This document shows positions 1 through 64,000 of a stretch of DNA of 64,000 nt, piece after piece. Location: assembly GCF_022458895.1 (NCBI RefSeq), contig NZ_JAINFL010000001.1, positions 186,001 to 250,000 of the forward strand, written 5' to 3'. This DNA is from Roseihalotalea indica (GTDB taxonomy: Bacteria > Bacteroidota > Bacteroidia > Cytophagales > Cyclobacteriaceae). Under the pieces are notes generated by a model. The model was not told the DNA's origin, searched no databases, and saw nothing but the letters and a program-made list of their open reading frames with translations. The stretch's first letter is position 1. Each line of letters begins with the position of its first letter. Both the position numbers and the translations under genes were made by a program.

Positions 1-159
1 TGGAGGGTAATGATAAACTTTTGTGTGATGCTATATTTTCTCTCGCAGAAGCTGGCATATACTAAAAATTGCAGCTTTACACTATTACGTCATTCTATCA
101 ATGATGGATACACTTCTGTATCGTTGAGAATATTTTCGTGTGTTGTTAAAAACAAACAT

Positions 160-186
160 GGGATTCAGACTAATGGTTTGAATCCC
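160..186. terminator. Hairpin upstream of the first gene
   Basis: An 8-bp perfect inverted repeat (GGGATTCA / TGAATCCC) with an 11-nt loop lies in the otherwise featureless first 290 bases. It has no T-run, so it could be the end of a gene outside the window or a local structure. An 82-codon ORF across this stretch resembles nothing I know and was not called. Confidence 0.3.
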
Positions 187-290
187 TCTGCCTACTTCAG
201 ATATCATAGGCATTCCTTATATTGTTATTATAAATTGCTCAGACAACCATCATGGTAGTTATTGCATCTTGAAAGTGAAACCGACCATTC

Positions 291-2897
291 ATGCGTTATT
301 TTTATTTTCTATTGCTGGCCCTTTTGGGTACTTCCTCACTGTACGCCCAGGGCATCCGGGGGTATGTGCGCGACGAACAGAATGAACCACTGCCTTATGC
401 TACCATTTATATTCAACAGCAGGAGACCGGCACTACTACCAATGAACAGGGATATTATGAAATTAAGTTAGCCCCAGGCACTTATGACTTAGTGTTTCAG
501 CATCTGGGTTATTCTTCAAAAACGCAATCTGTCACTATCGGATCTGATTTTCGTGAGATGAATATCACGTTGCCCATTCAAACCATTCAATTAAAGGAGA
601 TTATCGTTCGATCCGGCTCAGAAGATCCTGCCTACACCATCATGCGGAAGGCCATTGCTAAAAGCAAGTTTCACCAGTTACAGGTGCAGCATTACACGGC
701 AGAGGTTTATGTAAAAGGGGGCGGACGCATTAAGAAGGTGCCGTTTTTTCTGAAGAAAACCCTGGAAAAAGAAGGTATTGATAGCTCTACCGTCTTTGTA
801 TCGGAATCAGTGAGTGAAATTACGTTTGAGCAGCCTAACACCATGAAAGAGCGGGTAATCTCAGTTCGCACCTCAGGCGATGATAATGATACCAGCCCCA
901 GTGGTTTTATCTACGGCAGCTTTTATGAGCCGGAAATTGCCGGAGCTATTTCCCCGCTTTCTCCCCGAGCCTTTGCTTACTACCGCTTCCGCTACGAAGG
1001 AAGCTTCTATGATCGAGGCTACGAAGTGAACAAAATTCGGGTGATTCCCCGCTCCCGGGGCGACGATGTATTTACCGGCCTGCTCTATGTGGTAGATGAC
1101 CTGTGGAGCATTCATAGCCTGAATCTGTATACCTACAAGCAGGGTTTTAAAATTCAGGCCAAGCAGGTATACGCTCCCATTCAGGAGAAAGTCTGGCTAC
1201 CAGTAACGTACAATATTGATGTAACCGGCAAAATTCTGGGGTTTGACCTGGAATACAAGTACCTGGCTACCGTCAGCAATTATGATATTACGCTGAACCC
1301 CGACCTGGAGGTGGAAGTAGAAGTGGTGGATGAAAAGATTGATGAAGAACTGGCCGCCGCCCTGATTAAGGAAGAAAAGCTAATGGCCCAGGCCGATACC
1401 GTACAGAACCAGGACATGGAAAAGCTCTTTAAGCAGGAGCAGAAAGTAACCCGCAAGCAGTTGCGCAAGATGCTGAAAGAGTACGAAGAAGATCTGGAAG
1501 AAGAAGCTGAAGAGCCTGACGTAGTGTCGATTACCAGCATGACGGTTGATTCTACCGCTGCAAACTCTGATTCGGCCTACTGGGCTCAGATCCGCCCGGT
1601 GCCCCTCAGCGATATGGAACGAAGCAGCTACCGCAAACTGGACAGTCTGGCGGTGGTGGAACGAGAAGAAGAGGAAGCCGAAAAAGAAGAAAAAGACAAT
1701 GAATCGAATAGGAAGAGCAACGGTGGCCTTCGCCTTGGGCGGCATTTCTCGTTGGGCGATGATGTATCGTTCTGGTTTGACTTCCCTATTCCTTACTATA
1801 ACACAGTTGAAGGTTTTAATATCACGCTGCCGATTAACCTGAAAGTAGATGTGAGTGACTCTACTTCGCTTACTACACAGCTTTACCCTCGGTTTGCATT
1901 TGCCCGGAAGAAGCTGACCGGAAAAGCCGTGCTTCCGTACTCGTACAAAAAGGGCAGCTTCACGCTGGAAGGGGGCCGCTTCGTAAGCCAGTTCAATGAA
2001 AAGGAACCCATCAGTCCATTATTGAATACCGTATTTACCTTGCTGGGCAAGCAGAATTTTATGAAGTTGTACGAGAAATCCTATGCCAAAATAAGTGCCG
2101 AGCAACACCCAAAAAATGGTTTGAATTTGCGAGTCTCTCTGGAATGGGCCGAACGCTACCAGCTTTTTAATAATGCCGACTACGCCCTCTTTGACCGGGG
2201 CCGGGAGTATACCCCCAATGCCCCACCTAATGTAGAAACAACGGTAGATTTCCCTATGCATCAGGCGTTGGTGTTTAGCATCTCCGGCGAATATGAGCCT
2301 TTTCTGAAATACCGCATTCGTAATGGCCGTAAACGGGTTATTGATAATTCTTCTCCCCAATTTCGCCTGACCTACCGAAAGGGTATGCCCTCAGTATTAT
2401 CCAGTGATGTGAACTATGACTTTCTGGAAATTGGAGCGAAACACCAGTTTGATATTGGAGCACGAGGCCGACTGTTTGCCAATATTTATGCGGGTAGCTT
2501 TCTGAATAACCGGCAGACCTACTTTATGGATTTTCAGCACTTTCCGGGTAACCGTATTTTTCTACAAGAATCTGACCCCGTTGGCAGCTACCGGATGCTG
2601 GATTATTACCGATACAGCACCGAGCAGAATTATTTCGCCAGCCACCTGTACTATCAGTTGCGTAAATTTCTGCTTACCCAGATTTTTGAAGTGCGCCTGC
2701 TCGGCCTGAAAGAAAATATCTTTGTCAATTACCTGAAAACGGATGCCTCACCGCACTACACCGAAGTAGGCTATAGCCTGGATAACATCTTACGCTTCTT
2801 CCGGGTGGAAGCCGTAGCCAGCTTTGCCGATGCTAGGTATGTAGATTTTGGCGTACGCATTGGCATCTCTACCAGTCTGGAGAACATATTAGAGTGA
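291..2897 (+). CDS. DUF5686 / carboxypeptidase-like regulatory domain outer-membrane protein
   Basis: 868 aa. Residues 1-19 are a signal peptide ending LYAQ. Residues about 20-100 form a carboxypeptidase-like regulatory (CNA-B-like) domain with the usual G-x-V-x-D-E-x-x-x-P-L-P-x-A start. The rest matches my recollection of the DUF5686 family of Bacteroidota. Two strongly charged Glu/Lys stretches, near residues 390-420 and 455-480, interrupt it; the C-terminal 350 residues alternate in the manner of a beta barrel. The family is thought to sit in the outer membrane, and its substrate is unknown. It is a lone gene ending at a bidirectional hairpin. The family call is fairly sure; no function is claimed. 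Confidence 0.85.
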   Translation: MRYFYFLLLALLGTSSLYAQGIRGYVRDEQNEPLPYATIYIQQQETGTTTNEQGYYEIKLAPGTYDLVFQHLGYSSKTQSVTIGSDFREMNITLPIQTIQLKEIIVRSGSEDPAYTIMRKAIAKSKFHQLQVQHYTAEVYVKGGGRIKKVPFFLKKTLEKEGIDSSTVFVSESVSEITFEQPNTMKERVISVRTSGDDNDTSPSGFIYGSFYEPEIAGAISPLSPRAFAYYRFRYEGSFYDRGYEVNKIRVIPRSRGDDVFTGLLYVVDDLWSIHSLNLYTYKQGFKIQAKQVYAPIQEKVWLPVTYNIDVTGKILGFDLEYKYLATVSNYDITLNPDLEVEVEVVDEKIDEELAAALIKEEKLMAQADTVQNQDMEKLFKQEQKVTRKQLRKMLKEYEEDLEEEAEEPDVVSITSMTVDSTAANSDSAYWAQIRPVPLSDMERSSYRKLDSLAVVEREEEEAEKEEKDNESNRKSNGGLRLGRHFSLGDDVSFWFDFPIPYYNTVEGFNITLPINLKVDVSDSTSLTTQLYPRFAFARKKLTGKAVLPYSYKKGSFTLEGGRFVSQFNEKEPISPLLNTVFTLLGKQNFMKLYEKSYAKISAEQHPKNGLNLRVSLEWAERYQLFNNADYALFDRGREYTPNAPPNVETTVDFPMHQALVFSISGEYEPFLKYRIRNGRKRVIDNSSPQFRLTYRKGMPSVLSSDVNYDFLEIGAKHQFDIGARGRLFANIYAGSFLNNRQTYFMDFQHFPGNRIFLQESDPVGSYRMLDYYRYSTEQNYFASHLYYQLRKFLLTQIFEVRLLGLKENIFVNYLKTDASPHYTEVGYSLDNILRFFRVEAVASFADARYVDFGVRIGISTSLENILE

Positions 2898-3008
2898 TGA
2901 ATAATAATTAATGCGGATTAAAGCAGATGGAATAAATTTCGTTCGTGATGTGCGCTTAGCCTTGGGTTTAAACTCAATACTGGAAAAGGAATTATGAGTA
3001 GTCTTTTC

Positions 3009-3038
3009 TGTAGGAACATCATTAATAATGTTCCTACA
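3009..3038. terminator. Bidirectional terminator-like hairpin
   Basis: An 11-bp perfect stem (TGTAGGAACAT / ATGTTCCTACA) with an 8-nt loop sits between two convergent genes. TTTTC precedes it on the + side. The position suits transcription termination in both directions. Confidence 0.6.
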
Positions 3039-3062
3039 TGAGAGGTGTAATTTCAAAGCCTG

Positions 3063-3302
3063 TTAGTCGTATGATTCAAGGGTGCTATATTTTTTCAGCA
3101 CCTGAATAATTATTATAATTAGCGAAACCGGAATAATGCCCCATAGCAATAGATAAAAGCTAATGTAAATGATCATGGCATTCCAGAATATCAGTACTAG
3201 AGATAGAAGGAAGATCAGAATCAGCGATTTAAGGCTGATCTTAGCAGTCCTATCAATTTTGCTGATTAGCATTTCAACTTTTGATGCCGATACATTACTC
3301 AT
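3063..3302 (-). CDS. Small two-helix membrane protein
   Basis: 79 aa. It has a short charged N-terminus and two hydrophobic segments (about residues 25-45 and 50-68), which suggests an integral inner-membrane protein. No known family is recognised. Its ATG lies one base after the stop of the upstream lipoprotein gene on the same strand, so the two are probably co-transcribed. That tight spacing is the best evidence that it is real. Function unknown. Confidence 0.5.
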   Translation of the reverse strand: MSNVSASKVEMLISKIDRTAKISLKSLILIFLLSLVLIFWNAMIIYISFYLLLWGIIPVSLIIIIIQVLKKYSTLESYD

Positions 3303-3303
3303 T

Positions 3304-3672
3304 TCAATTGCCTTTCTCCAGGGTAAATAACTTTATGCCTGGAGTAACAAGAGGCGCTGGTAGGTCTCCACAATATCTCTCAACAGCCGTATCGAGAATT
3401 TCATACGTAACTGACACCTCCATTCCGGTAGTTGAGCTAACTTTAAAGCTATCACCGATAAAGTCTTCGTTTTTGGGTTTATAGGTTTGATCATCAATTG
3501 TGATGAAAAACCCGCATCCATCGACCTCATACTCACCTTCCCAACTGAGCAGGGCTTCTGAAGTAACAAGGTGCGTACCAGAGGTTTCAGCATCAGCGGT
3601 CATATCTTCTTCCTGACAGCCCAGAAAAGAAAGAAATGCAATGGTGAGTATAAAGTAAGTTACTTTTTCCAT
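3304..3672 (-). CDS. Small secreted lipoprotein, unknown function
   Basis: 122 aa counted from the Met that directly precedes the signal peptide (MEKVTYFIL); an upstream in-frame Met at 3690 would add six residues and fits a signal peptide less well. A lipobox FLGC is followed by acidic residues, as is common for Bacteroidota lipoproteins. The mature part has conserved-looking Cys (CGF, YCGD) and many beta-prone stretches, resembling small lipocalin-like or immunoglobulin-like lipoproteins, but I recognise no family. It is the first gene of a two-gene unit with the small membrane protein downstream. Confidence 0.6.
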   Translation of the reverse strand: MEKVTYFILTIAFLSFLGCQEEDMTADAETSGTHLVTSEALLSWEGEYEVDGCGFFITIDDQTYKPKNEDFIGDSFKVSSTTGMEVSVTYEILDTAVERYCGDLPAPLVTPGIKLFTLEKGN

Positions 3673-3811
3673 GATTCTTGATTTAAACACTTTGTCTTAT
3701 TTCTAATAGACCCTATCAGTAGCCAGAAGGTTGAATCCGATTGTAAAATTTTTTGTCATTTTATTATCTTTTCCAGATATCGTTTCTAAGTTTCATCGCC
3801 AGTGATAGCTT

Positions 3812-3831
3812 ATTACGAATTAATTCGTAAT
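3812..3831. promoter_or_regulatory. Distal BlaI-type operator palindrome
   Basis: A 20-bp perfect palindrome with the form ATTACGAA-TTAA-TTCGTAAT. The same arms recur 56 bp downstream next to the blaI start. Winged-helix BlaI/MecI repressors bind such dyads upstream of their own operon, so this is the probable autoregulatory site. Confidence 0.7.
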
Positions 3832-3867
3832 TGTCTTGACATCCTAAATACTTTTCATTACGATTGT

Positions 3868-3887
3868 ATTACGAACCAATTCGTAAT
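3868..3887. promoter_or_regulatory. Proximal BlaI-type operator palindrome
   Basis: ATTACGAA-CCAA-TTCGTAAT, with arms identical to the distal site, ends 3 bp before the regulator's ATG at 3891. A further half-site (ATTACGA) begins at 3857. Binding here would cover the start of the gene, consistent with repression. Confidence 0.7.
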
Positions 3888-3890
3888 ACA

Positions 3891-4292
3891 ATGAATAAGA
3901 AAAAAGATATCAAGCCTTCGGAGAACGAACTCGCTATCCTTCAAGTACTTTGGGAGAGAGAACCTACCACGGTAAAAGAGGTCAACGAAGTGCTAAACGA
4001 GCAGAAACCCACCGGCTATACCACCACGCTGAAGATCATGCAGATCATGCATGAAAAAGAATTGGTGACCCGCACTACCAAAGGAGCCAAAGGCAAATCC
4101 CACCTGTATTCTTCTGCGGTGACGGAACAACAGATTAACGGGCAATTGCTCGACCAGTTTATCCAACGAGTATTTCGCGGGTCGGCCAGTTCGCTTGTAT
4201 TGCGGGCACTAGGTCGTTCCGAAACTTCTCCCGAAGAGCTAGACGAGATCAAGAAGTATTTAGATGACCTGGATCAAAATCAACCCTCATGA
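3891..4292 (+). CDS. BlaI/MecI-family winged-helix repressor
   Basis: 133 aa. Starts at the Met of MNKKKD because the earlier in-frame Met at 3864 would place the operator inside the coding region. The N-terminal 75 residues are a winged helix typical of BlaI/MecI (ELAILQVLW, TGYTTTLKIMQIM). The C-terminal part contains the dimerisation helices and ends ...EIKKYLDDLD. In the family the repressor is released when the partner M56 membrane protease senses a signal. Here the partner's ATG overlaps the stop codon (ATGA), so the two are translationally coupled. Two identical-arm palindromes upstream are the probable operators. Confidence 0.92.
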   Translation: MNKKKDIKPSENELAILQVLWEREPTTVKEVNEVLNEQKPTGYTTTLKIMQIMHEKELVTRTTKGAKGKSHLYSSAVTEQQINGQLLDQFIQRVFRGSASSLVLRALGRSETSPEELDEIKKYLDDLDQNQPS

Positions 4293-7200
4293 TAACTTCA
4301 TCCGATTTTTTTGCTGCCGCTACCGAAGCCCTCGGTATGACGATCCTCCACTCCTTGTGGCAAGGCTTTCTGCTGATGCTGGCGTTAGGGCTTTTTTTAC
4401 GATTCGGTAAATCGCTCACCCCGGCGACGCGCTTTTCAGTGGCTTTTATTACGCTGTTGCTGCTGCTGACAGCCTTTGTTGGCACTTTTTATCAGCAATG
4501 GTCTCTGGTGGCTCCGGTTACCATATCGCCCTCCCTCACGGAAACCCTCCCTGCCGAAATTACGAAAACCGCTCCGGTCGTTTTAAACCCAACTGTGGAA
4601 CAACTCACTGTCACTGAGCCCGACCGCTGGGAAGCTTTGTTCTCGCACCTCACCATCATGGCCCCCTGGCTGGCCTGGGTCTGGCTGGTAGGTAGCCTGA
4701 TTTTTATTATCCGGCTGGCCAATGGTTTGGTGCAAAACCGGCAACTACAATCGGACACCATTTCACTACCAGCTGACTGGCCTCAGCGGTTCGGTAAGTT
4801 GATGGCTCGCCTGCAAATCCGCCAGTCGGTGCGGGTTGAGAGCACTGAGCGCACCAAGGTGCCTCTGACTATCGGCTGGATAAAACCGGTAATATTGATT
4901 CCGGTCAGCCTGCTCACTTCTCTGCCCACAGATCAGGTAGAGGCGATTATGGTGCACGAACTGGCCCACATAAAACGGCAGGATTATCTGTGGAACCTGA
5001 TACAGTCGGCGGCCGAGGTGGTTTTGTTTTACCACCCGGTATACTGGTACATTTCGTCGGTATTAGAAAGGGAGCGCGAACTAGCCTGCGATGCTCTGAC
5101 TGTGGCTACTACCCGCCAGCCTCGCACCTATGCACAGGCGCTACTGGAAATTGCCGCTCGGGCTTCAGCACCCATACCCACGCAAAGCCTGGCGGCATCA
5201 GGTAAACGGGGATTGCTCAGCCGTATTCAGCAGATCATGAACCCGGATGCGCCTCGGAAAAATATCTCTGTACTTCCTTTTCTATTGCTTCTAAGTATGC
5301 TCAGCCTCTCGCTGGTGGCCTTCGCCTGGCACCAACCTGATCTGAATTTATCCTCCGATCAGGAAACAGCAGACTCGCTACATCAGCCGGTATATTCAGA
5401 TCAAGGTGGTTATGGAACGATGAAGCCGGAGTTTCTTCAGCCGCTGGAGCAGCCTGGTACAACTCCCATAGACTACGGCCCTTCTTTTCAGGAGGTGATG
5501 GCTCGCCTATCTGATGAATTTCTGGATACCACTAGCTTAACGATGGATGAGATGTATGGGCAGTCAATTACGATCGATCAGTACCTTAACCAGTTCTCGC
5601 GGAGTGCCGCCCAAAAGAGCAGCAGTGCCCTAGATAGCACCATGAATACTCCGGTTAATTATTCATCCCCCTTGATAGTCTATCTGGTAGATGGCGAGGT
5701 TATCAACCCAAAACAGGTTAAACGGTATTCGGTGCAGCACTTTGAAGTATTTCGAGCGCCGTTTTCTGCTGACTTGCAAAATCTGGTCAATCGCGAGTAC
5801 TCAGTCGTCGTCCGGGCAATTTCCAAAGAAAGCGCCTCCCGAAAGACTCAGGGCCAATTGCGCCAGCCGGATTATGTGGGTTACGGTCACTTTGCTTATC
5901 AAACCATGCCATTATCCTGGCATTTATCCTTCATCTCGCAAGATGGTTATTTAGTCGGACAGAATGACTTTAGCCAGCCAGATATCAACCCCCGAACCTT
6001 CTTTCAGAAGTCTACATTGTATATGCTTGATAACCAGGTCGTGGATAATGCCGATAATATCAGGTTGAATAAGGTTCGCCGGTTTGAGGTATACTATAAT
6101 CCGTTGCCTCAGTCATTGCAAGGCTTAAGCGATGGAAATTATTTGGCCGTAGTAAAAGCTTTTTCGCAAGAATATGAGCAACCCAATTCACTGCCGTTTG
6201 TTGCTCGCGGACAGGTTGTTACTCGGGAAGAAACTCAATACAAACCGCTTCCGAATATTAAGGTAGAAGTGAAAGAAAGCGGTCGGCAAACCTTTACCGA
6301 TGCTGTCGGTAAATTCCAGCTACCCGCCGACCCTCAGCAAACGCTCATTTTCTACTGGCCAGATGAAGAACCTCAGGAAATCGGGATTGACGGTCGAGAG
6401 TTCACCGACATAACTCATTATACGGGAACCCTCCGACTTAATAAGTATCGAGATAATCTTCAAAAACGGTTGTACCAGCGTATGGATGCCCTAGCCTTGG
6501 CGAAAGATCGCGAAGCGATTCAAAAAGAACTGAAGCGGTTAAAGCAAGCCAAAGATTCTCTTCAGTACGATAAAAGACAGGGCCTGAATGAAAAAATTAT
6601 TGACGGAAGAGTGCTTGATAGTTTTGCCAATAAAGGCATTGCCGGAGTGCTTATTAAAACACTGGAAGGCTCGGAAGCAGTTACTGATGAAAAAAGGTAT
6701 TACGAAATTTCTCTCCCCGCCACTACCCAGCAAACTACCTTCGAGTTTTCCCATCCGGATTTTCCTACCCGGCAGGTAAAGGTAGATGCTACCCTACAAA
6801 AGCAAGTGGTATTGGGTCAGGATATAATAGAAGAGGAGCAATCGGTTGTTCACAATATTCGCCTCCCGGCTGATAGTATTGGCCCCAATTCACCTGAGCA
6901 AAATAGCGATAATACCCTTTATATTATTGACGGTGTTATTCAACCGGAAGGCACTAACTTATCGGACATTCCTTCACCAGAAGGCCAAAGTACTATTTCG
7001 GTCTTCTTCGTGGGAAGCTTTTTATCTAAGAAATATGAAGAGCTTCCACTAGAAGGAAAAGAGTACATTGTGGTTATTACTAATCAGGCGAACAAAAAGG
7101 ATGCTTCTGACCGAACGGTAAGGGGCCGAATAATTGATGAAAAAACCAGCGAACCACTGGCCGGAGTAGAAATTGTCTGGGAAAATGCTCCGAATGATCA

Positions 7201-9415
7201 AGTACTGACTCATACTGACATAAGCGGTGAGTATCAGTTTACCTTACCAGAAACAGCTACGGTCATATCCTATTCGCTTCCGAACTACAACGATTATATT
7301 ATGACTGCTCGCGATCTGTTGCTTATCCCTAGCCATTTCATTCTGGCACTAAAACCTTCCTCCTATGCTGAGTTTGGTAGTACTGAAACAAAGGAGCGTT
7401 TTGGTATGAAAGGTGTCGCCCCGGCCAATAGCACAAAGTCTGATTCTATCAATCTCTCCAATTTTCTCCCAATAAATTCAGACAATGAAATGACTCCGTT
7501 GCTGGTCTTAAATGGAAAGGCTCAAACCAGGGCAAATTTTCTGAATAGCCTTGAGCCCGAGACTATCAAATCGATTGAAACCTTAAAAAGCTCCGAAGCC
7601 CAAGAGCGATACGGAGAAAGAGCAGCGGGGGGTGCGGTATTAATCAAGACTCAGGAAAAATCGGCTACTGAAGTAATTCAGGGCCGTGTACTTTCAAAAG
7701 AAACTGGTCTACCACTATCAGGAGTTCAAGTTTCGGTTGATGATCGCAAAATAGTTGTAACAGATTCCGACGGGAACTATAAAATAAGTGTACCAGAACA
7801 TCCGGTTTACGTAACATTTTCGCTGAACGGTTATGAAACCAGTCGGGGCTTCACGAATGGATACCCTCCGTTTCCCTTAGAAGTACATCTGCAAAAAACT
7901 CCCACTGAAGCCGAGATTGCCTCTCTCTACAGGAAACTTGTCCAACGTCCCACGCCCAGAACCCTCTATCTGATTAATAATATTGTAGAAGCTAATTACA
8001 ATGAACTACCTCCGCTAGACTTAGAAGATATTCAATCTATTCGGCTAGTAAACAGTAACGATGCTTCTACTTTTTTCCGCGAATCTACGTTAAAAGATTC
8101 TTATGATCAGGCAGTATTTATTAGCTTACATGAGTCTTACCAGCGTAAAACCGAGCCCTTTAAAACTGCAATGAACTCCCAAACCGGTGAGCCCATTTCG
8201 CTAGACATGGCAAAGTTGTATATAGCGCTTCAATCTGATGATGAAAAACAATTACTGTTCATTATCGATGACATCGTTCAGCCTGAGCGAAAGAATCTAT
8301 CCGATATTCAGCCAGAGGATATTGCATCCATTGAAGTAGTGAAAGTAAAAGGTAACCGCGCCGACCAGTTTGAGGGGCTGCCCATAGACGGAAAAGACGA
8401 AGTGGTTTTTGTAACTACCAGTAATTCTTTCAGGGTTATTGAAGGAAAAGTAACCGATATTGAAACCGGGCAGCCAGTTCCGGGAGTGAATATAGAGGTG
8501 AAAGGAACGACCATTAGAACAGTAACCAATGAAGAAGGGAATTACCGTGCAACCATTCCCGAAAACAGCACCCAATTAGAATTTACCGCTACCAATTATG
8601 ACCTGGTGACCGCTCATATTAGTGAGAAAAAGGTAGTTAATATACAAATAGGTCAACGTCTGGAAAAAAGCTTAGAAAATGCTTTGTTTGTGGTAGATGG
8701 GCAAATTCGTGAAGATATTCGCGAATTTGATGATTTAAATCTCTCAAAAGAGGACCTGAAACACATTGAGACTTTTAAGGAGAACCGATGGAGAACTTTC
8801 CCACAAGAGTATCAAGAAAAAGGCTATACGAAGGTGGCAAAAATTGTTACCAAAGACTTTCAACCACAATTGGCTTACCGAACCGTTAGGGGAAAATTGA
8901 TAGACGCGAGTAACGGAGATCCTTTGGTGGGAGCAGAAATCAGATGGGTGAAACAGGATAAAAGAACCGTACTAGCCCATACTGATGAGCGAGGCGAGTA
9001 TCAGGTTACCCTACCGAAAAATGCCAAAATGATAGAATACTTTCATCCTGATTATATCTTACGAGAAACAACAGATCGTTTTGTAGTAGAGCTATTTCCT
9101 ATGAGTTGGACGTTGACAATGAGGAGGAAAAACATAACGGACAAGAAGTTAGATTTTACCCGCCAACTAATTATATCTCCTAACCCTGGCCATGATGAGA
9201 TAAAAGTAAGCTTTAGCTTGAATGAAGCTGCCTCCGTAGAGTTTGAGTTGCTTGATAAAGCGGGTAATATTTTACATTCGGTTGAGTATCACTATAACGA
9301 GGCCGGAAAGAAAGAAGAAACTTTATCTACCTCTCAATTCCCGGCAGACACCTACCTGTTACGAGCCAAGCTCAACGGTGAATACGTGACCAAACGGGTT
9401 ATTTTGAATAATTAA
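4289..9415 (+). CDS. Giant M56 (BlaR1-type) sensor peptidase with plug and CarboxypepD repeats and a T9SS-like tail
   Basis: 1708 aa, several times the usual BlaR1 length. The N-terminal 350 residues hold the membrane helices and the M56 zinc protease: HELAH near residue 222 and a downstream ERELACD helix supplying the third ligand. A further hydrophobic helix lies near residues 325-347. The remaining 1350 residues, presumably periplasmic, alternate six carboxypeptidase-like regulatory modules (each G-x-V/I-x-D ... Y-x-x-x-P) with about seven short TonB-plug-like modules (L-Y-x-I-D-G followed by P-E-D-I-x-S-I-E-V-x-K). The last 80 residues (ISPNPGHDEIKV ... ITKR-like end VTKRVILNN) look like a type A T9SS C-terminal domain. 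It is coupled to the upstream BlaI gene. It probably senses envelope stress or a ligand and cleaves BlaI; ligand unknown. Confidence 0.85.
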   Translation: MITSSDFFAAATEALGMTILHSLWQGFLLMLALGLFLRFGKSLTPATRFSVAFITLLLLLTAFVGTFYQQWSLVAPVTISPSLTETLPAEITKTAPVVLNPTVEQLTVTEPDRWEALFSHLTIMAPWLAWVWLVGSLIFIIRLANGLVQNRQLQSDTISLPADWPQRFGKLMARLQIRQSVRVESTERTKVPLTIGWIKPVILIPVSLLTSLPTDQVEAIMVHELAHIKRQDYLWNLIQSAAEVVLFYHPVYWYISSVLERERELACDALTVATTRQPRTYAQALLEIAARASAPIPTQSLAASGKRGLLSRIQQIMNPDAPRKNISVLPFLLLLSMLSLSLVAFAWHQPDLNLSSDQETADSLHQPVYSDQGGYGTMKPEFLQPLEQPGTTPIDYGPSFQEVMARLSDEFLDTTSLTMDEMYGQSITIDQYLNQFSRSAAQKSSSALDSTMNTPVNYSSPLIVYLVDGEVINPKQVKRYSVQHFEVFRAPFSADLQNLVNREYSVVVRAISKESASRKTQGQLRQPDYVGYGHFAYQTMPLSWHLSFISQDGYLVGQNDFSQPDINPRTFFQKSTLYMLDNQVVDNADNIRLNKVRRFEVYYNPLPQSLQGLSDGNYLAVVKAFSQEYEQPNSLPFVARGQVVTREETQYKPLPNIKVEVKESGRQTFTDAVGKFQLPADPQQTLIFYWPDEEPQEIGIDGREFTDITHYTGTLRLNKYRDNLQKRLYQRMDALALAKDREAIQKELKRLKQAKDSLQYDKRQGLNEKIIDGRVLDSFANKGIAGVLIKTLEGSEAVTDEKRYYEISLPATTQQTTFEFSHPDFPTRQVKVDATLQKQVVLGQDIIEEEQSVVHNIRLPADSIGPNSPEQNSDNTLYIIDGVIQPEGTNLSDIPSPEGQSTISVFFVGSFLSKKYEELPLEGKEYIVVITNQANKKDASDRTVRGRIIDEKTSEPLAGVEIVWENAPNDQVLTHTDISGEYQFTLPETATVISYSLPNYNDYIMTARDLLLIPSHFILALKPSSYAEFGSTETKERFGMKGVAPANSTKSDSINLSNFLPINSDNEMTPLLVLNGKAQTRANFLNSLEPETIKSIETLKSSEAQERYGERAAGGAVLIKTQEKSATEVIQGRVLSKETGLPLSGVQVSVDDRKIVVTDSDGNYKISVPEHPVYVTFSLNGYETSRGFTNGYPPFPLEVHLQKTPTEAEIASLYRKLVQRPTPRTLYLINNIVEANYNELPPLDLEDIQSIRLVNSNDASTFFRESTLKDSYDQAVFISLHESYQRKTEPFKTAMNSQTGEPISLDMAKLYIALQSDDEKQLLFIIDDIVQPERKNLSDIQPEDIASIEVVKVKGNRADQFEGLPIDGKDEVVFVTTSNSFRVIEGKVTDIETGQPVPGVNIEVKGTTIRTVTNEEGNYRATIPENSTQLEFTATNYDLVTAHISEKKVVNIQIGQRLEKSLENALFVVDGQIREDIREFDDLNLSKEDLKHIETFKENRWRTFPQEYQEKGYTKVAKIVTKDFQPQLAYRTVRGKLIDASNGDPLVGAEIRWVKQDKRTVLAHTDERGEYQVTLPKNAKMIEYFHPDYILRETTDRFVVELFPMSWTLTMRRKNITDKKLDFTRQLIISPNPGHDEIKVSFSLNEAASVEFELLDKAGNILHSVEYHYNEAGKKEETLSTSQFPADTYLLRAKLNGEYVTKRVILNN

Positions 9416-10026
9416 GCGAAGAGCAACTCGTATAAACTTTACATAACTAAAATAGAATTTATTCTGATAATTAGGAAAGAATCCACTTTCTAACGAAAGT
9501 CTTATCTGGTCGGGCAGGTAATCGTTACCGGAGGCGGTCAGCAGGAGGCCAAGTTTTTCATATAGCCTCCTGCTACCTCATTAAAAGAAATCAGAATAAT
9601 GGGTGATATACATACAAGTCAATGGTAGCAGGTTCTTTTACCTTTAGATTAAACCCAAAGCTGGTGAAAGTATACCAACCGATACGGGTTACACTATTCC
9701 TCCATGTCTACTACTGCCTCATGGTATAGTGACTTTCTCATCATAGTAAGCCAATCTCAAACCTCAATTAACCGTCAGTTTCTTAACGTTTTATCTGCAC
9801 ATTTTTATGAAGCCTCCTAAGGGCGACAATCTGCTGTTGCTACTATTCTATGAGGTGTTTTATTTAGTAACATATTCAAGTAAAAGGATAGTATATTGAT
9901 ATTTTGTTCTTTATTTATGTAAATAAAATGTTTTTTATTCTGCATAATTTGCTTTTTGCAAAATATTTTCTGAAAATTTAATTTGTTAGCCTATATAAGG
10001 AACTGGCTACACTATCCTTTACCCTT
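9416..10026. other. Intergenic region with repeat and AT-rich promoter zone
   Basis: 611 bases without a convincing gene. The first third holds a dispersed repeat copy (described separately). The last 150 bases before the sigma-factor gene are very AT-rich with several T-tracts, as expected for its promoter; I could not fix a single -33/-7 pair. Confidence 0.5.
9502..9580 (-). repeat. Dispersed hairpin repeat, copy 1
   Basis: Contains a 10-bp perfect hairpin (AGCAGGAGGC 9540-9549 / GCCTCCTGCT 9565-9574). Bases 9502-9529 match, in reverse complement, 42286-42313 with one difference in about 28. It also shares the 15-mer GCCTCCTGCTGACCG (reverse complement here) with the copy at 10631. Size about 80-95 bp, noncoding, no ORF: a REP- or MITE-like family. 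Confidence 0.75.
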
Positions 10027-10605
10027 ATGCCCGATCTAAGCAAAAGAAGCGAAAAGAGACTCATTCGCCAGTTGAAAAATGGTAACGAACGTGCGTTTGA
10101 ATGCATTTACGATCAGTACTGGCAGGCGTTGTTCAACCAGGCATACAAACGATTACCCCAACCAGAGATTGTTAAGGAGCTAATTCAAGATTTGTTTACG
10201 GAGCTATGGCAGAAAAGGGAAGCTCTTGATGTGCGCTCATCGCTATCGGGTTATTTGCATGTTGCCTTACGGTATAAGATATTCAATTACATAAAGGCTG
10301 AAATTGTGCGGGAAAAATACCTTGACTCGCTGCTGCCTTCTTCGGGTAGTAGGCTGGTAGAAGAACATATTTTTTTCCATGAGTTAGCAGCAGCCTATGA
10401 AAAAGAAATTCATCATTTGCCGCCTCAGGCGCAGCGGGTGTATGTGCTCAGGCACCAACAGTCATTGAGTTACGCTCAAATTGCAGAAACTCTGCATATC
10501 TCAGTAAGCACCGTAGAGAAGCATATGATCAAAGCACTGAAGATTATTCGGGAGAACCTTAAAGAGTATGCCGTTACCGTAGGGGTGGTGCTACTGTATT
10601 ATTAA
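10027..10605 (+). CDS. ECF sigma-70 factor (FecI-like, Bacteroidota type)
   Basis: 192 aa. Sigma region 2 occupies about residues 12-85 (AFECIYDQYW, IVKELIQDLFTELW) and region 4 about residues 130-180 (LPPQAQRVYVLRHQQ, then helix-turn-helix YAQIAETLHISVSTVEKH). The family recruits RNA polymerase to the promoter of a linked SusC/SusD operon when released by its FecR anti-sigma factor. The next gene on the strand is that FecR, then SusC with an STN signalling domain, then SusD, so the whole cascade is present. A 215-bp gap carrying a dispersed repeat separates it from fecR. Confidence 0.93.
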   Translation: MPDLSKRSEKRLIRQLKNGNERAFECIYDQYWQALFNQAYKRLPQPEIVKELIQDLFTELWQKREALDVRSSLSGYLHVALRYKIFNYIKAEIVREKYLDSLLPSSGSRLVEEHIFFHELAAAYEKEIHHLPPQAQRVYVLRHQQSLSYAQIAETLHISVSTVEKHMIKALKIIRENLKEYAVTVGVVLLYY

Positions 10606-10630
10606 TAGACCTTATTATGATTGCTTTTAA

Positions 10631-10702
10631 TAACGTACTAGGAAGAGGCTGGTAGGCGGCAGGTCCCTCTGTACAGCCTCCTGCTGACCGTTTTCAGTAA
10701 CG
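10631..10702 (+). repeat. Dispersed hairpin repeat, copy 2
   Basis: Lies between the sigma factor and FecR genes. It shares the start ACGTANTAGGAAG and the end TAACG with the copy at 42217, and the 15-mer GCCTCCTGCTGACCG with copy 1. The inverted-repeat arms (TAGGCGGCAGG / CCTCCTGCT) are less perfect than in copy 1. Confidence 0.65.
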
Positions 10703-10820
10703 CTTTTCGGTATAACTTCTAATGGGTATTTCTTTTTTCATCAGAGAGTAAAAAAATATTTTGAACGGAGTGGAGGTATTGCCGCAGTAAGTTGACTCTA
10801 CTTATGAAGGCCCACTGAAC

Positions 10821-11813
10821 ATGGAGAAGGAAAAACTTCACATACTGCTGGAAAAATACCTTAAAGGGAAGTGCTCTCCTGAGGAAGAGCAGGAGCTGAT
10901 GAACTGGTACGCTTCGTTTGAACAACGAGAGAATTTTACCGATTCGCTAAATGAGCGGGATCAGCATAGATTGGGCCAAAGTATGCGCAGGGCGATAGCA
11001 CAGAATATTACAAAGCAAGATAAACCAACCCTACGCACTAAAATAATTCGCTGGCCTGGGTTTATCTTGACAACCGCTGCCGCATTGGTACTGATAACAG
11101 TCGGGTGGGTATACTATCTCACTTTGAGTCAGGAAGTTACTTACCAAACGGCTTATGGTGAAATTAAGACTATTACATTGCCAGACCAGTCAGTGGCCAC
11201 GTTAAATGGTCATTCTGTCTTGCGGATAAAAGAGCAATGGAGCTGGTGGGCAGATCGGGAGGTATGGTTGGAAGGTGAAGCTTTCTTTTCAGTAACTCAC
11301 CAGCAGAATAACCAGCACTTTGTGGTGCATACTCCCGGGCTGGTGAGTGTAAAAGTGCTAGGCACGGAGTTCAATGTTTCACAACGATCGTCCGGCACCA
11401 GCATAGCATTAGCTTCAGGCAGTATTAGTCTTCATATAGGCAAACCGTTAGATAAAAATCAGGTAGCCGCAGTGCCGATGGAACCGGGAGAGGTGGTGAC
11501 GTTGAGCCCAAACCAGGAAAGTTATAAAAAGCATAAGGTTAAAAATATTGAAGCCTATTCCGCCTGGAAGAAGCAAAAATTATTACTTAACCGTACCAGC
11601 CTGGAAGAGTTGCTCACCAGCTTGCAAGAAACGCACGGACTCAAACTGAAAGTGACGGAAAGGAAGTTGCTGGATAGAAAAGCATCCGGAACATTGCCCT
11701 TATCAAGATCGGCCGGGCAACTAATGCGCAATCTGGCAGCTCTCTATGATTTGGTGCCAGTGGCAGAAAATGACTATACGATTCTTAGCGATGGGGCGAG
11801 GCAGCAGGAATAA
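10821..11813 (+). CDS. FecR-family anti-sigma factor
   Basis: 330 aa. The cytoplasmic N-terminal part (1-80) has the usual L-x-K-Y-L-x-G-x-C/x-x-E-E start that binds the sigma factor. A single membrane helix lies near residues 78-98. The periplasmic FecR domain (about 110-215) begins with the typical T-x-x-G-E-x-K-x-I-T-L-P-D-x-S motif, and the C-terminal DUF4974/STN-like domain (about 250-325) is expected to contact the N-terminal domain of the SusC partner. Context: ECF sigma upstream, SusC with STN domain downstream. This makes it the transducer of substrate binding at the outer membrane. Confidence 0.93.
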   Translation: MEKEKLHILLEKYLKGKCSPEEEQELMNWYASFEQRENFTDSLNERDQHRLGQSMRRAIAQNITKQDKPTLRTKIIRWPGFILTTAAALVLITVGWVYYLTLSQEVTYQTAYGEIKTITLPDQSVATLNGHSVLRIKEQWSWWADREVWLEGEAFFSVTHQQNNQHFVVHTPGLVSVKVLGTEFNVSQRSSGTSIALASGSISLHIGKPLDKNQVAAVPMEPGEVVTLSPNQESYKKHKVKNIEAYSAWKKQKLLLNRTSLEELLTSLQETHGLKLKVTERKLLDRKASGTLPLSRSAGQLMRNLAALYDLVPVAENDYTILSDGARQQE

Positions 11814-11984
11814 AGTAATAACCTAAATAGGTAGCCATACACCCAACAACAACCCATTATACTGACGAACGCCTGTTTTCGTCGGCCTGTCCGACGTGTG
11901 TTCATACATGGCTAATGACAAGCTCAGCCCATTAAATAGCTTTTGTGCACTTGCATTATTTCTCACTTCAAAAACAACAATTTT

Positions 11985-14900
11985 ATGAAGAGAACTTTTA
12001 CCATCATCAGCATTATTTTGCTGGTTAGTAGCGGAGTAGCACCGTTAAAAGCGCAGGTTTTAGCCGCTCGCGCACCTGCTGCTACCCGAGATCCGGCACA
12101 GCCCGATCAGTCTCTAATCAGGTTGCAGGAAGGATTAAAGGCTTTAGAAAAAAAGCACCACATATCCATTGCCTACCGGGTTGGCCTGCTGGAAGACAAG
12201 CAAGTAAAAAAACAACCGCTAGCCGATAAAACAACCTCACCGGAGGAAGACCTGGAAAAAATACTGGAAGGTTCTGGGCTACAATTTAAACGAGCCGACA
12301 CCGGGTTCTACATCATTTACTCAGAAGAAAACAATGCTTCCAAGACTCAGCTTCCGGTAAGGTCCACTCCCAAAGCAAAAACCCTGGAAAAAAATATCAG
12401 CGGCATTGTAACGGACGAAGACGGTATCGGCCTGCCAGGGGTGAACGTGCTGATTAAAAGCACCGCCATTGGCACCATCACCGATATTGAAGGAAGTTTC
12501 GAACTTAGCGCTCCCGACAGTGCCTCTACGCTGATTTTTTCCTTCGTGGGGTACATGACCAAAGAGGTTGATATAAATAATCAGTCTAACGTAAATGTCG
12601 TGCTGCAGTCGGATGCTCGGGAGCTTTCGGAAGTAGTAGTGACCGCATTGGGCATTGAGCGGGAAGAACGCTCCCTGGGCTACGCCGTGCAGGAAATCAG
12701 AACCGAGGGTATTGAGGAAGCGCGGGAAACTAATATCGTCAACTCACTGCAAGGCCGGGTAGCCGGGGTGCAGATTGCCGGATCATCTGGTAATATCGGT
12801 GGTTCATCTCGCATTCTGATTCGGGGGGCCAGCTCAGTATCCGGGAACAACCAGCCGCTGTTCGTGGTAGACGGTACTCCCATTGACAACTCTAACTTTA
12901 ATAGCGATGATACCGAAAAGGCCAATGGCGGAATTGACTACGGTAACGCTGCCCAGGACCTGAACCCGGATGACATCGCTTCAATCTCTGTCTTAAAAGG
13001 ACCCAGCGCAGCGGCTCTGTACGGTTCGCGAGCGGCCAATGGAGTGATTCTAATCACTACCAAAAGCGGAAAGGGCACCGATGGCATTGGTGTGAGTGTA
13101 AATTCTAATACCACCTTCAGCGAAGTATATATTTTACCTGACTACCAGAACGAGTACGGCGGCGGCTATAAGCAGGTATTTGATATGTACAATGGCGAAC
13201 CCATTGTAGCCACCCAGGCTGACGAAAGCTGGGGACCCCGACTGGACGGACGACTGGTACGGCAATGGTACAGCTTTTACCCCGACGACCCGGACTACGG
13301 CCAAATGACTCCCTGGGTGGCGCATCCTGATAACGTAAGAAACTTTTATGAAACCGGAGTGAATCTCTCCAACAACGTCGCTATTTCAGCGGGGGGAGAA
13401 AAGGTGAGTGCCCGATTATCGTATACCAATCTCGACCAAAGTGGGGTTTTTCCCTTTAGCGATCTGAAGCGCAACACGTTCAGCCTGAGCACTGATGCAA
13501 ACATCACCGATAAGCTGAAAGCCAGTGTGCGGCTAAACTATATCAAATCCAAAGTGAACGGTCGGCCCGTCACGGGTGATTATATTGGCGATGGTGCCCA
13601 GAGTGTGCAGTCATCGTTCAATACCTGGTTTGAGCGGCAGATTGATCTGGACCGGCTGAAAAACACCAAAACCGCTGATGGATTGCAACGCCTCTGGAAT
13701 CTGTCGGGTCCGGAAGATCTCACACCTTTTTACTGGAACAACCCGTACTGGGAGCTACAAGAGGCTTCTAACCAGGATCAGCGAGAGCGCGTATTCGGTA
13801 ATGTCTCTCTCTCGTATCAGCTTAACGATCACCTCAACCTGACCGGCTGGGTGCGTACCGATTTCTACGACGACCGCCGCGAAGCCTGGACCCCGGTGGG
13901 GCACGTCAACATCAGCTCTTATTCGGAAGACATTCGTAAGGTGAACGAAACCAACTACGAGTTTCTGGCCCAGTACACCCGCGACCTGCTAGGCAATAAC
14001 GTATCCCTCACCGCCAACCTGGGAGCCAATCGACGGGTTCAAACCCTGTACAGCAACGAAGCCAAAACCAATGGCGGTCTGAGTGTGCCGTACTTCTACA
14101 CCCTGGAGGCTTCCAAAGATCGACCGACAATCCGTGATTTTTCTTCGGAGCGCATGGTGAACAGTGTATACGGTAGCATGAACCTGGGTTTTAAGGACAT
14201 TGTCTACGTAGATGCCTCGTTGCGCAACGACTGGTCGTCGACCCTGCCGATCACCGATAACTCGTATCTGTACCCTGCCTTCTCGGGCAGTTTGGTGTTT
14301 TCAGAGCTGGTACCTGAACTGGATTTCCTCTCTTTTGGAAAAGTGCGGGCAGGCTGGGCCCGGGTAGGAAACGATACTGATCCTTATCGCTTGTATCAGA
14401 TTTATGAGCCGTTTGGTTCGTTTGGCAGCACCCCGCTGTTTACCGTACCCAATACGCTGAACAATACCCAGCTCAAGCCGGAGATTACCACCTCGTATGA
14501 AGCGGGTATCGAGCTTCGCTTCTTCAATAATCGCGTAGGGTTGGACGCTACCTACTACCAGAATGTAGCTACTAATCAGATTATTCAGTTGCCGGTGTCG
14601 GGCACTTCCGGGAACGAGTTTAACATTGTGAATGCCGGAAAAATGACCAACGATGGTGTGGAGCTGATGCTGAATGCGGTACCGCTGGAGCTGGGAAGCG
14701 GTTTTGTGTGGGAAGTGGTCGTAAACTTCGCCAAAAACAATAACAAGGTCGTTAGCCTGGCCGAAGGGCAGGAAAATTACCAGTTAGCTGATCATCGGGT
14801 GACCATCAACGCCCGGGTGGGAGAACCTTACGGAACCATTGTGGGTGATGGCTTCAAAGTTAATGAAAACGGCGAACGACTGGTAGACAGCGAAGGCTAC

Positions 14901-15488
14901 TACGTGCGGGAGTTCGGAAAGGTGCTGGGCAATGTGATGGCCGATTACACTGGCGGCATCATGAACTCCTTCTCCTACAAAGGTTTTAGCCTGAGCGGCC
15001 TGATCGACTTCCAGAAAGGCGGCGATCTGTTCGTAGGTACCCGGGCTGTGGGTGTGTATGCTGGTTTGTTATCCGAAACTGTCGGGATGAACGATCGGGG
15101 TGTACCTATGCGTAACCCGGTAGATGAAAACGGCGGCATTCGGGCGGAAGGAGTGCTGGAAAGTGGTCAGGAAAATACCCAGTACGTTGAGGCGGTGGAT
15201 TTCTTGAAAGATGTCAGCGGTATTGATGAGTATAGCATCTTCGACGCCAGTTTCATCAAGCTTCGCGAACTGAGGTTTGGCTATACCTTTCCAAGAAGGT
15301 TCTTCGAGAGCACGCCTATTCAGAGTGTATCCTTCAGCCTGGTGGGAAGAAACCTGGCGCTGCTGTACACCAAAGTGCCGCACGTAGACCCGGAAACCAC
15401 TTTAGGTTCGGGGAATGTGCAGGGAGTGGAAAACTCTCAGTTGCCCAGCACCCGCTCGTTGGGCTTCAACGTCAATGTTAAGTTTTAA
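11985..15488 (+). CDS. SusC/RagA-family TonB-dependent transporter with STN domain
   Basis: 1167 aa counted from MKRTFT, the Met directly before the signal peptide (ending LKAQ); an in-frame Met at 11943 would add 14 residues ahead of it. Order: STN (secretin/TonB short N-terminal) domain about residues 45-105, carboxypeptidase-like regulatory domain about 140-220, SusC signature SEVVVTALGI and plug about 225-360 with DIASISVLKGPSAAALYGS, then a large 22-strand-type barrel to the C-terminal aromatic strand (LGFNVNVKF). It imports a ligand captured by the SusD lipoprotein encoded next, using TonB energy, and the STN domain signals to FecR. Substrate cannot be read from the sequence; the linked amine oxidase hints at an amine-containing compound. 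Confidence 0.95.
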   Translation: MKRTFTIISIILLVSSGVAPLKAQVLAARAPAATRDPAQPDQSLIRLQEGLKALEKKHHISIAYRVGLLEDKQVKKQPLADKTTSPEEDLEKILEGSGLQFKRADTGFYIIYSEENNASKTQLPVRSTPKAKTLEKNISGIVTDEDGIGLPGVNVLIKSTAIGTITDIEGSFELSAPDSASTLIFSFVGYMTKEVDINNQSNVNVVLQSDARELSEVVVTALGIEREERSLGYAVQEIRTEGIEEARETNIVNSLQGRVAGVQIAGSSGNIGGSSRILIRGASSVSGNNQPLFVVDGTPIDNSNFNSDDTEKANGGIDYGNAAQDLNPDDIASISVLKGPSAAALYGSRAANGVILITTKSGKGTDGIGVSVNSNTTFSEVYILPDYQNEYGGGYKQVFDMYNGEPIVATQADESWGPRLDGRLVRQWYSFYPDDPDYGQMTPWVAHPDNVRNFYETGVNLSNNVAISAGGEKVSARLSYTNLDQSGVFPFSDLKRNTFSLSTDANITDKLKASVRLNYIKSKVNGRPVTGDYIGDGAQSVQSSFNTWFERQIDLDRLKNTKTADGLQRLWNLSGPEDLTPFYWNNPYWELQEASNQDQRERVFGNVSLSYQLNDHLNLTGWVRTDFYDDRREAWTPVGHVNISSYSEDIRKVNETNYEFLAQYTRDLLGNNVSLTANLGANRRVQTLYSNEAKTNGGLSVPYFYTLEASKDRPTIRDFSSERMVNSVYGSMNLGFKDIVYVDASLRNDWSSTLPITDNSYLYPAFSGSLVFSELVPELDFLSFGKVRAGWARVGNDTDPYRLYQIYEPFGSFGSTPLFTVPNTLNNTQLKPEITTSYEAGIELRFFNNRVGLDATYYQNVATNQIIQLPVSGTSGNEFNIVNAGKMTNDGVELMLNAVPLELGSGFVWEVVVNFAKNNNKVVSLAEGQENYQLADHRVTINARVGEPYGTIVGDGFKVNENGERLVDSEGYYVREFGKVLGNVMADYTGGIMNSFSYKGFSLSGLIDFQKGGDLFVGTRAVGVYAGLLSETVGMNDRGVPMRNPVDENGGIRAEGVLESGQENTQYVEAVDFLKDVSGIDEYSIFDASFIKLRELRFGYTFPRRFFESTPIQSVSFSLVGRNLALLYTKVPHVDPETTLGSGNVQGVENSQLPSTRSLGFNVNVKF

Positions 15489-15523
15489 TAAGTCTGTCTT
15501 ATTCACGCTTAAAAGCAAAACCG

Positions 15524-16981
15524 ATGCACAAATTATATCAATACATTCTTTGCCTGAGCCTGATTATGCTGTTCACGCATTGCGACGACGGGTTTGAGGA
15601 AATGAACCAGGACCCTAACAACCCTACCTTCGTACCAACCTCTTACCTGCTGGCGGGTGCTCAAACCAACCTAATGGAAGAGCTTTTCGGGCTTTACAAT
15701 GAGTCGTTTAAACTGAATTTACTGGGTATGCGCTACATGCAGCACTGGTCATCCACGCTCTATACCGATACCGACCGCTACGTGACCATTGAAGAAGATT
15801 TTACTCCAGTTTACTTTAAAGGGCTGCGCGATCTGGAAGAAGTTATCCGATTAAATACAGATGAAGAAACTGTGGGCGAGGCATCTATGTCAGGTCCCGC
15901 AGTAAACCAGATAGCCGTGTCACGTATTCTAAAGGCCTATGCGTACCATAACCTGACGGATATTTGGGGGGACATTCCGTATTCCGAAGCCTTGCTGGGT
16001 TCAGAAAATTCCTCACCCATTTACGATACGCAGGAGCAGATCTATAATTCATTATTAACAGAACTAGATGAAGCCTACACCCAGATTGATGAAGGAGCCG
16101 GAGCCATTGAGGGCGACTTGATCTACGGCGGTGATATGGCTAAGTGGAAGCTCTTTGCCCAGTCGCTGCGGCTGCGGCTAGGCATGCGGCTGTCGGAGGT
16201 AGATCCGGCAAAAGCGCAAACCATCGTGCAGGATGCTCTGACGAAGGGCATATTTATGTCGAATGCCGATAATGCACTGTTTAACTACAACGAGCAGGTG
16301 CCGTTTGTCAACCCCTGGTACAATGAATTTGAACTGGAGACTATCACCCTGGCCGTCACCAATACAATGGTTGATCGGTTGAAGGAACTAAACGATCCCC
16401 GGCTGCCGGCTTTTGCTGAGCCGGCTGATGCCCTGGGAGAATATATTGGGATGCCCTATGGTGTGAATGCAGCCGTAGCCGGAAGTATCAAGAATGAAGA
16501 AGTTTCTCTACCTTCGGACAACGTCATTACTCCTACGTTCCCGGCTATGCTGCAAACCTATACCGAAGTACTTTTCCTGCAAGCCGAGGCCGCCGCGCGA
16601 GGTTGGGCCGGAGGAAATGCCGAACAACTGTATGATGCCGCCATCACCGCGTCTATGGAGCAGTGGGGAATAGCCGAGGCTGATATTGCTGCTTACCTAG
16701 CCCAACCCGAAATTGCCTACGATGCCGCTAACTTCCAAAAGTCTATCGGTGATCAGAAGTGGCTGGCGCTGTACATGCAGGGCATGGAGTCATGGGCCGA
16801 ATGGCGCCGACTGGATTACCCCGAGTTGCAAGCCGCGCCCGATGCTGCTGCCGGTCGGGATATTCCGCGACGGAAAGGTTACCCACTCACTGAAATCACG
16901 CTTAACAAAACCCACTACGAAGAAGCCATCCAGCGGCAGGGCCCTGACCTGATGAGCACCCGCGTATGGTGGGATCAATAA
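15524..16981 (+). CDS. SusD/RagB-family surface lipoprotein
   Basis: 485 aa. Signal peptide with Cys near residue 20 (FTHC) followed by acidic residues, as in surface-exported Bacteroidota lipoproteins. The body is the helical TPR-rich SusD fold: an early N-Q-D-P-N-N-P motif, AKWKLFAQSLRLRLGMR, and a C-terminal ETMARWRRLD-like stretch (SWAEWRRLDYPEL). It follows SusC by 35 bp in the same operon and forms the lid of that transporter, binding substrate on the cell surface. The sequence is of the SusD_2/SusD-like group often paired with peptide or glycan SusC proteins. Confidence 0.93.
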   Translation: MHKLYQYILCLSLIMLFTHCDDGFEEMNQDPNNPTFVPTSYLLAGAQTNLMEELFGLYNESFKLNLLGMRYMQHWSSTLYTDTDRYVTIEEDFTPVYFKGLRDLEEVIRLNTDEETVGEASMSGPAVNQIAVSRILKAYAYHNLTDIWGDIPYSEALLGSENSSPIYDTQEQIYNSLLTELDEAYTQIDEGAGAIEGDLIYGGDMAKWKLFAQSLRLRLGMRLSEVDPAKAQTIVQDALTKGIFMSNADNALFNYNEQVPFVNPWYNEFELETITLAVTNTMVDRLKELNDPRLPAFAEPADALGEYIGMPYGVNAAVAGSIKNEEVSLPSDNVITPTFPAMLQTYTEVLFLQAEAAARGWAGGNAEQLYDAAITASMEQWGIAEADIAAYLAQPEIAYDAANFQKSIGDQKWLALYMQGMESWAEWRRLDYPELQAAPDAAAGRDIPRRKGYPLTEITLNKTHYEEAIQRQGPDLMSTRVWWDQ

Positions 16982-17048
16982 AACCTATATTCATCACTAA
17001 AAAAATGCCTTTCTCAGAGTCACCGGGCGCCGAGCGCTCTCTATCTCG

Positions 17049-17076
17049 CTCAGAGTCTCTCGAAGAGGACTCTGAG
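17049..17076. terminator. Hairpin at end of susCD
   Basis: CTCAGAGTC / GACTCTGAG, 9 bp with a 10-nt loop, 68 bases after the susD stop. A second partial copy (CTCAGAGTC) begins near 17014. No strong T-run follows, so it may only partly terminate and leave the amine oxidase in the same transcript. Confidence 0.45.
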
Positions 17077-17181
17077 TATATTAGGGAATACATAAACGTA
17101 GTATTGCAAGCTTAATCAGTGAACCATAATAAAGTCTATTCACCAATAAAAATATTTTTCACAGAACAAACACTCACACCG

Positions 17182-19269
17182 ATGAAACAACCCTTAATAA
17201 TGAAGATCATGCGTGCCGTTGTTGGATGCCTGTGTATGGGAATGATGCTGGGCAGTGCGTATGCTCAGCAAAACACAACCATGCAGTTCGCGCACCCCTT
17301 AGACCCACTTGATTCCAATGAGATTAAACTAGTGAAGCAGGTGCTGCTTAAAGAGAATAAAGTTCGGAACGATAGCAGCAGCCTGTATTCCATCATCAAC
17401 TTACAGGAACCGCCTAAGGAAGAAGTGCTGGCGTATAAGCCGGGTCAACTCTTCCGCCGGGAAGCCTACGCCTTCGTGTACGACTACCCAACCAACACCC
17501 TGGCTAAAGCGGTGATTGACCTGAAAGAAAGCAAACTGCTATCGTTTGAGGAAATAAAAGACAAGCAGCCGGTGGGTAGCTTCCGGGCTGACTCTATTTC
17601 GGATGATATTTTATCCACCAACGAAGAGTGGGTGGCCGCGTTGAAAAAGCGAGGCATTGAGCCTGATTCGGTAAAGGCGAGCTACGGCAACTTTGCGGCC
17701 GATCTGGGAGTGGCCCCGATGGGTCATCGCGAGAAAATTGTGTCTCCGGTGTACAAAAACAAAAAGTACCGTAGTGTGCCCATCGGTGGGCTGTATGCCT
17801 TCGTAGACCTGACCGATAAGAAAGTACTGAAAATTATTGATCAGGAGCGCGGCTGGTCCGAGCCGGTAGATGCCGAGTATTTTGATGGTGACTCTCTTCA
17901 ATACGATCTGACTGCTCCCAAACCCGTGCTGATTACCCAGCCCGAAGGCACCAACTACCGTATTGAAGGAAATCAGGTGATTTCTCCTTTCTGGAAGTTC
18001 CGCTTCGGAGTGCATAACCGCGAAGGGCTGGTAATTTATGATGTGCAGTATTTTGATCATACCCAGGACAAGTGGCGCTATATCATGTACCGGGGCGGCC
18101 TGGCCGAAATGGTCGTAAACTACGGTTCTCCTGACTTGCTGAATGCTTCTAACAACTACTTTGATGCTGGCGAGTTCCGCTTGTTCCAGAAAGAAGCCCG
18201 CCCTCTCACGGCCGGAGCCGATGCTCCCGAAAACGCTACCTACCTGCCCGCTACACTGCATGACGATTATGGCAGCCCCATCCTGTCCGATAGTGCTATT
18301 GCGGTGTTTGAAGAATACGGCGGGGTGCTGTGGCGCCACGAGAACCATTCCCGACGGGCTACCAATCTGGCGATCAAATACTACATCACGGCCGGAAACT
18401 ATGACTACGGCTTCAAGTGGATTTTCAAAGAAGACGGAGTGATTACTGTAGATACCGAACTGAATGGCATTGCCCACATCCGGGGAGTGGTGCGGGAAAA
18501 AGATGTGCCTAATACGGAAGATGAGTCTTATAACGGCCGTTACTTCGGCACCATCGTAAAGCCGCACGTGGAAGCTAACAACCACCAGCACTTCTTCGTG
18601 TATCGCCTGGATATGGACGTAGACGGGCAAACCAACTCAGTGGCTGAGATGAACAGCGTTTCTGTGCCCAAAGGACTGGAGAACCCCTACGGAAATTCGC
18701 TGGTATCCGAAATGACCATGCTAAAAACCGAGCAGGAAGCCCAACGTGATGCCAAAGCCTCTACTAGTCGGTCGTGGATGGTGATGAACCATGATGTACA
18801 TGATGAGTACGGCCACATGTCTTCTTACATGCTGATGCCCAGTGCCGGTATTACACCGCTGGCAGAGAAAGGTTCGTCGCTCTACAATCGGGCCGAAGTG
18901 CTCTACCACCACTTCTGGGCAACCCCCTACGAGGCTGATGAGATGTACCCCGCCGGTGATTTTCCCGCCAGCAATCAAAAGCATGAAGGCTTACCCAAAT
19001 GGACCGAAGCCGACCGCAGCCTGGAAAATACCGATCTCGTAACCTGGTACGTGGCCGGAGTCACCCACATCGTGCGCCCCGAAGAGTGGCCTATCATGAA
19101 CCAGCACACCGTGTCTATGACCCTGATGCCCTTCGGCTTCATGTCGCGCAACCCTGTGCTAGGCATGCCACCCGCCAAAATACCCGGCGAGTTCACCACC
19201 AGCACCGATGAAGAAACCGACGGCGAAACCCGCATTGACCCCAGCCGGAAAGAAGGCCAGGAGAGATAA
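17182..19269 (+). CDS. Secreted copper amine oxidase
   Basis: 695 aa from the Met of MKQPL; a Met at 17119 is possible but leaves 21 extra polar residues before the signal peptide (ending SAYAQ). The copper amine oxidase signature is clear: NYDY, whose first Tyr (codon 18400) is the residue converted to topaquinone; the copper ligands H-x-H (codons 18583 and 18589, in HQHFFVYRLD) and a later His in PIMNQHTVSM. The family oxidises primary amines to aldehydes with release of ammonia and peroxide, here outside the cytoplasm. It lies behind the sigma/FecR/SusCD cassette, suggesting that the unit imports amine-containing nutrients. An aldehyde dehydrogenase lies 3 kb on. Confidence 0.9.
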   Translation: MKQPLIMKIMRAVVGCLCMGMMLGSAYAQQNTTMQFAHPLDPLDSNEIKLVKQVLLKENKVRNDSSSLYSIINLQEPPKEEVLAYKPGQLFRREAYAFVYDYPTNTLAKAVIDLKESKLLSFEEIKDKQPVGSFRADSISDDILSTNEEWVAALKKRGIEPDSVKASYGNFAADLGVAPMGHREKIVSPVYKNKKYRSVPIGGLYAFVDLTDKKVLKIIDQERGWSEPVDAEYFDGDSLQYDLTAPKPVLITQPEGTNYRIEGNQVISPFWKFRFGVHNREGLVIYDVQYFDHTQDKWRYIMYRGGLAEMVVNYGSPDLLNASNNYFDAGEFRLFQKEARPLTAGADAPENATYLPATLHDDYGSPILSDSAIAVFEEYGGVLWRHENHSRRATNLAIKYYITAGNYDYGFKWIFKEDGVITVDTELNGIAHIRGVVREKDVPNTEDESYNGRYFGTIVKPHVEANNHQHFFVYRLDMDVDGQTNSVAEMNSVSVPKGLENPYGNSLVSEMTMLKTEQEAQRDAKASTSRSWMVMNHDVHDEYGHMSSYMLMPSAGITPLAEKGSSLYNRAEVLYHHFWATPYEADEMYPAGDFPASNQKHEGLPKWTEADRSLENTDLVTWYVAGVTHIVRPEEWPIMNQHTVSMTLMPFGFMSRNPVLGMPPAKIPGEFTTSTDEETDGETRIDPSRKEGQER

Positions 19270-19295
19270 AATAGATAGTAGGAAGTAAAAAACAG

Positions 19296-19325
19296 AAAAG
19301 CCACTGATCACTCAGCGGCTTTTTT
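19296..19325 (+). terminator. Intrinsic terminator after amine oxidase
   Basis: AAAAGCCACTGA / TCAGCGGCTTTT with one mismatch, followed by T6. It begins 27 bases after the stop codon. A nearly identical terminator lies 250 bases downstream. Confidence 0.85.
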
Positions 19326-19414
19326 GCTTATAATTCAATTGTAATTTAAGTCCTGATTAATCAAAAGTGGCATCTATTGATTTTCATGATGGCAGCCCTT
19401 TAGCCGGGCAGGCT

Positions 19415-19443
19415 CATACTTTTTCCATCGATGAAAAAGTATG
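19415..19443. repeat. Inverted repeat
   Basis: CATACTTTTTC / GAAAAAGTATG, an 11-bp perfect stem with a 7-nt loop, between the two terminators. No gene is visible in the 345 bases around it. Possibly a mobile-element remnant or a dispersed palindrome. Confidence 0.5.
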
Positions 19444-19545
19444 CAAAAAATCTAGGAAACCTTGAAACTCACTTCGTTCGGACAGCAAGCTTTCCCTGCT
19501 AATCTATAACTTATTCATCGCCCTATAGATATAAATCTGTATAAG

Positions 19546-19575
19546 AAAAGCCGCTGATAGTCCAGCGGCTTTTTT
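19546..19575. terminator. Bidirectional intrinsic terminator
   Basis: AAAAGCCGCTG / CAGCGGCTTTT, 11 bp perfect, 6-nt loop, T-run on both strands. It ends the minus-strand barrel gene's neighbour region and duplicates the terminator at 19296. Confidence 0.85.
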
Positions 19576-19614
19576 ATACAATGTCCAATCTTCTAACACC
19601 CAAACCCCAACTCG

Positions 19615-22050
19615 TTAAAACTCCTCCTGTGCTGCATTGCTCTTAGCTTGCCCTTTCGACTGGTTTAGGCGGTAATTGAGTGTGAGGTTAATCTGCCGAG
19701 GGCTGCGTAGAGAATTATTGCGTGTGTAGAAAATATCGCCCTCGGTGATGCTTCGGTTCCGGTTGCTGCGGAATATATCAATCACATTCAACGTTAGTGT
19801 ACCTTTAGATTTGAGGATATCGCGGGTGAGCGCCAAATCCAGGTAAGTAGTGGCTAGTCGACGGCCCTGCGGGGTTTGCTGGGGAGCTTCGTAGCTGCCT
19901 CGCAACTGCATGTCAGTATTACCCCACAGCGTGAAGCGAGAATTTAACCGTCCAAACCAGGTGTAGGTATCACTCTCAAATGTTTGGTCCAGGTTGCTGC
20001 CGTCGATCATAGAGCGGTAGAAGTTTAGATTTAGGTCCATTTTCCACCAAACCACTGGCTGATATGAGGTGATAAACTCCGCTCCGTAAGCATCTTCCTT
20101 TTCCAGGTTATACGGTCGGGTAGTAGACAGTCCCTCTTCATCTACATCGCGTATGCGAAAGATTTTATCATCGGTATGCCGGTAGTAGATGGCCGAACTG
20201 ATGGATGCGTTCTCAAAGTACTTAAGGTGGCCTACTTCAATAGAATGCGTGTATTCTGGGTTCAGATCAGGGTTGCCGCTAAAGTAGTTACGGTTATCAA
20301 AAAAGGTGACAAATGGAGTCAGGTCATTGTACGTGGGGCGATGCAGGCGGCGGCTGTAGCTTAGTTGCAGGGCATGCTGGTTAGGTAAATCATAGGTGAT
20401 GTGAGCTGACGGAAAGGGGTTAAAGTAACTTCTGTGATTGACTTCATCGGTTTGCAGCAGTTCAGTCGTTAGATCAGTATATTCGCCGCGCAACCCTAAC
20501 TGGTAACCGATTTTACCGCTTTTATTTCCTACAATCATGTAGGCCGCGTAGATGTTCTCATCGTAGTAAAAATCATTATCCAGGCCCGGCAGGGGCACCC
20601 ATTCGCCTTCCGTCAGGTCGCTTACCAAGAAGTCGTTGGTAATGTCTCGGAGAGTGTTACGGATACCCGCCTCCAGTTTTCCCTCTTCGCCAAACGGGTA
20701 CACATAATCGGCTTGCAACAGCAGTTGCTTCTCGGTTTCGTAATTCAATGATTGCTGAAACGCATCCGGACCGCTCGGAGTACCGTCTGGCGAAAAACTC
20801 TTTTGCGTATATAGCTGGTCCGAGTCCTCCCAGTTATCGATGTACATCAGAATGGCCGTCAGTTCATGGTCTTTCTTGCCAAAATTTCTTTTATAGTTGA
20901 GCGAGTATTCCAGTTTGGGCTCAGTCTCTTTTTCATCCTGAAAGCGGCGGGTAATGCTTTGCAGATTATCATCGGTAAACAGATAATCCATATACTTAAT
21001 CTCCGTATTCCGGGTGCCTTTGGCATGACGATAGGCAAAGGAGGTCGTCAGGATGTTGTTCTCATTAAAAAAATAATCGGCCCCGAACTGAATGTTATTA
21101 TTCAGCACCGTTTGGCGGCTGGTGTTATGCTGGCGGGTAATGAATGTCGTATCCTCACCGTACACTTCCTGATACAACGTGTTGTGCGGATTGGCAATAT
21201 TGCGGTAAATCAGCCCGTAATTCACAAAGAAGTTAAAATTTTCCCGGCGGTAGTTCAGGTTAATGGCGGCGCCGTAGTTATCGGGCTGGCCCACCGTAAA
21301 ATCGAATGAGCCATTAATACCCCGGGCGCGTTCTTTCTTCAGTACGATGTTAATGATACCGGCCATCCCTTCAGCCTGATAGCGCGCGGAAGGGTTAGTG
21401 ATGATCTCCACATTTTCTACCAAAGCGCCCTGTAGCTGCCGCAGCCCTTCGGCTCCGTCAAAACTCAACAGTCCGGAAGGCTTGCCATCAATCAGGATTT
21501 GCACATTATTGCTACCCCGCAGGCTCACCTCTCCCTCACCGCTGACCGTTACTGAAGGCAGGTTACCCAGAATATCAGCCGCAGTACGCCCCGCATTAAT
21601 CGGGTCCTGACCCACGTTGAATACTTTTTTGTCCAGCCCCAACTCAACCATGTCTCGTTCTCCGGCTACCACCACCTCTTCCAGGTTAGTAGATTCGGCT
21701 TGCACACCAATGGCACCGAGGTCTAGCGCTGCCTGTCCAGCCGAAAGGGTGATGTCCCTTAAGGTTTGGGCCGCGTAGCCCAGAAAGTTGACCGTAGCAT
21801 AGTAACGACCGGGCTGAGCTTCCAATGAAAATAGTCCGGCATCGTCGGTAATGCCCCCAGCCATCAAAGTGCTATCGCCCTGGCTAAAGAGGCTAACGGT
21901 GGCGTAGGGCAGGGGAGTTTTGGTATCAGCATCCACCACCTTGCCTTTGACCAGACTCTGAGCAAGTAATGGAGCAACGGATAACGGATAGACAATCAGA
22001 AAAAAAAGAAGCCGAGTGGCCTGTTTGGGCATTTTAAAAGAGGTGCGCAT
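19615..22050 (-). CDS. TonB-dependent-receptor-like outer-membrane barrel (OMP_b-brl_3 type)
   Basis: 811 aa from MRTSFK; a start at 22032 (MPKQAT) is equally plausible, whereas the longer reading would need a TTG codon. Signal peptide ends LLAQ. Residues about 20-105 form a carboxypeptidase-like regulatory domain, about 115-230 a plug (NVGQDPINAGRTAADILGNLPSV in part, then GVEIITNPSARYQAEGMAGIINIVLKK-like block), then a barrel of the outer-membrane beta-barrel 3 family. Such proteins are related to TonB receptors but usually have no SusD partner, and their ligands are unknown. The paralogue at 45796 has the same organisation. Single gene. Confidence 0.85.
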   Translation of the reverse strand: MRTSFKMPKQATRLLFFLIVYPLSVAPLLAQSLVKGKVVDADTKTPLPYATVSLFSQGDSTLMAGGITDDAGLFSLEAQPGRYYATVNFLGYAAQTLRDITLSAGQAALDLGAIGVQAESTNLEEVVVAGERDMVELGLDKKVFNVGQDPINAGRTAADILGNLPSVTVSGEGEVSLRGSNNVQILIDGKPSGLLSFDGAEGLRQLQGALVENVEIITNPSARYQAEGMAGIINIVLKKERARGINGSFDFTVGQPDNYGAAINLNYRRENFNFFVNYGLIYRNIANPHNTLYQEVYGEDTTFITRQHNTSRQTVLNNNIQFGADYFFNENNILTTSFAYRHAKGTRNTEIKYMDYLFTDDNLQSITRRFQDEKETEPKLEYSLNYKRNFGKKDHELTAILMYIDNWEDSDQLYTQKSFSPDGTPSGPDAFQQSLNYETEKQLLLQADYVYPFGEEGKLEAGIRNTLRDITNDFLVSDLTEGEWVPLPGLDNDFYYDENIYAAYMIVGNKSGKIGYQLGLRGEYTDLTTELLQTDEVNHRSYFNPFPSAHITYDLPNQHALQLSYSRRLHRPTYNDLTPFVTFFDNRNYFSGNPDLNPEYTHSIEVGHLKYFENASISSAIYYRHTDDKIFRIRDVDEEGLSTTRPYNLEKEDAYGAEFITSYQPVVWWKMDLNLNFYRSMIDGSNLDQTFESDTYTWFGRLNSRFTLWGNTDMQLRGSYEAPQQTPQGRRLATTYLDLALTRDILKSKGTLTLNVIDIFRSNRNRSITEGDIFYTRNNSLRSPRQINLTLNYRLNQSKGQAKSNAAQEEF

Positions 22051-22275
22051 TAGGAAGTTGAATATTACAAGTACGATCAAAAATAAGGAGAAGAAATGAG
22101 AAATCAGGAAATTTACATGCTTAGAGCAGAACCTTCCGACAGAAGAATAATTCTAAACGACCAATCTACTCTAGAACCAGGCTTTCCGACAAACAAAATC
22201 ATCTGCTTTCGTTTTGTTTTGCCAGAGGCAATGTATAAATAGTATGCTTGATCAATAGAATTATCTGCACACCCT

Positions 22276-23643
22276 ATGGATATTATCAACCCGGCCACCG
22301 AGGCTATCATTACCACTTTAGAGGAAGATACGGCAACTACCGCCGCTGAGAAATATGAAAAGGTACGACAAGGCCAGCGAGCCTGGAAAAAAGTGCCGCT
22401 CCCCGAGCGAATTGCTGCTTTGAAGAAGTTCTCTGAGCTGCTTAGTACTAAAGCCGATGAACTGGCAAAAATTCTGAGCAGCGAAATGGGTAAACCCATC
22501 AACCAGGCGCATGGCGAGTTGAAAGGAGCTCGTGGGCGTATTAAGTTCTTTCTGGAAAACTCTGAGAAGTGGCTGGCCGATGAATCCATTCATCAGGAAG
22601 AAGGGCTGGTCGAGAAAATCGTGTACGAGCCCCTCGGAGTAATTGCCAACATCTCGGCCTGGAACTACCCCTACCTGGTAGGAGTCAACGTTTTCGTCCC
22701 CGCTCTGATTGCCGGCAATGGAGTGCTATACAAACCCTCCGAATACACCACCCTAACCGGGTTAAAAATTGAAGAACTTCTTCACCGGGCCGGAGTGCCG
22801 GAAGATGTTTTTCAGATGGTGGTCGGTGGAGGTGAAGTAGGTAAGGCACTACTTGATCTTCCCCTGGACGGATACTTCTTCACTGGCTCGTACCGCACCG
22901 GGAAAAGCATCTACGAAGCTGTCGCTCCCAAAATGGTACCTTGCCAGTTAGAATTAGGAGGGAAAGATCCCCTGTACGTACCGGATAATAGCTCGAACAT
23001 TCCCAAAGTAGCCCAAGCGGCAGTGGAAGGAGCGTTTTATAACAACGGCCAAAGCTGCTGTGCAGTAGAGCGCATCTACGTGCACGAAAAGGTATATGAT
23101 GATTTCTTAGATGCTTTCGTAAAAGAAGTTCAAACGCTTAAACTGGGGAATCCGGAAGACAGTGAAGTATTTATTGGCCCACTGGCGCGGAAGGATCAAA
23201 TCGCCGTGCTGGAGCAGCAGGTGAAAGACGCAATGGAAAAAGGAGCTACGCTGCTTACCGGAGGTAAAAAAGCCGATCAGAAAGGCTACTACTTTGACCC
23301 CACTGTACTAACCAACGTCAACCATCAGATGCAGGTGATGAAAGAAGAATCTTTTGGCCCTATTATCGGCATCCAGAAAGTAGAGTCTAACGAGGAAGCC
23401 GTAGCCCTCATGCAGGATACCGAATACGGCCTCACCGCCGCAGTGTATTGCGATACTCAAGAAGAAGCCGAAGAAATCCTATCCCAAATAGACTCCGGCA
23501 GCGCCTACTGGAACTGCTGCGACCGCGTTAGTGCTAACCTTCCCTGGTCCGGCCGCAAGCACTCCGGCATTGGCGCTACACTGTCGTATCACGGCATCCG
23601 TGCCTTCGTCAAACCCAAAGCCTATCATTTGCGGGAGGCATAA
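22276..23643 (+). CDS. NAD(P)-dependent aldehyde dehydrogenase
   Basis: 455 aa, the length of the succinate-semialdehyde dehydrogenase Sad/YneI group. Visible: cofactor-site Asn in SAWNYPY, the FTGS turn (YFFTGSYRTG), general-base Glu in QLELGGKDP, and the nucleophile Cys in NNGQSCCAVER (two adjacent Cys, the first aligned with the catalytic one). It oxidises an aldehyde to the acid in the cytoplasm. Substrate is not certain. The amine oxidase upstream would yield aldehydes, so a link is possible but the barrel gene lies between on the other strand. Convergent with the aldo/keto reductase. Confidence 0.93.
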   Translation: MDIINPATEAIITTLEEDTATTAAEKYEKVRQGQRAWKKVPLPERIAALKKFSELLSTKADELAKILSSEMGKPINQAHGELKGARGRIKFFLENSEKWLADESIHQEEGLVEKIVYEPLGVIANISAWNYPYLVGVNVFVPALIAGNGVLYKPSEYTTLTGLKIEELLHRAGVPEDVFQMVVGGGEVGKALLDLPLDGYFFTGSYRTGKSIYEAVAPKMVPCQLELGGKDPLYVPDNSSNIPKVAQAAVEGAFYNNGQSCCAVERIYVHEKVYDDFLDAFVKEVQTLKLGNPEDSEVFIGPLARKDQIAVLEQQVKDAMEKGATLLTGGKKADQKGYYFDPTVLTNVNHQMQVMKEESFGPIIGIQKVESNEEAVALMQDTEYGLTAAVYCDTQEEAEEILSQIDSGSAYWNCCDRVSANLPWSGRKHSGIGATLSYHGIRAFVKPKAYHLREA

Positions 23644-23659
23644 AGTGGAAGCGGAGAAA

Positions 23660-23692
23660 AGACTTCCGAAGTTTCGAAAACTTCGGAAGTCT
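23660..23692. terminator. Bidirectional terminator between convergent genes
   Basis: A 15-bp perfect stem (AGACTTCCGAAGTTT and its complement) with a 3-nt CGA loop, placed in the 61-bp gap between the aldehyde dehydrogenase and aldo/keto reductase stops. Confidence 0.85.
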
Positions 23693-23704
23693 ACAAGGTA
23701 AAAA

Positions 23705-24754
23705 CTAAAGTCGCTTCACATTCAACTCTTCCATTTGCTGCGCACGATCCCGACCCTGTCGCTCAAACATCCAGCCCGGATATTCAGGGGCAAGCTTACT
23801 AACTTCATCCAGTTTCTCTAGGTCGCTATCGGATAGCTCAACCTCTACCGCCGCCAGGTTATCCTCCAACTGACTCATCTTCTTGGCACCGATAATCACA
23901 GTAGAAACAGCTTGCTGATGCAGCAACCAGGCCAACGCTAAACGAGCTACCGAAATGCCTTTCTCCTCGGCCATCGGATGCATCACATCCAGAATGTCAA
24001 AAGCTTTTTCCTTATTTACCGGGGGAAAGTCAAACTCTACCCGCCGCGAGCCTTCCGGTCCGTCTTCACCTCGCTTATACTTACCACTCAGCAAGCCACC
24101 CGCCAGCGGACTCCAGACCATCAATCCGATCTTCTGGTCCAGCAACAGCGGAACCAGCTCCCGTTCCAGGTCGCGTCCGGCAATGGTATAGTAGGCTTGC
24201 AGGGACACAAACTTTGCGAGGTTATGATACTCCGCGTAGCCCTGGGCTTTCATAATATGCCAGGCGGCTAGGTTACTGCAACCAATGTAACGCACCTTTC
24301 CGCTGCGTACCACATCATCCAGAGCCCGCATGGTTTCTTCAAACGGCACAAACGGATCAAACCCGTGAATCTGGTACAGGTCAATATAATCAGTATCCAG
24401 ACGCTTCAGGCTTTCATCAATCTGGGTCAGAATGTGCCCCCGGCTTAGTCCGGTCTGGTTAGGGCCTTGCCCCATAGCTCCCCTTACTTTGGTGGCTAGC
24501 ACAAGGTCGTGCCGGTTCAGCCCAAGGTTGCGGATCGCTTTGCCGGTCATCTCTTCGGAAAGTCCTTCCGAATACACATTGGCCGTATCAATAAAATTAA
24601 TCCCGGCATCAACCGAGCGCTTCACTAATTCGTCTACCGGTTCCTGATCCAGTTTGCCAATGGCGGTCCAGTATCCTTTTCCTCCAAAGGTCATGGTGCC
24701 TAAGCAAAGTTCTGAAACCAGAAGTCCGGTGTTCCCTAATACGTTATACTTCAT
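23705..24754 (-). CDS. Aldo/keto reductase
   Basis: 349 aa, (beta/alpha)8 NADPH-dependent oxidoreductase. The catalytic tetrad is present: Asp and Tyr in DTANVYSEG, Lys in LATKVRG, His in YQIHGFD. The cofactor pocket motif near the C-terminus (STVIIGAKKMSQLEDNL) is also typical. It resembles the YajO/Tas-like AKR group acting on small carbonyl compounds. Its start faces an AT-rich 270-bp gap without other features. Confidence 0.93.
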   Translation of the reverse strand: MKYNVLGNTGLLVSELCLGTMTFGGKGYWTAIGKLDQEPVDELVKRSVDAGINFIDTANVYSEGLSEEMTGKAIRNLGLNRHDLVLATKVRGAMGQGPNQTGLSRGHILTQIDESLKRLDTDYIDLYQIHGFDPFVPFEETMRALDDVVRSGKVRYIGCSNLAAWHIMKAQGYAEYHNLAKFVSLQAYYTIAGRDLERELVPLLLDQKIGLMVWSPLAGGLLSGKYKRGEDGPEGSRRVEFDFPPVNKEKAFDILDVMHPMAEEKGISVARLALAWLLHQQAVSTVIIGAKKMSQLEDNLAAVEVELSDSDLEKLDEVSKLAPEYPGWMFERQGRDRAQQMEELNVKRL

Positions 24755-25028
24755 GGTAAAATAGGTTAGTGTAAAAAATTGTACTTTTCTGTAATTGCTG
24801 AATAGGCAGTACTTGATAAAAATAGCGTGTACTGTCGGCCCTGTTTATGAAGACGGACGAGGCTGATAATTATTTTATGTCATTGCTTATAACATGGCAT
24901 TCTAAGAGAAGGTTAAGCTGAAAGTTTAAAGAAGGGTGATTAAGAACAAAGATTTTATTCTTATTTAACTGATAATCAATATGTTATTTAATTTCTGCAA
25001 AATTATTTAAAAATAATATGCTAAAAGC

Positions 25029-25060
25029 TTGCTTTATATTTTAGTAAAAAACTACCTTTG
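25029..25060 (+). promoter_or_regulatory. Bacteroidota-type promoter of the RNA locus
   Basis: A TACCTTTG box (25053-25060) fits the Bacteroidota -7 consensus TAnnTTTG exactly, with TTG at 25029-25031, 21 bases upstream, as the -33 element. The 270 bases upstream are AT-rich and empty. The start would be near 25067, just before the first structured RNA. This is the best promoter match I saw in the window. Confidence 0.75.
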
Positions 25061-25066
25061 TAGCAT

Positions 25067-25228
25067 ACAAATAAAAAAGAGCAATGTTATATCTAAGCAT
25101 ACATATGATTTCCACCCCTAATAGCTTTCGTCAGGAAAGTGAGAAGGATGGAAACTGTATGCTCGGGCATAAATGGTAATATTTTAAGCTATTGCTATTG
25201 ACGCCCGAGCTGAGAAGTTCGGGTTTTC
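25067..25228 (+). ncRNA. Structured leader with competing hairpins (attenuator- or riboswitch-like)
   Basis: Immediately after the promoter a nested structure can be drawn: GCATACA 25097-25103 / TGTATGC 25156-25162, inside it TTTCCA 25109-25114 / TGGAAA 25149-25154 and hairpin CTTTC 25125-25129 / GAAAG 25135-25139. Next, GCTCGGGC (25161-25168) is perfectly complementary to GCCCGAGC (25203-25210), and the latter's CCCGA can instead pair with TCGGG (25219-25223), giving a hairpin followed by TTTTC. The two helices exclude each other, the layout of a terminator/antiterminator switch. I recognise no known riboswitch class. It may alternatively be a free small RNA. Confidence 0.55.
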
Positions 25229-25239
25229 TTATTTATATC

Positions 25240-25436
25240 GTTATGAAATAAAGCGTATGAAAACGACAAATTTATACATACACCCACTGGATTGTGCGCT
25301 GATGTTTCATCAACGCTCGGGAGAGGTACGGCTAAACGATGCGTATCCAGTTCAGTGCTATAGATCGGAAGATGATAGGTGAAATGATTTCGCCCAAAAA
25401 TATCCAAACCCGATCTACACCAGGTCGGGTTTTTTT
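25240..25436 (+). ncRNA. Second structured RNA ending in an intrinsic terminator
   Basis: A closing stem ACTGGAT 25286-25292 / ATCCAGT 25345-25351 encloses hairpin GCG-C-TGATG 25296-25304 / CATCA-A-CGC 25308-25316. The far end is a clear terminator: AAACCCGA 25406-25413 / TCGGGTTT 25425-25432 followed by further Ts. No credible ORF covers it. It is either a discrete small RNA or a second attenuator before the first tRNA array. No family recognised; it lacks the CGUA motif of the Y-like RNAs further on. Confidence 0.5.
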
Positions 25437-25447
25437 ATGCCCTTTCC

Positions 25448-25545
25448 GGGAGTGCGCTGAAGTTGGAGAGCTGGAGCGGTCCGCGCCACGTCGGCTGTAA
25501 AATCGTTGCTTAAACGCTTAGTAGGTTCGAATCCTACTACTCCCA
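25448..25545 (+). tRNA. tRNA-Tyr-like RNA with an expanded anticodon arm
   Basis: 98 nt. Acceptor GGGAGTG / TACTCCC (last pair G-T) with A73, D region CTGAAGTTGGAGAGCTGG and T arm GTAGG-TTCGAAT-CCTAC match a tyrosine tRNA, including CTGTAAA around a GTA anticodon and a long variable arm. About 15 extra bases (TCCGCGCCACGTCGG, 25479-25493) split the anticodon stem, which no longer pairs well. It is therefore probably a tRNA mimic or a damaged gene rather than a decoding tRNA. No CCA is encoded. Confidence 0.6.
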
Positions 25546-25586
25546 CGAGACAGTTGATAAATGTGGTCAACATGTATGCTATAACA

Positions 25587-25670
25587 TGACTCATAGCTCA
25601 GTCAGAGCACCTGCCTTATACGCAGTAGGTTCCCGGCCATCGTGGTACGATTCGATTCTGGGTGAGTCAA
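25587..25670 (+). tRNA. tRNA-like RNA with UAU anticodon and T-arm insertion
   Basis: 84 nt. Acceptor TGACTCA / TGAGTCA is perfect, D stem GCTC/GAGC has a loop of only five bases, anticodon arm CTGC-CTTATAC-GCAG would read anticodon TAT. The T stem CCCGG / CTGGG is intact, but 14 bases, CCATCGTGGTACGA (25637-25650), are inserted between its 5' strand and the TTCGATT loop. The same insertion recurs at 26017 and 28938. An Ile(UAU) tRNA is unusual in bacteria. Probably a mimic. Confidence 0.6.
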
Positions 25671-25678
25671 CAATACTG

Positions 25679-25752
25679 GGTGCAGTAGTTCAATTGCGTG
25701 GAATACCCCGCTGTCGCCGGGGAGGTTGCGAGTTCGAGTCTCGTCTGCACCG
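25679..25752 (+). tRNA. tRNA-Asp(GTC)-like
   Basis: 74 nt and close to canonical: acceptor GGTGCAG / CTGCACC, anticodon arm CCCCG-CTGTCGC-CGGGG with GTC, T arm GCGAG-TTCGAGT-CTCGT, and G73 as in aspartate tRNAs. The one oddity is the D loop, AATTGCGTG, where the conserved G18-G19 pair reads GC, which would weaken the D-loop/T-loop contact. It may be a working tRNA, a spare copy or a mimic. Confidence 0.75.
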
Positions 25753-25957
25753 CGCTGAAGGAGGGGCAAAACGGGTGCCTCCTACAAAATCGGAGAAGGG
25801 TTAAAGGCCCTACACAGGATTCCGTTTGTTCTGTTATGTTCTGAGGAAGCTCCGAAGCAATCAGCAGGTGATGTCTTCTGGGCCATGAGCAGTACGCTTG
25901 TCGGCTCAGAGGTCTAGCCTCAAAAAAATTAACGAGTAAGATTCTTAGAATTTCACT
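25753..25957 (+). other. 205-base structured stretch between tRNA-like genes
   Basis: No T loop, no Y-type CGUA motif and no credible ORF. Short helices can be drawn: GGAGG 25760-25764 / CCTCC, GGCCC near 25807 / GGGCC near 25880, TGAGC 25886-25890 / GCTCA near 25904. It could be a degraded tRNA-like unit or a separate small RNA of this locus. Confidence 0.35.
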
Positions 25958-25962
25958 CATAT

Positions 25963-26050
25963 GGTGATCTTATTGTAAAGGTAGCATGCTAGTTTGTGAA
26001 GCTAGAGGAATAGGGCCATCGTGGCGCGATTCGAGTCCCATAGATCACCC
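25963..26050 (+). tRNA. tRNA-His(GTG)-like with T-arm insertion
   Basis: 88 nt. Acceptor GGTGATC / GATCACC is perfect and position 73 is C, a histidine-specific feature. The anticodon arm CTAGT-TTGTGAA-GCTAG gives anticodon GTG. The D stem is poor. The base before G1 is T, so the encoded G-1 needed by histidyl-tRNA synthetase is absent. The T arm contains CCATCGTGGCGCGA (26017-26030), the same insertion as at 25637, between the 5' T-stem strand and the TTCGAGT loop. A histidine tRNA turned mimic is the likeliest reading. Confidence 0.6.
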
Positions 26051-26078
26051 AATAATGTTTAATTAAATTGTAGAAGCC

Positions 26079-26576
26079 ATGACCATGCAACTATTGGAGC
26101 AGTACATGCTGGAAGCTGATCGAGCCTTCGCCCAGGAAGACTACGTGAAGGGTAAAAGCCTGATCGAGGAAGCCCTGGCGCTGGAGCCGGACTATGGCGA
26201 GGCCCATAACTACCTGGGGTGGCTGTATCTGTACCAACTCAATGATCCCGAACGGGCTGAGGGGCATTTGAAGCTAGCAATTCGCTACAAACCCAATTGC
26301 CGGGGTGCGTATGTACACCTCTCGGCAATGTTTATCGACCAGGGGCGTTTTGAGGAGCTGCAGTCCCTTATGCCTAAAGCATTAGAGGTGCGAGGCATTA
26401 ACCGGGTATCTCTGTTGGTAGATTGGGGGCGCATGTACGAGCTAATGGGGAAGTACCGGCAGGCCGTGCGCACCTACAAAGAAGCCATGAAAGCAAGTCT
26501 GAGCAACAGTGAAATCGATGGCCTGCGCGATCATATTCGCCGCAGCCGACGAAAGCGCTGGGTTCGCTGGATATAA
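26079..26576 (+). CDS. TPR-repeat protein of the Ro60 locus
   Basis: 165 aa, no signal peptide, so cytoplasmic. Three tetratricopeptide units are visible, near residues 10-45 (DRAFAQEDYVKGKSLIEEAL, ALEPDYGEAHNYLGWLYL), 50-85 and 105-150, with the typical W/L/G/Y/A/P spacing. The C-terminus is strongly basic (RRSRRKRWVRW), compatible with RNA contact. It sits between the tRNA-like array and the Ro60 gene, 63 bp upstream of the latter on the same strand. TPR proteins are scaffolds, so it may connect Ro60 to a partner. That role is inference. Confidence 0.7.
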   Translation: MTMQLLEQYMLEADRAFAQEDYVKGKSLIEEALALEPDYGEAHNYLGWLYLYQLNDPERAEGHLKLAIRYKPNCRGAYVHLSAMFIDQGRFEELQSLMPKALEVRGINRVSLLVDWGRMYELMGKYRQAVRTYKEAMKASLSNSEIDGLRDHIRRSRRKRWVRWI

Positions 26577-26638
26577 ATCAGTCCTGGATTTCAAAATTAA
26601 ATGCAGGGCTACTAAAAAATGAAAAAAGCATAGAAATC

Positions 26639-28168
26639 ATGCGATTTAATATTGGAACTAAACGAGCTAATAAAGTCAAAAACTACGAAGGAGCAGATGC
26701 TTACACCATGAGTCCGGCTCTGGAGCTGTACGCTAGCGTGGTGACTACCAGCTTAGGCGATAAGTTCTACGAGTCAGATCAGAAGCGAGTGCAGCGGCTG
26801 CGGGAGCTGATCGCGAAAAACGATCCGCAGTTTGTAGCAAAGCTTGCCATATACGCCCGGGAGCAGATGTACCTGCGTTCGGTGCCTCTGGTGCTGGCGG
26901 TGGAGCTGGCGAAAGTACACCGGGGCGATAGTCTGGTGAGCCGGACGGTAGCTCGAGTGGTGCAACGAGCCGATGAGATCACGGAATTGCTGGCGTACTA
27001 CGCAGTAGCGAACGGACGGAATAAGGCGAAAAAACTTAATCTGTTATCGAAGCAGGTACAGAAAGGGTTGGCTGAGGCATTCAATAAGTTCGACGAGTAC
27101 CAATTGGCGAAGTACAATCGGGCCACCGAAGTGAAGCTGAAGGATGCCCTGTTTCTGGTGCACCCTAAAGCCAAGGACGAAGCCCAGCAAGCGCTGTTCA
27201 ACAAACTGATCAACGACGAGCTGGCGATGCCTTACACTTGGGAAACCAGCCTGTCGGCACGGGGACAGCAGTCCTTTGCCAATGCGGAAGAAAAGCGAGC
27301 TGCGTTCCGGGCTAGCTGGGAGGAACTGATCGATAGCGGAAAGCTGGGTTACATGGCAATGCTGCGTAACCTGCGGAATATCCTGGAAGCCGAAGTATCG
27401 GCGGATCGACTGCGGAAGGTCTGCGCTGTGCTGGGAGACGCCCGGGTGGTGGCCCGATCCAAGCAGTTACCGTTTCGCTTCCTGGCCGCCTACCGGGAGA
27501 TCAAAACTCTGAACCGAGACGAAAGCACTCAGGTGCTGAATGCCCTGGAAGCGGCCGCCCGGGCCAGCGCTGAGAACATCCCCGGCTTTGACGAAAGCGT
27601 GCGCGTGCTGATCGCTTGCGACGTGTCCGGCTCAATGCAGCGGACGATCTCGCCAAAGAGCAAGGTGCAGAACTACGACATCGGTCTGATGCTCGGGATG
27701 TTGCTGCAGCATCGTTGCCGACGGGTAACTACCGGTATCTTCGGAGACCGGTGGAAGGTGATTAACCTGCCGCAGGGCAATATTCTGGCGAATGTGGACG
27801 AACTGCATCGTCGAGAAGGTGAGGTAGGGTACTCTACCAACGGTTACCTGATCATCCGGGATCTGATCAACCGGCGAGCCGTAGTGGATAAGGTGATGAT
27901 TTTCACCGACTGCCAACTGTGGAATTCCAACGGCTATGGAGCTTCCAATAGGGAAACCATCGCTCAGATGTGGGGTCAATACAAGCAGATAGCTCCTAAC
28001 GCAAAGCTGTACCTGTTTGACCTGGCGGGCTACGGGAATACTCCACTGGATACCCGGGGTAACGATGTGTTCCTGATAGCCGGTTGGTCCGATAAAGTGT
28101 TTGCAGTACTACAGGCGATCGAGCAAGGTGGTCAGGCCGTGGCCGAAATTAAAAAGATTGCGCTGTAG
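26639..28168 (+). CDS. rsr: Ro60/Rsr ortholog (TROVE domain RNA-binding protein)
   Basis: 509 aa, the usual size. Residues about 1-330 are the TROVE/HEAT-repeat ring (start AYTMSPALELYASVVTTSL, then repeats with ...LVLAVELAKVHRGDSLVSRTV...); residues about 325-509 are a von Willebrand A domain whose metal-site motif DVSGSMQ is intact, with a second site TDCQLW. Ro60 binds the ends of misfolded RNAs in its central hole and Y RNAs on its outer surface; in bacteria it works with nucleases in RNA decay and under stress. Here it is flanked by two tRNA-like arrays, five Y-RNA-like units just downstream, and RtcB 3 kb on. Strong identification. Confidence 0.95.
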   Translation: MRFNIGTKRANKVKNYEGADAYTMSPALELYASVVTTSLGDKFYESDQKRVQRLRELIAKNDPQFVAKLAIYAREQMYLRSVPLVLAVELAKVHRGDSLVSRTVARVVQRADEITELLAYYAVANGRNKAKKLNLLSKQVQKGLAEAFNKFDEYQLAKYNRATEVKLKDALFLVHPKAKDEAQQALFNKLINDELAMPYTWETSLSARGQQSFANAEEKRAAFRASWEELIDSGKLGYMAMLRNLRNILEAEVSADRLRKVCAVLGDARVVARSKQLPFRFLAAYREIKTLNRDESTQVLNALEAAARASAENIPGFDESVRVLIACDVSGSMQRTISPKSKVQNYDIGLMLGMLLQHRCRRVTTGIFGDRWKVINLPQGNILANVDELHRREGEVGYSTNGYLIIRDLINRRAVVDKVMIFTDCQLWNSNGYGASNRETIAQMWGQYKQIAPNAKLYLFDLAGYGNTPLDTRGNDVFLIAGWSDKVFAVLQAIEQGGQAVAEIKKIAL

Positions 28169-28175
28169 GTGAAAA

Positions 28176-28210
28176 AGGACTGTTGGTCAATTCAGATCAG
28201 CAGTCCTCTT
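28176..28210 (+). terminator. Hairpin after rsr
   Basis: AGGACTG 28176-28182 / CAGTCCT 28201-28207, eight bases after the stop. It is followed only by CTTAAAAAG, so it may be a processing or partial-termination structure that separates the mRNA from the downstream RNA array. Confidence 0.5.
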
Positions 28211-28217
28211 AAAAAGC

Positions 28218-28291
28218 GTGCTCGTAGCTCAGTTGGCTAGAGCTCCTGACTTTTAATCAGGAAGTCGCGGGTTCGAGTCCCGCCGGGCACA
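28218..28291 (+). tRNA. tRNA-Lys(TTT)
   Basis: 74 nt, fully canonical: acceptor GTGCTCG / CGGGCAC, D arm GCTC-AGTTGGCTA-GAGC, anticodon arm CCTGA-CTTTTAA-TCAGG with TTT, T arm GCGGG-TTCGAGT-CCCGC, A73, no encoded CCA. It opens the second array, directly after the Ro60 gene. It looks able to work in translation, in contrast to most of its neighbours. Confidence 0.9.
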
Positions 28292-28337
28292 CAAAAAGTA
28301 ATTTAAGTAATGTAAAGTTGAATAGATGCTTAAAACC

Positions 28338-28457
28338 GGGAGGATGTCGTAGAAGTGAATTACTTCGCACCTTATGGGGAGGATTAGCCCGTAGAGGCTA
28401 ACTAGGTTCGAATCCTAGCTTTGCGTGCCCCGATTTACTTCGTTTGTTACTCCTTCT
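28338..28457 (+). ncRNA. Y-RNA-like unit 1: T arm plus one hairpin
   Basis: 120 nt. Outer helix GGAGGA 28339-28344 / TCCTTC 28451-28456, bulged T 28345, pairs G346-C450 and T347-A449, then CGTA 28348-28351 facing the 7-nt loop GTTTGTT 28442-28448, then a 9-bp inner helix 28352-28360 / 28433-28441. The head holds GGGG 28376-28379 / CCCC 28428-28431, a hairpin TTAGCC-CGTAGA-GGCTAA (28384-28401) and a perfect T arm CTAGG-TTCGAAT-CCTAG (28402-28418). There is no anticodon arm. The two-helix stem with internal loop matches the layout of Ro60-binding Y RNA stems. Confidence 0.75.
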
Positions 28458-28520
28458 TTCAATCGATAAGAAAAGATAAAGCAAATAGATATGATAAACT
28501 AAATCAGAAATCAAAAGAAA

Positions 28521-28666
28521 AAAAGGTGTCGTAGAGCAGCGTTACTTCGACTGATTCTCGAGAGGTCGGAGGTTCGAATCCTCCCAGCTCCACTCTTGAT
28601 ACTAAATGGGGCTGTAGCTCAGTTGGTCAGAGCACTTATGTTCGCTGTTCGCTTGTTACCCTTTTT
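28521..28666 (+). ncRNA. Y-RNA-like unit 2: circularly permuted tRNA-Ala-like head
   Basis: 146 nt. Outer helix AAAAGG / CCTTTT (28521-28526 / 28660-28665), bulged T 28527, G528-C659 and T529-A658, CGTA 28530-28533 against GCTTGTT 28651-28657, inner helix GAGCAGCG 28534-28541 / CGCTGTTC 28643-28650. In the head the tRNA order is reversed: T arm GGAGG-TTCGAAT-CCTCC (28568-28584), acceptor 3' strand CAGCTCC plus A (28585-28592), 15-nt linker, acceptor 5' strand GGGGCTG (28608-28614), D arm TA-GCTC-AGTTGGTCA-GAGC (28615-28633). The Y stem occupies the anticodon-stem position. The acceptor keeps G3-U70 and A73, the alanine identity set. Confidence 0.8.
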
Positions 28667-28672
28667 GTTTAC

Positions 28673-28800
28673 AAAAGCTGCCGTAGAAATGGAATACATC
28701 GCTTTCATTGGACGAGTTGGTTAAGTCGCCGATATTGCAATCGGAAATGGCGGGTTCGAGTCCCGTATGAAAAATGTTCTGTTTCGCTAGTTGCGCTTTT
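28673..28800 (+). ncRNA. Y-RNA-like unit 3: complete cloverleaf on a Y stem
   Basis: 128 nt. Outer helix AAAAGC 28673-28678 / GCTTTT 28795-28800, bulged T 28679, G680-C794 and C681-G793, CGTA 28682-28685 against GCTAGTT 28786-28792, inner helix 28686-28696 / 28775-28785 (11 pairs, three of them wobbles). The head is a tRNA in normal order: acceptor TTTCAT / ATGAAA, D stem GAC/GTC with a GAGTTGGTTAA loop, anticodon stem CCGAT/ATCGG enclosing ATTGCA (cysteine-like), T arm GCGGG-TTCGAGT-CCCGT. The acceptor end is buried in the Y stem, so it cannot be aminoacylated without cleavage. Confidence 0.78.
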
Positions 28801-28804
28801 ACCT

Positions 28805-28882
28805 AAGTGGTGCCGTAGAAAAGAGATCCTTCGTTAGACGTTTAATCTAGAGCGAAAAGCTCTTTTCGTCTGTTGCCCACTT
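28805..28882 (+). ncRNA. Y-RNA-like unit 4: minimal hairpin form
   Basis: 78 nt, the shortest. Outer helix AAGTGG 28805-28810 / CCACTT 28877-28882, bulged T 28811, G812-C876 and C813-G875, CGTA 28814-28817 against GTCTGTT 28868-28874, perfect inner helix GAAAAGAG 28818-28825 / CTCTTTTC 28860-28867. The 34-nt head has one small hairpin, TAGA-CGTTTAA-TCTA, with a 7-nt loop like an anticodon loop, but no T or D arm. A T-run follows the outer helix, so it may end transcription too. Confidence 0.75.
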
Positions 28883-28892
28883 TTAAAAAAAC

Positions 28893-29065
28893 ACCGAAAG
28901 ATGTCGTAAATGAGCGTTACTTCGTGGTAAACATAGGCCATCGTGGCGTTCCACGCGGGGCGCGATTCGAATCCTGTCCCCGGCTCTTAGAAAAAACTAT
29001 GCCGGGAAAAGCTTCTAGTTGTATCAGAAGCAATTGAGGCGCTTGTTGCCCATTACTCTTTCGGT
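28893..29065 (+). ncRNA. Y-RNA-like unit 5: permuted tRNA head with T-arm insertion
   Basis: 173 nt. Outer helix ACCGAAAGA 28893-28901 / TCTTTCGGT 29057-29065, bulged T 28902, G903-C29056 and T904-A29055, CGTA 28905-28908 against GCCCATT 29048-29054, inner helix 28909-28916 / 29040-29047. Head order is permuted: T stem ATAGG / CCTGT with a 28-nt insertion (28938-28965) before its TTCGAAT loop, acceptor 3' strand CCCCGGC 28978-28984, 16-nt linker, acceptor 5' strand GCCGGG 29001-29006, D-like arm GCTTCT-AGTTGTATC-AGAAGC. The insertion begins CCATCGTGG and ends CGCGA, as in the array-1 insertions. The glutamate tRNA starts 5 nt later. Confidence 0.75.
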
Positions 29066-29069
29066 TTAT

Positions 29070-29142
29070 GCTCCCGTGGTCCAACGGCTTAAGACACTTG
29101 ACTTTCTATCAAGAGATACGAGTTCGATTCTCGTCGGGAGTG
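29070..29142 (+). tRNA. tRNA-Glu(TTC)
   Basis: 73 nt: acceptor GCTCCCG / CGGGAGT (terminal G-T wobble), D arm GTC...GAC with AACGG loop, anticodon arm CTTGA-CTTTCTA-TCAAG with TTC, T arm ACGAG-TTCGATT-CTCGT, G73 as usual for glutamate. No CCA encoded. It follows Y-like unit 5 by four bases, so the two are surely one transcript. Confidence 0.85.
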
Positions 29143-29148
29143 CTTAAT

Positions 29149-29379
29149 GCCCCTGTAGCTCTAAGTGGCAGAGCGCGGTAAAACACTGTATGAACCGGTC
29201 GCAGGGATCAAGGTTTCCGGACGGCTGAATCGTGGTGAATAGCCCAGTAAGCCCCAGCACCGCTCCGGCGGCCCGGCGAACAGCCTCTCGGGGAAGCTCA
29301 GTAGGGAAGCGTGTCTCCTGGTCTCAGGCTAAGTCTGATATAAGTCAGACGAGTGCGAGTTCAAATCTCGTCGGGGGCT
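29149..29379 (+). ncRNA. 231-nt tRNA-like RNA with a ~155-nt internal insertion
   Basis: The ends are a normal tRNA: acceptor GCCCCTG 29149-29155 / CGGGGGC 29372-29378 (one T-G pair), D arm TA-GCTC-TAAGTGGCA-GAGC, and T arm GCGAG-TTCAAAT-CTCGT. Between D and T arms lies about 180 nt in place of the usual 22-25. Helices within it include CGGT/ACCG near 29177, GGCT/AGCC (29223-29244), CCTG/CAGG near 29328 and a 6-bp stem GTCTGA-TATAAG-TCAGAC just before the T arm that could be the real anticodon arm. It may be an intron-bearing tRNA or a tRNA-capped regulatory RNA. At about 155 nt it is too short for a typical group I intron. Confidence 0.6.
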
Positions 29380-29392
29380 CAATGAATTTTAC

Positions 29393-29464
29393 AGCGAGTT
29401 AGTCTAATGGCTAAGACGCTTCTCTCATAAGGAAGAGAAACCGGTTCGATTCCGGTACTCGCTA
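29393..29464 (+). tRNA. tRNA with CAT anticodon (Met or Ile2)
   Basis: 72 nt, canonical cloverleaf: acceptor AGCGAGT / ACTCGCT, D arm GTCT-AATGGCTA-AGAC, anticodon arm CTTCT-CTCATAA-GGAAG with CAT, T arm ACCGG-TTCGATT-CCGGT, A73. The A1-T72 pair is unusual for elongator tRNA-Met, so identity (Met, lysidine-modified Ile, or mimic) is open. Confidence 0.8.
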
Positions 29465-29516
29465 CTGTCAACTTTTATAAAATGAAAATGATGCATTACA
29501 GACAAAATATCAGAGA

Positions 29517-29566
29517 ACTTCACCAGTGACTAGCGCTAAAAGATGGCAATGTCTAGTGGGTGAAGT
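29517..29566 (+). other. Long hairpin between array 2 and the downstream mRNA
   Basis: ACTTCACC 29517-29524 / GGTGAAGT 29559-29566 encloses ACTAG 29529-29533 / CTAGT 29553-29557. It lies 52 bases before the next start codon, with no T-run. It may mark an RNase processing site separating RNAs from the mRNA, or a 5'-UTR structure. Confidence 0.4.
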
Positions 29567-29617
29567 CAGTAGCAGAAAAGCAAGAAAATATGATCACTCA
29601 TTATCAAAAACATTGTC

Positions 29618-30562
29618 ATGGACAATTCACTACTGGGGTTTATACAGGCTACGGTGGATCTGCGAGATTCTTATTACTATTTCAAAGACAAGTATGCTTT
29701 GGATTTGCTCACTTACTCTATTGAGGAAAAGCAGGTGAGCATTAATCAGCTGAAAAAATCACGCTGGGGGTTTCTGTTTCAAAAAAAAGTCCTGCAAAAA
29801 ATCACTGCTCAATTGCCCGATCAGAAGTTGGATAAGCGACGGCTTACCTCTTACTGGCCGTGGTATAGCGGAGAGTATCGATTGAGCTTAGGCAAGTGGG
29901 GAGAATATAGTAAGCACCGGAACGACGATTGGTATCAGACCTCCCGGCCGGGAGTAAATCTGGTGTTGCAGCTTAACTTTGGCGAGGAGCATAATCTGAA
30001 GTATTATAAACTCATATTTCCTAGCATGTTTCATCCTTTTGTAAATCTGTGCCATCCCATTGCCGAAAAAGGGCTTACGCTGGCCTGGGCGAGGATGGAC
30101 ATAGATTTTGATACAGGAGAAGTGCTTATTGAAGAGATTCAAACCGACTGGCTGCGCAGTGTGAAAAAATTGGTAGCCACCTTAGCCCGAGGAGAGTCGT
30201 ATTGGAAACAGTACTATCCTTCTTTAGAGCCAACGCATTTACGCCACTACTACCAGGAAGAGGTTTATAAACACGAAAAAGTATGGGACGAGGCGATGCT
30301 AGCCGCGGCTTTATGGTTTGTCAAACGAGAGCTGGGTCTGGCTAAAGTGTACTACCATACATTTGATACCGGAAATATTATGAAACAGCTCACGTACAGC
30401 CAGCCACCTCGCTCGCTTTACACCAAGCTTCCCCGGCGATTCGGTTTTCGGGAGACCGAGGAAGCGCCGCAGTTTTTACGAAAGGAGCACTATTTAAAAA
30501 GAACGTTCAAAAAACACCCAAACCTGAAATGGTTTGTACTCAACTTAGAAAGTCATGCATAA
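29618..30562 (+). CDS. Uncharacterised protein of the Ro60-RtcB locus
   Basis: 314 aa, cytoplasmic (no signal or membrane segment), basic and rich in Trp/Tyr. I do not recognise the family. A block near residues 150-180 (WARMDIDFDTGEVLIEEIQ, TDWLR) resembles the IEEIQ-S-D-W motif I associate with toxin or phage-linked proteins of unknown biochemistry. His- and Tyr-rich stretches follow (LRHYYQEEVYKHEKVWDE). It overlaps the next gene by 8 bp, so both are made together. Position between Y-like RNAs and RtcB suggests an RNA-related role; that is inference. Confidence 0.65.
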   Translation: MDNSLLGFIQATVDLRDSYYYFKDKYALDLLTYSIEEKQVSINQLKKSRWGFLFQKKVLQKITAQLPDQKLDKRRLTSYWPWYSGEYRLSLGKWGEYSKHRNDDWYQTSRPGVNLVLQLNFGEEHNLKYYKLIFPSMFHPFVNLCHPIAEKGLTLAWARMDIDFDTGEVLIEEIQTDWLRSVKKLVATLARGESYWKQYYPSLEPTHLRHYYQEEVYKHEKVWDEAMLAAALWFVKRELGLAKVYYHTFDTGNIMKQLTYSQPPRSLYTKLPRRFGFRETEEAPQFLRKEHYLKRTFKKHPNLKWFVLNLESHA

Positions 30563-30959
30563 CGTACAACTACTTTACCGTCCTGTGGGAATCAATGAGC
30601 TACACAAAATCATTGATCTGGATTTTCTGGGTTTTCCTCCCCGACTGGAGTGGCAGCCCATCTTTTACCCAGTACTCAACTTCGAGTATGCGGAGCAGAT
30701 TGCCAGAGATTGGAACGCTAAGGGAGATGAAGGGATTGGTTTCGTCACGCGCTTTGCGGTAGATGCAAATTATCTTCGCCAGTTTGACGTACAAACAGTA
30801 GGAGGGGAAATTCATCAGGAGTTATGGATTCCGGCGCAGGAGTTAGATACTTTCAACCGTATGATTCAGGGAAAAATTGAAGTCATTTCGGCCTACTACG
30901 GTGAGAAATTTGACCGGAAACGGATGCCCTCATTCTTAAGCTTAGGGTTTAAACCCTAA
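30555..30959 (+). CDS. Uncharacterised 134-aa protein (family often labelled ADP-ribosylation/crystallin J1)
   Basis: 134 aa. The pattern L-Y-R-P-V-G near the N-terminus, FYPVLNFEYAEQIARDWN, GFVTRFAVD and a C-terminal ELWIPAQELDTFN matches a small family that, from memory, is labelled ADP-ribosylation/crystallin J1 in databases. That label has weak support, so no enzymatic claim is made. It overlaps the upstream unknown gene by 8 bp and precedes RtcB by 49 bp. Confidence 0.6.
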   Translation: MHNVQLLYRPVGINELHKIIDLDFLGFPPRLEWQPIFYPVLNFEYAEQIARDWNAKGDEGIGFVTRFAVDANYLRQFDVQTVGGEIHQELWIPAQELDTFNRMIQGKIEVISAYYGEKFDRKRMPSFLSLGFKP

Positions 30960-31008
30960 GCTTAGGAGAATCTACAATTCGATTAAAAAACAAAAAAGAA
31001 TATCAATC

Positions 31009-32424
31009 ATGGCAACGAATAAAGTAAGCGGAAAAGAGCTACGGCAACTAGGCTACCCTGAGGGGAAAGTCATTGGTCTGGCCTTGCAGTTCATTGAGGA
31101 AGGATATAAAGGTAAAAGCAAAAAATTTAAGCTGGATCTACTGAAAAAAGTGCTTCAATATCCGCACAACTTCGTGAAAGACGAGGCAGTAGGAGCAATT
31201 GCTCAGGCCTTAATGACTCCAACTGAAGATTCAGGACGAATTGCTCTGAACAAGCAGCGGAAGGATTACCCGATCTACGGCGAAACCGGGATTGAAGAAG
31301 GGGCCAAGCACCAGATGAATGTAGCGATGAAGTTGCCCGTTACGGTAGCCGGAGCGCTCATGCCCGATGCCCACCAGGGCTACGGACTGCCTATTGGCGG
31401 GGTACTGGCAACGAAAAATGCGGTGATTCCCTACGGAGTCGGGGTAGACATTGGTTGCCGAATGTGTATGACCTTCTATGACTTACCGGAATCTCACCTG
31501 ACCGAGCGGAACGATCAGCTTCGGCAGATGCTGATGGATAACACCCGATTCGGGCAGGCTACCTTTCAGCGACCTCAGGACGATGCTGTGCTGGAGCGAA
31601 GCGAGTTTCAGGACATCAAAATCGTGCGGGATCTGAAAGACCGGGCCTATAAGCAGATTGGTTCTTCCGGGGGAGGAAACCACTTCGTGGAGTTCGGAGT
31701 GGTGGAAGTAGTGGATGCCGAGAACGAGTTTGGAGTGCCGGTGGGCAAGTACCTGGCGGTGCTGTCGCATTCCGGCTCGCGAGGATTGGGAGCCAACATT
31801 GCAGCACACTACACCCGAATCGCCAAATCGGTATGCCAGCTACCGGACGAAGCCAAGCACCTGGCCTGGCTGGATCTGGATTCGGAAGCCGGACAAGAGT
31901 ACTGGCAGGCGATGACGCTGGCGGGTGACTATGCTTCGGCTTGTCACCACCAGATTCACCGGCGACTGGGGAAGACATTGGGAGAGAGTCCGCTGGCGAT
32001 GGTGGAGAACCACCATAACTTTGCCTGGAAGGAGCAGGATGCCGACGGCAACGAGATTATCGTGCACCGGAAAGGAGCCACTCCGGCCGGAAAAGGAGTG
32101 CTGGGGATCATCCCCGGCTCCATGACGGACCCCGGCTTTATTGTACGAGGACGGGGAGTAGTGGATTCCATCAACTCGGCGTCCCACGGTGCCGGGCGGG
32201 TGATGTCGCGGCGAAAAGCCAAGCAGTCTATTACCGAGCAGGAGGTAACCGAAGCTTTGAAAAAAGCGAAAGTGACGCTGATTGGCTCTGGCCTGGATGA
32301 AGCCCCGATGGCCTACAAAGACATCCGGGCCGTGATGCGGGAGCAGCAGGACCTGGTGGATATTGTAGGCTCCTTCCATCCCCGGATCGTCCGGATGTGC
32401 GGCCCGAATGAGGGGTGGAGTTAG
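31009..32424 (+). CDS. rtcB: RtcB RNA ligase
   Basis: 471 aa. All hallmarks are present: the metal-binding MPDAHQGYGLPIGG, the DIGCRM Cys ligand, NHFVEFG, SHSGSRG, and the guanylate-accepting His in SASHGAGR. RtcB joins RNA 2',3'-cyclic phosphate or 3'-phosphate ends to 5'-OH ends using GTP and Mn2+, repairing tRNAs and other RNAs cut by nucleases. Neither RtcA cyclase nor RtcR sigma-54 regulator lies in the window. It is the last gene of the RNA locus and is followed by a strong terminator. Its company with Ro60 parallels the rsr-yrlA-rtcB type operons known from enterobacteria. Confidence 0.96.
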   Translation: MATNKVSGKELRQLGYPEGKVIGLALQFIEEGYKGKSKKFKLDLLKKVLQYPHNFVKDEAVGAIAQALMTPTEDSGRIALNKQRKDYPIYGETGIEEGAKHQMNVAMKLPVTVAGALMPDAHQGYGLPIGGVLATKNAVIPYGVGVDIGCRMCMTFYDLPESHLTERNDQLRQMLMDNTRFGQATFQRPQDDAVLERSEFQDIKIVRDLKDRAYKQIGSSGGGNHFVEFGVVEVVDAENEFGVPVGKYLAVLSHSGSRGLGANIAAHYTRIAKSVCQLPDEAKHLAWLDLDSEAGQEYWQAMTLAGDYASACHHQIHRRLGKTLGESPLAMVENHHNFAWKEQDADGNEIIVHRKGATPAGKGVLGIIPGSMTDPGFIVRGRGVVDSINSASHGAGRVMSRRKAKQSITEQEVTEALKKAKVTLIGSGLDEAPMAYKDIRAVMREQQDLVDIVGSFHPRIVRMCGPNEGWS

Positions 32425-32445
32425 ATAGATCACAACGCAGCAAGC

Positions 32446-32480
32446 AAGGCCGGTGGGATACGTTCCACTGGCCTTTTTTT
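32446..32480 (+). terminator. Strong terminator after rtcB
   Basis: AAGGCC-G-GTGG / CCAC-T-GGCCTT with a single mismatch and a 9-nt loop, then T7. It marks the end of the RNA locus. Confidence 0.9.
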
Positions 32481-32560
32481 ATGGAGTTTATTCGCTTATC
32501 AGCCAACTTTCATCATTCTTTAGAGTATTGAAAGAAACGCAAATTTTTTCAACTGCTTCT

Positions 32561-33289
32561 ATGAGCATTCACATCGGAACATCGGGTTGGAGCTATAACC
32601 ATTGGGAACATGTGTTGTATCCGCCGGGTACGTCGCCTTACCATCGCCTGGGGTATTATCTGGAGCATTTTCAGACGGTAGAACTAAATGCCAGTTACTA
32701 CCGCTGGCCTCGCGATACTACTTTTAAAAGCTGGCGCCGTCGTTTGCCCGAGGGTTTTCTGATGAGCGTGAAAGCTCCGCGTGGGCTGACCCACGCCAAG
32801 AAGCTTTACGGACCGGAACGCTGGATATCCACGATTCAGAAATGCTGGCATGCTTTGCTGGAGAAGAGGGGCATTCTGCTGGTGCAACTTTCTCCACTGT
32901 TCGAGTATGATTACGAGCGGCTGACGTATTTTCTACAGCAGCTTCCCTGGTGGATGCGCACTACGGTGGAATTCCGGCACCCGAGCTGGCATCGGGAAGA
33001 GGTTTTTCAACTGCTGGAGCAGTATCAGGTAGCGTATTGTATTATGAGTGGTGCGTACCTGCCTTGCATTCTGCGAACGACCGCACCCTTTGTCTACATT
33101 CGCCTGCATGGGCCGGATCACCATCACCTCTACGGCGGCTCCTACGCTGATCAGGATCTGAGTTGGTGGGCCGACCGTATGCGGGAATGGCAGTATCAGG
33201 GCAAAGAAGTGTTTGCGTATTTCAATAATGATGGTGGCGGCAATGCCGTACGCAATGCCTGGAAGCTGAAGGAGTTAGTTTATCGATAA
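32561..33289 (+). CDS. DUF72-family protein
   Basis: 242 aa starting at MSIHIGTSGWSY; the longer reading from 32453 adds 36 residues that overlap the rtcB terminator and is unlikely. The DUF72 pattern is clear: IGTSGWSYNHW, VELNASYYRWP, FLMSVKAPRGLTHAKKL, VEFRHPSWH and the late ...YAYFNNDGGG-like end. The family has a TIM-barrel fold and unproven activity, sometimes linked to phosphate or nuclease chemistry. It has its own transcript downstream of the RNA locus. Confidence 0.9.
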   Translation: MSIHIGTSGWSYNHWEHVLYPPGTSPYHRLGYYLEHFQTVELNASYYRWPRDTTFKSWRRRLPEGFLMSVKAPRGLTHAKKLYGPERWISTIQKCWHALLEKRGILLVQLSPLFEYDYERLTYFLQQLPWWMRTTVEFRHPSWHREEVFQLLEQYQVAYCIMSGAYLPCILRTTAPFVYIRLHGPDHHHLYGGSYADQDLSWWADRMREWQYQGKEVFAYFNNDGGGNAVRNAWKLKELVYR

Positions 33290-33322
33290 ACGAACGCATC
33301 AGCAACCAGAATCACATTCAGT

Positions 33323-34009
33323 TTATTCAGCGCGGTCAGCGGGCATGAACGTACTTTCGTCAGTTTCCTGAAGAACTGCCTCGTACAGAGACGCAAAGGA
33401 TGATTTGATCCACATGATTGCCGGAAGTACCCCTACGAAAACCAGTAGAAATCCACCGATGAAGATAAAGATGGAGGTGATGCTCAGGGCGAAGATTTTC
33501 CAGCCATGCCCCCGAGTCAGCTTCCAACTGCCTTCAACCGCCGCTACCGGGTCCAGTTTTTTGTCCATCACCAGATACGAGACAAAAGCCAGACGACACG
33601 CCACAATAATGCCCGGAATGATCAGTGCCACCAGGGCAATACCGACCAGGGCAGAAGCCAGAATATTCGCCAGAATGATGGTGAAATAATCATTAAATCC
33701 GATGATGATGTTCTTTACATCAATGCGCTTGCCTCGTACGGACTGAACGAACAGCAGGTCAGCACCATAGCCAATGACGGGTACGAATAATATCCAGTAC
33801 GCGAAGGCCGTAATTTCTAGTAGGATCTGAAAGTTACTGCGAGAGTGGGGTTCATCAGAGCGAAAAAAGTCTTCAACCATCTGCATGGGAGCGTCAACAA
33901 TGCCTAGTACAATCACTACCAGTAATAGCGGAAGAAAGTATTTTTTCATGGTATCCCAGCCGTGCGACAGGCTTCCTCGCCAGGTGGGTTGGAGTGTTAT
34001 CGTGTTCAT
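33323..34009 (-). CDS. Integral membrane protein, DUF975-like
   Basis: 228 aa from MNTITLQ; the longer reading to 34150 extends into the next gene's promoter and start. Five or six hydrophobic segments: about residues 22-42, 65-90, 110-135, 140-165 and 180-210. The block RLAFVSYLVMDKKLDPVAA followed by EGSWKLTRGHGWKIF is typical of DUF975/DUF7847-like membrane proteins with no known function. Divergent from the LuxR-type regulator with about 140 bp between starts. Confidence 0.75.
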   Translation of the reverse strand: MNTITLQPTWRGSLSHGWDTMKKYFLPLLLVVIVLGIVDAPMQMVEDFFRSDEPHSRSNFQILLEITAFAYWILFVPVIGYGADLLFVQSVRGKRIDVKNIIIGFNDYFTIILANILASALVGIALVALIIPGIIVACRLAFVSYLVMDKKLDPVAAVEGSWKLTRGHGWKIFALSITSIFIFIGGFLLVFVGVLPAIMWIKSSFASLYEAVLQETDESTFMPADRAE

Positions 34010-34149
34010 TTTGTTTTTTGGGTTTGTTAAAAAAAGTATGACCGAAAGAAGCGAAATTCTAGTAATCAGAACAGCTACTTTAGTAGTGAAATAGATATTC
34101 ACTACTTTCGTAGGGGGCGAATAATGAAAGGAGAGGCTATTTTTAAGCA

Positions 34150-35082
34150 ATGAACGAATTTTATGGTATGGATTTTCAGCGGCTGCTGATCTGGGTATGT
34201 TTCTTTTTTTGTCTTGGTCTGACCGTAGGTGGAGTGCTGGTGTTTTTCCGCCTGAAGGAGCGGGGCAACCTCCCGGCGGTTCGTTTGCTGCAGTATTACC
34301 TGGTCATGATGTACGCCTATGGTTTTTATGGCATGTGGGGCGAGGTGCTACTCCAGTTTCTGTTTCCGCTTGAGGCTGAGGAGGCATTCATGCTCAAAAT
34401 TTCCAATTTTTTATCCCTGCTCGGAATTCCATTTTTGCTGATTGGGTTAGCAACTTTAGTTTTCTGGTCGCTTCGGATGCAGCAAAAAAGATCGCCTTGG
34501 CTAATAGCAGCGGGTAGCTCATTGGCTTTGGTATTGATCAGTTTGCCATTCTGGATAGTTGTCCCTTTTAGCGTACTGGAGCATACCGAGCAATTATTTG
34601 CCTGGCTTACGGTATCCGGAGTGGCATTCGCAGCCATTCAACTAGCGTTTGCTCATATCCGCTATATGCAAGGACAAACAAAACAGGGGCTTGTATTTGC
34701 ACTGCTGTTGTTGGGGGTACTTCAGGTGCCCGTACTGTTACACTATATGGTGGTGCCGGAGCCAATCATCATATTTATCTTCTTTCTGATTAATACAGTG
34801 TTGGGTGGGTATTTCATCTACGCCAGCGAATTTCCGAAGCTCGAAAAACAGTCTACCAATACCCTTTCCTGGGATGGGTTTGTGGAAAAATACGGCATCA
34901 CCCCCCGGGAGAAAGAAGTGATTCAGGAGATTTATCAGGGAAAAACCAATAAAGAGATTGCTGATACACTATTTGTTACTCTGCAAACCATCAAGGACCA
35001 CACCCACCGTATTTACCAAAAGACGGAAGTCAGAAACCGCCATCAGCTAACTTCGCTGCTGCGTAAACTGGATAATCAATAA
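34150..35082 (+). CDS. Membrane-anchored LuxR-type transcriptional regulator
   Basis: 310 aa. The first 235 residues hold about seven hydrophobic segments, without a recognised receptor motif. Residues about 245-310 are a LuxR helix-turn-helix: YGITPREKEVIQEIYQGKT, NKEIADTLFVTLQTIKDHT. This 7TM-HTH layout is frequent in Bacteroidota and implies a membrane-tethered one-component regulator that senses a signal at or in the membrane. Neighbours give no clear target; the divergent membrane protein is a candidate. Confidence 0.85.
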   Translation: MNEFYGMDFQRLLIWVCFFFCLGLTVGGVLVFFRLKERGNLPAVRLLQYYLVMMYAYGFYGMWGEVLLQFLFPLEAEEAFMLKISNFLSLLGIPFLLIGLATLVFWSLRMQQKRSPWLIAAGSSLALVLISLPFWIVVPFSVLEHTEQLFAWLTVSGVAFAAIQLAFAHIRYMQGQTKQGLVFALLLLGVLQVPVLLHYMVVPEPIIIFIFFLINTVLGGYFIYASEFPKLEKQSTNTLSWDGFVEKYGITPREKEVIQEIYQGKTNKEIADTLFVTLQTIKDHTHRIYQKTEVRNRHQLTSLLRKLDNQ

Positions 35083-35090
35083 GCTTTTGG

Positions 35091-36278
35091 TTACTCTTTA
35101 TATAGCGTAAACAGGTGGCGGAACACGTAGTGGCTTAAATCCAGCCGGATCTGGTCGGGGTTCGGTTGCTCGCCTTCTCCATCGGTGTTGGTGATGGCAA
35201 TGCAGGCGGTTTGGGATGGCGGGTGGATGTAGAAAAATGAATAAAAGGATTTTTGGGTGCCGGTATGGCCGACTACTTTCATTCCGTCAAATTCTTCCGG
35301 GAAAAAGGAAAGCGCCACCGATGAGGTAATACCCTCACTTTCGCTAATGGGGAGTCGCGTCTGCCAAAGTTCTTCCAGGGAAGATCGCTTTAGAATTTCA
35401 TTGGGGGTTAACTGCCCGGTCAGGAAGTTTAGGTACTTGACCATATCTTCTAGGGGAGCATTCAGCCCGCCATTAGAAGCGGTGATGCCGGTGTCAAAAT
35501 CCAGTCCGTTGGCCTGAGGTTCTCCGTTGCGAATGGTGTAGTTATTGGCGCGATACTTCAGCAGGTGGTAAGGAGTAATGTCATAGTAGGAGCTGTACAT
35601 TTCCAGCGGTTTGAGGATGTTCTTATCGATATAAACCTCATAGTCATCCCCTGTTAGCTGTTCAATAATGCGGCCCAGGAAGATGATAGCCGGGTTGGAG
35701 TAGCTGAATTTGGAACCAGGCTCGAAGAGAATCTCGGTGTAAGGCATCATAGCCACCAGTTGCTCCCAATCGCTAGGTTCAAAAGGGTGCCAGGGCTCGC
35801 TGCCGCCCCAGGGCCAGGTGGGATCGCGAAAGCCCGCCGAGTGGCTTAGCACCATGCGGATGGTGATATCGTCCATACTGCCGAAAGGGTTATGTACTTT
35901 CCGCAATTCGGGCAGGTAGTTGGTGACTGGATCATCCAGGGTAAGCAAGCCGCGGTCGCGAAGTTGCATAATGCCGATAGCGGTGAAGGTTTTGGTAATG
36001 GAGGCCCAGTGAAAAATGGTGTTCTCATCCACCGCCCGTTGCTGCTCCAGGTCGGCCATTCCGTAGTAGCGACTGCCTTTGATCGCTCCTTTTTCCAGAA
36101 ACAACATTGCTCCACCCAGGATATTGTTTTCCCCCAGCGTCTGCTGAAAATACGCATCCGTCTCTTCCCAGGCTTGAGTAAAGGCTTTGTCTGACTGGGC
36201 GTAAACTGACCCAGAGTAGAAAGCTGTTGCTATGATGGCAAAGATGGCAAGCAGTGATTGGAGGGTAGGAAAAGTCAT
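35091..36278 (-). CDS. Serine hydrolase, beta-lactamase class C / D-Ala carboxypeptidase-like
   Basis: 395 aa with a signal peptide (ends VYAQ). The three class C motifs are present: S-x-x-K in ASITKTF, Y-x-N in KFSYSNP, and H-x-G in VVGHTGTQ. Such proteins are periplasmic or secreted esterases, D-amino-acid peptidases or lactamases; the true substrate cannot be told from sequence. It is a single gene, convergent with the LuxR-type gene. Confidence 0.9.
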   Translation of the reverse strand: MTFPTLQSLLAIFAIIATAFYSGSVYAQSDKAFTQAWEETDAYFQQTLGENNILGGAMLFLEKGAIKGSRYYGMADLEQQRAVDENTIFHWASITKTFTAIGIMQLRDRGLLTLDDPVTNYLPELRKVHNPFGSMDDITIRMVLSHSAGFRDPTWPWGGSEPWHPFEPSDWEQLVAMMPYTEILFEPGSKFSYSNPAIIFLGRIIEQLTGDDYEVYIDKNILKPLEMYSSYYDITPYHLLKYRANNYTIRNGEPQANGLDFDTGITASNGGLNAPLEDMVKYLNFLTGQLTPNEILKRSSLEELWQTRLPISESEGITSSVALSFFPEEFDGMKVVGHTGTQKSFYSFFYIHPPSQTACIAITNTDGEGEQPNPDQIRLDLSHYVFRHLFTLYKE

Positions 36279-36602
36279 GTAGCCGCGGGTGGTTAAATAA
36301 CAAATGTATAGAATTCCTGAATTCTAAAAAGAGGCTCTTTCTGAATTGAATTCAACGCTCTCAAAAAGTTATGGGTTGCGAATAGGTAAAATAGCCGGTC
36401 TGATTATGAAGTACATTACCCCCATAGGTACAACGACTTAACAAATTGTTAATTTGAAAGCAGGATAGGCTGAGTATATTCAACCTAACTTTGGGCATAC
36501 GACCGCCAGCCAAACAGTGCCAATACGTGTTTTCTGGATATTCTTCGTGCTAAGTCAGTATATTGTCTGACCTCTTATACTTAACCTTCTACGCACCTAA
36601 CG
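36279..36602. promoter_or_regulatory. Divergent intergenic region with palindromes
   Basis: 324 bases between divergent genes. AGAATTC-CT-GAATTCT (36310-36325), TTGAATTCAA (36346-36355) and TTAACAA-A-TTGTTAA (36438-36452) are palindromes suited to dimeric regulators. TAACTTTG at 36486-36493 fits the -7 consensus for the phosphodiesterase gene, although I found no matching -33 element. Confidence 0.5.
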
Positions 36603-38141
36603 ATGAACCATCTTCGCCAACTCCTGATAATTACCAGCTATTGGCTTATTTCGCTTGTACCTTTCCCCTCCTTCGGGCAAGAAACTGACACTAAAACGTT
36701 AATTGTCATTTTTGATGGCCTGAGAGCCGACTATATTACCCCCGAACTGATGCCCAATTTATATACACTAAGCCAGGGCGGCAGCGTAAGCAAACAGCAT
36801 CACAGTGTCTTTCCCACAGTCACTCGCGTGAACTCGCCTTCTATTTTTACAGGAACTTACCCCCATACCCACGGTATATTGGGTAATACCATCTATGTGC
36901 CTGATATAAAAACAGCGCGGATCATCAATACATCTGATGCCCAGGAACTCATCCAGTTAGCTGAAGAAACCCAGGATAGTTTGCTTACGACTGTCTCTTT
37001 AGGAGAGCTACTCCACCAGCAGGGGAAGTCCATGATGGTTTTTAGCTCGGGTTCAACCGGGCAGGCTTATTTGCAAAACCATAAAGTGCTCGATGGGGCG
37101 ATTGTCAATCCTGATATGGTGTTGCCCGCTTCCTTTAAGGCAGAGCTCTACCAGACTATTGGCGAACCAAAAAATACCGGGAATAGCGATGGAGGAAAAC
37201 ATGCATGGATTGTGGACGCCTTCTGCGAATATATCCTGGAGCGAGATAGTGCCGAAGTAGCCACGCTCTGGTTTTCTGACCCGGACGCTACCGCTCATGC
37301 GCATGGGATGGGAGCACCGGAAACCAAACAGGCCCTTCAGGTAGTAGATGAGCAATTCGGTCGCGTTTTATCCGCCATTAAAGAAAAAGGACTGGCCGAT
37401 GCGTTTAACATCATTATTACCACGGATCACGGGTTTGTGACCCATCAGGGTGAGCAGAGCCTGACCGATTTTTTGATTGACACTGGCCTCAAAGCCTCCG
37501 AATTATCTACCGATGTGATTGTGGCGGGCGGAGCTGTAGTTGTTAAGGACCACAATCCGCAGAAAATTGAGCAAATTGTTTCAAGCCTACAGGCGGAAGA
37601 ATGGGTGGGAGCTATCTTCACTAAAGCAAAAGGAGAGAACAGCAGTGAGGGGTGGGTTTCGGGTACCTTATCCTTTGCATCGATATTTTGGGACCATCCG
37701 CAGCGGGCCGCCGATATTCTGGTAGATGTGAACTGGAGTAGGCAAACTAACGCTGAAGGTTATGCTGGTGCAAGCCTGGCGCGCGGAGTCGCCGGACACG
37801 GTAGCTCCAGCCCCTACGAGATACACATCCCTCTCATCATGGCTGGGCCGGCCTTTAAAGAAAGAGTGGAAGGGGAGTTGCCTAGTTCGAATATAGATAT
37901 TGCTCCTACCATACTGCATCTACAAAATATGGATATTCCGGCCAGTATAGAAGGACGCGTCCTTCACGAGTATCTTCAGGAATCTTCTCCTGATCTATCC
38001 GAAAAAGCGGCGACGCAGACGGCTACCGCCAACGTGCAGTACCCCTGGGGAGTGTATGAGCTAACCCTGCATCGCTCTGTCGTAGCGGGTAAAATGTATC
38101 TGGATTTTACGGAAGTAAAAAGAGAGTATCATGAAAAATGA
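36603..38141 (+). CDS. Alkaline-phosphatase superfamily nucleotide pyrophosphatase/phosphodiesterase
   Basis: 512 aa with signal peptide (ends SFGQ). Metal and nucleophile positions of type I phosphodiesterases are visible: VIFDGLRADY, FPTVTRVNSPSIFTG with the nucleophile Thr/Ser region, SDPDATAHAHG, and TTDHGFV. The enzyme hydrolyses phosphodiester or pyrophosphate bonds of extracellular nucleotides or lipids in the periplasm. No SusCD pair or phosphate operon adjoins it. Confidence 0.88.
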   Translation: MNHLRQLLIITSYWLISLVPFPSFGQETDTKTLIVIFDGLRADYITPELMPNLYTLSQGGSVSKQHHSVFPTVTRVNSPSIFTGTYPHTHGILGNTIYVPDIKTARIINTSDAQELIQLAEETQDSLLTTVSLGELLHQQGKSMMVFSSGSTGQAYLQNHKVLDGAIVNPDMVLPASFKAELYQTIGEPKNTGNSDGGKHAWIVDAFCEYILERDSAEVATLWFSDPDATAHAHGMGAPETKQALQVVDEQFGRVLSAIKEKGLADAFNIIITTDHGFVTHQGEQSLTDFLIDTGLKASELSTDVIVAGGAVVVKDHNPQKIEQIVSSLQAEEWVGAIFTKAKGENSSEGWVSGTLSFASIFWDHPQRAADILVDVNWSRQTNAEGYAGASLARGVAGHGSSSPYEIHIPLIMAGPAFKERVEGELPSSNIDIAPTILHLQNMDIPASIEGRVLHEYLQESSPDLSEKAATQTATANVQYPWGVYELTLHRSVVAGKMYLDFTEVKREYHEK

Positions 38142-38327
38142 TCGAGTGGGAAATCGGCCTCTCCCAGCGATTGGTTCTCAGCATCAGACACTGTTACCAT
38201 GTAATTTGTGCTGTTTATAGATGGGTTTTCGCTGTTCAAAGAATAAATTTTTCCAAATGTGAGTTTGGAATTAATTTGATTGCTTAAGCTCACTGTTTTA
38301 TTATCATAACATTTCAAACAACCTAAC

Positions 38328-38759
38328 ATGATGAATCTGCTTCGGATAGAACTTCCGCCTCGCTCCTATGATTACGGCCTGCTGATTTTACGACTTGCCT
38401 TCGGTCTTTGCATGATTTATGGCCATGGCTTTGGCAAGCTGACCCGACTGTTTGGTGCAGAGGAAATCAGGTTTGCTGATCCTTTTGGGTTGGGGCCGGC
38501 TTTCTCTCTCGCCCTGGCGGCATTTGCTGAATTCTTCTGCTCACTGCTGGTGATGATGGGCCTCTTTACCCGGGCCGCCGTAATTCCGTTGATCATCACC
38601 ATGACGACGGCCTTCTTCACCGCTCACCTGCATGACGAATTTGGCCAGCAGGAAAAGGTGATTCTGTTTGGATTTGCCTTTTTAGCCTTATTCTTTACTG
38701 GTCCGGGACGTTTCTCGCTGGATGCCTCTTTACAAAAGAATAAATCGGTAACTTACTAA
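38328..38759 (+). CDS. DoxX-family membrane protein
   Basis: 143 aa with four membrane helices (about residues 20-40, 58-82, 85-105, 112-130). Typical DoxX motifs: LLILRLAFGLCMIYGHGFGK near the start, and ALAAFAEFFCSLLVMMGLFTR. Members are small quinone- or thiol-related inner-membrane proteins, poorly defined. It precedes the dienelactone hydrolase by 43 bp and may share its transcript. Confidence 0.88.
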   Translation: MMNLLRIELPPRSYDYGLLILRLAFGLCMIYGHGFGKLTRLFGAEEIRFADPFGLGPAFSLALAAFAEFFCSLLVMMGLFTRAAVIPLIITMTTAFFTAHLHDEFGQQEKVILFGFAFLALFFTGPGRFSLDASLQKNKSVTY

Positions 38760-38802
38760 CGATCTGAGGTAAAATACACATTGACACCTAACCAAAATTA
38801 CC

Positions 38803-39690
38803 ATGGGAAATCTCAAGAAAGAAAACATCAGTCAGGAGGTATTTGATCTGTACGATGATTATGCCCACAACCGGGTGGATCGTCGGCAATTTCTGGATAA
38901 ACTATCTACCTATGCCGTTGGTGGCATTACCCTGACCTCCCTGCTTAGCTTCCTGATGCCCGATTATCAGAACAAGATTCAGGTGATGCAGGATGACCCT
39001 CGGTTAGATGCGGAGTTTGTCACCTACAACTCACCGAAAGGTGGTGGCGAGATTCGCGCCCTGCTGGCCAAACCCGCGAATGCTTCCGGCCCCTTGCCCG
39101 GTATTGTGGTAGTGCATGAGAATAGAGGGCTGAATCCGCATATTGAAGATGTATGCCGAAGAGCCGCCGTGGCTGGGTTTATCGCCATTGCGCCCGATGC
39201 GCTTACTCCCCTGGGCGGATACCCCGGCAACGATGATGACGGACGGGAATTACAACGGCAGAGAGACCGGGACGAAATGCTGGAAGACTTTATTGCAGCG
39301 TATGATTACCTGAAAGATCAATCAGCGTGCACTGGTAAGATCGGGGTAGTAGGCTTTTGTTTTGGAGGCTGGATCGCCAACATGATGGCGGTAAAAGTCC
39401 CCGGCTTATCAGCAGCAGTACCTTTTTATGGTGGACAACCACCCACCGAAATGGTGCCCGACATTCAGGCACCTTTGCTGCTTCAGTACGCTGGCTTAGA
39501 CACCCGGGTAAACGAAGGCTGGCCGGAGTACGAAGCCGCTCTTAAGGAGCATGACAAAGACTATCAGGCGTATGTGTATCCCGAGGTGAATCATGGCTTC
39601 CATAATGATACCACCCCCCGCTACGATCAGGAAGCGGCTGAACTGGCCTGGCAACGAACAATAGATTTTTTCAAGGAAAACCTTCAGTGA
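38803..39690 (+). CDS. Dienelactone-hydrolase family protein
   Basis: 295 aa. A leader with RRQFLDK and a hydrophobic stretch (residues about 28-50) looks like a Tat-type or anchor sequence. The alpha/beta hydrolase catalytic set fits dienelactone hydrolase: Glu in VVHENRGL, Cys nucleophile in VGFCFGGW, Asp in YAGLDTRV, His in NHGFHND. Members hydrolyse lactones or esters; this exported subgroup is common in Bacteroidota and Proteobacteria with unknown substrate. Confidence 0.9.
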   Translation: MGNLKKENISQEVFDLYDDYAHNRVDRRQFLDKLSTYAVGGITLTSLLSFLMPDYQNKIQVMQDDPRLDAEFVTYNSPKGGGEIRALLAKPANASGPLPGIVVVHENRGLNPHIEDVCRRAAVAGFIAIAPDALTPLGGYPGNDDDGRELQRQRDRDEMLEDFIAAYDYLKDQSACTGKIGVVGFCFGGWIANMMAVKVPGLSAAVPFYGGQPPTEMVPDIQAPLLLQYAGLDTRVNEGWPEYEAALKEHDKDYQAYVYPEVNHGFHNDTTPRYDQEAAELAWQRTIDFFKENLQ

Positions 39691-39806
39691 CCCTGAGTGT
39701 CATCAACGCAATTTGCAACGATTGTTCATACATTCTTCCGTGAATATGTTCGTAATTTAGAATAGCCTGAGTACATTAGGCGTCGTTTTACTGTACAACA
39801 AACCTT

Positions 39807-40928
39807 ATGTTCACGAAAATCACCATTGGGGCTTTACTTTTTATCCAAATTCTTTTCTTTTCAGCAAAGAAAGATAGTCCGGAAGTCATGGAATACTCTT
39901 TTTACGTGGGAACCTACACCCAGGAAGACAGCGAAGGAATTTACCGCTATCTGTTGCAGACCGATGGTACCTTAAAAAAAGTAGGGCTGGCGGCTAAAGA
40001 TGATAACCCATCGTTTCTGACTAAAAGCCCGGATGGCCGATATTTGCTGGCTGTTAACGAACTGGGAAATGATGCGGGGGAAGGTGGTGCAGTGAAATCG
40101 TATGCTATTGAAGGAGACAAACTAACGCTTATTGACGAAAAACCTTCGGCAGGGTCTTATCCCTGTTTTGTAAGCGTGGATGAGGCCGGGCACGTTCTCA
40201 CCGCAAATTATGGCAGTGGAACTGTAGGGTTGTTGAAATTATCCTCATCGGGCTCTCTAACCGGACCGTCAGACATTCTGAAACATACTGGTCAGGGTAC
40301 TACCTCTAGACAAAAAGGGCCTCATGCCCACTCAGCTTGGTTTGCCCCTAACGGAGATGCGATTATCACCGTAGATTTAGGCACTAATGAACTCTGGTTC
40401 TCGCACCTGGACGACAGCCAGGATAAATTACTTCCGATGAATCCGCCCAAGCTAGCTATGCCGGCGGGCGCCGGGCCCCGGCATATGGCATTTCACCCTA
40501 GCAAGCCCTGGGCCTATGTGATCAATGAATTGTCGTCTACCGTAACTCAGCTTAGAAAAGGAAGTTCCGGCCAGTATGAGATCGTAAATACCGTCAGTAC
40601 ATTACCCGACGGGTTTTCGGGTGATAATTTCTGTGCTGATATTCATATGTCTGCCGACGGGAAGTTTCTCTATGCTTCAAACCGGGGGCATAATAGCATA
40701 GCCATATATCAGGTTGGTAAGTCTGATGGAAGCTTGAAACTGGTTGGGCACGAAGCCACTCGGGGCGAATGGCCCAGAAATTTTTCTCTTTCTCCAGACG
40801 GAGCCTTCTTGCTGGTCGCTAACCAGAACTCCAATAACATTGTGTCCTTTAAACGCGATGCTAAAAAAGGAACCTTAACGCTGGTAGACGAGATAGAAGC
40901 ACCCAGTCCGGTGTGCTTGTTGTTTTAA
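39807..40928 (+). CDS. Lactonase family (seven-bladed propeller) protein, exported
   Basis: 373 aa. It starts with a signal-like segment and then the 6-phosphogluconolactonase/YbhE family propeller: YVGTYTQEDSEGIYRY, DDNPSFLTKSPDGRYLLAVNE, GPHAHSAWF, GPRHMAFHPSKPWAYVINE, SADGKFLYASNRGHNSIA, GEWPRNFSLSPDGAFLLVANQ. Cytosolic YbhE hydrolyses 6-phosphogluconolactone; exported Bacteroidota relatives probably act on other sugar lactones or cyclic esters. The next gene encodes a GH43-like sugar hydrolase, but with a 163-bp gap and its own likely promoter. Confidence 0.88.
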   Translation: MFTKITIGALLFIQILFFSAKKDSPEVMEYSFYVGTYTQEDSEGIYRYLLQTDGTLKKVGLAAKDDNPSFLTKSPDGRYLLAVNELGNDAGEGGAVKSYAIEGDKLTLIDEKPSAGSYPCFVSVDEAGHVLTANYGSGTVGLLKLSSSGSLTGPSDILKHTGQGTTSRQKGPHAHSAWFAPNGDAIITVDLGTNELWFSHLDDSQDKLLPMNPPKLAMPAGAGPRHMAFHPSKPWAYVINELSSTVTQLRKGSSGQYEIVNTVSTLPDGFSGDNFCADIHMSADGKFLYASNRGHNSIAIYQVGKSDGSLKLVGHEATRGEWPRNFSLSPDGAFLLVANQNSNNIVSFKRDAKKGTLTLVDEIEAPSPVCLLF

Positions 40929-40955
40929 TTTAATGCTTACACAGTTAGCTTTATT

Positions 40956-40972
40956 TGGTACGAAGTACCAAC
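40956..40972. repeat. Palindrome TTGGTAC-GAA-GTACCAA
   Basis: A 7-bp perfect inverted repeat with a 3-base loop, 28 bases after the lactonase stop. There is no T-run after it, so it may be a weak terminator, mRNA-stabilising hairpin or part of a dispersed repeat. Confidence 0.45.
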
Positions 40973-41091
40973 TCGTGAAAACCTCATCTTCATTGTGCTG
41001 GGTAGGATGAGGGGCGACAAATCGTATCTTCGCTACCCGAAAGTAGTTACCCAAATAGTGCCTGCCCTATATTAATCGAAACCTGCTCATA

Positions 41092-42159
41092 ATGAAATTT
41101 TTCTTACTGCTGGCTTTTATCGCTTCTTATTCCTGTCTGTCCGCGCAAACCACAACGCAAAATTCAGCGGAGTACCCACCACTTCAATTCAAGAAAAGCG
41201 AAGATGTTTGGATGCTCACTTATTTCCGCCAACGGTACCCTACCCGTATTGAGATTGATGAAGACGGGAACACGGTGGAAGTTCCCCTGCCAGACCCCAT
41301 GCTGGAAGCCAAGCTGCATATTGCCCTTTCTACCGACGGGCGCCACTGGACGCCCCTAAATGATAACAAACCGGTGTGGGATCAGTGGATGCGCGACCCT
41401 TACGTACGCCGCGGACCCGATGGACGCTGGAGACTGCTGGCCACCGGAGGGCTAGGCGATCTGGACAAGGCGAAAGTAGGTCCCACTTGTCTGTATGCTA
41501 CCTCGGAAGATCTGATTCACTGGAAAGCAGAAGCCTCACTACCCTTGATGAAAGACGCCCCCGATGCATCCGGGGCTTTTGCCGGGAATATCTGGGCGCC
41601 GGAGTGGTTCTATGACGAGACTACCGGCGAATACATGCTCGTTTGGTCTTCCTCGTTTGAGGATGCCGGATGGAAAGACAGCCGCCTTTGGTATTGTACG
41701 ACCCGTGACTGGAAGACATTTACCCCCGCTAAAGTATTGTTTGATCCTCCCTATTCGGTGATCGACGGTACGATATTGAAAGAAGATGATACCTATTACC
41801 TGTTTCACAAGGAAGAAGAATTTGGTGTTAAAACCGGCGAACGGCGGGCCATCCGAGTTGCTACTTCCAATACACTGGAAGGACCGTATCAGGTTGAGGG
41901 AGGGCATCTGAACGAAGGACAGATTGTCCCGGTCATCACGGAAGGTCCGTCGGCCATTAAAGACCCGGTGAAGCCGGGGTGGCTATTGCTCTACGACTAC
42001 TGCATGACCAACCGCTTTGGAGCTTCCTACTCAACCGACCTGCTTCACTGGTCAGCCGAAGAAGACATACAGTTTCCCTCGGAAGCCCGACACGCCTGTA
42101 TCTCTAAGCTTACAAAAGAGGAGGTACAGAGGTTGGTAGACGCCTACTCAGTTGAATGA
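41092..42159 (+). CDS. GH43-like five-bladed propeller glycoside hydrolase, secreted
   Basis: 355 aa with signal peptide (ends LSAQ). The propeller blocks fit clan GH-F/GH43: WMRDPYVRRGPDGRWRLL with the likely catalytic Asp of MRDP, IWAPEWFYDETTGEYML with the usual APE motif, and VIDGTILKEDDTYYLFHKEE. Members cleave alpha-L-arabinofuranosides, xylosides or related sugars; the substrate is not determined. No SusCD partner is adjacent. An alternative is a GH32/68-like relative. Confidence 0.8.
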   Translation: MKFFLLLAFIASYSCLSAQTTTQNSAEYPPLQFKKSEDVWMLTYFRQRYPTRIEIDEDGNTVEVPLPDPMLEAKLHIALSTDGRHWTPLNDNKPVWDQWMRDPYVRRGPDGRWRLLATGGLGDLDKAKVGPTCLYATSEDLIHWKAEASLPLMKDAPDASGAFAGNIWAPEWFYDETTGEYMLVWSSSFEDAGWKDSRLWYCTTRDWKTFTPAKVLFDPPYSVIDGTILKEDDTYYLFHKEEEFGVKTGERRAIRVATSNTLEGPYQVEGGHLNEGQIVPVITEGPSAIKDPVKPGWLLLYDYCMTNRFGASYSTDLLHWSAEEDIQFPSEARHACISKLTKEEVQRLVDAYSVE

Positions 42160-42216
42160 AAGGTAAGGGAAAGGTTGTTTCTAGCACTAGGAGATTATGC
42201 AGATTTTCTTTTGAAG

Positions 42217-42312
42217 ACGTAATAGGAAGTGGTCGGCGGGAGGCCATTATCGGTAATCCCGCCGCCTGTCGATCGCTTCCCATAACGTTTACCTGCCCGA
42301 CCAGATAAGATT
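42217..42312 (+). repeat. Dispersed hairpin repeat, copy 3
   Basis: Most of the intergenic space between the GH43-like gene and the esterase. Its right end (42286-42313) matches copy 1 at 9502-9529 in inverted orientation with one mismatch, and its left end ACGTAATAGGAAG and TAACG mark match copy 2. An internal pair GGCGGGAGG / CCCGCCGCC forms the hairpin. Confidence 0.75.
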
Positions 42313-42370
42313 TTTAATAGAAAATGGTTTAAGGCACCGACTGCTCAGGGCTCTAAGAGTAAATAGCCGT

Positions 42371-43690
42371 TTAACTACCCTGTTTGCGCTGGGCAGCCAT
42401 CCACTCCATAATAGTGGTGGGGCGTCCGTCTAGTTTTACTAGTGAGCCATCCCGGTCGCGTCGGCATTCGTTGGCGTGGCAGTAGATCCAGGACCAGTGG
42501 CCAGGATAGTGATAGTCTTCCCCGCCGAAAAAACCGGTAATGTCTACGACGTGATCGTAGAGGGAAAGATGTACATTTTCCGCACCGGCAGCTTTCAGCC
42601 GCTCATACACGGGTATTACGGTTGTGTTGGCGACAGTAGTAGAATCGTCTTTTGAGTGAACAAACCAGATGGGGATGTTCTTAATGCTTTCAATTTGTTC
42701 GTCGGTCACGTACTCATCATCATACGCTAATGAACTGGGGAAGGCTGCGGCAAAGAAATCGGGGTGAAGCAGCAAGAGTTTTAAGGTCATGTAACCCCCA
42801 TTGGAACAACCGCCCACGTAAACACGGTCTGGGTCGATGTTCGGGTGGTCTGCCATATAATCCTGAATAAGCTCCATCAGGGCTTCATTGTACATATCAT
42901 TGACCTGCCCGCTGGTGGAACCGCCCTCGCCATTGTCCATCCAGCGGGTAGGAGCCTGGGGCACCAGCACATAGGCCCCGCCGAATAAAGCCTGAATTTC
43001 GTCAGAGGCATAATTGGCAGCCCGGTTGGCAATCAGCGGAATGCTTGGGTCGGTGCCGCCTTCTCCCCCTCCGTGCAACCAGATGAGCAGGGGAATTTGT
43101 TCGTTGCTGCTTTCCGGAGAGTAGGATGCATAGGACATTGTAATATCATTGTGTTTGTACTGGCCGGTTAAATCAAAGCGGTCAATAAGGGGAATGATGC
43201 GATTCACTTCCGTATCCCAGGTCTGCTGAGAGGAATTTTCTGTAATGGTTATAGAGTAATCCAGCCAGTTGTTGCCGCTGCAATTTTCGTTTCTAGAGTA
43301 CTGAATAGGGGAGCCCAGCGGGTTATTAGGGGCTACCTCCAGTACCAGAGTAACATAATCACCTTCGGGAATGACGTCACCGTTGGCATCCGATACATAA
43401 GCATACACCACTCGCCGGTCCCCGGAAGCCTGATCAGCAGGCAGGTCCACGCACTCGGTTTGTCGCTCAACTGAAACCGAATAGTCCTGGTAGTTGGCGG
43501 AAGTTACGGTTTCATCCAATGAAAGAACAACTTTACTGACGGCCGGTCCCCAATCGTAGCCTTCAATAATTATGGAGTATTCACCATTGGCAGTTGCTTG
43601 ATAGGGAGTTGTTGCGCCTTGGGCAGTCGGAAGTTTGGTAAGAAATCCACTCGCTAGGAAAGTCAGAAGAAAGAGATACTTTTTTATCAT
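42371..43690 (-). CDS. Secreted alpha/beta-hydrolase esterase (PHB depolymerase/feruloyl-esterase-like)
   Basis: 439 aa. Signal peptide, an N-terminal beta domain (about 25-170) and an esterase domain from about residue 185: oxyanion motif IWLHGGGEGG, nucleophile Ser in VGGCSNGGYMT, then a possible acid in WFVHSKDDSTT and His in SLYDHVVD. This layout matches lipoprotein or secreted esterases of the peptidase/PHB depolymerase cluster, acting on plant phenolic or polyester bonds. C-terminal residues (RRDRDGSLVKLDG) contain a Ca-loop-like stretch. Confidence 0.85.
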   Translation of the reverse strand: MIKKYLFLLTFLASGFLTKLPTAQGATTPYQATANGEYSIIIEGYDWGPAVSKVVLSLDETVTSANYQDYSVSVERQTECVDLPADQASGDRRVVYAYVSDANGDVIPEGDYVTLVLEVAPNNPLGSPIQYSRNENCSGNNWLDYSITITENSSQQTWDTEVNRIIPLIDRFDLTGQYKHNDITMSYASYSPESSNEQIPLLIWLHGGGEGGTDPSIPLIANRAANYASDEIQALFGGAYVLVPQAPTRWMDNGEGGSTSGQVNDMYNEALMELIQDYMADHPNIDPDRVYVGGCSNGGYMTLKLLLLHPDFFAAAFPSSLAYDDEYVTDEQIESIKNIPIWFVHSKDDSTTVANTTVIPVYERLKAAGAENVHLSLYDHVVDITGFFGGEDYHYPGHWSWIYCHANECRRDRDGSLVKLDGRPTTIMEWMAAQRKQGS

Positions 43691-43851
43691 GGCAGGTTGC
43701 TGTTTGTTAAATATGTTGGGTTATCGTTGTCTAAGTAAAGGTAGGGCTTTATTCATTCAATAAACAATAGACTTTTTTGTTGGGCCACGCTTCCGGTTCA
43801 GGTAGTCGTCGGATAAAGTAAAATTGACATCGAAGACGCGTAGCATACTTC

Positions 43852-44556
43852 TTAGCGCAGAAATTTTTCGGTAAAATCATCTCTATAGGCTCTTCCAACC
43901 GGCACTACGGCTTCGTTAATCATGTATAATTGATTGCCCATTACTTTAACAATTTTGGCAGTGTTTACGATATAGGATTTATGCACTCGGGAAAACTGAT
44001 GTAGGTCTAGAATCTCTAACCAGTTCTTTAGCGGCTCGGAGGACAAATATTTTTTCTGAGGCATATGTATTTCGCTGTAGTCCGCATCTGATTTGATATA
44101 GATGATATCATCAATGGCAATCCTGATATGCTCGTATCCTGATTTAATAAACAATTCCTGACGGGCTGAAGCACGGCGGTCAATAACTTCCGGTGCTTGT
44201 TCGGTTGCATTCTTCACAGGCACTTTGGAAACGGCTTTGACAAATCGCTGGAAGGAAAAAGGCTTTAGCAAATAGTCCACCACATCAAATTCATAACTTT
44301 CCAGCGCATAGTCTGAGAAAGCCGTGGTTAAGATCACCGGGGGCAAATGGGGCATGGTTTTCAGCAGGTCAATTCCCGAGATTTTCGGTAAATGAATATC
44401 CAGAAATACCAAATCTACCGACTCCGACTTAAGAAAGTCCATCGCCTGAATGGCATCCGAAAAGGTGCCTTTCAGTTGTAAAGAGCCCATATCGTCAATA
44501 TAGCGTTTTAGTACCCGCTGGGCGGGCGGCTGGTCTTCAATGATGATACAGTTCAT
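43852..44556 (-). CDS. LytTR-family response regulator
   Basis: 234 aa from the ATG of MNCIIIEDQ (a TTG two codons upstream opens the longer frame). Receiver domain 1-120 with phospho-acceptor Asp in VFLDIHLPKISG and Lys in YLLKPFSF; LytTR DNA-binding domain about 135-234 (FIKSGYEHIRI, HKSYIVNTAKI). It overlaps the upstream kinase gene by 20 bp and is its partner. LytTR regulators bind direct repeats and control varied envelope genes; target here unknown. The barrel gene at 45796 is divergent and a candidate. Confidence 0.93.
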   Translation of the reverse strand: MNCIIIEDQPPAQRVLKRYIDDMGSLQLKGTFSDAIQAMDFLKSESVDLVFLDIHLPKISGIDLLKTMPHLPPVILTTAFSDYALESYEFDVVDYLLKPFSFQRFVKAVSKVPVKNATEQAPEVIDRRASARQELFIKSGYEHIRIAIDDIIYIKSDADYSEIHMPQKKYLSSEPLKNWLEILDLHQFSRVHKSYIVNTAKIVKVMGNQLYMINEAVVPVGRAYRDDFTEKFLR

Positions 44557-45595
44557 AGGCAACAGACTTTTTTAAATGCATGGATAAACGAACCTCATAC
44601 TGCTCTTCGGATTGCCGGATGTTCAACGCGTGCTCCTGAGGATACAGCAGTTGTAATCGCTTTCGGACATTCTCTAAACCGATGCCCTTCGATAGGTTTT
44701 CGGCATTCATGGTGGGTTGAAAGCTGTTCGTACAAACGAAATCCAGCGTTCCGTCTTCCATTAGCTGGATATTGATGTCAATAGAAATATTGTCAGACTG
44801 ACTGGCCTGACTGTGCTTAAAGGCATTTTCAATAAAAACGATCAGGATGAGCGGTGCGATGAGATAGTCTGCCTGAATATTGTGGGTCGTGAAATTGATA
44901 ACACCCCGTTCTTCAATTTGCAGTTCGTTGAGCTGGGTGAAATTTTTCAGTTGCTCAATTTCTTTGGTCAGCGAGACAAACTCCTCCCGGCATTCATACA
45001 ACATATAACGCAGTACCGAACTCAGTTCCAAAATGATCGCGGGGGTTTTGGGTGAGTTCTCCATCGCATAAGAATAGAGATTATTTAGGTTATTGAATAA
45101 AAAATGAGGGTTGATCTGGGACTTTAGAAACTGCAACTCACTTTCTTTGATGGTCGCCTTTAGTTCCTCTACCTGACGCTGCTTGGTCAGGGCATCCCAG
45201 GCAAATTTGAACCCCGACAGAATGGCAATAATGGGTAATACCTGTCCTAAGCTGAACAATACTCCCGGAAAACTGGCCCCTCGGGAATCAGGAAAATACA
45301 TTTTTTCCAGAACCGATTCTTCAATAAGAATTACTACGCCAATAGTTAATAATGTAAAGACAAAAAAGTACCCGTATTTCTTTCGATAATAGAAGTGAGG
45401 CAACAGCACATAGCTAATCACTGCATTGGCTAGCGTGTAGTTGAGAAAAAATACAAACTGGTAAAACTTGAAATGAAATTCAGCTCCCGGATGATTACTG
45501 TCAATGACGTAAAAGCTGAACACCAACCCGTGCAGTACCAGTTGGAAAAAGAACTCCCGAGAGGAGATAAATGCAGTCTTTACTTGTTGCACCAT
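44537..45595 (-). CDS. LytS-type sensor histidine kinase
   Basis: 352 aa. Four membrane helices in the first 140 residues, a short coiled-coil linker, then the His_kinase domain with phospho-accepting His in QINPHFLFNNLNNL and N box in VFIENAFKHS; the last 90 residues are the HATPase (GIGLENVRKRL). It overlaps the regulator start, showing translational coupling. Signals are unknown. Confidence 0.93.
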   Translation of the reverse strand: MVQQVKTAFISSREFFFQLVLHGLVFSFYVIDSNHPGAEFHFKFYQFVFFLNYTLANAVISYVLLPHFYYRKKYGYFFVFTLLTIGVVILIEESVLEKMYFPDSRGASFPGVLFSLGQVLPIIAILSGFKFAWDALTKQRQVEELKATIKESELQFLKSQINPHFLFNNLNNLYSYAMENSPKTPAIILELSSVLRYMLYECREEFVSLTKEIEQLKNFTQLNELQIEERGVINFTTHNIQADYLIAPLILIVFIENAFKHSQASQSDNISIDINIQLMEDGTLDFVCTNSFQPTMNAENLSKGIGLENVRKRLQLLYPQEHALNIRQSEEQYEVRLSMHLKKSVAYELYHH

Positions 45596-45795
45596 TATTC
45601 TAAGATAGATATTTAACGGAAACCGGTAAAGAGAAATCGGTCAACAACCTTTTTGATCCCCTCAACAGCTTTTGTGCCCCCACGAGCGGAGATTGTGTCG
45701 TTCATAGGAAAAGTTTTGCCGTTGGCCGAAACGATTTTTTCTTAAGAAGAAGAGCGTGTTTCTTTGTTTATACGCTTATTAAACTCTTTTCATTC

Positions 45796-48183
45796 ATGAA
45801 ACATATCGCTGCTGCTTCTATTGTACTCTGCTTGTTAGCCGTTAGCAACTTTTCCCTTTTCGCTCAGAACAGGCCCATTGAAATTACCGGAAAGGTAGTA
45901 GAAAGCGCCGGTCAGCAACCGCTTGAATATACTACGGTGAAGCTCCTGGATGCTGAATCTGAAGAGCTAATTACTGGCACCACAACCGCGGCAGACGGGA
46001 CGTTTATCCTGGAAACCGAAACGCCGGATTTTGCCGTGGAGGTGGGCTTTATTGGTTTTGTAGCGACCATTATTTCCGAGTATGATATTGTCAACGGAAA
46101 GGTGGATTTGGGTACGATTACGCTGGAAGAAGATACCGAAACCCTGGACGAAGTGGTAGTGCAAGGGGAAAAGTCCCAGACGGTGTTTCAATTGGATAAG
46201 CGGGTGTTTAATGTCGGGCAAGACCTTAGCAGTACCGGAGCCAGTGCTCTGGAGGTATTGAACAACGTGCCTTCGGTGAATGTAAATATTGAGGGGCAGA
46301 TCCGTTTACGAGGAAGTGCCGGAGTTCAGATACTGATTGATGGAAAACCTTCGGTGCTGGCTAGTGAGCAGGGCAATGCGTTGGGTACGTTAACAGCAGA
46401 TATGATCGAGCGTATTGAAGTAATTACCAACCCATCAGCGAAGTACGAAGCCTCTGGTACATCAGGCATCATCAATATCGTTCTCAAAAAAGAAGAAAAA
46501 AGAGGGCTTAATGGCTCAGTCACGCTGAACACCGGGGTGCCTAATAACCATAGTTTAGGGTTTAGTGTGAATAACCGCACCGAGAAATTCAACCTCTTCA
46601 GCCAGTTGGGTGTCGGGCACCGTACATTCCCGGAGCAGTACCGGACGGTTAACCGGAACTTAGCAGATAGCACTACGGTCAACAGTGCGGGAGACGGGGA
46701 GAAGAACGAGACGTTTGTTAATGTTATTTTAGGAACCGATTACCATATCAATGCGCAGAATGTGATTTCGCTGACCGGAAGCTTCGCTTATGAGCTGGAA
46801 ACAGAATATTCCGATACGGATTTCCGCACCTTTGATGCATCCAATACCCTGACATCGCAGTGGAACCGCAACGAAGTGACCGAAGCTACGAACCCCAAAT
46901 ACCAGTATGAGTTGCAGTACAAGCGAGATTTCACCGACCATGAAGAGCACACACTTTTATTCAGTGCATTAGGCAGCTTTTTTGGTAAAGATCAGTCATC
47001 TGAATTTGAAAACACCTCAATTTTTGGTGAAGAGTCATTCAGTGAACGGCAACAGACCCGCACGAATTTTCAACAGGGGGAATACACCTTCAAACTGGAT
47101 TATACCCATCCGTTTACTGAAGAACTCACCCTGGAAAGCGGCGCGCAATACGTAATTACCGATGTATCCAACGATTATGCGATCAGCGACTGGGCGGACG
47201 TTCGCTGGATTGAAGATCCGGATTTAAGCAATGTTTTTGATTACAACCAGAAAGTGCTGGGAGTCTACAGTACGGGAGCGTACGAAGGAGATAAGTTTGG
47301 GGTAAAATTAGGCCTGCGGGTAGAAAACACCGATTTGAGCACCTTGCTCGTCGATGGCGATCAGGCCAATCGGCAACAGTTCACCAACCTTTTCCCCACT
47401 GCGCATACGTCCTACAAAGTGTTAGATAATTTCTCATTACAGGCGGGATATTCCCGGCGTGTCTCCCGGCCTCGCCTATTTGATTTAAACCCGTTTTATA
47501 ACATCCGAAACACTTATGCCATTCGTACCGGCAACCCGAACCTGATGCCTGAGTATACCGACTCCTACGAAGTAACCGGTATTTTTGACCAGGGGCCTGT
47601 TTCGCTGAACGCGGCCGTTTACTACCGCTATACCACCGATGTGGTAGAAGACGTTTCTACCTTTGAGAATAATGTGAGCATTACCCGTCCCCTCAATGTG
47701 GGCACTAACCAAACTACCGGCCTGGAACTCAACGCAAAATACGACCCTACGAACTGGTGGTCGCTTAACGGAGACTTCAACTATAACTACTTCCGCCGGG
47801 AAGGTACTTTTGAAAGCCTGAATTTTGACTTTGCTTCCGATCAATGGTCAGCCCGCATGACCACCAAGTTTGGACTACCCGCCGACATTGATGTGGAGGT
47901 GACCGGCAACTACCAGTCTGCTTTTCAGACGTTCCAGCGAGAAACGTCGGGCTACCTGTTTGCCGACCTGGGAATGCGTAAAAAGTTAATGAAAGGCAAA
48001 ACCATCTTAAACCTGAGTGTGAGAGACGTATTTGCCTCGCGTATTTTTGAGGCCGAAACGCGACAATCTTCCTTTTACCTATACGACTATCGCCTGCGAG
48101 GCCGCTTCGTTACACTGGGTATCAGCTACGGTTTCGGCAAAGGAGAAGCCATGGAGTTCAGTGGTCAGAAGCGTCGATTTTAG
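45796..48183 (+). CDS. TonB-dependent-receptor-like outer-membrane barrel (OMP_b-brl_3 type)
   Basis: 795 aa. Signal peptide ends FAQN; carboxypeptidase-like domain about 25-110; plug with FQLDKRVFNVGQD, LEVLNNVPSVNVNIEG, IEVITNPSAKYEASGTSG and IINIVLKKEEKRG, then a barrel ending in SYGFGKGEAMEFSG. It is a paralogue of the protein at 19615, with which it shares the NVGQD and ITNPSA blocks. Divergent from the LytS/LytT pair with 200 bp between starts, so it may be their target. Ligand unknown. Confidence 0.87.
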   Translation: MKHIAAASIVLCLLAVSNFSLFAQNRPIEITGKVVESAGQQPLEYTTVKLLDAESEELITGTTTAADGTFILETETPDFAVEVGFIGFVATIISEYDIVNGKVDLGTITLEEDTETLDEVVVQGEKSQTVFQLDKRVFNVGQDLSSTGASALEVLNNVPSVNVNIEGQIRLRGSAGVQILIDGKPSVLASEQGNALGTLTADMIERIEVITNPSAKYEASGTSGIINIVLKKEEKRGLNGSVTLNTGVPNNHSLGFSVNNRTEKFNLFSQLGVGHRTFPEQYRTVNRNLADSTTVNSAGDGEKNETFVNVILGTDYHINAQNVISLTGSFAYELETEYSDTDFRTFDASNTLTSQWNRNEVTEATNPKYQYELQYKRDFTDHEEHTLLFSALGSFFGKDQSSEFENTSIFGEESFSERQQTRTNFQQGEYTFKLDYTHPFTEELTLESGAQYVITDVSNDYAISDWADVRWIEDPDLSNVFDYNQKVLGVYSTGAYEGDKFGVKLGLRVENTDLSTLLVDGDQANRQQFTNLFPTAHTSYKVLDNFSLQAGYSRRVSRPRLFDLNPFYNIRNTYAIRTGNPNLMPEYTDSYEVTGIFDQGPVSLNAAVYYRYTTDVVEDVSTFENNVSITRPLNVGTNQTTGLELNAKYDPTNWWSLNGDFNYNYFRREGTFESLNFDFASDQWSARMTTKFGLPADIDVEVTGNYQSAFQTFQRETSGYLFADLGMRKKLMKGKTILNLSVRDVFASRIFEAETRQSSFYLYDYRLRGRFVTLGISYGFGKGEAMEFSGQKRRF

Positions 48184-48437
48184 AGGTTTGAATAAAGATA
48201 CTTGGCAAAAGAAAGGGAGTCAGCACCCAACCGTTCACTGGCAATTCGGGCACAAAGATATTCGCGTCAAACTACAGCACCGCACCAATTCCGCCATATT
48301 ACTTGCCAATAAATTATATCCAAGTAGCAGGTTCTAGTTGATAAGTATTAGCTTTTCACGTTGAAGGTTGGGGCCTGATGGTTTAATAGTTGAAATATTT
48401 CTTTATTTCTCTGTTTCCTTTCTCTTTGGCCTTCGCA

Positions 48438-49340
48438 TCAGCTATCCAAATGACTTTTTATTTGAATGTTTTCCTTCTCTATTATTTTCGTAATCCATGA
48501 CTCTTTTGCTGAGCTATACACAAATCGTGTGGCGTTATGAATAGTTCTGCGGTTTATCTCTTTCAACCTTCTTGCACTAGCTAATTGGTATGAGCGTTCA
48601 TTTGGATATCTATTAATTTTTGTTGCCCACAAAGCAATGTTTTTTGAGATTGGTAAAGTGAGCTCCCCTTGTGTAAGGCCATTTCCCAAACGATGAGTAA
48701 AAACAGGATTATCACAAGTTAAAAAATAATTATCAGTTGTGTATAGAAAATACCAGTTCATGGCCATCATAGTTTTTAACACAACTAATGTGCTTGAAGA
48801 TTTAGAGGGTTTTAGAAATATAGCTGAAGGGTTATCGCTTTGCTCTTGAATAAATTCTTTAGCATAATTCAAAAGAAACTCCTTTTCTGAAATAGTGTAA
48901 TTTTGAAACTTAGGATTACTTTCTATCATTTCCTTAGTTTCTTTCAACATAGAATCTGAAAGTGTGGGTATTATCTGTTTTGCACGTTTTTTAGCATCAG
49001 GTACTCTTCTTATCATTGAGTATATATAGAAGCTCATAATGTCTTTATCGAGTATATCTATTCTTTCCTTTTTCAAAATTTTGTCCAAAATAAGGTTAGC
49101 AGGGCCTTCAATTTTGTTCGCAAAGTAGTCTTCTAATACCCTAGTGTCCTCATCGCCTTCATATAAATTGAGTTTATAGAAATCTCTTTCTGTCGCTATT
49201 TTCTCTATATTCGGGCTAAATGGTTCTTTTTGCTTATCCTCTTTATCATATACCCATACTTTTTCTGAATTAGGTATGCTAAAGCCTTTTAAATAATACT
49301 GAGGTATAAAGTGGTGTTTTCGAGGAGTGTTCTTCTTCAT
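48438..49340 (-). CDS. DUF4238 protein, possibly accessory or transferred
   Basis: 300 aa from ATG at 49340 (MKKNTPRKHHFIPQYYLKG), which opens exactly with the DUF4238 motif HFIPQYYLKGF; a TTG seven codons upstream is less likely. The family is cytoplasmic and of unknown function, and turns up near defence and mobile genes. Later motifs include FLTCDNPV and a C-terminal IHNATRFVYSSA. Base composition is clearly more AT-rich than neighbouring genes, a sign of acquisition. It follows the serine hydrolase stop by 17 bases. Confidence 0.85.
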   Translation of the reverse strand: MKKNTPRKHHFIPQYYLKGFSIPNSEKVWVYDKEDKQKEPFSPNIEKIATERDFYKLNLYEGDEDTRVLEDYFANKIEGPANLILDKILKKERIDILDKDIMSFYIYSMIRRVPDAKKRAKQIIPTLSDSMLKETKEMIESNPKFQNYTISEKEFLLNYAKEFIQEQSDNPSAIFLKPSKSSSTLVVLKTMMAMNWYFLYTTDNYFLTCDNPVFTHRLGNGLTQGELTLPISKNIALWATKINRYPNERSYQLASARRLKEINRRTIHNATRFVYSSAKESWITKIIEKENIQIKSHLDS

Positions 49341-49357
49341 AAGATTGCTTTTGGAAA

Positions 49358-50614
49358 TCAATCAAAAACTAATGCCTGATACACCATCACTCGGTATTTA
49401 CGGACAAATTCGCCGTAGTTGTAAATAGGCTGCACGTTGGTGTAAACCTGCAGTACCAAATCATTTTCAAAATCGATGGTATACTCGGAGCAGTACGCCC
49501 CGCCCCAGTTCGCCGAGCCTACCGGAGCTTGATCACCGTAGCGACTGTTCGGGGTAAAGATCATTAAGCCGTAGCCAAAATGGTCGCGGCGGTCCCATAC
49601 TTCCAAATCTTCAATTTGATTGCGGGTCATCATGCGTACGGTGAGAGGACTAAGCAGCCGGACTCCGTTATACGTGCCTTTGTTCAGAATGACCTGGCAT
49701 ATTTTATTATAATCTTCGGCAGTACTTACCAGTCCGGCTCCGCCCAGGTAGTAAGTCTGTTCTCCGCTGCGGGCAAAGTTTTGGTTGGCCTCGTTAGTGC
49801 TCACGGCCAAAGGCGCTTCCGCGCTGGTTTTACTGTATAGCGTCACCAGGCGGTCAGTTTTGTCTTCCGGCAGATAAAAGTAAGTGTCGTTCATGCCCAG
49901 TGGTGTAAAAATGTGCTGTTGGAAGAATTCGGCCAGCGTCATTCCGGATACAACTTCCACCAGTCGCCCCAGAATATCGGTATTAGGGCCATAAGTAAAT
50001 TGCGCTCCCGGATCATGGATCAGCGGTCGGGCGGCCAGCCGGTTAATGGCATCTTCCAGCACAATATTGTTTAGCGAGGCCAGAAACGGAATGTCAAACT
50101 CAGGGAGCGAATTCAAGGGGTGATCGTAGGGAATACCGGCGGTATGGCTGAGTAAATCGCGGATGGCAATGGGCCGACTGGCGGGGCGGGTTTCGTACTC
50201 CAGCGTGGCTGAATCGTAGCTATCCAGCACTTCGGTATTGGCAAAAGCCGGAATATACTTTGAGATTGGGTCCTCCAGCAAAAACTTTCCCTCTTCATAA
50301 AGCATCATCACAGCAGTGGTAGTCACTAGCTTGGTTTGGGAGGCAATACGAAAGATGGCATCGGTGGTAAGCGGTTCTTTCTTATCAGTTTCTTTCCAGC
50401 CGTAGGCCTGATGGTGTACGGTTTCGCCGTGCTGCACAATCATTGAAACGGCGTAGGGAATTTTTCCTTCATCTACCCAGGATTGTAAAAAAGAGTCTAC
50501 CCGGCTGAGTCGCTCGGGCGAGAAGCGGAGTTCAGAATGCACGGCTTGGGCTTCGGTGGAGATGCTAAAGGCCAGCGAGGCCAATAGAATAAGCAGAGAA
50601 GTAAAGTAAATCAT
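49358..50614 (-). CDS. Serine hydrolase, beta-lactamase class C family
   Basis: 418 aa counted from the ATG at 50614 (MIYFTSLL, the signal peptide); the longer frame to 50815 would run over the divergent PadR start. S-x-x-K is present in RIASQTKLV. The second motif appears as FTYGPNTDI, with Tyr and Asn one residue further apart than usual, and the third as NWGGAY in place of HxG, as in many esterase-type members. Likely an exported esterase or peptidase. Divergent from the PadR regulator. Confidence 0.88.
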   Translation of the reverse strand: MIYFTSLLILLASLAFSISTEAQAVHSELRFSPERLSRVDSFLQSWVDEGKIPYAVSMIVQHGETVHHQAYGWKETDKKEPLTTDAIFRIASQTKLVTTTAVMMLYEEGKFLLEDPISKYIPAFANTEVLDSYDSATLEYETRPASRPIAIRDLLSHTAGIPYDHPLNSLPEFDIPFLASLNNIVLEDAINRLAARPLIHDPGAQFTYGPNTDILGRLVEVVSGMTLAEFFQQHIFTPLGMNDTYFYLPEDKTDRLVTLYSKTSAEAPLAVSTNEANQNFARSGEQTYYLGGAGLVSTAEDYNKICQVILNKGTYNGVRLLSPLTVRMMTRNQIEDLEVWDRRDHFGYGLMIFTPNSRYGDQAPVGSANWGGAYCSEYTIDFENDLVLQVYTNVQPIYNYGEFVRKYRVMVYQALVFD

Positions 50615-50741
50615 GTGGTGTAGGTTGTTTCCGGGCAAAATAAGGAATAATGCCAAGAGTTGTGAGATACAGAATACATAGAACGTAAATAAACTTATAT
50701 ATAAGATTGCAATATATTGCGCTTTTATATATAATTGTCTT

Positions 50742-51095
50742 ATGTATTCACAAGAACTCATTAAAGGCACGGTCACCCCGCTTATTTTAAAGCTGCTATC
50801 CGACAACCAGCGCATGTACGGCTATCAGATCACCCAGGCGATTAAGGAAGCCACAGAGGGAAAGATCAGTCTGACGCTAGCGGCCATTTACCCGGTATTG
50901 CACAAGCTGAAAGCCAGTGGCGAACTGACTACCGAGAAGGAGAAAGTAGGCAACCGTCTGCGGATCTATTACTCACTGACCGAGCAGGGGAATACCACGG
51001 CGAATGAAAAACTCAAGGAGTTTGCGGACTATTTGTCCACCATGAAGTCATTACTGGACCTTAAACCGGGACTGCAAAAATGCCAGCTTCTGTAA
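50742..51095 (+). CDS. PadR-family transcriptional regulator
   Basis: 117 aa. Typical PadR winged helix: TPLILKLLSDNQRMYGYQI, then TLAAIYPVLHKLKASGEL and YYSLTEQGN. The family are repressors that often control the membrane protein encoded beside them. The next gene overlaps by 16 bp, so the pair is coupled, and the product of that gene is the probable partner or target. Divergent promoter shared with the serine hydrolase. Confidence 0.92.
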   Translation: MYSQELIKGTVTPLILKLLSDNQRMYGYQITQAIKEATEGKISLTLAAIYPVLHKLKASGELTTEKEKVGNRLRIYYSLTEQGNTTANEKLKEFADYLSTMKSLLDLKPGLQKCQLL

Positions 51096-52135
51096 TCCAT
51101 CTGACGAAAGAGCAGATTGACCTCATTAAAGCGCGCATCAAGGAGGGCGGAATAAAAACGCCCGAGCTGGCCGAAGATCTGCTGGATCACTTTTGCGTAG
51201 CGATTGAAGCAGAAATGGAGCAAGGGCAAGCGTTTGAATCCGCCTTTGAACAGGTATTTAATACACTACAGGAAGATGAACTAAAAGCAACCGAAATGAA
51301 AACGCAGGAACTTCTGGAAGGAAAAAAGATTTTCTATCCTAACCTCAAACAAAGCTTTGGGCTATTAGCCTTACTCGTGGGCGGCACCATTTTTTTAACA
51401 ATTATCGCCATTGCCATCGGGGGTAGCAACAGTGAAGAGGGGCAACAATACCTTCTCGATCGGTATTTACCCTTGATGATTATAGGGGGTAATCTTATCG
51501 TGATTGGTGGTGTAATAGCCTATGCCATCCGGGAGATAAGACAAACACAAGTTAGTGCTCCTGTTTTTTCTTTTCGTTCGGTGCCTGCCTACGTGTATGG
51601 GATAGTCCTGCTAATTGCGGTGTTGAGCCAGTTCTGGTTAGAGCCGCTAGCGTTGTTTCTTTCATTTTCTCAGGATGCCATCACCGAAAGAATGGGGAAT
51701 TATCATCCTGGGGTAGTAATTCTGGTCATCATGGTGAATGTAGTGCTGATGGAGCTGCTTTTCCGGGGCATCATCCTCAAAGGACTACTAATGACCACCA
51801 CTCCGGTAAAAGCAATTCTCTGGAGCAGCTTTTTGTGTGCAATAGCAGGGTTTTCATCTTTTTTCTTTTACTTTTTTATCAGTTTAATGCTGGGTTGGCT
51901 TTATTCGAAAACCCGCTCTTTGTACCCTACTATCTTGATGTTTGCTACCGCAACGTTGGTCAGCTACGGATTTTCATGGCTTTTAAATCTTGATGATAAA
52001 GCTATTTTTTCCTGGTGGGCTTATATGAACCGTAACGTGACAATATATATTTTTCTGGTAAGCGGATCACTACTACTGACCGGGGCCCTATTCTACTTTT
52101 TCCATCAAAGATTGGGCTCAGAATCTTCAACCTAA
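51080..52135 (+). CDS. CPBP-family intramembrane protease-like protein with DUF1700-like N-domain
   Basis: 351 aa. Residues 1-75 are a soluble helical domain (ELAEDLLDHFCVAIEAEME) of the kind found beside PadR regulators. Seven or eight membrane helices follow from about residue 90. The CPBP/ABI region lies near residues 210-300: MELLFRGIILKGLL gives a single Glu rather than the usual EExxxR pair, and no clear FxxxH is seen, so activity is doubtful. Coupled to the PadR gene. A decayed copy of its N-terminal part lies just downstream. Confidence 0.8.
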   Translation: MPASVIHLTKEQIDLIKARIKEGGIKTPELAEDLLDHFCVAIEAEMEQGQAFESAFEQVFNTLQEDELKATEMKTQELLEGKKIFYPNLKQSFGLLALLVGGTIFLTIIAIAIGGSNSEEGQQYLLDRYLPLMIIGGNLIVIGGVIAYAIREIRQTQVSAPVFSFRSVPAYVYGIVLLIAVLSQFWLEPLALFLSFSQDAITERMGNYHPGVVILVIMVNVVLMELLFRGIILKGLLMTTTPVKAILWSSFLCAIAGFSSFFFYFFISLMLGWLYSKTRSLYPTILMFATATLVSYGFSWLLNLDDKAIFSWWAYMNRNVTIYIFLVSGSLLLTGALFYFFHQRLGSESST

Positions 52136-52180
52136 AGCAATGCGCTTGGGCAAATCAGCATCTAATCCAAATGAACAGCC

Positions 52181-52365
52181 ATGCCTCCAGCCATCACACA
52201 TCTAACCAAAACCCAGATAAGCCTCATTAGAGAAGGGCTCCGGAAGACGTGGAAAACTCAGAGCTGGGGGAAAACTGGTTGTTACTTTTTATGACGATTG
52301 AAACAGAGATCGAGCAGGGTTAGACTGTTTAAATTCACTTTTGAGCACCTATTCAACACATGCTA
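52181..52365 (+). pseudogene. Decayed duplicate of the N-domain of the upstream CPBP gene
   Basis: Reads M-P-P-A-I-T-H-L-T-K-T-Q-I-S-L-I before breaking, against M-P-A-S-V-I-H-L-T-K-E-Q-I-D-L-I of the gene at 51080. After deletions and a stop, the copy resumes with ...TIETEIEQG, parallel to AIEAEMEQG, and a last echo of FEQVFNT (FEHLFNT). Frameshifts make it non-functional. It shows that a tandem duplicate existed and has been lost. Confidence 0.75.
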
Positions 52366-52647
52366 AGCTTTTAGATCTTAATAGCTAAAATTTAGTTAAA
52401 TATCTCACGTAAGTCTTTTCACTCACCTACATTTTCTTGAGAAAAAATAACCTTCTTAACCAGTATTAATTTTCCGTTATCAAGCCACCTAACAGTAGTC
52501 AACTGAGAAAATATACTTAACTAAATAGGCGTTAAAGTACGTGTGTTTGTGTGGGTTAAATCACTTATAATTAAATTTAATTTTTATCTTAATAGACTGA
52601 AATTGAATCAATAGTCTATCCTTTACAGAAATAGCTCCTCTACGCTT
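52366..52647. other. AT-rich promoter region of the PAS kinase
   Basis: 282 bases, AT-rich, with no gene or strong hairpin seen. It presumably carries the promoter of the kinase gene. Confidence 0.4.
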
Positions 52648-55600
52648 GTGGCCACTAAGAGTGAAATACACCGACAAAAGTCGCACAAAAACCAGCTCCT
52701 TTTTCAAACTAATGTGCTACGCCACATTTCTGATGCCGTGATCACCGTAGATCAGGATTTTTGCATCAGCAGTTGGAATCCGGCAGCCGAAATTATTTAT
52801 GGCTGGGAAGAAAAGCAGGTTATAGGGCAAAGAGTTTCCGAGGTACTTCCTACCGAATATCGAGAAGGGAGCGGGGAAAAGGCCCGAACAAAGTTAGAAT
52901 TTGAAGGTGAGTGGCAGGGTGAGGTAGTTCAGAAGCACAGAAACGGGGCACCGATTATTATCCTTTCCTCGGTTACCTGGATCAACGATTCTTCCGGGCA
53001 GCGCATTGGAGCTGTGGCGGTCAATCGTGATATTACCAGACAAAAGAAAGCCGAAGATACTCTACGGGAAAATGAAAAGCGGTTTGAGCGTGTGGTACGG
53101 GCTACAACTGATGCCATATGGGACTGGGATCTGCTGGCCGATACGGTATGGTGGAGCAAGGGGGTATGCAACTTATTTGGATACTATAAGCGAGAGGTTA
53201 GCCCCAAAAGTGGCTGGTGGCTGGAGCGCATTCATCCTGATGACCAACCCCAGGTGAGCGAAAGCCTGCAGAAGCTCTTTGAAAGCCAAGATACTTATTG
53301 GGAATGTGAATACCGCTTTAAAAAAGCTGATGGTACCTATGCCTGGGTATTGGACAAAGGCTCTGTAGAACGCAATGCCACCGGCCAGGCCTGTCGTATG
53401 ATGGGTGGTATGAGCGATATTACCAGCCGCATGGCAGCTACTGAATTACTCCGGAAGAGTGAAGAGAGATTTGCTAAAGCTTTTCATCTAAGCCCGGCTG
53501 CTCAGCTCATTATTTGCCGACGTAATGAAACGGTGCTGGATGTCAACGAAAGTTTTGCTCAACTGGTAGGGTATGACCGGGAAGAAATAATAGGAAAAAA
53601 AACGGCCAGTTTAAACATTGTGGAACGTGATCAAATTGACCATAAGAGGAAAATAGTTGAGCAAAAAGGCATTATTCGTAATGTTGAGCAAACCTACCGT
53701 ACCGCATCGGGTGAATTGCTCCGGGTGCTGGTTTCCGATGAAATTATAGAGCTGGAAGGCGAGCCCTGCCACCTAATCATTGCCGTTGATATTACCCCTA
53801 CCCCACAGAAAAAAGCCGAAGAAGCCCTGCGAAAGAGTGAAGAAAGTTTTACAAAAATATTTAATGCCAGCCCGGCAGCACAAGTCATTGTGCGCAAAAG
53901 TGATCGGCAGATTTTACATGTGAATGAGAGCTGTCTGAAGCTTATCGGATGCCCTCGCCAGGACTTGGTTGGCCGTAGTGCTGCTACGCTGAATATTTTT
54001 ACTGACAAGCAACGTGAGGAATTTAAGCAGCAACTCGTGGATAATCAGGGAGTTCTTTGGAATACTGAGATGGCTATCCGAACGGCTTCTGGTCAGAAGC
54101 ACACGGTGCTGACCTCGGTAGAACCTCTGGAATTAGATAGCGAAGCCTGTTTGCTTGTAACATCCATTGATATTACCAAACGTAAAAAAGCAGAGCAGAA
54201 ACTGCTGAAGCTGAAAAACGAACTCGCTCAACTGGAACGGCAATTTCGCGGATTGGTAGAGAATAGTAAAGACCTGTTCACCGTTGCCACACCGGAAGGA
54301 ATACACTACGTGAGCAATAATGTTCAACAGATCCTGGGCTATACCCCTGAAGAATACAAGCAGTTAAAAGCTAATAAACTTTCGCACCCGGACGATCCCC
54401 CTGCGCGCTGGGATGAACTTAAAAAACCCGGAGATACCATACAGATTACATTTCGGGGCCAGCATAAGAACGGAGAATGGCGCTGGATGGAAGGAACTGC
54501 CACGAATTTATCTCATGTGAAAGAAGTAGGGGGTATCCTGTTTACTTTACGTGACATTACTAAAAAGAAACTAACAGAAGATGCACTACGGGGAAGTGAA
54601 ATACGCTTTAAAGCCTTGGTAGAGGCTTCTTCTCAAATAGTATGGACGACTGAAGTAACCGGTGAGGTGCGGGAAGATTCGCCTTCCTGGCGAAAGTTTA
54701 CTGGGCAGACGTATGAACAATGGAAAGGCTATGGGTGGTTGGAAGCAATCCACCCTGAGGACCGCGCCCGGGTAGCCGCCGAATGGCAAACGGCACTCCA
54801 GCAGGAAGTTACCCTGACAACCGAATACCGCCTTAAAAATGCTGTTGACGAGTGGCGGTGGACCTTGGTCAGAGCCGTGCCTCTGCGAAATGGAAAGATT
54901 TACGGCTGGGTGGGTATGAATTCGGATATAACCGTGCAAAAGAAAGCTGAAGAAGCGGTACGGGAAAGTGAATCGCGACTGAAGCAACTTACCGAATCTT
55001 TACCTCAATTGGTATGGACCTGTCAGCCAGATGGCTCCTGCGATTATCTGAGTAAGCAGTGGGTGGAATATACCGGCATTCCCGAAGAAGAGCAACTGGG
55101 CTTTGCCTGGCTGGAACAACTTCATCCGGACGACCGGGAAGCTACCATTGCGGCCTGGAACCAGGCCGTAGAAACCAACACCGACTTTCGGGTAGAGTTT
55201 CGGATACGCTGCCACGACGGGCAGTATCGCTGGTTCGACACCCTGGCTACCCGCTTATATGATGTCGAGGGCCAGCTTCTTAAATGGTTTGGGACTAATA
55301 CCGATATTGAAGATAAAAAACAAATTGAACTGGAAAACAAGCGAGTAAACGATGAACTGGATAAGTTTGTCTACAGTGCCTCGCACGACTTACGCTCGCC
55401 CCTGGTTGGAATCATGGGCCTGCTCAGCGTTGCTCGCAACAGTGTTGAGCAACCTGCTCTAATACAGGAGTATCTGAATAAGATGCAGGGTTGCACTGAG
55501 AAACTAGATGCTATTCTGCAGAGCATCCTGGAATACTCGTACAATAACCGATATGACCTGAAGATAGAAGCGGTTGATATCAGAACCTTGGTAGACGATT

Positions 55601-56055
55601 GTTTCACTAACCTAGCGGATGTGCCGGGAATTAGAGCAGTGGAAAAAAGAATTGAGGTGCATCAGTCGAAGAAATTACAGTTAGATCGTCACCGGCTAGA
55701 ATTAATTTTCAAGCACTTACTGAAAAATGCCATTCAATTTCGAGATACCCATAAGCAGCACAGTACTATCCATATCACAGTTAAAGTAGCTGACTCTCTG
55801 GAAATCAGCGTCCGAGACAATGGAACTGGCATTAAGCGAGCGCATCTTCCTAAAGTATTCGATATGTTTTACCGTGCCTCTAACCAAAGCCAAGGTGCCG
55901 GTTTAGGCTTGTACATTACTAAGGAGGTTGTTACTAAGCTAAAAGGGAAAATTGAGGTACAGTCTCATCTGGAAAAGGGAACGATCTTTATAATAACCAT
56001 TCCAATAACTAAATTATGTATTCGTCTAAAAGGAAAAAATCAAAATGAAAGATGA
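52648..56055 (+). CDS. Multi-PAS sensor histidine kinase, cytoplasmic
   Basis: 1135 aa with no membrane segment. It begins with GTG; no ATG is near, and the first PAS domain follows within 20 residues. Seven PAS/PAC units in a row (about 22-137, 145-265, 270-390, 395-515, 535-640, 650-770, 775-895) with repeated ...DITxxKKAEE linkers; units 3 and 4 are similar (AFHLSPAAQLII / IFNASPAAQVIV). Then HisKA with the phospho-accepting His in YSASHDLRSPL, and a HATPase (LLKNAIQF, RDNGTGIK, GAGLGLYITKEV). No receiver domain or partner regulator follows. Signals are presumably soluble ligands, redox or light. Confidence 0.92.
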   Translation: MATKSEIHRQKSHKNQLLFQTNVLRHISDAVITVDQDFCISSWNPAAEIIYGWEEKQVIGQRVSEVLPTEYREGSGEKARTKLEFEGEWQGEVVQKHRNGAPIIILSSVTWINDSSGQRIGAVAVNRDITRQKKAEDTLRENEKRFERVVRATTDAIWDWDLLADTVWWSKGVCNLFGYYKREVSPKSGWWLERIHPDDQPQVSESLQKLFESQDTYWECEYRFKKADGTYAWVLDKGSVERNATGQACRMMGGMSDITSRMAATELLRKSEERFAKAFHLSPAAQLIICRRNETVLDVNESFAQLVGYDREEIIGKKTASLNIVERDQIDHKRKIVEQKGIIRNVEQTYRTASGELLRVLVSDEIIELEGEPCHLIIAVDITPTPQKKAEEALRKSEESFTKIFNASPAAQVIVRKSDRQILHVNESCLKLIGCPRQDLVGRSAATLNIFTDKQREEFKQQLVDNQGVLWNTEMAIRTASGQKHTVLTSVEPLELDSEACLLVTSIDITKRKKAEQKLLKLKNELAQLERQFRGLVENSKDLFTVATPEGIHYVSNNVQQILGYTPEEYKQLKANKLSHPDDPPARWDELKKPGDTIQITFRGQHKNGEWRWMEGTATNLSHVKEVGGILFTLRDITKKKLTEDALRGSEIRFKALVEASSQIVWTTEVTGEVREDSPSWRKFTGQTYEQWKGYGWLEAIHPEDRARVAAEWQTALQQEVTLTTEYRLKNAVDEWRWTLVRAVPLRNGKIYGWVGMNSDITVQKKAEEAVRESESRLKQLTESLPQLVWTCQPDGSCDYLSKQWVEYTGIPEEEQLGFAWLEQLHPDDREATIAAWNQAVETNTDFRVEFRIRCHDGQYRWFDTLATRLYDVEGQLLKWFGTNTDIEDKKQIELENKRVNDELDKFVYSASHDLRSPLVGIMGLLSVARNSVEQPALIQEYLNKMQGCTEKLDAILQSILEYSYNNRYDLKIEAVDIRTLVDDCFTNLADVPGIRAVEKRIEVHQSKKLQLDRHRLELIFKHLLKNAIQFRDTHKQHSTIHITVKVADSLEISVRDNGTGIKRAHLPKVFDMFYRASNQSQGAGLGLYITKEVVTKLKGKIEVQSHLEKGTIFIITIPITKLCIRLKGKNQNER

Positions 56056-56531
56056 GGCATTTGTCTTTGTCAAATAGTAAGGAAGTTAAACCTTAGCCAT
56101 TTAAAAAGCTTAATCCTTATACATTTTTATTCACTTTTCAGACACCAAAGCCCCATTCTGTATCTGAGGTGTTTAAGGGTTTGGCGAGTTGCTCTTTCTT
56201 TTCTCCTACAACTTTAGACCTAATAAATTAGTAATCGCTCCACTGTGGTGAAGATGAGCGATCAAAAGAATGAAATTATTAGCTTAATTTTACCTGCAAA
56301 AGAGTTCCAAAAACAGCTCAATATCAGTAGCGGTGCTTTATTAAAATGCTCAAGATTATTGTACAACTCACATAAATACACATAAAAGTGAGCTATGTAG
56401 AAAGTCATAGAAAGAGGAAAGAGTTTAAGAATCCTTCGTCCGTCTAGTTTGGCTTGTAAAAAATGCATATACTTTAGGGCTAAAGATTACTCCTATTCAT
56501 AAGGATAAAAAAAATACTAATTACAACAACC
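56056..56531. other. Intergenic region, 476 bases
   Basis: AT-rich. One 7-bp hairpin (ATCGCTC / GAGCGAT near 56231-56261) may be a terminator or operator. A 68-codon minus-strand ORF here looks like nothing known and was left out. Confidence 0.4.
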
Positions 56532-58184
56532 ATGCTTTTCAGACCAATCGCCTTTGCGCTGCTTGTTGGCAGTTCTCTACTCCTTTCCTGTAACTCGTTT
56601 CAGCCTACGGACGACACTGCTTCTCAGGAAAATAAGCGTCCGAATATTCTGTTAATTATGGCTGATGATATGGGTTATTCCGATATCGGCTGCTACGGTG
56701 GAGAAATTCGCACTCCGAACCTGAACCGGTTGGCGGAAAACGGACTTCGATTTTCCCAGTTCTACAATACTGCCCGATGCTGCCCCACTCGGGCCAGTTT
56801 GATGACCGGTTTGTATCCCCATCAGGCCGGGGTAGGGCATATGATGAACGACCGAGGAACCGATGGCTACCGGGGCGACCTGAATGAGCATAGCGTGACC
56901 ATTGCCGAAGTGCTGAAACAGGCAGGCTACCGAACGTTTATGAGTGGCAAGTGGCATGTAACCAAACATGTTGGTTTGTGGAGTGGAGACAGCACGCTCA
57001 CCTCAACGCATAACTGGCCTATGCAACGAGGTTTCGATCAATATTACGGTACCATTACCGGGGCCGGAAGCTTCTACAACCCGATTACTTTGGTGGAAGG
57101 CAACACTCCGGTCAATCTACAGGATACCAGCTATTACTACACAGATGCTATTTCAGAAAAAGCCATAAACTATATTCAAGATACTTCAGGAGCGCCTTTC
57201 TTTGGCTACATTGCTTACACTTCACCACACTGGCCATTGCATGCACTGCCGGAAGACATTGCCCGCTATGATGGTCGCTACGATATCGGGTGGGACAGCC
57301 TGCGGCAGGAGCGATTGCAGCGCATGCGCGATATGGGTCTGATTAAAGATGAATGGCCCCTTACCGAGCGAGACGAGCGGGTTTCTGCCTGGGAAACTGC
57401 CGAAGAAAAAGACTGGCAGGCCCGACGGATGGAAGTGTATGCCGCCCAGATAGACCGGATGGATCAGGGAATTGGAAAAATTCTGGAAGCTCTGGAAGAA
57501 GAAGGTAAGCTGGACAATACTTTGATTTTCTTTTTGGCTGATAACGGAGGTTGTGCCGAAGAACTTGCTGAAACCTGGGGCAACCCACTATTTCTGCCAG
57601 ATAGTACGATGGACGGCGGGGAAGTGATTTTTGGCAATGAGCATACCAATGTAATGCCTGGTCCCAGAAATGTGTATCAGAGCTATGGGGTGCCCTGGGC
57701 TAATGCTTCCAATACTCCTTTCCGGCTCTATAAACACTATGTACACGAAGGGGGTATTTCCACTCCTCTGATTGCCCATTGGCCCAATGGAATTTCAGCA
57801 TCAGGTCAGTGGAGGCAGACTCCGGGTCATTTAATTGATATTATGGCCACCTGCGTGGCAGTAGGGCAGGCCGAGTACCCTGAGGAGGCGCGAGGTAATA
57901 CCATTACTCCCATGGAGGGTGTCAGTTTGTTACCCGCATTTGCAGAAGATACACTGAACCGCGAAGCCATTTACTTTGAGCACGAAGGTAATCGCGCCAT
58001 ACGCCGGGGAGAGTGGAAGTTGGTAGCCAAAAGCCAGGAAGGAGCCTGGGAGCTATACAATATGGAGCGAGATCGAAGCGAAACCAATAATGTTGCGGCC
58101 GAACATCCTGATCTGGTGAAGGAGTTATCAACCTTGTGGCAGCAATGGGCAGATCGTGCTAACGTACTTCCTTGGCCCAGTTAA
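56532..58184 (+). CDS. Arylsulfatase-type sulfatase lipoprotein
   Basis: 550 aa. Lipobox LLSC near residue 20. Sulfatase features: metal ligands in IMADDMGYSDIG, formylglycine motif C-C-P-T-R in ARCCPTRASLMTG (Cys-type, needing an anaerobic or aerobic formylglycine generator not seen here), MSGKWH, and FFLADNGG. It removes sulfate esters, probably from marine polysaccharides or steroids, at the outer membrane or periplasm. The second sulfatase follows by 58 bp, so the two form one operon. Confidence 0.93.
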   Translation: MLFRPIAFALLVGSSLLLSCNSFQPTDDTASQENKRPNILLIMADDMGYSDIGCYGGEIRTPNLNRLAENGLRFSQFYNTARCCPTRASLMTGLYPHQAGVGHMMNDRGTDGYRGDLNEHSVTIAEVLKQAGYRTFMSGKWHVTKHVGLWSGDSTLTSTHNWPMQRGFDQYYGTITGAGSFYNPITLVEGNTPVNLQDTSYYYTDAISEKAINYIQDTSGAPFFGYIAYTSPHWPLHALPEDIARYDGRYDIGWDSLRQERLQRMRDMGLIKDEWPLTERDERVSAWETAEEKDWQARRMEVYAAQIDRMDQGIGKILEALEEEGKLDNTLIFFLADNGGCAEELAETWGNPLFLPDSTMDGGEVIFGNEHTNVMPGPRNVYQSYGVPWANASNTPFRLYKHYVHEGGISTPLIAHWPNGISASGQWRQTPGHLIDIMATCVAVGQAEYPEEARGNTITPMEGVSLLPAFAEDTLNREAIYFEHEGNRAIRRGEWKLVAKSQEGAWELYNMERDRSETNNVAAEHPDLVKELSTLWQQWADRANVLPWPS

Positions 58185-58242
58185 AAAGGTTAACCTATAT
58201 TAGATTCACCCCTTGGTTTACTCTCTCTCATTCATTTTTTAA

Positions 58243-59688
58243 ATGATCCGACCATCAATAGTACTATGCTGTTTTGTCAGCATTTGCCTATGGGCCTGCC
58301 AGCAAAACACTGAAGATTCAAACCAGGAGGGTGCGCCTCAGCACCCAAACATTCTTTTTATTTTGGCGGATGACATGGGTTATGGTGATCCGCAGAGTTA
58401 CAACCCGCAATCTAAAATAAGCACGCCCAATATTGATAAGATTGCTAAAAATGGTATCCGCTTTACCGATGCTCACTCACCGGGGCCCTGGTGTGTGCCT
58501 TCCCGCTATGGCCTGATTACCGGGCAATATCCGTATCGGATTGAATTGAACTGGCGCGAGCGAGCCTTAATAACTCCTGACCAACTCACAATCGCGCAAC
58601 TACTCAAGCGAAATGGCTACCACACTGCTATGGTGGGCAAGTGGCATCTAGGTTTTGATAGTATAGACTGGAATAACATTCCGCCTGATCAGCCATTCCG
58701 AGGCGGTCCAGTTGATCATGGGTTTGACGAATTCTTTGGTATGCATGCTTCGTTGGATATCCCACCTTATTTTTATATTGAGGGTACTCGGGCCGTAGCA
58801 GCTCCCACTGATACTATTGCTGATCATCAGAGTGCGGATGCTACTACTACCATCTCAGGAGCGTTCTGGCGAACCGGAGATATTGCGCCGGGCTTTCGTC
58901 ATGTGGATGTGCTGCCCACCTTTACTCAGAAGGCAGCTGCTTTTCTGAAAGAGCACCATGCCCAAGAACCAGAGATACCTTTTTTTCTGTATGTGCCCCT
59001 CACGGCACCGCATACGCCCTGGGTGCCCACCCAAGCATTTCAGGGCAGTAGCCAGGTAGGTGAGTACGGAGATTTTATGCAACAGGTAGACCACACAGTC
59101 GGTGACCTGCTTCATACCCTGGACTCATTAGGCTATACAGATAACACCCTGGTTATTTTTACCAGTGATAACGGCCCCGTCTGGTTTCCTGAAGATGAAG
59201 AAAAATTTGACCACCAAAGTACAGGCGCGCTGCGCGGTATGAAGATAGACTACTGGGAGGGAGGGCACCGTGTTCCCTTCATTGTCCAGTGGCCAGGAAA
59301 AATTCCAGCGGGAGTAGTCCGGAATGACTTATTAGGTTTTACTGATATGTTGGCCACTTTTGCCGCCATTGTAGAAGATAGTACCAGTTTGGAGAATGTA
59401 GATAGCTACAACATGCTTCCGGCACTGCTTGATCAGAAGCTATCAAACCCTATCCGGACGGATATGATTATTGGGGATAACGTAGCGCGCCAGGGTAACT
59501 GGAAGTTTATTCGGGGTGGAGGAGAGGGCAGTCTGAGCCGCACATATGGAAGAAATGTTCAGGAAGCCAAACAACAATCAGACGAACTATATCATTTGGG
59601 TGAAGATCTGTCGGAAACTCAAAATTTATTGATCGAGCAGGCAGAAAAGGCTCGCGAACTTAAGGCGTTACTTCCTCAAACTCCCTGA
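58243..59688 (+). CDS. Second sulfatase lipoprotein
   Basis: 481 aa. Lipobox LWAC. Motifs ILADDMGYGDPQ, formylglycine site C-V-P-S-R in GPWCVPSRYGLITG, MVGKWHLGF, and FTSDNGPVWF. It is shorter than the first and belongs to a different sulfatase subfamily, so the two enzymes likely act on different positions of one substrate. Its stop overlaps that of the convergent TetR gene by 13 bp. Confidence 0.93.
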   Translation: MIRPSIVLCCFVSICLWACQQNTEDSNQEGAPQHPNILFILADDMGYGDPQSYNPQSKISTPNIDKIAKNGIRFTDAHSPGPWCVPSRYGLITGQYPYRIELNWRERALITPDQLTIAQLLKRNGYHTAMVGKWHLGFDSIDWNNIPPDQPFRGGPVDHGFDEFFGMHASLDIPPYFYIEGTRAVAAPTDTIADHQSADATTTISGAFWRTGDIAPGFRHVDVLPTFTQKAAAFLKEHHAQEPEIPFFLYVPLTAPHTPWVPTQAFQGSSQVGEYGDFMQQVDHTVGDLLHTLDSLGYTDNTLVIFTSDNGPVWFPEDEEKFDHQSTGALRGMKIDYWEGGHRVPFIVQWPGKIPAGVVRNDLLGFTDMLATFAAIVEDSTSLENVDSYNMLPALLDQKLSNPIRTDMIIGDNVARQGNWKFIRGGGEGSLSRTYGRNVQEAKQQSDELYHLGEDLSETQNLLIEQAEKARELKALLPQTP

Positions 59689-60221
59689 GGATTGGCTGGA
59701 TATTTCTTTTGCAATAATGCCAGCATCTTGTTAAGCGGATAACGATCATTAGTAAAATATTGCGTCGCCATACCGTCAAGGGTGGCATACAGAAGAATAG
59801 CTTCCGGCAGGGCTTTTTGGTAACCTAGTTGCTGGAGCAGAATAGCCAGGTCACCAATAATAAAATTGTTCAGTTCATCAAAGTGCACTTCCAGGCGCTC
59901 AGCCATTGAAGATTGCAGGCGGAGGGAACGGAGTAGAAGCCAGTAATAGCGATACTTTTCCAGTATAGTAAAATAACGCACCAGCCACTGCTGAAAACTT
60001 TTTGCCGGATACGTAGGCCAGTCCTGTTCAATTTGCCGGATACCTTCCTGTACAATTTCCAGCAACAAAGCATCTTTGTTTTTAAAATAATTATAGGTTA
60101 ACCCTAAAGAAATATCAGCCTCTTTGGCAATATCACGCATCGATGTTTGATCATATCCTTGCTGGCTGAATAGGGCTAGAGCGGTATCAAATATCTGTTT
60201 TTGCCGAGTTGTAGTATTCAT
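59676..60221 (-). CDS. TetR-family transcriptional regulator
   Basis: 181 aa. The N-terminal TetR helix-turn-helix is standard: IFDTALALFSQQGYDQTSM, RDIAKEADISLGLTYNYFKNKD. The C-terminal ligand domain has no recognised subfamily. It is convergent with the sulfatase operon and divergent from the HAD gene; either may be the target. Confidence 0.92.
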   Translation of the reverse strand: MNTTTRQKQIFDTALALFSQQGYDQTSMRDIAKEADISLGLTYNYFKNKDALLLEIVQEGIRQIEQDWPTYPAKSFQQWLVRYFTILEKYRYYWLLLRSLRLQSSMAERLEVHFDELNNFIIGDLAILLQQLGYQKALPEAILLYATLDGMATQYFTNDRYPLNKMLALLQKKYPANPQGV

Positions 60222-60373
60222 TTGCGTCTGAACAACTGTTCAGGCAAGGATATTGATTCGTTCGGTGTTTTCCAATAGTTATAGTATATTTGTCACAAAA
60301 AATAAAAAAAAACAAGTAGCATGAACATGTTTCTGGTACTTATACGTTAATCCTGGAGTTAACAACATTGATT

Positions 60374-60778
60374 ATGCGATCACTTATTATAGCAGTAGAT
60401 TTTGATGGTACCATTGTAGAAGATGCCTACCCGCGTATCGGTAAACCACAATTGTTTGCTTTTGAGACGCTCAAAGCACTTCATAAAGAACGCCACCGTC
60501 TTATCTTGTGGACCTGCCGTAAAGGTGAAAGTCTAAAAGCTGCTGTAAATTTCTGTCGGGAAAATGGTATTGAGTTTTATTCCGTCAACAGTAACTTTCC
60601 GGGAGAGCCTTTGGGTGCGGATGATAGCCCTAAAATCGTAGCCGATCTGTATATTGATGACCGTAATCTGGGTGGTTTTCCTGGCTGGGATCAAGTATGG
60701 CGAAAGTTAAAACCCGACCATGAACTACCAGAAGTTGAAGAGCGCCCCCGTGGCCTGATCCAGCGCATATTCGGATAA
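60374..60778 (+). CDS. HAD-like hydrolase, BT0820-type
   Basis: 134 aa from ATG at 60374 (MRSLIIAVDFDG); a TTG two codons earlier opens the frame. Motif I is D-F-D-G-T-I, with the second Asp of the usual DxD replaced by Gly, hence D-x-D read as VDFDG with both Asp before it; motif IV is YIDDRN. No cap domain, giving a short length like the small Bacteroides BT0820 protein. Probable cytoplasmic phosphatase; substrate unknown. Confidence 0.8.
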   Translation: MRSLIIAVDFDGTIVEDAYPRIGKPQLFAFETLKALHKERHRLILWTCRKGESLKAAVNFCRENGIEFYSVNSNFPGEPLGADDSPKIVADLYIDDRNLGGFPGWDQVWRKLKPDHELPEVEERPRGLIQRIFG

Positions 60779-61440
60779 AACGTCCTCCATATTTTTACTC
60801 ATTATAGTCAACATTTTTTCTGCAATTCTGTAAATATCCCGAAGGCAGCCTTCGCTTTACTTAGCTAAGACAGTAAAATGTCCGAGGATAAGCTCTATTA
60901 AGTTTGGGTTGTCAGTCTCTACATTATCGGTATCGTATTAATGCTCTATTTTTAGATAGAGGTATTACTTAGATACCGCTGGTTACAGTGCTTTAAATCC
61001 GGAAGCGTAAGTTATCTCGTCAAATACCGCTGTAACGACTTAAAAATAAAGTTTCTCGGCTAAAACAATTTATAGTCATTTTGCCCATTTGGCTGATAAA
61101 AAAAGGTGATTCATTAAAGTTCTCAGTCGGTGAATATTCATTCCCTTACCCCCTTTAAATTGGGTAATCGCTTCTTTTACCCTAAAAACAGGCTTTTCTT
61201 GACTTTATAGAAGCATAACTGCCAGAAAAATGTGGACGTCTTGTTAGAAAGAATGATGCTTTCATCTTGGTAAAAAGAGAAAAACCCTACACGATTAGAA
61301 ATCCAGATTATAACAGTAAACGCAAACAGATAAGTGAACAATATTTGCATTTGAGACAATTACGTGTCCTTCACATACTTTTAAGGGATATAGCACTAGA
61401 AAGATAAAGAATTTTTAACAGCACCATAAAGTAAAAATTA
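60779..61440. other. Intergenic region, 662 bases
   Basis: No supported gene. GAAGGC-A-GCCTTC near 60841 is a short hairpin. ATACCGCTG occurs twice, near 60975 and 61023, as a direct repeat. A 60-codon minus-strand ORF (61177-61359) has a hydrophobic stretch but no other support. The chemoreceptor promoter is expected at the right end. Confidence 0.4.
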
Positions 61441-63426
61441 ATGAAAGCAACAGAAAAAAAGCCTGCTGTGGCCACTACTAAGAAGGCAGATTCAACTTCT
61501 GAAGTTGAATTACTGAAAAAGCAAAAAGCAGAACTCGAGAAGAATCTGCGGGAAATGACCAAACTACAAAAAGAGACTAAGCAAGCTCAGGAAGAACTAA
61601 AAGAAGCTCTTGGGCAAAGCAGCACACAAGAGATAAACCATGTTCAGGCGGCAGTAGACACGGGTTGGGCATATATAGAATTTGAGCCAGATGGCACCAT
61701 CATAACAGCAAATGATAACTTCGTTAAAACATTAGGGTACGACAGCCAAGAGGATGTAATAGGCAAGCATCATAAAGTTTTCTGTGAAGAGTCATATGCT
61801 CAATCAGCCGTTTATAAAAAGTTCTGGGAAGATCTAGCTGTGGGACAAACCCAGTCAGGTGAGTTTAAGCGCATCAGGCGCGATGGTGCCGAGGTATGGA
61901 TCAATGCTGCCTATACTCCGATAAAGAATGATGCCGGGCAGGTAGTAAAAGTCATTAAGATTGCCTCAGATATTACTGAGATGATGGCTAGCCGTGTACA
62001 GGGAGAGAACCTTCAGGCGGCAGTAGACACGGGCTGGGCGTATATAGAATTTGAGCCAGATGGCACCATCATATCAGCGAATAAAAACTTCCTGAGTACT
62101 ATGGGGTTTGAAAACGAAGCTGAAATCAGAGGTCAACACCACCGAATATTCTGCGAGTCTTTATACACATCGTCTAACGAGTACGCAAAATTCTGGCAAG
62201 ATCTAGGGAGCGGTTTGGTACAGAATGGCGAGTATCTCCGGGTGAGAAAAGATGGTAAGCAGGTTTGGCTGCAAGCCGCCTATACTCCAGTAAGAGACGA
62301 AAATGGCGAGGTCAGCAAGATTATTAAAATAGCTGCTGACATATCAGATGTGAAGTTTCCAGTAATGGCGGTAAGCAAGATTATTGATGATATGGCCCAG
62401 GGAGATCTTACCCAAAAATTTGATCTGACCGCTGAAGGATATGCCCAACAGATGGGAGACGCACTGAATGTAGCCATAGAGAACCTGAATGCGTTGCTCA
62501 GCAATATCGGAAAGAACGCCAGCTTTGTGGCCAACTCGTCTAACAGTATGTTAGAAAAGAGTGAAAGTATTCGTAACAATACCAATGAAGTAGCTTCGGC
62601 TATTGCTCAGATGGCTAAAGGAGCGCAGGATCAAGCCCTGAAAACGGATGAGTCTTCCAAACTGGTAGAGCAGGTGCTGGATAGTGCAAATGATATGGAG
62701 AATAAAGCTAACAGTATTTATCAGACAGCAGAAGCAGGACAAAAAAGTTGTGAAAATGGATTAAAGATGATTAAAACCCTGGTGGAGAATATGGAGGGTA
62801 TTCGATCTTCTGCCAGTGTCACTTCTGGCTCTATCACTATCCTGACGCAGCGAGCTGAGGAAATTGGTCGTACCCTTAACGTTATTTCGGATATTGCCTC
62901 TCAAACCAATCTGTTAGCTCTGAACGCTGCAATTGAGGCAGCCCGCGCAGGTGATGCTGGCCGAGGGTTTGCGGTAGTAGCCGAAGAAATTCGCAAGCTT
63001 GCCGAAGACTCACGTCGCTCGGCGGTAGACATTGAAAAAATTATCAGCGATGTTCAGAAAGATACCCAGTCTGCTAGCAAAGCTATTGAAATGATGGAGG
63101 TTAGCGTGAAAGAAGGAAGCCAGGCCACCAAGGAAACCACATCAATTTTTGAAGAGATATCCGAGTCAAGTAACAACACTCTGAGTTACTCGAAGGAAAT
63201 TCAGGAAGCTACCACCGGGCAAAAAACCTTTATTGATTCGGTAGCCAAGAATATTGAGCAAATTGTGGTTGTCGCGGAAGAAACCGCTGCTGGTACCGAA
63301 GAAGTCGCCAGTTCTTCTCAAGAGTTAAACAACAGTATGAACGAGGTTACTGAGGCAAGCAACCAGCTATCAAGTATTGCTGATGAGTTGCAAAAAGGAA
63401 TCAACCAATTTAAGCTCAAGCAGTAG
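61441..63426 (+). CDS. Soluble methyl-accepting chemotaxis protein with tandem PAS domains
   Basis: 661 aa, no membrane segment. An N-terminal Lys/Glu coiled coil (20-60), then two PAS domains (about 68-185 and 190-305) that are near-copies: both open [18 protein letters not shown], with DNA almost identical over about 80 bases. A short HAMP-like stretch ([19 protein letters not shown]) precedes the signalling coiled coil, whose hairpin tip reads [26 protein letters not shown]. It would pair with CheA and CheW, encoded next, to sense cytoplasmic or redox conditions. In gliding or non-swimming Cytophagales it may steer other behaviour. Confidence 0.93.
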
Positions 63427-63468
63427 GCAATAAGTAACTTGATAAGCAAGGAAAAAACCGAGATAATC

Positions 63469-64000
63469 ATGGAAACAACGGAAATAGCTGCTGCTCATTC
63501 ACCAGCGGAGGCGCCTGATACCAACAGCCGGTATCATCAGCTAATCGTCTTCAAACTGGGAGAAGAAGAGTATGGTATTTATATAGATCAGATTAAAGAA
63601 GTTGTATTTACTCCCCATATTACCCGAATGCCCCAAACCCCTTCTTACCTGAAGGGGGTGGCAAATATCCGAGGTAATATTCTGGCGATTGTAGACCTGG
63701 AAAAAAAATTCGGCCTGCAAACCACTGTGTCTGAAATTGATGAAGGCGCTTCAAATTATACATTAGTAGCAGAGAGTAAGGATTTCACTATTGGTATTTT
63801 AGTAAAAGAAGTACCCAATACGCTCACGGTCTCTTCTAATGATATTGATGAAACTGTTAATGTAGTACAAGGCACACAGGAGGAGCACAACTACATAAAA
63901 GGCATTGCTAAAGTAAACGATCGCCTAATCATCCTGATTGATGTCTTTACCATTATGCAGGAAAAAGAAATGAACCGGGTACTAGCAAAAGAAAGTGCAT
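63469..64000 (+). CDS. cheW: CheW-like coupling protein, cut by the window end
   Basis: Open from METTEIAA for 177 codons to the window edge with no stop. CheW features: LIVFKLGEEEYGIYIDQIK, LKGVANIRGNILAIVDLEKKF, and IKGIAKVNDRLIILIDV. It couples chemoreceptors to CheA kinase. It begins 43 bases after the receptor's stop, so both belong to one operon that probably continues beyond the window. Confidence 0.92.
   Translation, partial: METTEIAAAHSPAEAPDTNSRYHQLIVFKLGEEEYGIYIDQIKEVVFTPHITRMPQTPSYLKGVANIRGNILAIVDLEKKFGLQTTVSEIDEGASNYTLVAESKDFTIGILVKEVPNTLTVSSNDIDETVNVVQGTQEEHNYIKGIAKVNDRLIILIDVFTIMQEKEMNRVLAKESA

What the first reader, a model, noticed from the sequence alone, without database searches (positions are those of the whole stretch)
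25029..32480. Ro60 - tRNA-mimic array - RtcB RNA locus from one promoter to one terminator
Within 7.5 kb there are a Ro60/Rsr gene, five Y-RNA-like units, four to six ordinary or near-ordinary tRNAs, three or more tRNA mimics, a TPR protein, two unknown proteins and the RNA ligase RtcB. rsr, Y RNA and rtcB association is established in enterobacteria; a large diversified array of tRNA-mimic Y RNAs split around rsr is not something I know described. It suggests a modular system in which Ro60 is tethered to different partners, or sampled tRNA decoys, for tRNA repair or decay.
Basis: partly seen in the sequence, partly recalled or inferred. Interest (0 to 1): 0.95.

Follow-up and report, generated by a model that had tools for sequence, protein, structure and literature searches.

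The report
Ro60 locus with spare tRNA bank
A bacterial gene cluster that encodes the RNA-binding protein Ro60 and the RNA ligase RtcB also carries five genes whose RNAs are predicted to fold as Ro60's Y RNA partners and a group of tRNA genes, a combination that likely helps the cell recover when its tRNAs are cut.

Summary
The observation largely holds. The window carries Ro60 (rsr), RtcB, a TPR protein, two proteins without Pfam match, four clear free tRNAs, tRNA-like genes (two with a T-loop insert), and five units matching a Y RNA covariance model over its full length. One is YrlA-like (a permuted tRNA on a Ro60-type stem); another is a whole tRNA body grafted onto such a stem.

All 80 other rsr loci examined also carry Y RNA units, mostly two to seven, mostly just downstream of rsr. 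This is the known rsr–Y RNA–rtcB RNA-repair operon. The unusual layer is accessory: 15 of 81 loci also hold 3–17 free tRNA genes. These keep acylation and decoding signatures, mostly duplicate existing anticodons in two genomes tested, and differ from housekeeping tRNAs at anticodon-loop positions 32, 37 and 38. Some phage Ro60 genes sit in similar arrays.

Most likely mechanism (inferred): a tRNA damage-response unit in which RtcB reseals cut tRNAs, spare tRNAs replace lost ones, and Ro60–Y RNAs route broken tRNAs to decay. 'One promoter to one terminator' is not supported. New variant of a known kind.

The parts
25028..25060 (+). promoter-like element, Bacteroidota type (consensus recalled)
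   Evidence: pattern match, not above chance by itself; conserved in L008
25203..25224 (+). terminator-like hairpin 1 in the leader
   Evidence: conserved in L008
25406..25432 (+). terminator-like hairpin 2 in the leader
   Evidence: conserved in L008
25448..25546 (+). tRNA-Tyr-like gene with an enlarged D-arm region
   Evidence: by eye; not called by ARAGORN or by Rfam at gathering
25587..25670 (+). tRNA-like gene (Ile-like in L008) with a 14-nt insert in the T loop
   Evidence: Rfam tRNA 38.3 bits; insert seen
25679..25753 (+). tRNA-Asp(GTC), G at loop position 37
25964..26049 (+). tRNA-like gene (His-like by eye) with a 14-nt insert in the T loop
   Evidence: Rfam tRNA 33 bits; insert seen
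26079..26576 (+). TPR protein, 165 aa
   Evidence: a relative in the same place in L008 only, of 80 loci
26639..28168 (+). Ro60/Rsr (TROVE plus vWA), 509 aa
28218..28292 (+). tRNA-Lys(TTT)
   Evidence: 73.2 bits
28337..28458 (+). Y RNA unit 1, tRNA-like module in normal order without anticodon arm
   Evidence: R1 44.5 bits
28519..28667 (+). Y RNA unit 2, YrlA-like permuted tRNA module
   Evidence: R1 124.5 bits, training member; Rfam YrlA 36.3 bits, below its cut-off of 69; own fold
28671..28802 (+). Y RNA unit 3, whole tRNA body (28702-28774) inside the Ro60-type stem
   Evidence: R1 39.8 bits; Rfam tRNA 41.3 bits inside; tRNA-Gln call at the same place in L008
28803..28884 (+). Y RNA unit 4, short hairpin module
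   Evidence: R1 53.8 bits
28894..29064 (+). Y RNA unit 5, long module with T-arm-like piece and longer GC insert
   Evidence: R1 48.5 bits
29070..29143 (+). tRNA-Glu(TTC), U at loop position 37
29145..29385 (+). degenerate tRNA-like pieces
   Evidence: by eye
29393..29465 (+). tRNA-Met(CAT)
29618..30562 (+). 314-aa protein, marginally GNAT-like fold
30555..30959 (+). 134-aa protein, ADP-ribosyltransferase-like fold
   Evidence: relatives near rsr in 5 of 80 other loci
31009..32424 (+). RNA ligase RtcB, 471 aa
32446..32475 (+). terminator-like hairpin after rtcB

Best explanation
The window holds an rsr–Y RNA–rtcB locus in which five genes predicted to encode Y RNAs of several shapes and a group of tRNA and tRNA-like genes lie around the Ro60 gene, and it likely works as a tRNA damage-response unit: RtcB would reseal cut tRNAs, the spare tRNAs would stand in for those lost, and Ro60, steered by tRNA-mimicking Y RNAs, would likely hand broken tRNAs to decay. 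Shown by computation: the genes, the Y RNA stem and its covariation, the several effector shapes, and that free tRNAs of such arrays keep decoding and acylation signatures, mostly duplicate anticodons already present (two genomes examined) and differ from housekeeping tRNAs at loop positions 32, 37 and 38. Inferred: that the tRNAs are made under stress, that the altered loops escape anticodon nucleases, that Ro60 binds these Y RNAs and hands substrates to a nuclease such as PNPase, and that RtcB acts on tRNAs here. The tRNA group is an accessory layer on a core of Ro60 plus several Y RNAs, with RtcB often beside it.
For: All 81 loci have a full-length Y RNA match (counted by eye in the 300 of 344 rows listed). 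113 C-G, 80 U-A, 14 U-G and 3 unpaired cells at an inner stem pair in 210 units; 30 of 34 pairs with two-sided changes in 31 permuted units; swapped-partner control 222 against 6 of 302. In 148 genomes all listed full-length matches of 45 bits or more fall in the 11 genomes that have Rsr. 15 of 81 loci have three or more free tRNAs, 140 in all, while the two genomes with a full tRNA list show one other cluster of that size each. Array tRNAs: N73 as in housekeeping tRNAs of the isotype in 120 of 138 against 62 on average (maximum 77) with shuffled labels; U33 in 135 of 140. Loop positions 32/37/38 differ in 43/43/46 of 126 against 7/2/1 of 109 housekeeping. The Salmonella operon of the same order is induced by broken tRNAs (PMC7790460, passages); altered anticodon loops in phage tRNAs are proposed to evade anticodon nucleases (PMC10264068, abstract and passages). 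Ro60 genes lie among 23 and 25 tRNAs in two actinophages.
Against: No expression, binding or cleavage data. No genome is held for the window, so redundancy was not tested for it; in the nearest relative 2 of 6 array anticodons (Ile TAT, Glu TTC) were not found elsewhere in an assembly of many contigs. The window's own array has only four free ARAGORN tRNAs, and others look degenerate. 66 of 81 loci lack the tRNA group. Array tRNAs are diverged in the body too (median identity 0.69 against 0.89), so loop changes need not be selected; Lys, Trp and most Tyr, Asn and Met loops are unchanged. Five of the seven housekeeping sets are samples of the best-scoring matches. RtcB lies in the fetched stretch in only 44 of 81 loci. 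No PADLOC match for five proteins of the locus.
Confidence: 0.48

Rival explanations
1. Decoy model: the Y RNAs and the degenerate tRNAs are bait. They would occupy anticodon nucleases or tRNA-maturation enzymes, and Ro60 would hold and clear the bait.
For: Unit 3 carries a whole tRNA body closed by a stem; window tRNA-like genes carry inserts; Hughes et al. suggest that the YrlA tRNA-like domain could act as a competitive inhibitor of the anticodon nuclease (PMC7790460, passage).
Against: Most array tRNAs keep identity base, U33 and T loop; the permuted Y RNA module has no anticodon arm, so it cannot bait a nuclease that reads the anticodon loop.
Confidence: 0.25
2. Incidental cluster: ordinary extra tRNAs for codon supply happen to lie next to an rsr-Y RNA-rtcB operon, without shared function.
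For: Only 15 of 81 loci have the tRNAs; array tRNAs look functional.
Against: Three or more tRNAs beside rsr in 15 of 81 loci, against one other such cluster per genome in the two genomes listed in full; tRNAs interleaved with Y RNAs; similar company in phages. No matched-gene control was run.
Confidence: 0.15
3. Decaying remnant: the tRNA genes are debris of a phage-like tRNA array that landed beside rsr and is being lost.
For: Inserts and degenerate pieces in the window; patchy presence; Ro60 among tRNAs in phages.
Against: In L008 the downstream part (Lys, Y units, Glu, Met) keeps its order; array tRNAs in 15 loci keep functional signatures.
Confidence: 0.08
4. tRNA-intron model: the T-loop inserts are small introns, removed and sealed by RtcB.
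For: Without the insert the T loop would be canonical by inspection; RtcB is next door; presence differs between window and L008 at matching genes.
Against: The same 14-nt hairpin occurs 16 times in the relative's genome (reversed-pattern control 1), 11 of them outside the array, one inside a simple tandem repeat, so it looks like a dispersed repeat. Among the 88 sequences then held, the strict pattern lies in no array but those of the window and L008.
Confidence: 0.04

Closest known systems
Salmonella rsr-yrlBA-rtcBA RNA repair operon (Hughes et al. 2020, PMC7790460, passages seen)
   Same: Order rsr, Y RNAs, rtcB; tRNA-mimicking Y RNA; RtcB implicated in tRNA repair.
   Different: Here five Y RNAs, free tRNA genes in the same stretch, no rtcA beside rtcB (DUF72 follows) and no RtcR-type gene divergent upstream (an aldo/keto reductase).
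YrlA (Rfam RF02553; described in PMC8394870, passages seen)
   Same: Basal stem plus tRNA-like D, T and acceptor arms; window unit 2 matches the model over 1-114.
   Different: Score 36.3, below the cut-off of 69; other units have normal-order, whole-tRNA, short or long modules.
Phage tRNA arrays (van den Berg et al. 2023, PMC10264068, abstract and passages seen) and Ro60/TROVE in jumbo phages (PMC7824862, passages seen)
   Same: Clustered redundant tRNAs with altered anticodon loops; RNA ligases and TROVE proteins in tRNA-rich phages.
   Different: The window's flanking genes look like ordinary bacterial genes; in the passages seen the jumbo-phage paper names TROVE and tRNA counts but not a Ro60-linked array.
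Anabaena trn operon under TrcR (PMC10272220, abstract and passages seen)
   Same: 26 spare tRNA genes induced by translational stress, with rtcB under the same repressor.
   Different: rtcB is on the chromosome while trn is on a megaplasmid; the term Ro60 does not occur in that text.

Membership tests
YrlA-type Y RNA | gene beside rsr, same strand | tested here: met
   five units in the window; 263 of 281 units within 2.5 kb downstream of rsr
YrlA-type Y RNA | long basal stem of 5' and 3' ends with conserved inner loop | tested here: met
YrlA-type Y RNA | permuted tRNA-like module (T arm, acceptor hairpin, D arm) | tested here: met
   met for window unit 2; not for units 1, 3, 4, 5, which have other modules
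YrlA-type Y RNA | Rfam RF02553 score above the curated cut-off | tested here: not met
   36.3 against 69 bits; 0 of 30 genomes searched reach it
YrlA-type Y RNA | binds Ro60 | not testable with these tools
   needs pull-down
rsr-Y-rtcBA RNA repair operon | rsr, Y RNAs and rtcB in this order on one strand | tested here: met
rsr-Y-rtcBA RNA repair operon | rtcA next to rtcB and rtcR divergent upstream | tested here: not met
   neighbours are DUF72 downstream and an aldo/keto reductase upstream; rtcA elsewhere in the window or genome was not tested
phage-type spare tRNA array | clustered tRNAs that duplicate the host's anticodons | tested here: inconclusive
   14 of 14 in G155 and 4 of 6 in G001; not testable for the window, whose genome is not held
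phage-type spare tRNA array | anticodon-loop positions altered against housekeeping tRNAs | tested here: met
   43/43/46 of 126 against 7/2/1 of 109 at 32/37/38 for the 15 arrays together
phage-type spare tRNA array | carried by a phage genome | not tested
   no prophage search was made; flanking genes in 19.6-36 kb look like ordinary bacterial genes
Tpt1/KptA tRNA 2'-phosphotransferase (134-aa protein) | Tpt1-type ADP-ribosyltransferase fold | tested here: inconclusive

The most novel reading that the evidence does not exclude
Ro60 is the hub of a tRNA bank shared by bacteria and phages: a core of Ro60 plus a family of Y RNAs whose effector ends are re-built by grafting array tRNAs onto a constant Ro60-binding stem, coupled to replaceable spare tRNAs with edited anticodon loops and to RtcB, so that damaged tRNAs are recognised by kind, resealed or destroyed, and replaced.
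Probability: 0.3. Interest if true: 0.87.

Novelty: new variant of a known kind. Interest (0 to 1): 0.62.

Why it matters
What bacterial Ro60 and its Y RNAs do beside RtcB is an open question; in the sources I saw, the tRNA link rests mainly on the Salmonella operon. Here one locus type carries the protein, several different tRNA mimics, spare tRNAs and the ligase, and Ro60, Y RNAs and tRNA arrays also occur together in some phages. If the spare tRNAs resist tRNA-cutting enzymes, this would be a defence or recovery system held by bacteria as well as by their viruses, and Ro60's cargo could be tested directly. Alignment A4 and model R1 also give a way to find Y RNAs that the Rfam model misses at its cut-off.

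Tried and rejected
tRNA introns spliced by RtcB: attractive from the T-loop inserts; set aside when the 14-nt hairpin proved to be dispersed in the relative's genome.

Rfam YrlA as a discriminator: below-cut-off matches in 29 of 30 genomes, but also in 9 of 14 control genomes, probably because tandem tRNAs look like a permuted tRNA; replaced by my own model, which includes the Ro60 stem.

ARAGORN counts: nine calls that overlap Y units were removed before the final counts; the earlier counts with them in gave similar results. Two array calls without a clear anticodon (counted as '???') stay in the 140.

Defence annotation: no PADLOC match for five proteins. PHROGs gives RNA-binding and RtcB families for Rsr and RtcB and nothing for the two unknown proteins.

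Folds: the 314-aa protein is only marginally GNAT-like; the 134-aa protein is ART-like but not assignable to Tpt1 or another ART family.

RtcB enrichment at array loci: not claimed; RtcB is common near rsr anyway (44 of 81).

Literature: searches list titles and the start of abstracts only (for 10, 86, 87 and 105 a part of the papers found: 20 of 75, 15 of 58, 15 of 237, 10 of 26); one search found none. None of the listed titles or abstract starts describes Ro60-linked tRNA arrays. The library holds open-licence papers only, and Sim et al. 2020, Chen et al. 2014 and Burroughs & Aravind 2016 are not held, so a description there is possible.


Full report
1. What is there. The stretch holds, in order on the + strand: a leader with two terminator-like hairpins, two tRNA-like genes, tRNA-Asp and a further tRNA-like gene, a TPR protein, Ro60/Rsr, tRNA-Lys, five Y RNA units, tRNA-Glu, degenerate tRNA-like pieces, tRNA-Met, two proteins without Pfam match, and RtcB. 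ARAGORN calls six tRNAs in the whole 64 kb and all six lie here; two of them (28525, 28702) overlap Y RNA units.

2. The Y RNA signal is real. Record titles are mostly of Bacteroidota; two MAG titles (L046, L082) name other taxa. A pairing search finds 281 units in 81 loci: 263 within 2.5 kb downstream of rsr, 16 within 4 kb upstream, 2 elsewhere; 71 of 81 loci have two to seven, nine have one, one has eight. With partners swapped between loci 6 of 302 reach the score that 222 of 302 reach with their own partner. In the 210 units with a 9-nt 3' loop the inner pair is C-G in 113, U-A in 80, U-G in 14 and unpaired in 3; my detection gave a bonus to certain 3' ends but did not look at the 5' base. 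For 31 of 38 one-per-locus candidates of the permuted type (one search lists the 38) RNAalifold returns a basal stem, inner loop, T arm, acceptor hairpin and D arm, with two-sided changes in 30 of 34 pairs. Stem, T-arm and acceptor pairing had also been used in picking these units; the D arm had not.

3. Model test. Model R1 matches all five window units over its full length; four of these were not in its training set. At E<=1e-6 it gives 344 matches in the 81 loci; in the 300 rows listed each of the 81 loci has at least one full-length match (counted by eye; the 31 training units are among them). In 148 genomes of the nearest relative's family 11 have Rsr. In the rows listed, all full-length matches of 45 bits or more lie in those 11 genomes, each of which has at least one; among the other 137 one full-length match (35.8 bits, G114) is listed. 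The Rfam YrlA model matches window unit 2 with 36.3 bits, E=2.1e-5, below its cut-off of 69; such low matches also ring in 9 of 14 control genomes, so R1 carries the argument.

4. The units differ at their effector ends. Unit 28519-28667 is a circularly permuted tRNA (T arm, acceptor hairpin, D arm) and folds so on its own. Unit 28671-28802 encloses a whole tRNA body (Rfam tRNA 41.3 bits), called tRNA-Gln at the same place in L008. Unit 28337-28458 has a normal-order module without anticodon arm, unit 28803-28884 is short, unit 28894-29064 is long. Over 281 units my rule-based sorting gives 116 permuted, 34 normal-order, 31 short, 31 without T arm and 69 ambiguous; 64 of 81 loci have a permuted one.

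5. The tRNA group. After removal of nine ARAGORN calls that overlap Y units, 15 of 81 loci have three or more free tRNAs on the rsr strand within -5/+6 kb of rsr, 140 in all. In the two genomes whose tRNA matches were listed in full I see one other cluster of three or more within 12.5 kb each; no matched-gene control was run. I compared the 140 with 145 housekeeping tRNAs of seven of these genomes; two sets are near-complete, five are samples of the rows listed, best-scoring first. Array tRNAs keep U33 in 135 of 140, a canonical T loop in 131 and six or more acceptor pairs in 137 (housekeeping: 144, 135 and 144 of 145); the discriminator base equals the housekeeping base of the isotype in 120 of 138, against a mean of 62 and a maximum of 77 in 2000 shuffles of the isotype labels. 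Loop positions 32, 37 and 38 differ from the housekeeping consensus in 43, 43 and 46 of 126, against 7, 2 and 1 of 109 (anticodons with at least two housekeeping copies). Arg(ACG) has A37 in 7 of 7 against G37 in 3 of 3, Asp differs at 37 in 7 of 9 against 0 of 6, while Lys(TTT) is unchanged in 12 of 12. In G155 all 14 array anticodons are also served outside the array; in G001 4 of 6 are. Array tRNAs are diverged in the body too (median identity to the best housekeeping tRNA with the same anticodon 0.69, against 0.89 between housekeeping tRNAs of different genomes), so the loop changes are suggestive, not proof of selection.

6. Phages. 93 of 50,697 phage records match Rsr. Of 11 stretches fetched from the 30 records listed, 7 carry full-length R1 matches at E<=1e-9, Caulobacter phage CcrColossus seven of them. 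ARAGORN calls three or more tRNAs in 3 of 11 (Atuin 23, GiJojo 25, Bambus 3) and at least one in 8 of 11; three of these calls (L253 Lys, L258 Asn, L260 Arg) overlap R1 matches. Of seven IMG/VR contigs with Rsr four have three or more tRNA calls, and R1 matches of 97 bits or more lie beside rsr in three.

7. Proteins. The 134-aa protein before rtcB is modelled with high confidence as an ADP-ribosyltransferase-like fold. Tpt1/KptA, an RNA-processing enzyme, gives the best Foldseek rows (E=1.4e-3), but other ART-fold proteins score as well or better in the second alignment, so no activity is claimed. A relative lies near rsr in 5 of 80 other loci. The 314-aa protein is marginally GNAT-like and was found in none of the 80 others. 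RtcB lies in the fetched stretch in 44 of 81 loci, in 38 downstream of rsr on the same strand; 8 loci have less than 5 kb of downstream DNA.

8. Mechanism. The Salmonella operon with the order rsr-yrlBA-rtcBA is switched on by broken tRNAs, and RtcB is implicated in their repair; in Deinococcus the Y RNA tethers Rsr to PNPase for decay of structured RNA (PMC7790460, passages). Phage tRNAs with altered anticodon loops are proposed to escape anticodon nucleases (PMC10264068, abstract and passages). Putting these with the tRNA group, I take the locus to be a recovery unit: reseal, replace, destroy. Every functional step is inferred. The main rivals are decoy RNAs and an incidental tRNA cluster.

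9. Novelty. Y RNAs that mimic tRNA and their place beside rsr and rtcB are known (PMC8394870, passages); I recall from the abstract of Chen et al. 2014 (not held) likely Y RNAs near Ro60 in more than 250 bacterial and phage species. In the lists returned I saw no title or abstract start describing Ro60-linked tRNA arrays. I file it as a new variant of a known kind.

Noticed in passing
window 25637-25650 and 26016-26029; L008 8986, 11951, 12337, 12587, 12777: A 14-nt GC-rich micro-hairpin, CC[A/G]NCGTGGN[A/G]CGN, inserted mostly before a T, often in T loops; 16 copies in the relative's 7.6-Mb genome against 1 for the reversed pattern, 11 of them outside the array, one cleanly inside a tandem repeat. 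A dispersed, mobile-looking repeat.
   Followed up: partly
window 25000-25440: Leader 79% identical to L008 with two conserved terminator-like hairpins before the array; could be attenuators or two small leader RNAs.
   Followed up: partly
window 25679 and 25964 against L008 9023 and 9267: Between conserved flanks the upstream tRNAs differ in kind: Asp against Gln, and a His-like gene against Phe, suggesting fast turnover of array members.
   Followed up: no
L255 4840-5945 (Caulobacter phage CcrColossus): Seven full-length Y RNA model matches upstream of the phage TROVE gene; the record's annotated tRNA-Gln at 5161-5228 lies inside one of them.
   Followed up: no
L257 (haloarchaeal virus HGTV-1): TROVE protein, RtcB and a tRNA-Asp annotated with an intron within about 7 kb; no full-length R1 match.
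   Followed up: no
L008 about 13005-14306: In place of the window's 314-aa protein the nearest relative has another, longer open frame with a PcfJ-like motif (motif recalled, not searched).
   Followed up: no
14 control genomes: Rfam YrlA gives below-cut-off matches in 9 of 14 control genomes, probably on tandem tRNA genes that mimic a permuted tRNA.
   Followed up: partly
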